NCBI GenBank assembly: GCA_026929865.2
Contig: CM049395.1
Location: forward strand, 14,877,001-14,941,000
Source: Hyperoplus lanceolatus
Lineage: Eukaryota; Chordata; Actinopteri; Uranoscopiformes; Ammodytidae
DNA length: 64,000 bases
Direction of reading: 5' to 3'
The notes under the pieces are model-generated. The model saw only the letters and a program-made list of their open reading frames with translations, had not been told where the DNA came from and did no database searches. Made by a program: the position numbers and the translations under genes. Shown here piece by piece: positions 1 through 64,000 of the stretch (the stretch's first letter is position 1; every line of letters starts with the position of its first letter).

Positions 1-628
1 TCATGCGTCCATAGACTGTGGACAATAATGGACAAAACGACTGTGGAACTCTGGCTTGTTGATAATCACCTGCAGTTTGCATAGCAGGGTCAAAGGCTGG
101 AGTCAGACTGAAGCCAATGGAGAAAAAGCTTTGCTACTTGTCAGTTTGGCTTCGCTCTGAACAGAAGCTTGCTGTGAACTGTGAACTATAGGATTATGCA
201 TACATGGTGCTCTGTGTGCACTCAAGTTCATGAATATATCCTCTAAAGAAAAACAATGTTTCGATATACCAGAGGCAATAGCAACATGAAAACACCAGTG
301 CAGTAGAAATTATTTAACAAAACGGCTGACGGCTGTATTTGTGCACAGAAGATTGAACTTGTTTTGATTAAGCAAAAGTAGATTTTCTCCAATAGAGGTC
401 AATAGAGGGATCATCACTTCCAGTCGAACAACATAATCAGGGATTGATACTAACTTGTTATTACTTCCTGGCTGTATGTACTGTCTTCTTTTTTTCCTCT
501 GAATCAATAAAAAATGTCTCACGTGGGTCCCCTTGTTATAGAGATCAAAGGTACATATCCACTGCAATATTCCAGTGTGATCAGGAAGAACTTTGTCCGG
601 AGTCAATACCCTCTCTTTCGAGTAGGGT
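1..628. other. Gene-free stretch, no feature seen
   Basis: AT-rich sequence. Short open frames on both strands show no recognisable domain, and I see no microsatellite or paired repeat before the inverted-repeat arm that starts near 629. Confidence 0.6.
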
Positions 629-753
629 CCAGCTGCAGCCCCGGAGACAAGTTACCCTGGCGTGACAACGACACCCAGGCGTGACGGAAGTAACTGTGGT
701 GTGACGGACGTGATTTTTGACTGTTTAGCTTCCATGACATGTCTGCTATGTCA

Positions 754-783
754 CTAACCCTAACCCTAACCCTAACCCTAACC
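754..783 (-). repeat. Short interstitial telomere-like repeat (TTAGGG)5
   Basis: Thirty bases of perfect CTAACC repeats, which is five TTAGGG units on the minus strand. The tract lies inside the interior of the inverted-repeat element at 629-1986. It is far too short to be a real chromosome end. It could be a telomerase-patched break or simply part of the repeat family's consensus. Confidence 0.9.
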
Positions 784-878
784 ACCCAACTGTGATGCCT
801 GAACCTAATCGCCAAAACAATATAAATAACACAAACTTAGTATCGGTCTGCTGTCTTGTTATTGTTTGACGTGACGTA

Positions 879-1850
879 GGGGAGACCGGGGGCAATTGTA
901 ACAGGGGGCAATTGTAACAAATCAAATTGCACCAATAGGAAATAAAGTAGATACACCAAATTTATTTTGCACATGTATTTTGATGATGTCTCTCTGCATA
1001 CCAAAGGAAAAATTGATATTCCCTTTTTAAAGTATTTTTTCAGAAAAAACACGTTTCTGAGGTACGAAAGTAAAAAGTAAAATCTACAGTATTTTTCTCA
1101 TAAAGTCTTAATATTTAATTTCAATTAAATGAATTCTGTTTTGTTTTGATGACATTACTGTTGTGTAAGATATGACATATTTGTTAAACATTAGCTTCAT
1201 TGTTTCTAGCCATCAGGGTAGTTTGAGTCAAGTTGTTATGGTCGGGGGCAATTGTAACACTGTGTTACAATTGCCCCCGACCCTATACATTAAAATACAA
1301 AAAATATATATATATATATATATTGTAATAGGAAAGCTATCTGATTGTTAGTTTTTGAAGTTATGGTTTGAAATTGGTTTGTTTTTAACTGTTTGTTGTT
1401 TTTTAAAGCATGTAATACGAATATAATGAAATAAGCATTTCCAGTAATATTAATTCTTTAAACGCACTTTGTCGATGTCTAATATTTATTGTTTTGATAT
1501 GAAATCAATTTTCCAATTGATATTAAATAGTTTCCCCTATATTTCCCTGCATTAATAGGAAGATTATTGTGGTCCTTAATTGTTATATGAAGCTATGAGA
1601 TCTGTTGTTACAATTGCCCCCACACACTGTTACAATTGCCCCCGTACCAGGGGGCGATTGTAACGTTTGACTTGCAATTTCTAGATCGATATTGTGAATC
1701 TAACATTGCCTGTAAAAGAAAATTATTATTGTTTACAAGTAGAGTACAGATACAAATTGCTTAATTAAAACAAATTATCTAAATAGTTCAAGAGGTTTTT
1801 GAGTAATGACACTAAAACCAAAAAGTGTTACAATTGCCCCCGGGCTCCCC
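879..1850. mobile_element. Element A: TA-flanked non-autonomous DNA transposon with iterated terminal motif
   Basis: The 25-bp terminal inverted repeats at 879-903 and 1826-1850 have one mismatch, start GGGGAG and run into GGGGGCAATTGTAACA. TA dinucleotides flank both ends (877-878 and 1851-1852), as expected for the IS630/Tc1/mariner/pogo group. The 16-base core recurs eight times. Forward copies are at 888, 904, 1244 and 1650 (the last has one change), and reverse copies at 1263, 1606, 1628 and 1826. Two copies meet as a perfect palindrome at 1240-1282. No transposase remnant is visible, so it would need a transposase supplied in trans. The superfamily is inferred from the TA target and from the related element B. 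Confidence 0.85.
1240..1282. repeat. Perfect 43-base palindrome inside element A
   Basis: Two 21-base arms (1240-1260 and 1262-1282) are exact reverse complements around a single T at 1261. Each arm is one copy of the element A terminal core, extended by GGTC on the outer side and AC on the inner side. It could extrude as a cruciform or hairpin. Confidence 0.95.
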
Positions 1851-1986
1851 TACTCAAGATGGCCGCCGCCGTGTTCCGTCAATGTTCTATCTATATTCTA
1901 ACCTCTCCCGTCACACCACAGTTACTTCCGTCACGCCTGGGTGTCGTTGTCACGCCAGGGTGCTTGTCTCCGGGGCTGCAGCTGGA

Positions 1987-2622
1987 TACTATTGGGTCTT
2001 TCTCCAGATTGTTTTCACCACAACAAGTGGAAAATACATTGTGCCCCATCTAGTGTAATTTACCTGTAGTTACAATTTCACATATTTGACTGAATTGACC
2101 CCGTACTTTGTAAATATCCGAACATGTATTGCTCAGCATATCTTTTACACAATCCAAATACTAACATGTCATTTCATAATTTCCTGTAATATAATATCAT
2201 ATTATTAAAAAAACTAAACTATTTGGACTATTCTTCAAACACTATGTTGTGGCTCTATCCATGATTCCAATACATTGAAATGAAAACTACATGGCCAGTT
2301 TTCAGTAATATATGAAATAAAATAAAGGGGCAAAAGACTAAGGTTGTGACGGTTATGTCTTACATGATTTCATAGCTCTACTTTTTGTCCCTTCATTTTG
2401 GTTCTGTAGTCTGAGCAATAACATATTCTAGTCTTGCAAAAATCTAAATATAGGCTAGAAATTGACTCTCTCTAGGCTTAAATCGTCAAACCGGCTGAAA
2501 GTGTGGGGTGTTCCCTAAGCAACAGTTTTTTTTAATGCATTTCATGTTGCATACATTATTGTAGTTGAATTGAAATTCCAAAGTAACAGAGCATGATGTG
2601 GCATCTGGGGCATGAGACATGT
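1987..2622. other. Gene-free stretch, no feature seen
   Basis: AT-rich unique-looking sequence between two transposons. No coding signal or paired repeat was noticed. Confidence 0.6.
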
Positions 2623-2624
2623 TA

Positions 2625-3781
2625 CAGTTTTTTTTCAATCGCTAAACCACAGTGGGCACAACTGTAGCTCAATGTGCAAAACTCTAACTACAGTCGGCAC
2701 TACCAACAGTCATTGGAGCTGAACAGTTCACTTCACCTGCAAAACAGGTTCAGTGCAGCAAACACTATGAACCAGCCTCATTGAGATAACACACACTGTC
2801 ACTCAGAACCTGCTCAGAGTATAAACACTAGCATCAAACCCCAATACACAAATTACAAACTTTTAATCTTTACAGTTTGAATAATATGAGTTAGTTCACA
2901 CAAAGTACATAATATTTTCTTTGATGAAAGGGTGAAATTATTTCACATGAAATTGTTTATTTTATAACATACCATTTTTTTTAGGAAAACAAAAATAAAT
3001 GAAAATCAGAAGTTTGCTTCAATAGATACACATTTTGTATACTTTATTGAAAACATTTCCAAATGTAGTATTTATCTGTGTAAATATTCTAAAATTGTAA
3101 TACAGAAATCAATTCCTGTAATGTTGTCATTTACTGTAAGGATGCAACTCTAAGCTGTTTGTTTGCTGGAAAATTCGTATTACAGATGCAACTTTAGATT
3201 TTTGCAGATTGGGTTGCACTCTCAACCCTGCCTCTCTCAATGAGAGACCATGATTCACAACAGGGTCTATCAGTGTTGCCCTTACTGTATTTCATCAGAC
3301 ATTACAGCTCCATGTCTTCTAGGTCTTCCTCCACACATCCACACTCTCACTGCCACTCTTCTACCTCCAACAACCTGTCTTCCTTGGTCCATTTCCAAAA
3401 CAAAAATATATTTTTGAGCTTTCCCTTTACTGTATATATGTTCACTAACAAGTCTAAACAAGACATCTTAGTTTTTCAGTTGAAATTGCAATCCGCAGTG
3501 TTTGAAATGGATTCATTCTGTTTTGAATGTGTGGTTTATAGTTGTGGCAGCAGTGTGTTAGCATTTGAAAAAAGTGCTGGAAATCCACATTGTTGTGCAG
3601 GCTGTGGTTAAGCCATGAGATAGGTGTGTAGAGTTTTGAAAGTTGTGTATAAGCAATGAAAAACGAGCTAAAACGAGCTACAGTTTGGTCCGAATGAAGC
3701 GCTGCTCTGCATACTGTTGTTAGAGTTTTGCACTTGTCGTTCCAGTTGTGCCCACTGTGGTTTAGCAATCGTAAAAAACTG
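2625..3781 (-). mobile_element. Decayed Tc1/mariner-type DNA transposon with TA target
   Basis: The ends start CAGTTTTTT and read AAAAAACTG at the right, with TA directly outside both (2623-2624 and 3782-3783). The inverted repeats extend imperfectly for about 70 bp. Both share CTAAACCACAGTGGGCACAA, followed by a conserved GTGCAAAACTCTAAC. The inside is mostly AT-rich, but the minus strand keeps a degraded N-terminal transposase segment at 3169-3368. At 1157 bp the element is shorter than would be expected for one with a full transposase, and the catalytic DDE region is not recognisable, so this is a deletion derivative. Confidence 0.85.
3169..3368 (-). pseudogene. Transposase N-terminal (helix-turn-helix-like) remnant
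   Basis: Read on the minus strand, 3368 to 3282 gives a basic stretch with GGRPRRHGAVMSDEI and then a stop. A shift of frame at about 3282-3284 leads into 38 codons (3282 to 3169) containing NHGLSLREAGLRVQPNL and ending KSKVASVIRIF. From general knowledge this resembles the DNA-binding head of IS630/Tc1-like transposases that are abundant in teleosts: a GRPR-type basic motif, then two helix-turn-helix-like segments. The frameshift, the stop and the missing catalytic region make it non-functional. The assignment rests on remembered family patterns, not a search. Confidence 0.7.
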
Positions 3782-3783
3782 TA

Positions 3784-5173
3784 AAATGATAGATCATTGC
3801 TGCAACTAAACAGAAAATATTTTAGTGATGGTGTAATACAATGTACTGGCCAGAAGAGGGCAATGTTGACTGTCGACAAGTCATTCAAGCACTGGAACTA
3901 CTTAGCACTGTTATGATCAAGTAAATGAGATGCAGACTCTGCTAGTCGGGGGGCCCTGCTTTTTGTGGTTTTGGTGTATGAATAAACCACAAAGGATATG
4001 AGTTATTTCCTTGGTTTGTGTGTCCTGACAATTGTATATTCCATGAGTAGTAGCTGTAGTAGATTGTATATGTCTGTATGTGCATGTGTTTGCATGTCTA
4101 CGGTTGCGAAATTCACTCTTGCTGACATGTGCCACATTTTATGCTTGAAGTGCACGGCTGTCTGTGTTTGTATGTTAGTGAGTTTCCTTTATGTGTGAGA
4201 CTGTGTGTGTGTGTGTGTCTGCATGTGTGTATTTTCCTTGCATGCACATATGTTGTATGCATTTAACACGTGTGGCTGAGTGGATGGCATAAGCAGACGG
4301 GTGAACCCCAGGAATAGAGTAACCTATAGAGCAGCAGGAAATTATTATACCAGACTGTTCCAATGCTATAGGCTGCAGCTCTCCCCCCACTTTACATACG
4401 GCTCCATTGGCTCGACAACCTACATTGAGGTTATCAGGATTATATCATCATACAGACAAAAGTGGGCAATAAGAAAGGAAAAGACTGCAAATAGTAGGCA
4501 AATATATATTCATTTACAATGTTGTTTTTTAGCTTGGAAAGACAGCTTTTAGCTTCATTGCCTCTGACTCCTGGAGCAACTTACAGCAACAAATTTAAAT
4601 AAATACCTTCATATCCTTTTAAAAAATGTAGACATATTATCTTAAATCTGCTGCACTCTACCTGAAACTGTTTTAATTAAGCTAAATTGTACTTTCACCC
4701 ATTTAATTTTAGTTGCAGCAATTCTAGATCACTATCTACATGTTTCAATTGTTTTGTCTCTTTATCAGTTGTTGTGTATTAGATGTATTTGCATTGTATG
4801 TTGTGTATGTATTGTTGTTTTTGCTTTGCATTTGACTCAACATCATTGCAAATTAGGGTCACCCTTCAACTGATCTCTCGACTATATATAAAAGTTCAAT
4901 GAAAAATGTAATATAAGAAGAGTTGTTAGTTTATATTTTATATTGAGTCTGCTAAAGGGTATTTAGCGCCAACTACTAAAACATTCAGCCGCAGTAAGAG
5001 GGAATGTAGCACATAATTAATACCTGCTTTCACATTGTGTGAACAACCCGTAGAGGTAGGAATAGTATCCAGGTTTGAAAAGGTTTCTTTTTTTTCTAAT
5101 GGAGATTAGATATGGTCGAAAAAGGACTGCAACAATAAATTGTGTTTTGGAATAGGGCCTGATTTAAAAGTGG
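3784..5173. other. Gene-free stretch, short GT tract only
   Basis: Unique-looking sequence with a (TG)9 tract near 4201-4219. Small open frames show no domain. Confidence 0.6.
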
Positions 5174-5218
5174 GACACACACAGACAGAACCTGTAAATG
5201 GTTCTGTCTGTGTGTGTC
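5174..5218. repeat. Perfect short hairpin (19-bp stem, 7-base loop)
   Basis: The arms 5174-5192 and 5200-5218 are exact reverse complements, around the loop TGTAAAT. The stem combines a CA-repeat-like part with GACAGAACC. Pairing stops outside the stem, so it is shorter than a typical miRNA precursor. Confidence 0.9.
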
Positions 5219-5308
5219 TTTGTTCTCTGGCTGTTCATTAATCTGAACCAATGGGACTGATAAGATGTTTCTAAAGAGAGAAGCAACTAAAAGAGACTCT
5301 AAGACTGA

Positions 5309-5311
<3 letters not shown>

Positions 5312-5343
<32 letters not shown>
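5312..5343 (+). repeat. (GT)16 microsatellite
   Basis: Uninterrupted dinucleotide repeat. Confidence 0.97.
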
Positions 5344-5345
<2 letters not shown>

Positions 5346-5662
5346 GGGAGAGAAAGAGAGTGTCTAAAAGCCACAGCACTTTCAAAGACCTTGAGTTTAA
5401 AGATGACGGTCACAATGCAGTCATTGTAAACGTTAAGGGAAGCTCATAATATACTTATTTTTTAAAGTCTGAGCTGAGGGGACAATGAAGCCTGTGAAGA
5501 GAAGGGTATCTAATAAAGGTCTATGAGGTGGAGAAATGCTGAAGACTCTCCCATATACCTGTTCAGACAAAAGCTATAATAGGCCTTTTCAGGAAATAGA
5601 TAAAGCTGCGGTCTACAGAGCTGGAGATTTTCTAATTGATCATCTTCATCATCTTCAACCGC

Positions 5663-6711
5663 TCATCCGAAATCGGGTCGCGGAGGCAGCAGCTTGAGCA
5701 GGGAACCCCAAAGTTCTCTTTCCCGGGCCACCTCAACCAGCTCTGACTGGGGGATCCCGAGGCGTTCCCAGGCCAGCGTGGAAATATAATCTCTCCACCT
5801 AGTCCTGGGTCTTCCCCGAGGCCTCCTCCCAGCTGGACGCTCCTGGAACACCTCCCTAGGGAGGCGCCCTGGGGGCATCCTTACCAGATGCCCGAACCAC
5901 CTCAACTGGCTCCTTTCAACGCAAAGGAGTAGCGGCTCTGCCCCGAGTTCCTCACGAATGACTGAGCTTCTCACCCTATCTCTAAGGGAGACGCCAGCCA
6001 CCCTCCTGAGAAAGCCCATTTCGGCCGCTTGTACCCGTGATCTCGTTCTTTCGGTCATTACCCAGCCTTCATGACCATAGGTGAGGGTAGGAACAAAGAT
6101 CGCCCGGTAGATCGAAAGCTTTGCCTTACGACTCAGCTCTCTTTTCGTCACAACAGTGCGGTAAAGCGAGTGCAAAACCGCCCCTGCTGCTCCGATTCTA
6201 CGGCCAATCTCACACTCCATTGTTCCCTCACTCGCAAACAAGACCCCGAGGTACTTGAACTCCTTCACTTGGGCTAAGGACTCATTCCCTACCTGTAATA
6301 GACAATCCATCGGTTTCCTGCTGAGCACCATGGCCTCCGATTTAGAGGTGCTGATCCTCATCCCAACCGCTTCACACTCGGCTGCAAACCGATCCAATGA
6401 GAGCTGAAGGTCACAGGCCGATGATGCCATCAGAACCACATCATCCGCAAACAGCAGAGATGAGATCTTCAGACCACCAAACTGCAACTCCTCCCCACCA
6501 CGACTACGCCTTGATATCCTGTCCATAAATATTACAAACAGGATTGGTGACAAAGCGCAGCCTTGGCGGAGGCCAACCCCCACCGGAAACGAGTCTGACT
6601 TACTACCGAGAACCCGTACACAGCTCTCGCTTTGAGCGTACAGAGATTGGATGGCCCTGAGAAGAGACACCCTCACCCCATACTCCCGCAGCACCCCCCC
6701 AGTATCTCCCG
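5663..6711 (-). pseudogene. Rex3 ORF, 3' part: rest of reverse transcriptase and C-terminal domain
   Basis: This continues the RT in another frame from about 6700. It carries LREYGV, the GLRQGCALSPILFVIFMDRI block, the catalytic FADD motif (SSLLFADDVVLMA) and KEFKYLGVLF. The C-terminal region has YGHEGWVMTERTRSR, RWFGHLVRMP and GRPRTRWRDYISTLAWERLG, and the frame ends LLPPRPDFG-stop at 5663. The join falls in a run of seven C (plus strand 6694-6700), where one base appears to be missing relative to the conserved reading. No other stop or shift is seen in the 3' part. A sequencing or assembly error in the homopolymer is an alternative explanation. Confidence 0.9.
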
Positions 6712-8847
6712 GGGAACCCGGTCATAAGCCTTCTCCAGATCTACAAAACACATGTAGACTGGATGAGCAAACTCCCAAGCTCCCTCTAGGATCCTTGCGA
6801 GAGTGAAGAGCTGGTCCGTTGTTCCACAGCCAGGACGGAATCCGCATTGTTCCTCTTCAATCTGAGGTTCGACTATCGGCCGAACCCTCCTTTCCAGCAC
6901 CTTGGAGCAGACTTTGCCGGGAAGGCTGAGAAGTGTGATACCCCGGTAGTTGGAACACACTCTCTGGTCCCCCTTTTTAAAAATAGGAACCACCACCCCG
7001 GTCTGCCACTCCTTCGGCACTGTACCCGACCCCCACGCAATGTTGAAGAGGCGTGTCATCCAGGACAGCCCTTCCACACCCATTGCTTTCAGCATTTCTG
7101 GACGGATCTCATCAACCCCCGGGGCTTTGCCACTGTGGAGTTGTTTGACTACCTCAGTGACTTCCACCAGGGAAATTGACGATGATCCCCCATCAGCCTC
7201 CAGCTCTGCCTCCAACATAGAGGGCGTGTTAGTCGGATTCAGGAGTTCCTCAAAGTGCTCTTTCCACCGACCGACTACCTCCTCAGTTGAGGTCAACAGC
7301 GTCCCATCCTTACTGTACACAGCTTGGATGGTTCCCCGCTTCCCCCTCCTGAGGTGCCGGACGGTCTTCCAGAAACACTTTGGTGCCGACCGAAAGTCCT
7401 TCTCCATGGTTTCTCCAAACTTCTCCCACACCCGCTGCTTTGCCTCTGACACGGCAGAAGCTGCAGCCCTTCGGGCCTGTCGGTACCTTGCAACTGCCTC
7501 AGGAGTCCCCCGAGATAACATATCCCGGAAGCACTCCTTCTTCAGTCGGACGGCTTCCCTGACCACCGAGGTCCACCACGGCGTTCGAGGGTTACCGCCC
7601 CTTGAGGCACCTAAGACCTTGAGACCACAGCTGCCCGCCGCGGCTTCAGCAATGGAAGTTTTGAACATCGACCACTCGGGTTCAATGCCCCCAACCTCCA
7701 CAGGGATGCTAGAAAAGCTCTGCAGGAGGTGCGAATTACAGATCTCTTGAAAAGAGGCCTCCGCTAGACGTTCCCAGTTCACCCGCACTACCCGTTTGGG
7801 CTTACCAGGTCTGTCCAGAGTCTTCCCCCACCCTTTGACCCAACTCACAACCAGATGGTGATCAGTTGACAGCTCCGCCCCTCTCTTCACCCGAGTGTCC
7901 GAAACATGCGGCCTCAGATCAGATGATACGATCACGAAATCGATCATCGACCTTCGGCCGAGGGCGCTCTGGTACCATGTACACTTATGAGCATCCTTAT
8001 GTTCGAACATGGTGTTTGTTATAGACAAACCATGGCCAGCACAGAAGTCTAACAACAAACGACCACTCGGGTTCAGATCAGGGAGGCCGTTCCTCCCAAT
8101 CACGCCTTTCCAGGTGTCTCCATCATTGCCCACGTGCACGTTAAAGTCTCCCAGCAGAACTATGGAGTCCCCTACAGGAGCCCCATGCAGGACTCCGTTC
8201 AGGGTCTCCAAGAAGGCCGAATACTCCGAACTGCTGTTTGGTGCATACGCACAAACAACAGTCAGAGTCTTCCCCCCCACAACCCGGAGGCGTAGGGAGG
8301 CGACCCTCTCGTCCACCGGGGTAAACTCCAACGTAGTAGCGCCCAGCCGGGGGCTCGTGAGTATCCCCACACCGGCCCGGCGCCTCACACCTTGGGCAAC
8401 TCCAGAGAAGAATAGAGTCCAACCCCTGTCCAGAAGTACGGTTCCAGAGCCAAGACTGTGCGTGGAGGTAAGCCCCACCAGATCTAATTGGTAGCGCTCC
8501 ACCTCCCGCACCAGTTCCGGCTCCTTCCCCCACAGCGAGGTGACGTTCCACATCCCCAAAGCCAGCCTCTGCCGCCCGGGTCTGGTCCGTCGTGGTCCCC
8601 GCCCTTCACTGCCACCCTGTAGGCAGCGCACCCGACCCCAGCGGTTCCTCTGACGAGTGGTGGGCCCATCGGTTGTAGAGGAGGAGTGTGTTGCCACGTA
8701 GCTCTTTCGGGCTGTGCCCAGCCGGGCCCCGTGGCAGACCCGGCCGCCAGACGCTCGCAGGCGGGCCCCCTGTCTGGGCCTGGCTCCAGCCGGGGGCCCC
8801 GGGCTTCCTCCGGGCAGGGTCTCTCCTCTTCTATCACGATCTTCCAT
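6673..8847 (-). pseudogene. Rex3 ORF, 5' part: endonuclease and start of reverse transcriptase
   Basis: This frame runs without a stop into a premature TGA at about 6673. I place the start at the first Met inside the element (8847, MEDRDRRGE). The frame stays open upstream to an ATG at 9045, but that lies beyond the duplication and belongs to the target DNA. Counted from 9045, residues ~160-405 are the endonuclease/exonuclease/phosphatase domain: [14 protein letters not shown] (299-304), SMIDF (366-370) and STDHH (393-397). The usual catalytic Glu region reads GLTSTH, which I remember as normal for this family. The RT begins near 630 with [16 protein letters not shown], then [37 protein letters not shown] and motif [12 protein letters not shown]. 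Codons after ~782 are out of frame. Confidence 0.9.
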
Positions 8848-9016
8848 GAGGTCTTTTGAACCATTCTTAGTCGGGCCCCTCACCTGAGACCACTTTGCCT
8901 TGGGAGACCCTACCAGGAGCACTAGGCTCCGGACAACACAGCTCTCAGGTTCACAGGGGCACACAAACCTCTCCACCACGGTAAGGTGATGGTTCCCGGA
9001 GAGGTTTCTAATTGAT

Positions 9017-10134
9017 GTCTGTTCAAAAACAGACAAAACTGTCACAATTGTTATCTAATTAAGAACGTGTTTGAGTTGCAAGCAAGCCTCAAATGTATTG
9101 CTCGTCAATTAGACTCTCCCACTAAAATCCTTATCCGCAAAAATCTTTTTCAACATTCTCGCGCATGCACACTCGAGAAAAAAAAGGGCAGGGGAGACAC
9201 ACACAGAGCAGAACTGGTCTAACTAGAGGAGAACATGTGTCAATGTGAATGAAATAGAATTAACATGTTGACGGGACGACTTTTGTAAAATGAAACTCTT
9301 TGATACTCGAAAAAGTTATTACGCTGCAATGAAACAATTCATAATTCAAGCAGAGCCGATCAGTATGATGGAGAAAATAAAATATATACGAGGAATCAAA
9401 TAGGCTAAAGTTTAACAATGTTAAATATCACTGTCATGTATAGTAATAAAAAACACATCAGTTCTGTGTCAGTCATCCATCCTATTCACCTTATTCATTG
9501 TGCTTGACACTTAGTGATTGGTGGGACCGCTGAGGCTTGGTGGGATAATTTCCCCTGACAGTGGGTGATATAGAATAAGGGCACGTTGTCCAAGACCCTG
9601 CCATTTAACTGACTCAGATATGTCACATTTAGGTCACAATGAGGAACAGTTATTCCCTTGTCCTGAGAGTGTTGCATTATGCCAGCACTTTAGAAAGCTT
9701 TCCGTTTCAAAATACTGTGAAATGTATTGGGGGTGGAAGAATAAGCATGACGGAAGTATTACATATGTATCTTTGATATGGCACATTATGGCATTGGATT
9801 TATCTGATGTATGTTTTGATAAGTAATATTATAATATTCCATTCTGGGTTGACTTTCTCCGTAAAAATGATTGTAATCAGAATGTGTCTCTTTACCATCA
9901 TTAGGGGGCAGTAAAGACCAAGAAAAAAAAAGCTCAGCTGCAAATGACACAAAATGCCAATTTAGTGTTAAGCAATAATTGCTGTACCTGAGATTTCTCT
10001 AAAACCACTGACGTCATCAATATAATAAAATATTAATATCCAGTCACATGGAGATCAACTCATACAATAATAATGTTTAGCAAATCAACTAAATATAAAA
10101 CAGTTGAATATAAAACATTCAGCCACAAACAGAA
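9017..10134. other. Gene-free stretch, nothing recognised
   Basis: AT-rich sequence between the LINE and a long CA repeat. No coding or repeat structure was seen. Confidence 0.6.
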
Positions 10135-12180
<2,046 letters not shown>

Positions 12181-12185
12181 ATGGT

Positions 12186-12661
12186 TGTCACAACTTCAGC
12201 CAGTATTTAGTTTGTTTTCATATCTCTGTTTTCCTGGTTTCCTTTCTAACTCTCATGTCATTTCAGACCCGGCCACTCCCTCCTGCTCTGCACTCCCTGT
12301 TAATTACATTCACCTGGTCTGCCCCACACTCACCTGCTCCTCATCAGTTAATCAGCCCCAGTATATATCTATATAGTTCAGTTCCCTCAGTCAGTTGCCA
12401 GATTGTCAGATGTGTGTTCACCCAGCTTTCCAGCATTCGTATTTCATCCTGTGTTCAGATCCTGCGTTCAGATCCTGCTTGCCTGTTTGTGTTTTGACCT
12501 GTCTTTGGACTTTCCCTTTTGCCTGCCCCAACTGGACTTGTTTGCCACGCTGTCTTACTACCTGGTTTGTTATCCACTTCATTAAAATCTATTTTTGAAT
12601 CTGAACTGTTTCCTGTGTCCTGCAATTGGGTTCTTGTCTGTCTTTCCCTGAGACCCTGACA
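12186..12661 (+). mobile_element. Solo LTR (Ty3/gypsy-like), 476 bp, 5-bp TSD
   Basis: It starts TGTCACAAC, ends CCCTGACA, and is flanked on both sides by ATGGT (12181-12185 and 12662-12666). A TATA-rich segment lies at about 12362-12377, and an ATTAAA polyadenylation-like signal near 12582 is followed by a T-rich, GT-rich tail, which gives plus orientation. The run TGCAATTGGGTTCTTGTC before the end resembles the 3' ends of teleost gypsy-type LTRs as I remember them. No internal retroelement sequence or second LTR is seen, so the element probably recombined to a solo LTR. The superfamily is an inference. Confidence 0.82.
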
Positions 12662-12666
12662 ATGGT

Positions 12667-16734
<4,068 letters not shown>

Positions 16735-16829
<95 letters not shown>

Positions 16830-16842
16830 GTTGTTGTTGTTG
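16735..16842 (+). repeat. (TTA)~31 then (TTG) microsatellite
   Basis: A long perfect TTA trinucleotide repeat to 16829, followed by five TTG units. It creates artefactual poly-Leu and poly-Tyr frames. Confidence 0.98.
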
Positions 16843-17598
16843 TAGTTCTATTAGTAGTAGTTGTAGTTTTTGTTATTACCATCACAGCATAGCATTAGAG
16901 TGTCACAGGAGACATCTGTTCTGATGTGCATTGTTGCATTATTGTATGTGTAGAATTATCACAATATTTGTTTTAGTCAGGATTACAAACAATCAGAAAT
17001 GGATTGTTTTAAGTTTAAAAGAATCAGATAAATGACAATTTACAATACAAAAATCAGGATGAAATATTCAGCAACAACCTAGCAAGACTCAAGTTGTGTT
17101 TGGTTACTGTAAATGTCGTACTTTGCCCATTTTGCAACCTAAACACAACAACTTTGGAGTGTTTAAGGACACAACATCAAGTGTAAGATAGGGCTGGATA
17201 AATATGTGGCAAAAAGGGTAGAATTGGTCTAAATTATGTTACAATTTAACATGAATTTAAATTATTATTTTTTTTAGATTTGGTTGTTTATAATAAGTTA
17301 AGTAAGACAAACTTACTCTTCCAAAAAGCTTACTTTCTACTTTCAGACATTTCAAGAACATTATGCCAGATTCAAGGAGGTGGCCTCGACTCTTTCTGGG
17401 TCATTGGTCATATCATTGATTACCATTCATTTCAAGTGGGACCGGGTCAAAGTGTGTTAAGCAGTGTTTTATTGTGATGAAACAGCTCTTGGTTTAAACA
17501 CATGATCTGTTCAGTGTCAAAACACAGAATCAAACCAAGCCTCCCTTCACCTCTCTCATCACCTCAATTATTTTCCCTTCTAACCTTCTGACTCCCCA
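16843..17598. other. Gene-free stretch, nothing recognised
   Basis: AT-rich sequence with no coding or repeat signal. Confidence 0.6.
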
Positions 17599-17605
17599 AC
17601 ACACA

Positions 17606-17666
<61 letters not shown>

Positions 17667-17674
17667 GCACGCTT

Positions 17675-17720
<46 letters not shown>
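17599..17720 (+). repeat. (CA)n compound microsatellite
   Basis: CA repeats with one ATAC and a central (GCAC)-type interruption near 17661-17676. Confidence 0.97.
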
Positions 17721-17723
<3 letters not shown>

Positions 17724-18666
17724 AGCCAATTAGTTCCTTCAACACATTTTCTTTTGCCCCTTGACCCTTCTCCCTCCTCGTTAATAATATTGTGGGCCAG
17801 AGCAGGTATAAAATCTGATGTTATCAGAAATTAAAAGCTAAACACCATCATGTGTGAGGAGTTTCACTTCCAGGATAATTATTTCATCAACAAAACTTAA
17901 ATTAGGAAATACAGACCTATATGTTTCTACAGAATCTCAGTTGATTTCTCACAACAAAGTTTCGCCTGTTCAAAGCAAGTTCAAGTAATGAGACAAAGAC
18001 TAGTTCTGAGAGTGCATGTAGGCCTTTTTGCATTGTAAGGACTCTTTTATTCTCTGTTACCTTGGACTGTAAAAGTTATGGCTCTTTTCTCTTGTGCCCA
18101 GATCATCATAAGCTTTGCTGAGATTCACTCCCAGCGGTGTACTGACAAGCCCAGTGCACAGTCAAACAGCTAAAAGGTGTTTTCCCTTCAGATGCAGATG
18201 TCAGGAGGTACTGAGCAAATTACACTCTCTCCTTCTCTTCCTCTGTCTCTATGCAGATGCCCAGGAGCAAAAAATAGGGAAATAATAATTTAAAATATTC
18301 ATATAGTGTATATGCTGAGGTCAGCTTCCTCTTAGCATACAAACATGAGGACATTTCTCTCCTTCTTTACCACTTAGAGTAATGGAAAAACGTCTACATT
18401 GTAAAGCATCTTTACAATGAAGATGCATGTATTGTATGCACACATGGGCATGTATAGAACACTAATAGGGGCCTTTATTTGATATCATAAATAACAGATG
18501 ACGTGGCGCAAGCAGCAAACTCAATTATTAATCTGTCTGAATGGGTTGGAAGTGGGCAGGACGAGGAGGCAAAAGGGTTTAATTTTGGCTCACTATAATT
18601 TGCAGTGTTAATGAGAGGTTTCCGAAGAGACAAACCTCATTAGGAAACACCATCATGAATCACTGT

Positions 18667-18705
<39 letters not shown>

Positions 18706-19394
18706 AAGTTACAGAGAGGGAGAGAAATATAAATTGGTACTATCCAATCGTTTTACTGATGCAGAGAAACAGTGAATGTCGCCCTTTGAGAGTGAATTAA
18801 AAGTTTATTTGGACATCACACTCCAGTTGGTCATGAAGATCCAGCTTCAGGCACTGACACTTTGAAACCACAGCATTGAAGCATATACAGTAGTTGCACT
18901 AATAAGGAAACCTGTAATCAAGTATGGGGGAAATAATTGAACATTGTTTTGTCCAACTAAAGCAAATTGTTCAGATAAAGAGTTCAGCCTCAACAGTGCA
19001 ATGATTGATAAATAGAAATGGTCAAGTCTAGCATAGTCAGTTGTCCTCCTTTTCTTCCTAAAGGCCATGCACACCCACAGCCATGTTGGCTGATTAGGAA
19101 ACCTACCAGGAATATGTGGGTAAAGTATGTTTGTGCTAGCTGTGTGATAAATTCAAATTAGAACGTTTGTATTGGTACATTGAGTCTGGCATCCTCATTA
19201 TAATCCTAACCCGAGCTGCTTCTAACTTCAGCCTTAGCAGAGGTCTTATCAAAAAGATAAAGAACACATGTGAGTGTGTGCAGGGCCTTTTGACAAATCC
19301 ATCCCCCCATTTTAGGATGAGCTGAATCAACAACTAAAACACTTCCTCTGTAGTGGTTGGAAGGGTAATTACTACTTATATCTTTGTACCACAT
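17721..19394. other. Gene-free stretch with (AG)17
   Basis: (AG)17 lies at 18670-18704. The segment 18480-18665 is AT-rich with words such as TGACGTGG, CAATTATTAAT and GTTAATGAG, and is a possible conserved non-coding element. No exon is seen. Confidence 0.55.
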
Positions 19395-19397
19395 TTA

Positions 19398-19631
19398 AAG
19401 GCCTATTTCACCGGTGGGAATATGAAGGTGTATTGAATTCTGAGATCCTATGTAGTATAAATGTGATGTCACAGTAAGATAAATGTAGGGTTAGACAGTG
19501 GGACCATAAAACACTCTTTCTGCCTTTTCTCAGGCTAGGATGAACCAATTTAATTTTTTTTTGCACATTTATACTACATAGGATCTCAGAATTCAATACA
19601 CCTTCATATTCCCACCGGTGAAGTAGGCCTT
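19398..19631. mobile_element. 234-bp hairpin MITE with TTA duplication
   Basis: Two arms of about 68 bases (19398-19465 and 19564-19631) are reverse complements with a single mismatch (TATTTCACC against TACTTCACC), around a ~98-base centre. The ends read AAGGCCTA and TAGGCCTT. TTA lies directly outside each end (19395-19397 and 19632-19634), which fits the 3-bp target of PIF/Harbinger elements. There is no coding content. The near identity of the arms suggests recent origin or gene conversion. The superfamily is inferred from the duplication alone. Confidence 0.85.
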
Positions 19632-19634
19632 TTA

Positions 19635-21758
19635 GCAAATACTGTACTCTGTGTGTGTGTGTGTGTGTGTGTCTGTGTGTCTGTGTGTGCGTTTACTAGT
19701 CTGCATAACCTGAAATGTTTGCATATTGTTCACTTTTTGTGTGATACTTATACAGTGAGGTTGCTTTACAGGGCACAACATTGAAACTGGGTTTATCATC
19801 ATGCTAACATTCATAATGCCAGTTTGCAAAGTGGAATCCTTAAACTAATATTATTTTAAGAGAATGATAGGAACTTGTGTATGCTCGCCTTGGTTTTGTG
19901 TGAAGCCCCATAGAAACTCTAGCATGTTCTACAGTAAAATAGCCTATAAATATGTCTGACAAGAATGACAATTTACTTGTGACTTTAAAGATGGAAATAC
20001 ACTAAGATCAAACCTTCCTGAGGGTTCATGCCTGCTGGCAGACTACCAGATTCAGCCAGAGAAAGATGCTATTGTGAATGCATTATGGGCCTTGACAGCA
20101 TTATCCATTGAATGGGGCACCATCTTAGAACACCTTATCCAAATCTCATATTACATCCATTATTTGGAAAGCAGTTAAATATAGATAGCTGGCTACTTCC
20201 TGGAGGATATTAAATTATGGAGTAACTGAATGCCTTCTCTCATTGGCTGGTGCCTCCTCACGCCATCATAGCTTAGAGACAGTTGAAGACGGCCAGCTTT
20301 TGTGTTTGTACTGGACAGTCATCATTTGCACAACCACAAGAGAACAAAAGTAATGTTAATCTTTTAAATCAAACACCATTTCTGTTTTCTCTCACAGCAT
20401 TGACTGTACTTGTCAAGCTGCCGTGTTGTTGCATCCCAAAACAGTAACGATTGACAAGAAGAATGGGGTTTAGCTTAGAGTTTCCCGTGAGGCTGACATT
20501 ATGACCATTGTAACTCATTGGAGACTATGAGTGATCCATACATTTTGAGGCTCTGCTCTGCTCAAAAAAGGAGAGAAACAAATATATTTCCTATTCCCAG
20601 TGGGGCCCCACCACGCTCCCATCCACCGTGCCCACACATGTGTGAAATTAAAGCCATCACGACCTTACATCTGACTGAGAATGCTATTTGTCTTGATAAA
20701 ACATTTTTCGGCTGCACGAAGTTTCAGTGTGAGAAGTGAGGACACATTTTCCTGCTTTGATGGCCCGCAAGTCACAAGGGTAATAGCAACAAGATGCATC
20801 TACATGTACTGCAGGTGGTCTCAACAGATAGAAATGGCGGGTAAGCCAATGTGAGGGATTGTGCAAAACAGTGTGTGTGTGTATGCACATGTACACAAGT
20901 CCCCTTATGTGTGTATCCATATTCATAAGAAATGCTGAGGAGAATCCAATAACGATTGTGTCAGTGGAGATTAAAGAGATTGACCTTTTGTGACTTCAAA
21001 TGAAGCAGTGGTGTGCGTGTGTGTGTGTGTGCATGCGTGCGTGTGCGCCTGTGTGCGGTTACGTGTGGCATTGGGGGTTTTGACAGTAAAATGGAGGAGG
21101 GAAGAAAAGGGGACACAGGAATGTCACCAGCATAGATAAATAGGATCATCATGGGGAGCAACCACTTTTCTATTACAAATAGCTAAATTGATCCAAATCT
21201 TGATTAATTCATCTTCAATCAAATCATATACTGATGTAAAATGTAATCATAGTTCTGAGTTAACTCCTTTGACATGCAGATAGTACATTTGTAGCATCCA
21301 TTCTATTTACACTGGTGATCAGCATTATTACACTTTGATTTATGTGTTTATTTCTCTAAAAAGTCCCATTCATTCATAGTTTATAAAATACCAAAATTCG
21401 ATTTAGACATAGATTTTTAAACTTTTTCCAGTCGGCTCCATAAACACAGTTGGGCATGGTGAGAGTGAGAGTCTATTCTAGGGTTGACAGCTAATGGGGT
21501 TTTAGCTTGGATCCCACACACAGCACACAGAGAATGTCGGAATGACATTCCTCCTCCGTCAGAGGCACTCTGGCACTCCGGTAATGAAGGAGTCGAGTCT
21601 GTGTGTTTGTGTGAGTCGGTTAACAGGGTGGAACAGGGTGGCCATTTGCTGTGACAGATAGGAAGAGGGTAAAGGAAGACACAAATTGGTAACCTGTTTC
21701 TCTACAGGGTGATATTACTGAGATACTGTGCTGTAAATACTCCCCTTGGAGCTCCTGT

Positions 21759-21759
<1 letters not shown>
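19635..21759. other. Gene-free stretch, short GT tracts
   Basis: Imperfect GT tracts lie at 19649-19690 and 21010-21050. Nothing else was recognised. Confidence 0.6.

Positions 21760-21800
<41 letters not shown>
21760..21800 (+). repeat. (AC)20 microsatellite
   Basis: Uninterrupted dinucleotide repeat. Confidence 0.97.
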
Positions 21801-21803
<3 letters not shown>

Positions 21804-22001
21804 GTATTTTTGAAGGACGATTTGCAGAGTGTGTGTTCCTTGTGTTTAATGCTGCGAATGGCCTTTTGTTGCCACACGTAAACACAGTATCTGTGCAGTG
21901 TATATCAAGCTTTAGCTGACTCTCTTGGCTTTGACCTTTACCTGCCCTGCTCCACTGTTACAGAGCGATAGAGACTTGTGAGAATCAATGGTCTCCTCTC
22001 A

Positions 22002-22002
<1 letters not shown>

Positions 22003-22054
<52 letters not shown>

Positions 22055-22055
22055 C
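22003..22055 (+). repeat. (CA)n microsatellite
   Basis: CA repeat with one A-rich interruption near 22038. Confidence 0.96.
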
Positions 22056-22222
22056 CCGCATGCAGAGAATCCTACATGCACACTCAGTGCCACGACCATC
22101 ATGCTGATGTGTTGTGGGGACATGGAGTCAGCGCTCGTCCCCTGGCGTCCCTCAAGCCCGTGTGTCCTCTGTCAGACAGCCTGACATTCAACACAGCAGT
22201 TACTCATCGATCCACATACAAC

Positions 22223-22290
22223 GAGAAAGAGAGAGGGAGGGAGAGAGAGAGATAGAGAGACGGAGAGAGAGACAGAGAGAGAGAGAGAGC

Positions 22291-22328
<38 letters not shown>
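22223..22328 (+). repeat. GA-rich imperfect microsatellite
   Basis: Purine tract of GAGA with GGGA, GATA and GACA interruptions, about 106 bp. The Arg/Glu and Ser/Leu frames here are artefacts. Confidence 0.93.
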
Positions 22329-23181
22329 CGTGGGGGGTCAGGGAGGTTCGGAGAGAGAGGGAGAAGATGCGCTGCGAGGCTGATGAAATGATAGCTAGCT
22401 TGAGCAGTAGATAGCATCAGAGAGTTGATAGAGAGCTATCAGGCGGTGTGGGTGCCAAGAGGTGCTGGAAAGCTGACTGATGGACTGGTGAAAGTGGGGT
22501 AGCCTGCCACTGGGCTGACAGGAACTCTGTCAGCTGTGAACAAAGTGCTCTGCTGGTCAGACTTCTTGGTACATGAACATTTATTTTTCCTCTAGACCTC
22601 TGCAATGCCTTCTGTCTGTGGTCGGCACTGTGTGTAGTGTAGGCATGCCAGGCATCTATATCGCTCTCTGAAGTACTCAGGTTATGTCGGGCTAGACTTC
22701 AAACTTAAAGGAACCCCCTGTGGAGTTTTACTGAAAACAAACGCAGGTATGTTTATTGGCAGTGATTCTCAGCAACTTCAATGTGCTCATTCGTCAGGCC
22801 TAAACGTGTTGAATGCATTTCTAACCTCCATAAATCCTTTTTAAATCCACATGCTGTTTTCTTCTCACACTTTCTTCTCTCCAATGGATGGATTATCCTT
22901 AGTTGTGGGGGAAGTAGCTTTTACGTCATCACATTGCCCAAGTGTGGAAATTGTTTACTGGTCTTAATGCACCTGCACTGCTAAACAGTATCTTGTGGCA
23001 TGTTACTGCTACAAAACTGCCCAATCAGGCTTGTTACTTTGTTTTGCCAGGGGTTTTAATGTCCCTTGTCAGTGTAAGCTATACACAAGTTGACAACATG
23101 TCTACATTGTGACATAATACCATATGCTATAGTATGTAACGAATAAAGGATGGTAAATAAAGAAAATATATATAATTATAA
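22329..23181. other. Gene-free stretch, nothing firm
   Basis: Unique-looking. A short segment near 22707-22755 (GGAACCCCCTGTGGAGTTTT) resembles a fish repeat terminus, but no partner end was found. Confidence 0.5.
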
Positions 23182-23189
23182 ATAATTAG

Positions 23190-24055
23190 TAGGGCTGTCA
23201 AACGTTTACAATTTTTAATCAGATTAATCACAGGATTCTGTGGATTAATCACGATTAATCACGATTAATTTTACCATTCGAAATATGCTTGAAAAATTCA
23301 AATTTTCTCTATATGTTGTTGTATGAACGGAAAGATAAAGGACAGAAGGTGGATATGTACATTTAAAATTAGTATTGTTATTAATTAAAAATCCAAATGA
23401 TGGTTTTAATACTGAAAATAAATTTAAATAAAACTAAAATATACACCTACCACACCATAATTCAATTGGTCTCTTTACTATGTCTTTGGGCAAATATAGG
23501 CTATATAATGGCATTTATTTTGTGAATCTATAGGTTGTGCATTCTTGAATACAACTTGATTACAGTCCGTGGTGTGTGTGTGTGTGTGTGTGTTTGTGTG
23601 TGTGTGTACGTACGTTTGTACGCGCGAACACGTCCTAAGGAACTGTTCATTTGTACCAGGAAGCTGACGTTATGTTGTCTACTCACACACACCTCTGAAA
23701 ACTGCAGACGTTTGTGTCCTCGCGCACTCTGAATAGAGCGGACAATGTTTCTCCTCCTGTTGCTCCCGACATCAACTGTCACCTGCGGCAGTTGATTTTA
23801 TAAACTATCTATGCCCTCGACACAGACGTGACCGTTAGCAGTTTAAAACACGGCATGGGCTAGCGTGCTGTTATGTTTGGCTGCACGCAGCTACTGATCC
23901 TGGGTCAGCCACAACTTAGAGTGACTGTAGTACAGAGCCGGTGGGATGCACAGGGCGGATCATTCTGCACATGCGTTAATTGCAATAAAAAAAAATAACG
24001 CGTTAATTCCAGAAATGAATCACTCTGCGTTAACGCGATAATTTTGACAGCCCTA
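23190..24055. mobile_element. hAT-like non-autonomous transposon, 8-bp TSD
   Basis: The left end starts TAGGGCTGTCAAACG and the right end finishes TTGACAGCCCTA, giving matching terminal inverted repeats. ATAATTAG is duplicated exactly on both sides (23182-23189 and 24056-24063). An 8-bp duplication with TAGGGCTGTCAA ends is the pattern of a common teleost hAT family. Repeated TTAATCACGATTAATC words lie just inside the left end and GCGTTAACGCGATAA inside the right. The 866-bp body contains a GT microsatellite (~23572-23607) and no recognisable transposase. Confidence 0.9.
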
Positions 24056-24063
24056 ATAATTAG

Positions 24064-26024
24064 TAATATTGTTATGGCTTGGGTCCCTCTCTGTGTGTGA
24101 GACCCTATGTGTGCATGCATGAATTTACCTGAAACTGGCTTTTCAGTGATGGTTGTGTCATGTTGTGGTAAACACCTGTGGTTACAGCCATCAGTGAGAC
24201 ATGGCAATGACAATATTAGTATTATATAGTAGTATTATATCATTTTGTCACACATGCACCCTAAAAATACATCACCACGCTTCCATCTATGTATTTTTCT
24301 TTCCAGTATCAGGGCTATTGGGTTTCATTTGATTGTATTTTCCCTTAACATTATATATAAATCCTTAGTTTGGGTTATAATTTAGATTGTGCTTTCCTCA
24401 TACTCTTGACTTTGCTTGTCGCCTTGATGTTCTTTATGTTGTTTTTGGCGAGATGTTTGAGATGCCCTTTGGGTGTTTGTCTCCCACACACTATACACAC
24501 AATATTGATTACATCTCTCCCCGCAATGTCTTTTTGAATGTTGTGATTTAGCTCTGTTTTTCTGCTCTTGTCATTTCTCGCTGTGCTCATATGCTAAACA
24601 GCACCCACTCTAGAAGATGTGTCCAATTAATTTTAATTTTTACCCCAGCTTCTTTAAAAAAACAAAACAGATACTGCTCTAAAACATATTCAACTTCAAA
24701 ACTACAGTACAACATTGGGTGTTGATATGGTTTGTAATTTAAAATGGCTAAAAGGAACTTTCGGTTTGTATTGACTCTAGCGGCTCCTTTGGACAACAGC
24801 GGTAGTGTTTTTACACCAGCTGTTGTTCCTGGGTGAGTGTACCTGGACAAAGGCATTAAGAAAAACGTTATATAAATACAATTCTTTGCACTGATGGTCT
24901 CATTTGCTTTAACATAATAACACAATAATTTATGATCATCAGAAGAAAAATGAGAATGTTTCAGAAATATTTAAAAAGTTCATCACTTTAAAGAAATGCA
25001 TAGTTGTCCGTACATCAGACCATCCTTCTGCCTTTCCATTGGAACTGGAGCTAAAAGTATGCTCTTGTCATCCTTCTTTTTTTTTGGTTCCCTTCCAGAC
25101 AGAGTGCTGCTAATGACTGCTGCTGGTTCTGTTCACAATCATCTGGGATGATTAGGACTGTGACCTTTAGCAGAGCCCGATAATTCAGAGCTTAGTGATT
25201 TTTTATCCCCCTCTAAATTCTGACAGGTGTAGGGGGATAGAGATAGAGAGAGAGAGACAGACAGAGAGAGAGAGAGATTGGGGCTTATCAAAAAGGGAAG
25301 AGGGAGCAGATCAGAGGAACAAGGTGCAGAAGACAGAAACGGAGAGGAAGAAAAAAGGCGTAAAGGCACAGATGAAGGGGGGAGGATCACACTGTGCTAT
25401 ACTCCCCCTGGAGCCACTGACATTATCTGTGAGAGACAGTCATCGGGGAGAGGGAAGGTGATGAAAGTGAGAGGGCGGAGGGGAAAAAGTGGAATGAAGT
25501 GGAGCAAAATGGAGCTCCTGATGTTTCTTCAAAAACACCTGATATTTACTAGCTTTTCATGGCTAGACAATTGGATTGGATTGAAGGCCACCAGTCCTCC
25601 TCGCTCTCTGCGGAAGGAATGTCTGCCAGGGTCAAAAAACAGCCTTTACAATATGATAAGCAGACCAATTAATGAGCAAAATGAAATTGTGTCTACAAAC
25701 AAGCAAATATTGAGAGATTGAAGTTGGCTGAAGAAAATAATGGTATTTCACGAGCACTAGTGAGACATATTGATAACGTTCTGGCTTCATTAAGTGTGAT
25801 GTGCTACTACTATGTTTTGCTTACGTTAAAATGACTTGTGACTATGTGGCTATGGCCTAATGAAGTTTAGGTTTTTTCCCTGTCAGCTAACATTTACATT
25901 TCTGGGAGGAGGCCTTGACTGTGAAAAGCTCAGGTGGGGTGCCAGGCCATGACTAAAACTCAGAAAATAAATCCTATTGACTTTTGTTGATCGAAACATC
26001 TTCACAACTACCGACTGGTGCAAA
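24064..26024. other. Gene-free stretch with GA-rich segment
   Basis: A GA-rich imperfect repeat lies at about 25238-25277. The long apparent frame around it is purine-driven and has no domain. The rest looks unique. Confidence 0.6.
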
Positions 26025-26262
26025 AATGTTACATTTCATTACATGTCATTTAGCAGACACTTGTATCCAAAGCAACTTACAACTGGAGCACACATTCACC
26101 GATAGCAGCTACCACGCAGGGTGCTACTAACTATCAGGAGACAATTAGGGTTCAGTGTCTTGCTCAGGGACACTTGGACATGTGGCGGAGAGACTGGGGA
26201 TTGAACCACCTACCCTATAGTTGCGGGTCCACCACCCTATCCAGTTAGCCACAGCCCCCCAT
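26025..26262 (-). mobile_element. tRNA-derived SINE
   Basis: On the minus strand the element begins near GGGGGGCTGTGGCTAACTGG, which contains an A-box-like TGGCTAACTGGATAG. About 30 bases on comes a B-box-like GGTTCAATCCC, so the head looks like an RNA polymerase III promoter. The body contains GAGCAAGACACTGAACCC and ends in TGTCTGCTAAATG followed by an ATGTAATG-type tail. This layout matches a very common teleost SINE. A possible ATGTT duplication at the ends is too short to rely on. Confidence 0.8.
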
Positions 26263-26894
26263 ATGTTGACTCCTAATGACGTCAGTGATCTTTTGATCTT
26301 GGACTTTTTGCCACAGACAGGTCAAGGTTTTACTGTATCTTCAGAAATATCTCGACACTAATTAGACAGATTAGCACACGATGTTGTAGGCTACAGGCAT
26401 TCGGGAAGCCAAAATATCTATTCAAGTGGTTTTGGATATTCCCTGACTTTACGGTCATGTTTGTGGCTCAGAGTGAAGTGTCTCAATTATTATTAGATTG
26501 ATTTGGTACACACTCTACATCCATGTCCACCTCAGGATCAATTGTAATCACAGAAGTGATCCCCTAACACCATCATCAGGTCAGCATTTCTAAAATGTCC
26601 AATTATTTACGGATCAATACCTCCAAAGCTATGACATTCCCATGAACTGCAACTGTACTTTCTGTTTATGACATTTTCAGACAAATATTTATTAGAATGC
26701 TAACATGCTCAACTAGTGTCACAAAGACGCTAGCATTGGCTGAGTCTTTGTCTTATTTCACTATAGAAACACAAAGTTTCATCATTTCAACAGAAACTAC
26801 ATTTTTAAGTGATAAAACGGACTGCATTTTTCTATTGTCCTCCTAAATTTGCTTCATGAGTCTGAAATAAGATGAAGCTACATAACTATGTTAA
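26263..26894. other. Gene-free stretch, nothing recognised
   Basis: AT-rich sequence between the SINE and a hAT-like element. No feature seen. Confidence 0.6.
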
Positions 26895-26902
26895 GGATTA
26901 GG

Positions 26903-28463
26903 CAGGGGTGTAAAGCAGCGAATTACATTTACTCGTGTTCTAATTGAGTAGTTTTTTTGTGTACTTGTAATTTTTTAAGTGATTTTTAAAACCTATACTT
27001 TTACTTTTACTTTGAGTATGTTTATTTTTAAGTATTGTACTTCGCTACATTTTATATCACCTGCGTTACTGAGTAAAAAAATAGATAGGGAAACGAGAGA
27101 AAAGAAAAGAAATATCGCGGGGGGCTTTTATTTTTACGGCACAATACCAGAAACTAACACAGTGAATGATCGACAGGAGGAGAGAACACATTGCGACTAA
27201 ATGATAACAACAAACATTGCTTCCCTCTATCATTAAAACAAAATAATCCCAGTTTAACTATAATTGTACCACACGTGAAGACGTGAAGGCTTTTAAATGC
27301 AGCAAACCTTTCATCCAGCCGTGCGATCGGCCCCTCCCTCACCTGTGGTTTAGCTTTCAGCTTAACAGTGCAGAGTAGGATGGAGACTGTACATGTTGCC
27401 GGGAGCTTTGAAAAACTTCCGGAAGACGGCGGGGCTTGGTCGAGAAGAAAGGTAAACTAATAGACTAAAATAAGTGCAAGATATGTTCGCGGGGGAGAGA
27501 TGAATGCGAGACTGTACATGTTGCAATGTCCAACTGCACCTCAAAACATCACGACCAATTAGTTTACTCACTTAAGTCGAATCCAAGTTATAAAGGAATA
27601 AAAAAACAGGAAGTTTAAGCTCTTTGACTCTTGCCACCACAACAGTCATCAATTAAGAACACTGTAGCCTACAATGCAACTTGTTTATCCAGCCAGCTCC
27701 ATGAGATATAAATAAGATATGCCTTCACATTCCTGCTAGCAAAAGACATACTCTATTAAAAAATTTGCAACGGTTTATTTTGATTTTGACACTTATTTTA
27801 TTTAAATATTAAAAAATATGTTTTACTTATTTGCATTTTCCTTGTTTTCAGTTCAATTAGGATATTTTTAAATTTAAAAAATATGGTTTTAAATTTAATA
27901 AATGTGGGTTTTTGCAGTTCTTAAATCAATGAATAATTGTCTATGATAATTGTGATTAAATAATGTCAATCAAAATAATCATGATTATGATTTGTCAAAA
28001 TCGAGCACCACTTGCAATGTCCATGGTTTAGATCAATTATACAGAATTACATTATACAATCCCACATTAACAGCCTATTTGCTCCATATTTGCTTATCTA
28101 AAGTATAATGACACAGTATACATCCATACATGTGAGGTGACATGATTTGTTTAATTTGTGCACTTTAATTTGTAAAAGTGTTGCATTAATTAAACAAAAC
28201 TAGTTTGAGATTTATATCCCCTTGTCTATATACATAATGCCCTACACAGAAGAGACCCCCGCACCCTCCCACTGTTAAAAAGTAACTAGTAACGTGTACT
28301 TTAAGTACATTTTAAATCAGCTACTTTTTCACTTTTACTTCAGTAGATTTTTAGACCAGTACTTACTTACTTACTTACTTACTTACTTTTACTTAAGTAA
28401 AATTTCATCCAAGTAATCATACTTTTACTTGAGTAGAATATTTTTGTACTCTTTCCACCTCTG
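26903..28463. mobile_element. hAT-like transposon, 8-bp TSD GGATTAGG
   Basis: It starts CAGGGGTGTAAAG and ends CTTTCCACCTCTG, so the ends are imperfect inverted repeats (CAGGGGTGTAAAG against CAGAGGTGGAAAG). GGATTAGG is duplicated exactly at 26895-26902 and 28464-28471. Inside both ends are runs of TTTTACTT and TACTTAAGTA words, typical of an abundant teleost hAT family. A (TTAC)n tract lies at ~28361-28387. A part near 27950-28010 resembles another AT-rich repeat and may be a nested insertion. No transposase domain is recognisable in its 1561 bp. Confidence 0.88.
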
Positions 28464-28598
28464 GGATTAGGGCATTATCTTGCTTTGTGAAATACCCCCA
28501 GATCATTATTAAGTTTTCAGCCTTGGCTCATCCGGCTGCTCATGTGGAAAACCTGTTGGCTTTGCAGTCATTTCTTTCTGTCCGTTCCAGTAAATTGC

Positions 28599-29176
28599 TA
28601 GCCTGGCATTCCCAGACCTGCCACTAGGCGCTGGCAAATTAAATTTGCTGCGCGTGTTGGTCTGGACATGCTCCGTTGAAGCTTTATCAAGAAAATCAGA
28701 AATCTGGCTATGGTGTCAATTGGTTCTATCTAATATGGGCGCGCCAGAGCCCCTTATATGGTACTCTGGGGAGGACGTAACCGGATGACGACAGTGACGT
28801 GCATGTGACGTCGAAGCCGTTATAGTAAACATCAAATATGGCTGCGGATATGTTGTGTGAGTTTGAGACTGCTTTGGCCTCCACCCTTAACGATTCGGAA
28901 GACGGCACTCAAATCTTTCATTAGCAGGTAAGTAGAATGTTCTGTTTTGCCGACCGACAACGGCAAACGTTTAATTTAACAGTGTAACAGCTGTTCGCTA
29001 AACGAAAGGGGCTTACGTCACCTTGTGCATCGCTCTGATTGGTTGTAGTGCTATCCAACTGCGTGCAGTGGCATTTGAAATGCACGAGTAGGAGCCACCC
29101 CTTGAGTTGGAAATTACTATTGATCGTGGCCAGACCCTCTATCGTTCAAGATATCAGGGTCTGGATTTCCAGGCTA
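28599..29176. mobile_element. Inverted-repeat DNA transposon with 9-bp TSD
   Basis: The ends read TAGCCTGGCATTCCCAGACC and, from the right, TAGCCTGGAAATCCAGACCC. GTAAATTGC is duplicated on both sides (28590-28598 and 29177-29185). A 9-bp duplication points to a MULE-like element. If the terminal C belongs to the element, the duplication is 8 bp and hAT or P becomes possible. At 28838-28922 there is ATGGCTGCGGATATGTTG leading to a 27-codon frame, and CAGGTAAGT follows at once. This looks like a first exon with a splice donor, but no family was recognised. Confidence 0.8.
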
Positions 29177-29185
29177 GTAAATTGC

Positions 29186-30462
29186 ATCATTACAAACCAA
29201 ATGTGGGCTGGCATGTCATTACACGTTTGTGAGGGAACATCATTAATTGCATGGTTAAGGTAAGAGACAGCCACCCGCTGACCTCTAAATCAGTAGCAAT
29301 ACAGCTCAAATTCAAATAACCCTTTATTATAAACAGCCGCAGTCCATCCCCCCAATTAACCAGTCGTCCAGATCTGCTTTATCAGCACTATGGACGCATC
29401 TGAGGAGAAAACCAGCTTTACTCCGACTTTGTGGGGCCAAGATCATTTCATCATGATTAAAACTCACTGGTTTGAGACCTTGTCAGATACCACACAATAT
29501 GCTTATATGGCAAACTGCCAAAGCTGAGGCATGTGTGTTTGTCTGGGTTGGCATATGTACAATTGTACATGAATATGTGCATACCATAAGGAGAGCAGGC
29601 ACACTGCAGATAAATGTTTTTTTTTATCATTGTCAGCTGTCACTGAAAGGAGCTACATTTAGAAAAAGAGGGTGAATGGCCGTAAGGAGTCAATAATTAA
29701 GAGATGTTGACATTATCTGCAGCTACTTTACATTCATTTGGTCATGAAGTTACATTGTCACATGAAGGCTGAAAAGGTTACCTCTAACCCAAAACTGCAA
29801 GATGGTCAAAGTAAGACAGAGGTGAATACATTCATGGTTGTGTCACTGGTGTGCACTCAGCGGAAATTGCTGCTGTTCTACATTTGTCACTGTCTATGGA
29901 GACATTCGACAAACACACACCCCTGGATTGCAATATGGCTTACAGGCACATAACGGAAGTACTGAGGACCAGCTGCTCTATGCGGAACACAAACCGTAAT
30001 TGACAAGGAAGTAAATAATTGAATGCGGATGATTTCCCTTGTACCAGTGACATCGTGATAACAAAACATATGGGAAGAATATGTTTGTATAAGCCTAGAA
30101 GGGAAGCAACATGGATTTGAAGTATTAGTATAAAGTATTAGTTATGGATAATGGAGAATCATTCCAGATGCAGAATAATGTTGGATATCTAGTCAATAGA
30201 AGATAAGACTCAGGTTGTTTTCACTAGTCACACAAGTCCTGGACATTCAGTGGCCTGTGAATGTAAGATCTCTGTTGACATTGACTCTCTTTGGTCTGAA
30301 AGAATTAACTCCCGATTTATTTTCAAATATAATGGCACTTGCTGACTGTTGCATGTGGGCTAAATACGAGAAGAATACATGTGAAATTACTAAGACATCA
30401 CCAGCATATCTCAAACAAGTGGGTGCTCAAAGTTGTGGTCATGAATGACTGGTCCTCATTTG
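29186..30462. other. Gene-free stretch, possible non-coding element
   Basis: Unique-looking. 29290-29460 has balanced composition and no repeats and could be a conserved non-coding element, not testable here. Confidence 0.5.
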
Positions 30463-30470
30463 CTGTCACA

Positions 30471-32437
30471 CAGCGGCAGATCTAGAAAAATATTCATGGG
30501 GTGGCAAGAGGGTGGCAGGAGATTTTAAGGGGTGGCAACCTGTGGCGGATGTATATACAGTATGCCGATTTAATTAAAGCCATATAAATAAATATGTACT
30601 TGGGAAAGCCCCCACATTTAGATATGTTGACTAAATAACATAATACTTACTAGTATTGTAGCACAAGTGAAGCCTTACATTTAAACATAAAAGGTGTCAG
30701 ACAATTTTAAAGATTATTATTACTGAATGATTACTACATTACCTGCCTCACAACAAACACCTGCACTAATACACCAGCATGGGGCTCAAAAGCTATGCAA
30801 ATAGGGCTGCAATAAGTACTTAGTTAACAGTGAGTCTTTGGTATTTGTCTGTGTTAATGTAAGATACTCCCATCAGATGTCAATCATCAGTCTAACTTGA
30901 GTGCAAATATCAAGTTATTCAAATATTCTAGTAATAATACAATACAGATAAAATCATTCATATAAATATTGTGTGGCATTTTCCTATGTTTGGTCACAAA
31001 CAGTGACCTGTTAAACACACTGTAAATGGGAAGAGGTTCAGTAATGTCCAACACAGAAATAGGCCTACTGGTTATTATGAGCAATTGATAAGCACAACCT
31101 AAGACTTTAATTTAAATAGTGTGATAAGAATTAGGAAGTATATCCTTATACAAAGGCCTATAGATAAAATTAAACAAAATAAGTAATGAATTTCAAGGGT
31201 ATAGGTTATGATTAAACCTTGGTTTATGACACCTTTTAAATGGGGGGTCTGGGGGTGCCCCCCCATACATTTTTGAGCATTCATCACTTCATTTCCTGCA
31301 TTCTGGTGAATTTGTTTGCATCAAGTTTATGTAAAGTAATTGACAACATTTAGGTTCCCAGTGACAACAATAGAATAGAATACAATGCAGTAATATCATG
31401 CATTCTGTATTGCTTTAAAATATTTATTCTCCTCTATTGTTAAAAACAAATTGGTTTAGAAAAAAAGAAGAAGTGATTATTCACGTCTATCATTGAGAAT
31501 GTAGTGGCTGGTGGTATTTTACTTGCATGCAATCTTCAAATATTCAAAAATAATAAAGTGCAAAATGAGGTTTTCATCCTCATGTATTTCCTTTAAGCTA
31601 CTAGTGACTAAGTGTGCAGTGGACAGAGGGAGGAAGAGCTTTATTTTATAATTTAGCTTTTTGATTTGTGAGCGTGATCCTCGCTGACTTTTAGACTGAC
31701 TCGCGCTGTCTGCTCCGTGAGGCTCGAGCCCTTCAGCTGAGCGAACAGCTGTCCAACACGGAGATGAAAAACGAAACTGAAACTTAACTATCCTGTCCTG
31801 CCTGGGCTGACTTAAGGTGGAGCAACCAACTATAAATGAATAAATATTGTAGCCTACTAAACTGTAACACAAGTAATGAGTTGAGGAATTTGGATCAGTA
31901 GCCTACAGTAGTGCACAATCTTCGCTGATGTGAACGTTATTGTAGTTTTTCCGAGGCATTCACGAGTTCCTTACGTTATTATTAACCTCTAGTCATTGTC
32001 ACCACACAACAGCATATTAACTTTATAGGAAAACTACAACTTCATTAGCCCTGCTCTTTTCTCATTATTGTCATTTGTTCATAGATAGACAGTTGATCAG
32101 TAATACCTGGAGAGTGTAGTCTCTCCTGTGCTGCTTGCTTCGTTAGTCTAGAGAGGTTTGGATCCGTCTCTCCCACGCCTTCCTTGTATTCAAAATCTGT
32201 GCCGTTAGGAGCGGTTAGGAGTCTCGGGAGTGGGTCGCGGGGGATCGGGGTGGGGCAATATTACCTGGCTACATTCACTTGCAGTCGGATATTTGAAACT
32301 CGCGCTTGTAAATGTCTCTTAACAGCCAAAAATAAATGTTTAATTTGGTGCTGCCAACTGGGGTGGCAGCTGGGGTGGCAAGGCTTTTTTTAGGGTGGCA
32401 GTTGCCACCCCATGCCACCCTGGTAGATCCGCCCCTG
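30471..32437. mobile_element. hAT-like transposon, 8-bp TSD CTGTCACA
   Basis: The left end is CAGCGGCAGATCTAG and the right end AGATCCGCCCCTG, giving imperfect inverted repeats. Several GGGTGGCA words follow inside both ends. CTGTCACA is duplicated exactly at 30463-30470 and 32438-32445. The body is 1967 bp and includes the GGGGGGTCTGGGGGTGCCCC block (31241-31260), which I remember from this teleost family. The 118-codon minus-strand frame at 31519-31872 has no recognisable hAT motif, so it is probably non-autonomous. Confidence 0.9.
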
Positions 32438-32445
32438 CTGTCACA

Positions 32446-33047
32446 TGTCCTAATCCTGTTCTGTTTTGCTTTTACAAATAGACTGCTGTTACAAATATTT
32501 TACAAGCACTTGAAATGTGCAATACATGTGACACTGATGGGTTTATATTCCCAATCCTGGGGAATTGCAACAACATTAAATAAAAACTGCTCCTCTCTCT
32601 TTGATACTACTCTCTTGCACGGACCCAAACCCTCCCCGTCCCCCCTGAGCCAAAGAGGCCTGCATTTGACACAAACAACAAAGTTCCAAAGGGAGATGAG
32701 AGAGCTTGTTAATTGGAACACATATTCAACAGCAATGTCTTGGGAGAATGAACTATATCACAGTGCAAAAACAGCTAAACTTTCTCTTCTCTGGCTTGGA
32801 AGTTAAATGACTCATGAGGAGCCTGTTGCTTGCTTTAAGCTCAAGGTCAAGGTCAAGGTCAAATTTCTTTATAAAGCACATTTACAAACAGCGGGTACTG
32901 CCCCAAAGTGCTGTACAGGTTAAATTATAATAAAATAATCCACATTTATTAATGTGTGCACATTTATGTATAAGCTGTGTGCTCCTCTGTTGGAAGACAT
33001 GTCTTTTTCATCTTTAATCTATACATGTGCATGTTGTCGAGAAGTGT
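32446..33047. other. Gene-free stretch with one interspersed repeat fragment
   Basis: The segment 32838-32945 matches in pattern the repeat nested in element B (see 33474). Otherwise nothing was seen. Confidence 0.6.
32838..32945 (+). repeat. Interspersed repeat with AAAGTGCTGTACA motif, copy 1
   Basis: (GGTCAA)n-type units are followed by TTTATAAAGCACATTTACA and CCAAAGTGCTGTACAG. The same order recurs at 33474-33550. It is a familiar teleost interspersed repeat, but I cannot name its class with confidence. Confidence 0.65.
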
Positions 33048-33473
33048 TTAAAGAGGACCTATTATAGGGGAAGGTGGGGTGATTTGTGCATTTTGGAAGT
33101 TGCAAAACCCCTTGTTTCTAGAAAACCGTGGAAGAAATTGGAAATGTGACCACATATTTAAGAAGAGCCATCCATTTGACTCATCCTGTAAAGAAGGGAG
33201 ACACAAGGAATAAGATATAAGCACATTTAAGATCAAAAAACTGTGTTTTGCCTTTCAAAGTAAAATTTCCATGATCAAGGTTTTTTGATTATTGTGTCTG
33301 AACAATTATAGACACGTTTGAAAACATTTGACACATGTTTTAGTGCTTTGGTATGCTACACTTTGAGTCTATATAGTTAGCACAATGTCAACCCTAAATT
33401 GCTGCATCATGCCTATTATCCAAAATTCTGGGGATGGGGTGATTTGTGCACAAGGGCCTGGGTGAGTTATAAG

Positions 33474-33790
33474 TAAGTAAGTAAGTAAAATGTATTTATA
33501 AAAGCACATTTATGACAGTTTGCACTGTCCAAAGTGCTGTACATAGTGCATTCAGTAGGTAAACAATGAAGGTAAAATAACAATAACCAAAATAAAAGAC
33601 GTAAAGCCCATACATCCACATAAACACAGATAGTAGTGCAGAGGTAAGTAAGTAGTGCAGAGGTTAATGGGGAGGAAACACCAGGGTGTACATATGGGTT
33701 TTGAGCCTTGATTTAAAGGCAGAAATGTAGGGGGAATCACATTTGTCAGGTGGCAGTTGGTTCCACAAGCACGGAGCAACTAGTGCAAAG
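33474..33790 (+). repeat. Interspersed repeat with AAAGTGCTGTACA motif, copy 2 (nested)
   Basis: (AAGT)n, then ATGTATTTATAAAAGCAC, CCAAAGTGCTGTACA and a downstream part with GGTGGCAGTTGGTTCCACAA. The start parallels 32838-32945. It lies inside element B, upstream of the transposase tail. The boundaries are approximate and the class unknown. Confidence 0.6.
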
Positions 33791-33833
33791 TACATTTCTG
33801 AGAGTTGTGCCAGTGGCATGGCTGTATACGCTG

Positions 33834-33967
33834 GTCACCAAAAGAAAGTGATTGTCTACAGTAGCTCAGAAGAGAGTGACATCTCAATTCCACTTAACGA
33901 CACCACTGATGAGAGTTCAGATGGCCAGAAAGATGATGATGGTGACTTTGTCATTGTGACACAATGA
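33834..33967 (+). pseudogene. Pogo-like transposase C-terminal remnant
   Basis: An open frame ends with a Ser/Asp/Glu-rich tail. It contains KKVIVYSSSEESDISIPLN, then an acidic run and GDFVIV shortly before the stop at 33967. The stop lies just before the internal terminal-motif copy at 33969. In my knowledge, tails with SSSEESD followed by DDDGDF/V-type ends occur in pogo/Tigger-like transposases. The catalytic core is absent, and a nested repeat lies where coding sequence would continue upstream. The short and low-complexity match makes this tentative. Confidence 0.5.
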
Positions 33968-34808
33968 CGCACAAATCACCCCCACTACGTGGGGTGATTT
34001 GTGCGACAAGGCAACTTTTTTTTCCGAAAGCTATATTTCTTAAACAGTTTATTCCAGATCCAAAGTTTTTATTGCCAGGGATGCACAACATCCTGAAATA
34101 TATGTACATATTTGAGTTGGAGACATAACTGTCAAGGCCTCACTTTAAAATCACTTTGAGTAAAAAGTTGCACAAATCACCCCACCTTCCCCTACTACTT
34201 TTCTGGTCTTAATTTCTTGTTTTACACTGCTATAGAGCAACCTGACACGAATCACATCACAAAAAACTATGTAGATTTTCGGGAAGCTCTTTCTCTTATT
34301 TTGGCGATCCAGCACGTCCTGTCAACACTTGAGTGTGTGTGCTTCGGGCATCTCCGCCCACTCCGCCTGTGCTTCGGCAATCTCCGCCTCCCCCCCCCCC
34401 CCCCCCCCCTCCTGCAAACCCCACTCCGTTATGATTGGTTACCTTCCTTCCGGAACACTTTCAGAGGCGGGAAGCACGAGCATGGACCTATAAGGGCGCG
34501 AGGCAGACGCGAACAGGGAAGTGACAGCATTACCATACATGGAAACATCCGCGTGGTGACTTCACGAAGTTACATGCGACGTCACGTTCTTACAAAGCGT
34601 CTAGCCGCTCAGAACACGTGATTTCTTGGTTGAACAGCTAGAATAGTGTCTAGTGCTCTGCACAGACACCCCAGACGGTCAGCAGGGAATACGTCGAAAT
34701 GCATGTAAGTCATTATTTGATAATTTAGTATGGTTAAGCATGACTATGAATCATCATAACAACATTTATAGGTCATAAATGTCAAAAAGCATCATAGGTC
34801 CGCTTTAA

Positions 34809-34874
34809 GGCGATTTATTTATGTGTGAAGATAACACTCAGATCTTTTTTTAAAAAAAGTCTGAGGCTTTTGAG

Positions 34875-34921
<47 letters not shown>

Positions 34922-35465
34922 ACGTTTGGAATGTATGTGTGTAAACATGACCTCAATAGCAAATTCACTGTTTCCTGTAGAGGAATGTTTCAGAAAAGAA
35001 GCCAAGAGGAGAGCAATGAGTCAAAACTGTGTTGGCCAGCATATGTGTGGGATCTGTCTGTTGTCTCCGAGTGCTGGCTCGCTTCCAGGTGTATAGCAGC
35101 CCACACAGTGAAATCCTATGAACGTTGTGAGTCCCTACGTGGATATCGCCATTTCAATAATGCATGGAGCAACCGGTCCAAATCAATCCCCATTGACCTG
35201 CCAGGTGCAGGAAAGTGAGGCCAGGCAGGTCAGAAAACAATGATATAATTCAACTTTGAAAAGCACATATAGTTGGAGGGACAGAAAAGTTTTAGTTTGT
35301 GGCTTTCCAAGTGAATACTCTACTACAGTACTGCCCCCATTAAATCGACTTCTCTCGCATGGTCTTTTGAAAATTTTATGGAATATTAAAAGGTCATCCG
35401 GCCCAAAATATAAAAAAACAACATATTTTCGTCATTTGTGAGTGACTTAAAGTTTGTTTAGCAGA
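34809..35465. other. Gene-free stretch with (TG)18
   Basis: (TG)18 lies at 34879-34915. No other feature was recognised. Confidence 0.65.
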
Positions 35466-35833
35466 CCCCAGTGCAGCTAGGGCACACATTCGAAATTGTT
35501 TTAAAAGGTTATTCACCAGAGAGCAGAATGGGGAAACCATGGTGTGATGGCCGGAGCAAGGAAAGGTTTCTGGGAGAGTGGCTGGTTGAAAATTTTGAAA
35601 AAGAGTGCATGAGAGCGCCTGCTGGCTGGCTGGATATCAGGCAGGTTATAAGAGGTTAGCAGGAAAACTGGGAACAGGAGCGGCAGGCATGTGGCCATGA
35701 TCCAGTCGAGTCGAAGCAACGATCTGGCGATGAGTGGGAGAAAAGCTGGGAGTTGATAATGGCAGTTGATGAATTGATTGTAGCCAGGTGTGCTGGTGAC
35801 AGGACTCCAGGTGCATGAGAGGTATAGAGCAGG

Positions 35834-35906
<73 letters not shown>

Positions 35907-35984
35907 TACACGGACAAATAGGGGACATTGCAGACACAAAAGGACAGCGAAACGCAGTGGGGGAAAACTAGAAGACTGTGACAC
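35466..35984 (-). mobile_element. Probable LTR remnant (gypsy-like), minus strand
   Basis: On the minus strand it starts TGTCACAG, runs through TTTTCCCCCACTGCGTTTC, CACCTGGAGTCC and CACACCTGGCTACAATC, and ends near GTGTGCCCTAGCTGCACTGG. The order and the wording resemble teleost gypsy-type LTRs, including an AATAA-like signal before the end. A (CA)35 microsatellite interrupts it. I find no 5-bp duplication and the 3' end lacks a clean CA terminus, so it is truncated or misjudged. Confidence 0.5.
35835..35904 (+). repeat. (AC)35 microsatellite
   Basis: Uninterrupted dinucleotide repeat inside the LTR-like remnant. Confidence 0.97.
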
Positions 35985-36210
35985 CTGTAGCATTGAAAAA
36001 TTGAATTAAAAATATTCTATTCAGAAACATGTCTAGTCTCGTCCTGTAACTGTGATGGTGCTAGGAAATAAGGAATAGGGTATCTTGAAGCTGGCATTGC
36101 AAATATAACCAAACCTATCAGCTTTGACTAGTTGTTGAATACTCACATTGATGGGAAGTACACATACATGCATTTATTCATTGTTTTCTGTTCATTACAG
36201 AGCAATATTT

Positions 36211-36346
<136 letters not shown>

Positions 36347-36904
36347 CGGAGTCAGAGTGGAGAGGTAATTGACACCATTACTATGGCTTTGTCTTGGATC
36401 TAGTGACATGTGGCTCATTAACCTCTGACACATGATTGGTTAAAGATGGATGTCTGCTGGTTCGTTACAGAAAATTCTCCCCCAATCAGAAGCCAGTTAG
36501 CCTCCTTTCGCAGCAACGAGCTAGCTGTCATGGTAAGATGTATCCCCTCTCTGTCTGATCCCAAACCTTACCCCATTACTGATAATTTGGCCTATTAGTC
36601 AGGACCATCTGGGCACTTTAATTATCCTCTTATGTTTTGCCAGCTTCTCTTCACTACTCCCTAACCTTTTTTAGACCCCTCTTCTCTAATTTATGACACA
36701 TTTTTAGGCAGAGGTTTGTATCTGAGGATGGATAAAAGTAATGTTTTAGGATGAGAGACAGAAAGGCTTATTAAAAGTGAAGAAATCACATTCCAGGATT
36801 TCCAAATGAGAAGATGAAACCGATGATTTTTACCCTTTACCTTGTTTCCCTAGGCCAACTGCTCTGTTTGCTTAAAGCTTGTCAGTAGATATGCTGGGCT
36901 CCCA

Positions 36905-36943
36905 CTTCAAACTGTTTGGTAGATCGAGCCAAACGGTTTGAAG
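36905..36943. repeat. Short hairpin (15-bp stem)
   Basis: CTTCAAACTGTTTGG and CCAAACGGTTTGAAG pair with one mismatch around a 9-base loop. Confidence 0.85.
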
Positions 36944-37407
36944 CGCAGGCAATGTGGTATTGTATATTACAAACTATTTCATTAAAACTGATCCTTTCAT
37001 TATTATTTTCTGTTTTGTTTTTTTTAAATCAAATTTATTTTCCAGTTTCAGTTAGTACACACATATATGTATCTCATACTAAGTGGCTTGCTTAAAGTAC
37101 ACAAGGCAATGCTTGAACAAGCACACACACAAGTAAACAAACCAGCTTTAAATGAATACTCATTATAGAGCAAACTATTCATCATATGTTAGTTATGAAA
37201 GAATGATAATAACATTTTGATTGTAATTTCAAAGGTGCCAAAATGCCAGCATATTATAATGAGAAGTCTATAAAGTGTGTGCTTTTTTTAACACCCTTTT
37301 GTCAAGTACTTTTTTAGCATTTTGATTTTGATTTTGATTTTGCGTTTATTTTACTGTTTAATTAATTTTGTTCAGCAGGACTGTAAATATTACTCTATTT
37401 ATAAACG

Positions 37408-37545
37408 TCTGTGTGTGTCTGTCCTGTGTTTCTTGCCAACCATTCGTCCGATTTACTTCACACTTGGGCGGGTGAGTTGTTGAGGACCTAAGGGAGTGCA
37501 GAGCCGAGTGTGATGTAGTTTGGATCAGCAGTTCTATACAGACAA
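37408..37545 (+). repeat. Teleost interspersed-repeat fragment, class unknown
   Basis: The segment with TTTCTTGCCAACCATTCGTC, GATTTACTTCACACTTGG and GAGGACCTAAGG is familiar to me as a dispersed fish repeat. I see no termini or target duplication. Confidence 0.4.
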
Positions 37546-38677
37546 CTGCAAAAACCTGGTCAAGTCAGCGGCATGTTGGTACACATCTATCCATGCTGTT
37601 ACGGTACCGGTGCTTGGAGTGGCCAAAAATGACAGGAGTGTACCACATACCGGACGGGCAGTACTCTTACAATTATATTTCTTGATCTTAAATGATAGTT
37701 TACTGGGGTATAAAATCACACATGGTACTTTAAGATCTTTAATTTTGACAAACATTTAAAATTCACCCAAAATGTTAGTTAATTCAGAACAGAACACAAA
37801 CAAGTCATACTTTCTAAATATGTCTAGAGTATGGCCTCTTGGGATCAACGGAACAATTTGGCTATAATGGAAAAAGCCCAGGTTCTATTATTAACATTTA
37901 CATTGGCTCGGTTCTATTTTAGTATCCTTAACCAAGACATGGCAGTGTTAGCCAGCATGACAAATGTGGGAACAATATTCACCAGTTTTAGCTATGTTTA
38001 GCAATGTTTATTAAGTCTTCACTGACATATTTGGCTATGTAGCTACATCCTCTGATATGTTTATCTGATTGTTGCTGACTTTGTATGATGTTTGAATGAT
38101 ACATCAATTTAAAATTGAAATCAAGATTTGAGACAATGCCACAAACCGCAAAGTCTGCAATTATGTAGCACTTCTGACCTTGTATTTAGACCTTTGTTTA
38201 AATTGTTTGACAAATTCATACTGTGCTCCTCGTGCATACATGAACAGTCATTGTCTCCAATAAAAAGTGGCGTAAGGAAACTGGCTATACGCCTGCCAAC
38301 AACAAACACGCAAAAGACCTGGAAAGCGTTACAATCATGGTGCCTAAAAATAGTCTCAAGCGTCATCGGACAATATAAGAAGTAGTTTGGGTTGGTGACG
38401 AGAGATTAGCAAAAAAAGATAGTATTTTGTAAGCCCTGTTATGAAAAATTCATCACATCAAGAAGCAACTAATCCCTCTTTTGATTTACTTCCCCATTTT
38501 AATTGGGGGCAGCAATGAAACAGCTCTGTGTGACCTATCCAGATTTACCTTCTGTATGGGTTCAGATGGAAGGGGCCATAAGCACTAAGTTTCGAAGCTT
38601 GCTTAGTTTTTATAGATGCAGAGAAAAGAACAGTTATACTGATTTAAAATCAAGGTAACATGCTCAGGTGTACCACA

Positions 38678-39133
38678 GGGGCCTGTTTCAGGTAGCTGGT
38701 TTTGAGGCAACCCAGAGTTTGTTCGCTCTGAGTTGGTGGAAACTCTGGGTTTTCCTTTTCAGGTAGCAGGTTCAGCGCAACCGAGAGTCAGTTACTGCGG
38801 CAACATACGCCGTGGGTCTAACCTGCTGGATATGTGGTTAGACCTACCCTGACCCTTCGTTAATATTTCTAACTCTAGTGGGAGGATCGGAGATTTCTTT
38901 TTTTCTTTTTTGAGAAGTGGAGAAGTGGGAGGATCAATCATTTGTTTCTTCTTTTTCCATGGTGAATCATGTTATCAGCGATCCATTGACGATGGCTTTT
39001 ATGCACACACTCCACCCAGAGTGAACACGCTCAGAGTTGATAAACCCAACGCTGATCCACTGTTCTGAAACCGAAAACCCAGAGTTGCTTATCAACCCAG
39101 AGTATGTAAAACCAGCTACCTGAAACAGGCCCC
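38678..39133. mobile_element. MITE-like element with 26-bp perfect inverted repeats
   Basis: Both ends read GGGGCCTGTTTCAGGTAGCT and then GGTTTT, in opposite orientation (38678-38703 and 39108-39133). Inside, the words AACTCTGGGTTTTC and CAACCCAGAGT recur on both sides, and TTTCAGGTAGC is repeated near 38757. No clear target-site duplication is seen. This GGGCCTGTTTCA family is common in fish genomes, and I cannot fix its superfamily from this copy. Confidence 0.8.
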
Positions 39134-39305
39134 AGGTGTCTGCTGTCCTCTTACCCGAGACATCCAGCAGTTTGCCCTTTCTCCTTGTGCCCAATTGTCT
39201 GCTTTACAACCAAAAGGACTGGGGAGAGAGGAACGCTGTTCGATCAATGGGCTGTCAAGGAGAAGGAGCACAGAATGAAACTGATAATGGTGAGAAGTGT
39301 AGAAG

Positions 39306-39307
<2 letters not shown>

Positions 39308-39397
<90 letters not shown>

Positions 39398-39412
39398 ACA
39401 CACACACTTAAG
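39308..39412 (+). repeat. (CA)n microsatellite
   Basis: About 105 bp of CA repeat with one CTCA interruption near the end. Confidence 0.97.
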
Positions 39413-39654
39413 CACAAGCAAAGTCATTCTCCCAGACCACAGTCCCAGCCTGCCTCACTGCATGTCTTGTTGTTCTTTTCAATCAGACACACATGCACAC
39501 TGACAGCTTGTCATACCTACACACACTCACACTGACAGAGAAGGGGTTTCAGTCAGTCTCTCAGTGGTGAGTTTTATTCCAGTCTTATGCTGCCAAGAAG
39601 ACAACAATTTTTCTACCATCTTCTTCATTCTCTCAGACAAGCAGCTGCCTGTCA
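39413..39654. other. Spacer between CA repeats
   Basis: Unique-looking sequence rich in short ACACAC runs. No gene. Confidence 0.6.
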
Positions 39655-39930
<276 letters not shown>

Positions 39931-42900
39931 CTCAAACTACCATAATGAATTCCCTTGGTTGAATTATTGCATACTGCCAATCAAAATTCCCTTTTCATTC
40001 TTGTGAGTTTTGCATCTTGTCACAAGAGGAGTGCGTGGGTGGACAAGGCAATAATGTCACCATTTCTTCTCTTTTTTTGCCTTTCTTTGTTTGTGTCCCT
40101 GATATACCATGACCTCAACCCATCATCTCTCTATGTCTAAGGTACCGCAATTACTGTAAATTCTCAAGCTCGCAACTCTGCAAGCAATGGTGGTGATGAC
40201 TTGGGGAATGTTTACCTGTCTGTACAGTGTGAGCGGGTCAAGTACATTTATGAATTCAGTTCATTGTGTGCCTGAAATGTCTCTTCTCCCGAGCCACACT
40301 GTCACCACATTTCACCTCTCTTTACTTTAGTTTTTGTTGCACTGTGACAATGACGACAGCCCCACAAGGCCTTACCGTGTCAGAGCTGCTTCTATCTCGG
40401 GCAGATCCCTACATCATTTTATTTTCAAAGGGAGCACGCCACAACAGCTGGAACTTGCCCTTGGATCCTGAAGGCAGAAGTGACATATACACACTCGTCT
40501 ACTGCTTTATCTGTCACGCTCATGCCCTTGGTAGCCCTGCTTTATTATACAGTCAAAGAAGTGAGGTGAAGGGAGCAGGTACTGTATATAGAAGACAGGA
40601 AATGCTGCAGCAAGTGAAAAAAACTGTTCAGAGAGCAAGAGAGCTACGTTGCCCACTGATCCACAAAGCAGGACAACGCACAAACATTAAGGAATATCCT
40701 CAACAAATAAAGGTGTGTGTTTGTGTGTCTGTTGTTTTATGGTTTTGAAGCATCACTGTTAACCCTAAAGGCTCATCTACTCCCTCTGCTGGGATGAATT
40801 TTCCACACATGTGCACTCGGATGGCTCTTCCCTGGCGGGGGGAGGAGGGGGGGAGGCTGCTTCCTGAAAGGGGAAAGTGGAGTGAATTGGCAGGGTAACT
40901 GGTACTGGACGCCTGATCAGAGAAAGGATGCTTATTTTTTTAATATATACATTTTTAACTATCCCTAAGGATTTAAGTCCAGGGGCTATTTATAGTGCAT
41001 TAAGAACCTTGGTATAAGCCATGTGTAGGGTGAACAGGGCTAGAGAAGGGGGAGAGTTAAGACAACAGAGGTTTGGATGAGGTAAAGAGAGGATGATGCA
41101 TGCTTTCTGGCTAACTATAGTGTGGGGAATGGGCGATGAGAAGGTGGGGCATGTGAGGATCAGGGAAGCTTGTGTGGGGGAGTATGGTTTATTAAAATGG
41201 GGGTTGTGTGAGCTAAGTCTGGCTGTGCAGACCGGCAGATAGGGCCATATCGCAGGGTTTCAGCTTAAAGAGGCATGTATCAGTCATTGCCACTGGCTCC
41301 ATCGCACACTGCCAGAAACACACAGCTGTTGGCATGTAGGTGTGTGGGAGATTGTGTGTGTGTGTGTGTGTGTGTGTATATGGGGCTGGCGGAGTCATCT
41401 GGCTAACCATACTTCTCTTCAAATTTAAAGCATCTCTTGAGGAGGGTCATGAAAACAAGCTTGCTATTCCGACGGCGGTGTTCAGAGAAATATCCTGTTT
41501 GTTTCCTGCAGCTCCATGGTTATACAGTATCATTGCAGAAATGTAATCAGGGATATGTGTGTCCTCCGGGGCTCTGTGAGTGAGGGATGTTGCCATTCGG
41601 TGCATGCGAAGCAGAAATAGCTGGTTTTGCCTGCGATGGCCTGATCATTTACACTGACACTGATGATGCCATTAGCCAGCTGCCAAGAGGCCTGTCAGAC
41701 ATGTTTCACTGGGCAGAGCTGCGGACACAGAAATGCTAATCTCAGGCTCTAAAAACTCATCTCCTTCCATATTTTAACGGTTTCTTTCTTTAATGTTTAT
41801 GCAATGCTTTAAAGGTCAGGATCCAATTAAAGTATAGCTCAGACTTGCCATAAGAAAGGCATGGCATTAAAAGCCATACGCTGGTAGATTGAAGAACTCA
41901 AAGGGAAAAGCAGACGTGTCATTTGCAAGATGCTCATCACTGCTGTAGGCATCTCAAACTGACAACGTCAAATCGGGGTATTGCAATTTCATCTATTTGA
42001 CCTATTGTTGACTAACAAAAGATTGGGTAATGTTTTATGATTTTGATGGACAGAAAGATGGACAAATAAGGTTGGAAAGGTAATAGCTTTCTCAAACAGT
42101 ACAATATAATAAGTCACTGAAAAACTGCAGAAAAATAATTCCTTGACTATGTTTGTCTGACATCTTTTCAGAAGGATGTCAGCGCTTCACACACCATCCA
42201 ATTCAAACAGTACAGACATTTGAAAAAGTGAATATCACAGCATATTTTTCCCAGATTTAATGAAAACTCACTTCAAGGCGGTCTACACCATCTAGTGTAT
42301 GTCAGCTGGCATATCAAAGAAGAAATATGCAGAAATACTTCAACTCCCCTAAAATGTCAACATCTTTCAGAGGACACACAAGCCCCCTTCAAATATATTA
42401 TGAGTGCAGTGTAATAGGCCTAACCTACCTTTCCTCAGTTGTTATGTCTGAACAGGTGTCATGGCATAACAAAGCAGCATCAGGATTTGACAGGCAGTGG
42501 GATGACAGGATATAATAATTCTGACAGTGTTCTTGAGAATAGATAAAATGAGATATATTTGCAATGGCACAATTGTGGATTTTTTTTTTTACAAAAAGTG
42601 CAGCATCTGGTCTTGACTTCTGTGTATAGGCCCTATGTACCACTGTGGCCTGCAATTAATCAACAATATGGTCTACCTTGTGTGTCTTCGTATGAGCGGG
42701 GGCTCCTGCATTGATAGCATAATTAGTAAGTGAAGTATCCGCAGAGAACAATGGCAATCAATAAAAGCGACTGGATGCTCAAACCACATACAGTGTAATT
42801 ATCACAATAATTACTACTTGGGTCAAAGTCTATCTGCAATTTAGGAGTCACATGCTCTGATAATCAGCACTTACTTTGTGAGGTTTTCACTTTGTGAAGT

Positions 42901-45900
42901 GCAGAAAAAGTATCCCTTTAATATTTTACAGAAAAAAATTAAGAAAACTATAGAAAACATAGTTTAAAAGATTTTATTTTATTTTATTGTTAGATGTATT
43001 ATGTAGGAATGATCATGATCTGTGACATGTACATTTCACCCAAATAGAAAGCTTGACATTTTAGGAAATGTTCTTCCTGTCCACATTCTTACAGACTTGA
43101 AAAACAATGAATATAAATAGTCAGGTACATAACCCTTCATTCTTACTGTAGTAGCATGTGAGTGGTCAATTTTCTCATCTTACTCTCTGCAAGAAAAGAA
43201 ATAAGCCTCATTCCCAAAAAATATGAAACTTAAAGTTATAGCTACAACGTATTAATGCATTTACATTGTTTATGGTTAGGTAACTATAATGAAGCATCTT
43301 AGAACTGGTCACAGCTGTAACGTCAGCTACGGCAAGTAATTTCAATCACCTGTATGTGATTTACTTCTTTTGTTAAGCTTATGTCTGTCTGTTTGTGGGA
43401 GGATTTATATGTGGGGGAGTAAGTTTGAGTCATACAGCATGCTAACAAGAAAACTGGGCGAAATTAATATATGGAAAGCAGTTAGGCTGGATTTTAAAGT
43501 AATGGTTTGTCATTGCTTACTGGCAGAGCATAATGCATATGTCTGTCCTTTTCAAAAAGGAGCATTATAATTGTATGGTTTATCATAGTGAGTCAAACAT
43601 AATTACAGAAGAAACAGTCTTTAATATCCAATCTGAGGTCAGTAATGTATTCTCATTCACACTTTCTGCGTAAGAAAGTGTGTTAAGTTATTGGCATCAT
43701 CTCTTTAAACATATGTCAACATGCGCATTCAATGTATTGCAATGTGGTCTTTTAGATAGCAGTTGGATCTGATGAACACATCTGCTAATGTGTGAGGTTA
43801 TAACATTTCACCACAAACAAATGGACAAACAGGATACACAGTATATCTCCTTACATGTATTATGAATCCTGGCTGATCTCATGTTACTACAGATATTCCC
43901 CTGTGAGCACCTTATCCCTCCATTCTCAACAGCTACAGCATCTTTAGTGTATGTAAATGAAGATAAAGCAAAAACACTGTCCATCGGGGCACCAGGGAGG
44001 TGGTCCTGCTCTCTGGCCCATTAAAGGGGGACTCCATTATCTGCACTCTGTACTACACACACACACATACAAAATGACAGCAGTGCAGACTATAGCCACA
44101 TAAAGTAGTCCACCTTAAGTAGCTCCCCTCCACGCCACTCCATGCATATTTTATCAGAGAAAGCATTAAAAGCCAAAGGAATAAGGAATGCCTGGCTAGG
44201 CAGCTGGGTTAGCTCTACGCCCTATTTCTTTTCTAGTTCAGGACGCTTTAGTTTTTCTTTCAAATATGCACCGAGCTGGACAGAGGACATGTCATGAGAA
44301 TCAAAAAAGAGATTGTAAAAACAGGACTGTATAGGACAAAAGATGGAGCGGGTGAATGCCAGACAAAAATACCCCATGGGACAAGATTGCATTGTTGACC
44401 GGTGATGCCTTCACCAGTATCTCTTTTCATTTCCTGCCTTTCCTCCAAACTTGCTTTTTCTGGGAGTTTTGTTACCAAATAAGTGGAGGCAAAAAGCACA
44501 CCTGGTGATATGTCATTCCCCATAGGCTGATCACCTTTCCAGTTAAGGGACGTCAGCTTAGTACTGGAGAAGTAGCATGTCTGACACCAAGCTTTTCCTA
44601 AAACACACTGACCCGAGACCAAAAACACACATCCATCACTGAGGCTGATAATTGCAGCTGGATGGCTCGATTCATGGTCGAGCAGTTTTGCATATTGGTA
44701 TGGAGCGTTCATAATATTTGTTTGCATCAGCGTTAGATTGGGTGATTACAGCTCACTCTACTGAATACTTAGCTGTGTAACACCCTGGTTAAGTCAACAT
44801 CCCCGTCTTTCATTGGCTGGCATTATTATGCATTCTGGCCTCACACAGGCAGATTGTTCTGTCAGTGTAACACTCATCTTGCTTTGTCCTTTTCTCGCTC
44901 CGGATGGCGGTGAGGTCAGCTAAGAGTCAGTTCTGTCAAACAAACCATAAAAGGACATGGTACTACTGCGATGTTCTTCCCTCTAACTCACCTCTGAGAA
45001 TAAGTATTCAACATCCTTGCCAACTGGACTTAACAGCTGTTTGCATGTGTTTATGTTTGTGAATGTAAATGTTCATACAAAATTGTTGGTATTTATCTTG
45101 AATTGCACATGTACATTTGTGTGGGCACATACGTGATGATGGGTGTGTTGGACAGTTAACTGCAACTGAAAAGCATGTAAGATGAATTTTTGTAGGAATA
45201 GCTGGAAGTTGACTTAATATATTTCAGGCTTCACATCATATCAACATTAACATTTCCATCTTGTTTTATAATATTAAGAGTTTGCTTATGATTCTTCTGC
45301 ACAATTTAGTGATCAGTCAACTTTTAACAGCCTCTGTACATCCTGGTGACTTTAAAGATGATAGAGCCTCTTGTATCCTAGGTTTTATATTGACCAATGT
45401 GAGTCACTCACCACTCCACCCTTCCTCATCTTTATATATTGTGATATGTATGATTATTAAAGTTTTTGTTATTTCTTGTCATCAGAGTGACTGAATCGAC
45501 CAAGAGCCAAAGCCTTACATGTCAAATATTGACATTATATACTTAAAAGGACATTGTACCTAATCCAGTAAAGTAAAAATACTGTATCCATACTATATAG
45601 TATACTAGTCGTTTTGGCTTTGTGTCGTTGTGGCCTTTATCAGCTTCATCACAGGTTGATAGTTCTGTGGAAATCAGGGAGGGAGGTGGGGCATCTTATA
45701 ATGTCACCCCGTCCAAGAGAGCAGTAACCTGGCAGCAGGGACCTCCAGGATACAAGGCCTTTACTCCAGGTTGGCTCCGGAGGTGAGTGTGTGTATATAG
45801 CTGGCATGTTTGTTTGCCATCTGCAAGCCCCAGGGATCCTGGCTTAAGGTGGGTACCAAGGCACAAAAATGCAAGCAAATGTACACATTTGTCCTACATA

Positions 45901-48900
45901 CTCAGCAACCTCACTGCTGAGGCTTGTCAAAGTTTGGGGGCCAGCTTGTGTGAACAAAAAGTGAACTATAATCACTCTCAATGCAAAAGATCAAAATCCC
46001 ATTTCCGGGAAAGAAGGCAGCGCTGAGCTGAACCAAAGAACCCTCCAGCAAAAGCTCTCTCCCTTTCTCAAGCTATCTCTCTCTCTCACACACTCACACA
46101 CTAACACGAATGTGTCCTGTGATATTAAGGAATATGAGTAACATCGCCAAAGGCAAGTCAGTTTTATTGGCCAGCACAGATCAAAGATGCCTTTTTTATT
46201 CTCATCATCTATGACTCCTGTGATCAGCTGAGGAAGAAATAGATGAAACATGAAATATAAATGTTTGGGATGTAAATGGCTACAGCTAGTGTTGCCAAGA
46301 GGACCCAAAAGTCCATTACAAACATTTTAGTGATTTGGCAGAGATCAGTGTGAGGATACTTCACTGCCATTGCTGTTATTGGAAAGCCCGGATTAGTGCC
46401 TTGATACTATGGATCTATTGACAGTGATTATGAGCTTGAGTGAACAAAGAGATTGGTAAACATACAAATTTAGGTGATGAAGATGATGCCAATACAGGAC
46501 GGTCAATCAAAGCCAAGTCCCCTGCCAGTTTATTCGTGCCGATCTACTGGTGCATTGCTGCCGAAAAGATAATGGGGATAATACCAATGGACAAAGCAGC
46601 CATTCCTTCCCCATGCATGTCCACTCTTGGTTTGTAAGAGTTTTCTGTTTGGTGCACAGATGCAAAGGGAAAGCGGAGTTAGAGATCATATTTGTTGAAT
46701 TAGTGAGCTCAAAGCTGCTTCTCCTAATCCAGAGATTAGCAAAATTATAAGAGGCCTCTCTTCCTGCTCACAGACACACAGAGACAAAACAGAGTGGGTT
46801 TGGCTCGGTCCTGAAAAACGCACTGGTACTATCTCCACTCTCTCAGAACAGTCCCTTGGCCACAGTAGTGAGAGTCCTTACTGGGAGATCCACAGCAAGC
46901 CAGTAAAGGCTTATTGCCAGACCAGTGTGAGCAGTGCCTTGGAACCCACTAGCGAGTTGGGTAGTGGAGACCAGTGCTGGGTTGAAGATTAACCTACTAG
47001 CACAATTGAAAATGTTCCAGGCCTTTTATTTCAGACACTGCTGGGTTTATTGGATGGCAGTCTTTTTTCTTTGTCTACTATGGTTCACATGTTCAAATAT
47101 TCCTGGAGATTTTCACACACACAGGCAAACAGGCACATTATGTTCGTCATATCAGGAAAAAAAAAGCTACACTCATTTACAAAGGTTACATTTTGGCAAG
47201 TTAAGCAACAAAGTTCTCTCCTAAAGAGGGCTAAAACCTCGCTTGGTTGGGAAATTAAATTCAACGAGAGCCTGTCTCACATGCTTTACTGTAACAAAAA
47301 AAAAATAGATATATAAAAAAAGGGATTTAGATGATCATCACAAATATCAAACCAATGCATACACATATAAGCAAAGGAAGAGGCAGAGCACAGAAAATAG
47401 AAAAATACACTTATCTGTGTCTTTTTGACCCCGGGGAATTCAGAGTATAATGCCGCTGGAGCTAATTCACTTGCAAAAGAGTTGAGCAAGGATGTAAAGC
47501 TTGATTCACTGTGGACTCCGACCATGAAAAAGCCTCTTTTCCTCCAACCTTTCACACAGACAAAGAGCTGCCGCATCTCCACTCTCGGCTTTGAATCTGC
47601 CTGTGGGACAGAGGCACCCTGTCTCAAAACAAACACTCACCATGAATGAATATATACGTTTGCTTTATGCTGATTGTCCTTTCATACAAAGACTATGAAA
47701 GAGGACAGGCCAGCATAAGGTTTGGAGGACCCGGCTCTTTGCGCAACATTAGAGGGAGGGATCAGGGAGTGCATCTCGTAATGTATTCTTTTTAAGAAAC
47801 TGCTTCTCAGTGGACCGTGAATTGAGCCCTTTCATAGGTGCCCATCTCATACTGGTGTGAAATGAGGTGAAAATAAGCAGACTTAAAAGAGACGGCGTGG
47901 CAGGGAAGCCTCCCCCGGTCTGTCTGCGGAGGTTTTCTGAGGTGACCCAAACAAATCAGCTTTTGAAGGGAGTCAAGGGTGAATTCAGCACACTGGGAAA
48001 CAAACACACATGCAGGCTTCTCTCGCTGTCAGCGGATATGCATGTCAGTGCTAGGGCCTGTCAGCTTCTCATTGCAAGGCTTATGTATCACGTGGTTCAC
48101 TGCCTTCTGGGACGCCTGCACTTTCAGGACTCTGCTAGTCCCTGTGGAACCACAACATACAACCTGTCAGACTGATCACCATGCTCACAACAGACACATG
48201 CACACACAAACATAAGGTACCCACAAACACTGTTGCACTTTTCATTTTGATTCTGAAACTCAAACACGTTCATGAAAGTGACTAGATTCTGAGGAACATA
48301 ATGAACCGAATGGCAACTCTATATCTGCAGCAGAGAGCTTTTACATGGGGGGGCATCTGTGTGCTGCATATTTATCAAAGTGACAGCAGGCGTCAGGGAT
48401 ACAGGGAGTCCAACATAACCACTTACTCACTAATGGCTTACACAGCCATGGATCATTATCCCTCACAGCACAGCACAGCACAGCACAACACAACTCTGCA
48501 CTGCATAGCACCATGCCGCACGGCAACCCCTCAGTTCCAGCATTACGTTGGCTCGACTGCAGTACCAAGTGTGTAGGAGGTAGATACTTCAACCCCCCGA
48601 ATGCTTCCTCAGTTTCTGCATCGAGAGGAGTTGTTCCTTAGTTTAATAGAGTGAAGTTACTAGTCCTGATTTTTGTTATGATTTATTAATGTGTTTAATT
48701 ACAGAAATCTCACAATCAAATTATATGTTGTCATTTTCCTACTTTTGGCTGAGTTCTGGTAAAATAAAAATGTACTCATCAGCGGGATTACTAAATCACA
48801 CAGGTCAAGATATGTGAGGGATAATAAGATGATGAGAATAAATAAGACAACAGCTGCTAGATAATCTTAAATAATCATTTTGGAAGGGAACATGACCGGT

Positions 48901-49857
48901 AATGTTGGCAGAAGTTATCAAAGTCATTGCACTGGAAATATATGCGCAGGCACGACTATGGCAAGTGTGGAAGGTCAAAGATTAAGCAGAAGATCCATCT
49001 GCAAATTGCTGGATGTTTACAAGCAACCATTCATTTTACCATTTGTGTTCTTTTTGTATAGCCGGTTTGTTTATCTGCCCGCTTTCTTATCCTGTCACAT
49101 TACTTGTTTGCCACGTTTCCGGATATCAGCAATCAGCCATGGTGACAATGTTATTATTACCGATAGCAGTCGACCATGGCAGACACGATCGTATTTCCTG
49201 CTTTGACAAGTAAAAGTATCTGCTGTGAAAAGGGTCTATGATGAGAACAACTACAAAGAGCAGAAATCCAGTCATTGCTCTAAGGCCATGTGTTGCCATG
49301 TGTTTTTGTTGGATTTCTCCACTTGCTCATTTGGTGGCCTGCGAACAAAGTTCAGCAATATCACTTGAGTCACTCTGACAGTAAAAAGCAGTGGTTTTTA
49401 TAAGAAACAAGGTGATTAGAAAACTCCCTTTATAGCTGCAAATGCCTCTGCTAATGGTTTCTCGTGGCCGATATAGAAATGCTTAATGACTATGCTTGAT
49501 GCATAACTTCATAAGGACTGTTTGTTCTGTACTGTATAGGAGCCATTACAAACTAAGATTTAGAGTCCAATTTAAAATGTAATATTTGGCACCACTGTGG
49601 CCACGTTTTTCTTTGTGGTTGGAAGGGAGAGTCAACTTGTGAGTAAAGAGAGAGATGTGAAGTGAAGGTCATTGCAAACGGTATGGACCCTAGTAAAAGC
49701 ATTTTGATATGTGACTTGTCGGAACAGGTGAAAGAGTGACAGGGTTTTAGATGAAGAGAAAGAGAGTGAGAGTGGCGGTGCCCCATCTGTTTGCTACAGG
49801 CGAGAGAAATAATGATGGATCAATTGTTCCGGCAATTAGAATTCAAAGAGACAGAGG

Positions 49858-49862
<5 letters not shown>
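39931..49862. other. Long gene-free stretch, mostly unique sequence
   Basis: Almost 10 kb with only small simple repeats: (GT)12 near 41354-41377 and CACAG repeats at ~48468-48486. The longest open frames (40266-40748, and 44260-44727 on the minus strand) show no domain, no splice context and no codon bias I would trust. 41560-42000 and 47420-47640 have a composition that could mark conserved non-coding elements. I see no transposon ends. Confidence 0.55.

Positions 49863-49922
<60 letters not shown>
49863..49922 (+). repeat. (GA)30 microsatellite
   Basis: Uninterrupted purine dinucleotide repeat. Confidence 0.97.
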
Positions 49923-49927
<5 letters not shown>

Positions 49928-52900
49928 GGCGTGTTGAGGAGCCCCTGTGAAGAGGGTGTGATTTCACAGGCCAAGTGTGAATGGCTAACACGACTGAGGG
50001 AGGGAGGTGAGAGCAGGCCCTGAGGTGATAGGGACATTGTCTGTTTGGAGGGAGGAGGTGGGTGGATGGGTGATGAGGATACAGTCAGGGCTGAGGATGC
50101 CAATGCTTAAAGCCCCCCCCCCCCCCAAGCCCTTATGTCACTGGGCAACATTCGCAAACATGTTATAAGTAACAATTCAGTGAGATTGCAATAGAACATT
50201 TCTGTAAATTTGCATATTTTCTCACAATTTTGTTACATTGTGGCCTTCCGTCAAAACTTATTTTGGAGTTTTCCATCACTGGTAACGTCAATCAGCCTTT
50301 TCAAATCCAAACAGCTTATTTACAACATGTATTCACACAATCCACTGTTGTACAACAACAACAAAATCACATTTTGTTTTCATCCGTCTGTCTTATAGTT
50401 TGCAGCAGTGCAAATGAACAAATTCACTACAGTGATTTATTGATGTTGTTTTCTCTGCAATGCTGATGCAAGAATATACCTCATAGCTCTAAACACATAC
50501 AAGGTAATGGTAATATTTAGAATGCTGTACAAGTGGTAACTGAGCAGTGTGGGCCCCCCAGAAGAACAGCTGAAGAATCTACTTGGACAACTGGAAATAG
50601 ATGCAGCTGGACAAGTCCAAGAATGGATGACCATATCGAATAATACATAGGTAAGAGATACATACAGACTGCAAGCTGGACTTCCTTACACACTGTTTGC
50701 TGGATCTGGGCTGTCCTAGCTCTTGTGCATTTATCATTCATTCTCTTTGATGGTCATTCATGATCTTTGATTGTCATTAAACTATTCATCCGATAGAAGT
50801 TCCTGCTCAAGCTTGCTTATCTAATTCCTGAGTCATTCCCTGATTCTATGGTTATTCATAATAACAAGTGACTTTATAGTTTTCTGATTTAATATTGACT
50901 CTGGGTTCCTGGGTTCTGGGTTTGTGTACTTAAAAGCATTTGGGACATGGGGTCAGCAAAAGGGTGTGAGAAGACGATCAGTGTTTCTGCAGGGGAGGAA
51001 GTTGAGAAGAGTGAGAATGGCATTGGGACGTTGGAACCAAACAGAAGTAACAGCCCAGCCCTTTTTCTTTCCTGACAGCCATCCCAAATGTCCACCAGAG
51101 GAACATGATGATATATCCTGTATGTCTCCCTATGGGGCGACTGTTTACTCTTACTGCTGGCCTGCTCTGCAGTGATGGAACCTTATTGCTGGCACTGCAC
51201 TTTTCCACTGAGACAGTCAGTGCTAATTCAATTAAGCAGGCGCTTTGTTGGGGCTCTGCATTACACACATGTATGCAAATTGACTTGCACACATACAGTA
51301 ACTGATGAATTCTAAATGATTACCTTAGCCTGCGTGTTGCACCCCAGACGTATTTCCCTGTTATAAACAAAATCTGGTTGTGGCGTTTATATTTATTGCT
51401 AATTCATTTTCATAGCACACAAACCATAGGGGAACCCATTTTAAACAACTACTTAAACAAATTAACAAAATACATTGTGGTCCGTGCAAAGTCACTAAGG
51501 GGAGGCAGACATACTGTATCTCTCTCACCCTTCCTGTCTTGCATTGCTCGCAACCAACAAAGGGGACTAAAGTTAAAGCTAGTTCTCTGTCCTTGTAGTT
51601 CTTCAAGGTCCCAGACTGGTGGGCAGTGCGAGCAGATTTCTTTCTGTGACCAATGAGCCTTGAAGAATAGAGAAAATGACCTCTGAGGAAAAGATGGAGG
51701 ACACAGAGAGGGATGAAGTAGAGGAGAGGGGAAACTAAAGTTGCAGAACGGAGGAACTTAAAATGATCCGGACTGTGTGGAAAGCCAGCACAGAGGGAAG
51801 GAGATATGACACACACTGAGTCTCTAATGAGACTTGTCATATTGATGGCAGGCTGAAGAGGATGGGGAAAAATATATATTTTAAAATGTCATTAAATATT
51901 TGGAAAAGCTTTTGGTTAATCAAACTCTTTGCATATTTCAAACCTTGCTCCATGAATTAGTCATAAGGGTGTAGTGCTGTTAACCTGTGTTGTACAGCAG
52001 TTTCAGCTGTAAGGCCACTGCTTTTCTTCCATAACTGGTGGTGGCAATCATATACTTTCTGGAAGGGTGCACCTAATGGCACATCTCCAACCTGTTTTGG
52101 CTTCGGAGGTGATTTAGCGATTATGACAAGAAATTTTTCTCAAAACTGAAGAGTCTGGGGAACATTTTGTACTAACAGCTTGGTTATCATGCCAACTTTC
52201 TAAGCTGGGCTGGTCTGCTGGAGAATTTTGCATCTGAAAAATGTCACGCTAGATGAATAGTATAGGCTCTCTGTGCACTGTGCGAGAAGTACAAGGAACA
52301 AGCCACTGCATACCATAAACACAAATGGACTTCCTAATAATTGTGGAATAGCTTTCCTTTAATCTTGTCAAACACAAACTAATGTTTCCCCTGGTAGAAT
52401 ATTTCTTTTGGATTTTGCTGTCTCGAGGATATTAATGCCCCATTTCTATGCTGGTATATATTGTTAGGTTCAGCTCCAAGTTAAGCAGCACTTTTGCCAA
52501 GGATCAGAGTCAGATTCACAGGCAAACATAGTACATGGTGTGACAGTGAGCAATACACCGCCATTTTGCAATCACTAGTCATTTTCTGTAAAATGTCCTT
52601 GGCTTAACTTTGGGGATGTGCAAATAAAAGGTTACTAGGAAAGATGACATACAACCATTACTCTGTAAACCACATCAGATGCCCATGTTAAGACAAGCAT
52701 GGTGGATATACCTCTTCCATATAGTTAAACAATCCCAGTGGGCCGATGTTTCTTCTGTTTTGCTCGTTACCCACTCTGACTTTACAGAACTGTTACTTAC
52801 ACTGGACAACCATTCACCTGGGACCCAATGTACATGGCAACCAAACATGTTTTCATCTCCCTTGACAGTTTATAGTAAGGCACTGCAGATTTACTTATGA

Positions 52901-52994
52901 TGGAGGACATACTGTACATTTCCTCTTAGGTGAAACTTTTCATAGCAGATGTGCTCAAGAAGAGTCAAAAGGTCTCTTGTCAGTTTTTCAGTCA
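49923..52994. other. Gene-free stretch, poly-C run
   Basis: A poly-C run of about 14 bases lies near 50113-50126. The open frame at 51361-51840 (minus strand) has no domain. Otherwise unique. Confidence 0.55.
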
Positions 52995-53336
52995 TAGTAT
53001 TACTAAATTAATCGCCAACTATTTTGATTATCGACTAATCTTTTTGAGTCATTTTTAATAAACAATTTCCAAATTCTCTGTTTTCAGCTTCTCAAATGTG
53101 AATTTTTTCTGGTTTCCTTTAATCCTCTTATGACAGTAAACTGAAATATCTTTGTGTTTTGGACATAACAATACATTCGAGGACATTAACATGGGCTTTG
53201 TAAAACTGATCAACATTTTTCAAAATGTTCTGACATTTTACGGACCAAATCACTGATTGATTAATAATTGATTAATCATCAAAATAATCGACAGAGTAAT
53301 CGATTATCAAAATAATCAATAGTTACAGCCCTGTTA
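52995..53336. repeat. Diverged teleost interspersed repeat (hAT-like, TTAATCGATTA type)
   Basis: The series ATTGATTAATAATTGATTAA, AAAATAATCGACAG, GTAATCGATTATC and AGTTACAGCCCTG at the right end, with TTTTGATTATCGACTAATC at the left, matches a very common fish repeat. The body has GACAGTAAACTGAAATATCTT and TTTTGGACATAAC. The ends are too worn to show a duplication. Confidence 0.7.
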
Positions 53337-53683
53337 TCAAGCAATTAGGGTAAATCACTCATAAAAGCAAGTCTTCTATAGTTTCCTATAAAGTCCTACT
53401 TAGTGAAATGAAAGGAGAAAGAAAGACACGGACAGACGGACAAAGACGTACAAGGACAGTGACAACAATAGAAGGACACTGGAGAAGGAAAGATGGAGCC
53501 ACAGCGGGGGTGTTGTCACTTCTGCCCAGCCGTTCTTGCATGAGGCTGAAAGATCACCCGTATCCAGTAGCAACAGATGAGGGGAGACAGTGGAATTCTT
53601 CTTCCTTTGCACCCATTCTATAATGCGCAATCACTCACATACAGTCGTCATACTTCTTCATCATTCCACAGGCATAAGAACGC
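53337..53683. other. Gene-free stretch, nothing recognised
   Basis: No repeats or coding signal. Confidence 0.55.
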
Positions 53684-53686
53684 TCA

Positions 53687-54715
53687 GGGTGTATTCACAC
53701 TGGGAAAGTCCGCTAGTTCACTTGCTTTGGTCCAGACCAAATAGAGTTTTTATTTTTTTGTTTGGTGTGGTCCACTTTCATATTGCCCCTTTTGCAAGTG
53801 AACCAGCATTACGAAGCAAAACCACACGTGATCTGAGGTCATTCATTCATTGGACAGACATTCTGGGGTGGAGAGAAACAGGAAGCACAAAGTTAAAACT
53901 GAGAAATATATAATTGATATAATATGGGGTTAAAAATAATAAAATGGCCTACATCTAACCTATAAATAAAGAGGAAAAACATCAAATTATTGTTGTTTCA
54001 TATGGTTATAATACGTAGCCCTATGTCAATGCCATGTTATGTGGCTTGTAGCCTACAATGTGTAACATCATTTTTACTGTATTGTTGGTGCTGGACGCAC
54101 GTCACACGAGAAGAATAGGCTCAAGCTGACACTCATCTGATTAAGCTGTGTATCAGCTGGGTCGGAGCAGCTCAGCTCCAAACTGACACGGGGATAGTAT
54201 TGACGGTCCCGTAGGCTACATGGGAAGCAAAATAAAAACACACACTTCTTGCGCAGCGTGAACCTGTTGGCACTGTGCGGGAGACGCTCCCCTCTCCTTC
54301 ATCTGATCGCTGAACACATTCAGCATGTTTACGCGTCCTCTCGATCAAATGTAATATATTGTTCAGGGCTCCCGGTCAAACCACAACTTATCGTCCTAAC
54401 AATGGCGACAACAACACTTTCCCATAATGTGAAGCTGACGGCTATTTATTAAAAAAGAAGAGAAAGAAAAGGCACAGTGCCTCCTGCATTTGGGTCGGAT
54501 CGAGTCCGGACAAATTCACACCACAAACGAACTGCAGCAGAGTGCGTTTGGAAACGCACCGAGACTACCTCTTCAGCTGGGTCTCGGAACGTTTGTTTGG
54601 TCCGCCCCCGAGTGCGATTGCTGTATTCACACCTGCCTGAAAGATGCGCACCGAAGGCAGAAGTGCATCTGAGTTTGTTTCAACCGAACTAAACACGGCA
54701 TGTGTGAATACACCC
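53687..54715. mobile_element. Inverted-repeat DNA transposon, possible TCA duplication
   Basis: The ends GGGTGTATTCACAC (53687) and GTGTGAATACACCC (ending 54715) are perfect 14-base inverted repeats. TCA stands directly outside both (53684-53686 and 54716-54718), which would fit a 3-bp duplication such as PIF/Harbinger makes. A related TGTATTCACACCTGCC lies inside near 54621, and TTTGGTCC words occur towards both ends. The body of 1029 bp has no recognisable transposase. The family is common in fish, and the duplication is short enough to arise by chance. Confidence 0.72.
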
Positions 54716-54916
54716 TCAGTGGATCAGCTTTGGTCCCACTTTGGTCTGCAGATGTGCGGTTCAATCGACACACTCCATGCTGTCGAGATCTGTCTGACAC
54801 TATCCCCGCTGTGACCGCTATGGCAACCAAGGTTGATGTGAGGACATGCTGCTGCTGCTGGATGGCTGTGGATTTCATTTATGCAGGCCTAATCAACATA
54901 CACATACACGCAAGTG

Positions 54917-54917
<1 letters not shown>

Positions 54918-54993
<76 letters not shown>

Positions 54994-55043
54994 GTGCACA
55001 CACACACACGCACACACACACGCACACACACACACACACACAC
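54918..55043 (+). repeat. (CA)n compound microsatellite
   Basis: CA repeat with GAGGTG and GC interruptions at about 54991-55022. Confidence 0.96.
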
Positions 55044-55734
55044 ATCTGTCATGGCATTTACAAGTTAAAGTTATCCAATATCAGCTTCATTACGCACAGC
55101 TTTGAAAAATCAACCCTATGACCAGGTATTACAAAACACATAAAAAGACACATCTGACTGCATGCTCACGCGTGTACATGAGCATTCATGGATGCTTGAA
55201 TACACAACACAAAAACACGCCAAAGCAGAAACATTTGCATGAATACAGTAAAAACGATACTCACTTGCTAGCAAACATATAGGCCTGCTCCCATTGGAAA
55301 CACCTTCACTAATTCATCTCACAGACACACACACAAACACTTACACACACACATACACACACACATATGCATACACACACACACACACCGCACCCCCCCC
55401 CCCCCAATACACACGAACACACACAAACAAACACACAGCAGGGTATCTGTTTATCATGGTGACCAATCTTAATTGGAGCCGCTATTTCTGTCCGATGGGT
55501 CCCTCCTCCTTCTGTCTCTTCCCTCCTCTCCTCTACCTCCTCCTTCTCATTCTTCCAAACATTTCTAGCTTGTCTTTTGTCCTCTATTCGCCACCTCTGT
55601 GTTTCTATTTTGGCTGTAGTTTAGCCGACCTTTCTCTGTTTGTTCTATCGGCAGGACGTGCAGAGTTCTCATCAAACATGACCTCCCAGCACGGCCTCTC
55701 TCCCTGCTCTCTCTCTCTAGTCTCACTTTCTTTT
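55044..55734. other. Gene-free stretch with imperfect CA and poly-C
   Basis: CA-rich tract at ~55322-55389 followed by a 12-base poly-C run near 55394. No exon recognised. Confidence 0.6.
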
Positions 55735-55834
55735 TCTCTCCTCTCCTCTCCTCTCCTCTCCTCTCCTCTCCTCTCCTCTCCTCTCCTCTCCTCTCCTCTC
55801 CTCTCCTCTCCTCTCCTCTCCTCTCCTCTCCTCT
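55735..55834 (+). repeat. Pentanucleotide repeat (CTCTC)n, ~100 bp
   Basis: About 19 near-perfect units of period five in a pyrimidine-rich setting. All frames read as Ser/Leu/Pro or Arg/Gly/Glu repeats, which are artefacts. The strict purine/pyrimidine strand asymmetry could favour triplex formation. Confidence 0.97.
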
Positions 55835-56028
55835 GTCTGTCCTTCTCCAGCTCCTCTCCCTTTGTTCTCCACTGCATCAAGTGAAAAGGACGCAGGGTTG
55901 GGACCTGCAGCAGCGGTTGTTTGCTAAGAAGAGAGGCTTTGATCAGATGGTAAGCGCGAGAAAGGTCGTTGACTGACTGTTAGACCTAATTTCCGGCAGC
56001 CTAAAGACGTGAACTGTAAGCTCAAGCC

Positions 56029-56062
<34 letters not shown>

Positions 56063-58012
56063 GGAGGAGGGTATGCATTACAAAGAAAACAAGGTGTGTG
56101 TGCCTTTAGCTGTGCTACTCATACATACTTTTTATTTTCTTTGGCTTTTGCCCCCTCCCCAATTCTTCCTTCATTTCTAGTAAATATTACTTTCATTTTT
56201 CAGATGGGTAACCTTGCTTTGTTGAACTAGCTGCACTTACTGTTTGTCCTACTACATGCTTTCACCTTCAGTATTCCAGATGGATTATTAAACTTTTATA
56301 ATATTTTTTATTTCTTATTCAATACATGGAACACAATGGTATGTGTGTAGTAGCAGAATATTTTTTGCCTTCTTTTTGATAACGACGTGTGAACATTTAA
56401 TCGCAAAGACCGATCTTCAAAGAGAAAGCAAACCTTCATTAACAATTGAGGAACCCTGAAACAGCCACACTTTAATTAGTAGCTTAATTAAGACCAGTGG
56501 CCATGAACTGGGATCATTGCCTCACAACATGAAGCTGCTGAGGTAACAGGTGTATTTTATTTTTTAATTCTTACTGAAGCTTTCATGAGCAGAGGATGTT
56601 AAAGCCTCAAACATATTTCCAGAATTAAGTATACTTTATTTTAACCCTTAAGTGATTTGGAAGAATAACCCAATAAGCTGCTTTTCTTCAAGCCTTATCA
56701 TAGTAAAGTTGCAGTCTACAGTCCATGGACAACCATAGCAGCGTTGTAGTCTACGTAGTTTATTATAATACATTTTATTCTAAACTGTGATAACCACCCC
56801 CAAACTCGACACCCCACAAGTACCACCACACTCACTAATGCATACAATAGCCTACATGCATTCAAAGATAATCTGGGGTTTACCAAAACACTGGGTTGGG
56901 TTATTGTTTCAGGATGTATAACCTCCTGAAACAATTGGGAAGCAACACAAGACTTAAACAGCCAAGGACATTTACAGCCTGGGTGATTTAAACACTTTGG
57001 ACTCCGAGCTCATTTTCCGCTGTTTTCGCAGACTTTTTACCAGTTCATTCCAGTATTTTATGTTCACATTGTTATTTTTTCTCGGGGACATGCTGCAAAT
57101 CTTTTTTTTTTGTTTACAGGGGAATCTGCTCTATAGGATTATGAGTTGATATTACATTGAGTTATGATGGAGATATTTCTAAATGATTGCTTATGTCATG
57201 TATACAAATAATAGGATCATGTGTTTTGCATGCTCCTATAGATGAAGTTATTGTGATTTTACATCAGCTGTGCTTTGAGACAGAAATATCATGAATCATA
57301 AAAGTATGCAGACACAGACCAATTTATTGTTTCATTATTTCGACAATATGAAAAAAAACATTGTGCAGTAGAATATTGACATATAACAAATCATCATAAT
57401 ATAAACATAGTACGTAGATTTCATCAAATGTACGCAATGGAGTTTCAAGTGTTAATCACCAACACACTGCTGAAGAGAAATTTCACAAAACTACATTGTA
57501 TCATTGTGCATTTTTAAGGGGGTATACAGTATAACCTGCGCATCACTTGAGACTATGGGTAGTTTGCTGTATAGCAGTTTAGAAATATAGATTACAAAGA
57601 CGAGTCAGTTGGAGTTTTGCCTTTGGGGTTCTTGGACCTTGGAACTAACAACTCTCAAGTTAATATTTAATTTCAATTGCATAGTTCCCATTGCACTTAA
57701 TGACCATAATGTTGGGGTGCTCGTGGTGTAGTGGTTAGTGTTGCACACATTAAGTTACGTCTTTTGCCACATGTACAAGAATACAGGGCAGTCGGCTTAA
57801 AGGTCACTCATTATTTCTGTAGTGTCCACAGGCCATTTGCACACACTAGATAGTGTTTAAATATGCTGTGTCAAGTTTAAAGTGTAAGAGCACTACAATG
57901 TGCATTTACTTAATTACACAATTAGCAATCTTCTGCCAGAATTCCTCTACAGCCTTATAAGCAGCAGGTGTTGCTTATAGCTGTAACATTTTTTTTTTCA
58001 ATTCGTCATAGC
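55835..58012. other. Gene-free stretch, partial SINE-like head
   Basis: A CA tract lies at 56033-56060. At about 57712-57760, GGGGTGCTCGTGGTGTAGTG followed by GTTAG resembles a tRNA-derived SINE head with an A box, but no B box follows, so it is at best a fragment. Confidence 0.5.
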
Positions 58013-58440
58013 TCCATCCATCCATTTTCTAACACCACTTATCCATGTCAGGGTCGCAAAAGAGCAGCCCAGACGTCCATTTCCCCAGCAGTGTCCTCCA
58101 GCCCTCTCCTGGGGGATCCTTAAGGCATTCCCAGGCAAGCCAGCAGATATTATATCTCCAGCATTTTCCATGGTCTGCCCTGGGGTCTCCTCCCAGTCCG
58201 ATGTGCCTAGTGCACCTACATAAGATGCCCTAACCATCTCAACCTAGTACCCTTGATGTGGAGAGGCAGTGGCCCGTACTCCTGGATCCTCTTGGATAAC
58301 GGAGCTCCTCACCGGATAAATCCCATCTACACCGATTGTAATCCGCAATCTCATTCTTTCAATCACTACCCATAGCTCATTGCCATAGGGTAGAGTGGAA
58401 AACGGAGAATGACCGGTAATTTGAGAGCATGGCTTCATAG
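58013..58440 (-). mobile_element. Old 5'-truncated Rex3 fragment
   Basis: Read on the minus strand, a degraded copy of the Rex3 C-terminal region runs to a 3' end with ATGGATAAGTGGTGTTAG and then an ATGGATGG-type tail. It includes a translated YGNELWVVIERMRLR-like stretch, parallel to YGHEGWVMTERTRSR in the copy at 5.6-9.0 kb. Frames are broken several times, and only about 0.4 kb of the 3' end remains, as usual for 5'-truncated LINEs. It is much more diverged than the other copy, so Rex3-like activity in this lineage spans a long time. Confidence 0.85.
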
Positions 58441-59435
58441 CTGTCCATTATAATGACCTGTTCCTCTTGAGTCAAGTATAGGCGGCATATCATATTATCA
58501 GTCCATTCTGTTGTGGGAGCAACTGAGTCAAATGAAGCCTCAAACGGCCCCCTTGAATGGGATGAGTCTGATGGAGAAAAGTGATGAAGATGATAACCAC
58601 AGTGGTGAAAGCTGTTATCTCTGATCAGTGTTTAAGACTTTGTCGAGTCTGCTGACATCAAAGAATGCCGTGCTGTGTTGAACTCCCTTTTGTGGTACAT
58701 GCCTCATGAGTCTCCTTCCTTTGTTTGTTTTTGTTATTATTATTATTATTATTGTTGATTCATGTATTGATGAGGTCCACAATCGTTAACATATTAACAT
58801 TGAGCGAATAATGGAATCTGCTTATAAAACTGTAAACTGTTCTATTGCCCAGCCTGAATAAAAGGGTAGATAGGCAAGATAGTGTATCCAACATCCAAGA
58901 TGAGGCAGAATGCAGGGAGTTGCTACTGAGAAGCATGGACTCTACTCAGCTCTCACAGCTCCAAGGTTATATATATATATCAAATCCAGAAATCCCTTAA
59001 TGCTGTGTGTGCTGACTTTGTGAGGGTGTGCGTTTGTACCAACATTATAAGTGCTGACTGCAACAAAGTAGGTATGTTGAGGGCTGCAGAGGTTGGTTAA
59101 AAGGTGGTGAAGTGAGGATGCTTTAAGCAAAGCTACACAAGGGACAAAAGAAAGGGAGAAAATATGGCAAACAACTGGAGAGTGACAGAATGGAGAGGAG
59201 AAGAGCTTGTGTAAGATTTGTTGTAGTGGAGGTTTTGTGTCCCACAGGGCAGCAGGGGCTGAGTCAGGATGGAGCACAGGTGAATGCTGGCCCAGGTGAA
59301 GCTGTAATTTCCTGTCCATGGTGTGTGTGGGCTTTGCACCTGCAGTGAGGCATCCTGAAACACAGCTGCTCACCCTCAGCGAGGCACAGGCCAGTTAGGT
59401 AATAAAGATGCTAACAGTATGACTAACTCACAACA
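58441..59435. other. Gene-free stretch, small TTA repeat
   Basis: A (TTA)6 tract lies near 58735-58752. Nothing else was recognised. Confidence 0.55.

Positions 59436-59504
<69 letters not shown>
59436..59504 (+). repeat. (CA)34 microsatellite
   Basis: Uninterrupted dinucleotide repeat. Confidence 0.97.

Positions 59505-64000
<4,496 letters not shown>

Follow-up and report, generated by a model that had tools for sequence, protein, structure and literature searches.

The question raised by this locus is what kind of mobile element occupies positions 33067–34192 of the window (the whole stretch of 64,000 nucleotides analysed here), and what its likeness to a second element, at 879–1850, means. 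A first-pass annotation of the letters had described the former (element B) as sharing the blueprint of the latter (element A) and not its sequence, and had suggested that the two represent an undescribed group of pogo/mariner-like elements defined by iterated cores. Here, we consider it likely that B is a non-autonomous element of the cut-and-paste type, inserting at TA, which has lost most of its transposase gene and keeps two pogo-type cis-acting arms, in which the inner cores would be transposase sites.

Element B is 1126 bases long and has TA on both sides (33065–33066 and 34193–34194, both unstranded). Its ends are 24-bp perfect inverted repeats: the left one, GGGGAAGGTGGGGTGATTTGTGCA (33067–33090, + strand), contains the core at position 10, and the right one (34169–34192, − strand) is its perfect complement. 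If the target duplication is counted (TA + GGGGAAGGTGGGGTGATTTGTGCA), the perfect inverted arms extend to 26 bp. The core, GGGGTGATTTGTGC, is present five times and on both strands, at 33076(+), 33436(+), 33969(−), 33991(+) and 34170(−), which confirmed the annotated TA-flanked element with a core repeated inside in both orientations. The left inner core (33436–33449, +) lies at position 370 from the left end. Two further cores stand head to head around a 3-bp spacer in an inner palindrome (33965–34008, unstranded), with G-runs 211 and 202 from the right end. The inner hairpin noted earlier at 33969–34004 is therefore real and was drawn slightly too narrow, as its 18-nt arms reach from 33965–33982 to 33991–34008.

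The interval from the left inner core to the palindrome of B contains two segments that were absent from the first-pass annotation. The first is a captured, 5′-truncated LINE 3′ end with an (AAGT)n tail (33469–33815, − strand, boundaries approximate), which is also carried by the aligned full-length copies; its identity as a LINE, antisense in B, is probable from the translation. A second copy of this 3′ end is found outside B, at 32858–32917, and the probable LINE end inside B has been spread by B into many copies. When a LINE-free relative of B was sought with a left-arm pattern, two places were found and the LINE tail was present in both. The second segment is a transposase-like C-terminal coding remnant (33824–33967, +; KKVIVYSSSEESD...GDFVIV), located between the LINE 3′ end and the palindrome. 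Its translation, KKVIVYSSSEESDISIPLNDTTDESSDGQKDDDGDFVIV, looks like an acidic transposase C-terminus; it gave no Pfam match, being unlike any Pfam model and unlike the zinc-finger ends of the C-clade transposases found in this genome (family C is described below). B is short, lacks an intact transposase and has terminal inverted repeats (TIRs), a target duplication and many similar copies, as is characteristic of MITE-like non-autonomous DNA transposons.

We assessed the cores of both elements against dinucleotide shuffles. With up to 4 mismatches allowed, three interior core matches were found in B versus a mean of 0.29, and five in A versus a mean of 0.07; these counts were reached in none of 200 shuffles in either case. 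Scanned loosely over the whole window (up to 3 mismatches), the B core gave five matches, a number reached in 12 of 100 shuffles and not unusual by itself. The significance of B's cores is in their near-identity and placement, and not in the loose count over the whole window.

The genome (807 Mb) contains 3,963 matches to the B ends (1988 + 1975, up to 2 mismatches) and none to the reversed pattern; in viral contigs no exact match to either end pattern was found. We aligned 53 copies (the 8 best genome matches, 38 from the end list of contig 1 and 7 others), for which exact TA and TIR were required at both ends, so that TIR conservation and TA flanks in this set are due to selection; two long copies (L009 and L010) were excluded. 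Median divergence from the consensus was 0.44%, and 0.45% in the 38 contig-1 copies alone. The left inner core was unbroken in 51 of the 53 copies, so the internal cores are not a peculiarity of the window copy. When the flanks of B copies were joined in silico as a test for empty sites, 12 matches spanning the junction were obtained, two of them gapless and the other 10 with 1–5 gaps. The gapless ones belong to the window copy (98.8% over 170 bases, the joined flanks matching an uninterrupted repeat in L057) and to the copy L018 (97.4% over 229 bases), and they show that one TA was turned into two upon insertion. B is a young and very successful non-autonomous transposon.

Element A (879–1850, +) is a TA-flanked, 972-base, non-autonomous pogo derivative with the TIR GGGGAGACCGGGGGCAATTGTAACA and eight cores, of which seven read GGGGGCAATTGTAACA and one has two mismatches. 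Its end was taken as 1851 in the similarity and shuffle tests, and as 1850 for the core positions and the spacing test. A ends are found 86 + 73 times in the genome (up to 2 mismatches; reversed pattern 0). The coding relatives of A were sought with the PF03184 profile (matches at 23 places, 27 candidates scored) and with the family C transposase as a query (39 matches, 51 candidates scored). In L089, an ORF matching the C transposase (E 1.6e-32) is followed, starting 21 bases to its 3′ side, by DNA that matches the right half and right TIR of A (576 aligned bases, 79% identity, E 2.8e-150). L090 and L091 have a left end 77.6% identical to the left 58 bp of A, with transposase pieces inside, and L090 matches the C transposase query. 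The PF03184 locus L079 shows 73% identity to the left 71 bp of A, and in L084, a further PF03184 match, positions 441–907 of A are found downstream of the transposase frames (E 1.6e-132); A-type ends (2 mismatches) flank this last gene about 8.3 kb apart, the stretch between them having been read in part. Since pogo-type transposase sequences at these loci have A-like flanks, A is, by its sequence, a pogo derivative and belongs with the transposases of the PF03184 clade.

Family C is represented by a TA-flanked element of 2675 bp (L069) with the ends GGGGAGAACGGGGTAATTTGTCACA and GGGGAGAACGGGGTAAGTAGGCACA and palindromes of a related core close to both of them. It has a 473-aa transposase frame with a PF03184 match (E 1.2e-20) and the DD35D signature, which is also present in L073. 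A second frame overlaps the end of the first, thus the copy may be broken or spliced; by eye this frame has a zinc-finger-like tail, which gave no Pfam match. A pattern of related ends, from which the exact A and B ends were excluded, matched exactly at 719 + 795 places (reversed pattern, 0); the 100 that were listed belong to C, and the others may include members of a further family, D. In C and D, four interior cores each were counted, a number that 0 of 200 shuffles reached. Two shorter C elements are internal deletion derivatives: L097 (944 bp) has a 411-bp left and a 346-bp right arm, and L098 (867 bp) a 329-bp left and a 349-bp right arm, in both cases with 186 bp of the transposase C-terminal region in between. 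As read from these sequences, the construction of B is that of the C derivatives with a LINE added.

In order to compare the families, the position of each core was expressed as the distance of its G-run edge from the nearest end, with the strand as the sign. For A, the cores are located at L+10, +26, +366 and −400, and at R−230, −208, +201 and −10; for B, at L+10 and +370, and at R−211, +202 and −10. The corresponding values are L+10, +26, +369, +393, −424 and R−230, −208, +202, −10 in C (L069), and L+10, +26, +366, −400 and R−213, −191, −10 in D (L090). The right arm of L089 has R−208, +201 and −10. A left end assigned to a family E (L081), examined after the pattern had been noticed, has L+27, +367 and −411, with the terminal core not found within 5 mismatches. 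The layout varies in its completeness: B has neither the tandem core nor the left (−) core, D is without the right (+) core, and the C copy L098 is without the left inner cores. Up to 5 mismatches were allowed for cores in C and E; in C, L+369 and R−208 have 4 mismatches each, and a middle match that was not placed has 5, so that some of these weaker cores may be chance matches. A stricter scan missed L+369 and R−208 of C, in which case one of the three inner cores of B lies within 4 bases of a C core. The agreement between B and A (370/366, −211/−208, +202/+201) is independent of them.

When three cores were placed at random, a fit to A as good as that of B was obtained in 4 of 300,000 draws, or in 51 of 300,000 if the palindrome was moved as one unit; against C, the figures were 3 and 35 of 300,000, respectively. 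The distance tolerances in these tests, 4 for the comparison with A and 3 for that with C, were chosen once the data had been seen. Thus, the blueprint shared by A and B is geometric as well as stylistic. The letters of the inner cores vary by family, and their distances from the ends are nearly constant. For A, C and D, which are related in sequence, the shared spacing is partly a matter of descent. The layout is not a general property of PF03184 elements of this genome, as it is absent from two other PF03184 families, the Passer-type elements L064, L066 and L068 (no cores near 370 or 200; partial end repeats at 64–66 and near the right end) and L076 (likewise no cores near 370 or 200). L064 carries BrkDBD and HTH_Tnp_Tc5, and L066 and L068 appear near-identical.

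Sequence similarity itself gives an uneven picture. Between A and B it is at the chance level in the terminal 100 bases. Along longer arms it is weak, being attained by 1 of 200 shuffles for the left arm and by 10 of 200 for the right one; the statement that B does not share the sequence of A holds in this respect. For B and C, none of 200 shuffles reached the similarity of the arms on either side, and over the last 100 bases it was reached by 0 of 300 on the right and 10 of 300 on the left. With the cores masked, 2 of 200 shuffles reached the similarity of the left arms and 184 of 200, i.e., chance, that of the right arms, so that B is linked to C by the sequence of its ends and the positions of its cores. 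For B and D, the left arms gave 1 of 200 and the right arms 100 of 200 (chance). Family C resembles both A and B.

An autonomous parent of B was sought in several ways. B ends were looked for in about 1.5 kb around each of the 23 PF03184 matches and in eight further loci matching the C transposase, and among these only L072 has one. Its 378-aa PF03184 ORF was rejected as the parental gene, since this is a separate B copy near another pogo copy. At L072 the B copy lies about 120 bases from a pogo-type transposase frame of a different element, whose paralogue L080 has a weak PHD-finger match below the cut-off. The two long copies with widely spaced B ends, L009 and L010, were rejected as well, being B copies with later insertions; the insertion in L009 resembles a Tc1 element. 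With the 45-aa remnant of B as the query, the best 150 of 3,997 candidates all matched it along its whole length at 100% identity, which is what MITE copies should give. A differently joined remnant pattern gave 200 + 208 places versus 3 + 1 for the reversed control, and the 100 listed look like MITE variants with small indels. A search with PF05225 gave four matches, of which L074 was the one inspected. Hence, around the PF03184 and C-transposase matches (with short flanks) and among the matches listed for the B-remnant and arm patterns, no autonomous B was found, and the pogo membership of B rests on its anatomy.

For this reason, we weighed the possibility that B is an ordinary MITE of another TA-inserting superfamily (e.g., Tc1/mariner), whose likeness to A would reflect convergence on G-rich ends and whose inner cores would be relics of end duplication or nested insertion. 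The outcome of the parent search, the lack of a Pfam match for the coding remnant and the near-chance direct similarity between A and B speak for it. However, the core distances agree between families, the B–C similarity exceeds all shuffles at the right end and on both arms, and the C derivatives share the deletion design of B; we therefore regard this explanation as unlikely. The best reading is that the layout of A, B and C is a variant of the pogo end architecture. Observed directly are the ends, the TA target, the copy number, the core positions, the PF03184-type genes in relatives of A and in C, and C derivatives keeping both arms. We infer that the cores are binding sites, that the inner ones matter for transposition and that the transposase of B was of pogo-clade origin. 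The proposed pogo/mariner-like group is largely supported, by the coding relatives of A, which are pogo-type, and by the coding family C with its similar layout; the gap is B, whose parent was not found in the searches made. Neither autonomous relatives of A and B in different superfamilies nor a lack of internal cores elsewhere, the two outcomes named beforehand as counting against the proposal, was seen.

How such arms may work can be outlined as follows. Each arm has a terminal core and further cores, often an inverted pair, at about 366–370 and up to 424 on the left and at about 190–230 on the right. The helix-turn-helix domain of the transposase is predicted to bind them. The inner sites could recruit or pair transposase, seed a multimer and draw the two arms towards each other; cutting would take place only at the outermost core adjoining TA, after the inner-site step. 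Sleeping Beauty employs its inner and outer repeats in this manner (PMC7827188). It is an evenly balanced matter whether this amounts to a pogo clade with a fixed multi-site synaptic scaffold of terminal, tandem and inverted inner cores, in which distances are held within a few bases and letters are family-specific. If so, specificity would evolve through concerted change of the cores, and separate transposon families would arise on a single scaffold.

A sister family, B′ (L049–L053; 1,503 first-look candidates, the best 40 scored), bears on this point. Its TIR is GGGGAGAGTGGCCTAAGTTGTGCA and its body is about 95% identical to that of B. Four of its five cores, the two terminal ones and the two right inner ones, have AAGTTGTG instead of GATTTGTG; the left inner core has the letters of B in L049, L050, L051 and L053 and one mismatch in L052. 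The right-arm cores are at R−200, +193 and −10. These changes seem to fit one protein reading all cores, and the step from B to B′ hints at joint core evolution. The right arm of B′ is 86–91% identical to that of B, and it may have been acquired in a single recombination. By letters alone, the interior cores of B′ are not above chance (2 matches, reached in 13 of 200 shuffles).

The inner palindrome is the main gap site in the 53-copy alignment of B. Its spacer is TAC in 19 copies and GTA in 12, and in the remaining 22 it is otherwise altered or deleted. Both TAC and GTA are found inside three haplotypes defined outside the palindrome (6 TAC and 4 GTA in the commonest), thus the centre was inverted repeatedly or exchanged; such switching is as expected for a cruciform-forming palindrome. 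Another reading is that the palindrome is a non-functional scar, left where two elements or end fragments met head to head at TA. This would suit the TA between its two cores and its deletion or alteration in 22 of 53 copies, which makes it dispensable after insertion, but it is very improbable, since A and C also have an inverted core group, in other letters, about 200–230 from their right ends, and B′ has one at 200/193, a distance that a scar is not expected to hold.

Among known systems, P-element and hAT transposons have subterminal internal repeats near their ends, as do the elements described here; they differ in their 8-bp target duplication and in transposases unrelated to those found here. 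The pogo superfamily, in the excerpts of its survey available to us (PMC7386202), shares the TA duplication, TIRs of at most 40 bp and, in family C, the PF03184 + DD35D transposase; TIR length classes are described in these excerpts and inner repeated sites are not, whereas the arms here have further cores at set distances. The Passer family, as excerpted (PMC9976928), shares DD35D, TA and a TIR under 30 bp. Its DNA-binding domain is given as BrkDBD + HTH_Tnp_Tc5 or HTH_Tnp_Tc5 alone (PMC7386202, excerpts). Assignment of C to Passer was rejected, as L069 has neither domain at E up to 10 despite its DD35D; besides DDE_1, weak HTH_28 and HTH_psq matches were found. The Passer-type elements of this genome, L064, L066 and L068, have different ends and are without the core layout. 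In the available portions of two pogo surveys and the Passer paper, inner core repeats are not mentioned for pogo or Passer ends, only short TIRs, and the word "subterminal" occurs 0, 0 and 1 times, the single occurrence being in a reference title. The Sleeping Beauty IR/DR arrangement, as described in excerpts of PMC7827188, shares TA insertion and outer plus inner transposase sites in each arm (predicted here), the direct repeats lying inside TIRs of about 220 bp. A and B have no TIRs of that length with two direct repeats each. In contrast to IR/DR, the TIRs of A, B and C are about 24–28 bp, the inner sites are mostly inverted pairs, and the left and right arms are unlike each other. For the core strings and similar end layouts, nothing matching was found in the literature searched, mostly outside subscription papers; to this extent the group may be called undescribed, and the families may already be named in Repbase.

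Should this clade depend on inner sites at set distances, it would provide another form of the outer/inner checkpoint of Sleeping Beauty, with mostly inverted sites. Such a need could explain why several hundred bases of both arms are kept in the derivatives (A 972, B 1126, C 944 and 867 in total length), and several cores changing together would record, in nature, the divergence of transposase specificity. The CENPB, POGZ and TIGD genes derive from pogo transposases (PMC7386202, excerpts).

Other mobile elements were also observed in the window. Positions 5663–9045 (−) are occupied by a LINE-type retrotransposon remnant, in which two frames encode endonuclease and reverse transcriptase domains. 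A short TA-flanked element at 19404–19625 is strongly self-complementary, with the ends TTTCACCGGTGGGAAT and one mismatch between them. A possible further element, at 2643–3764, is TA-flanked and has as its ends a perfect inverted repeat of 16 bp, AACCACAGTGGGCACA, whose two arms are separated by 1.1 kb.
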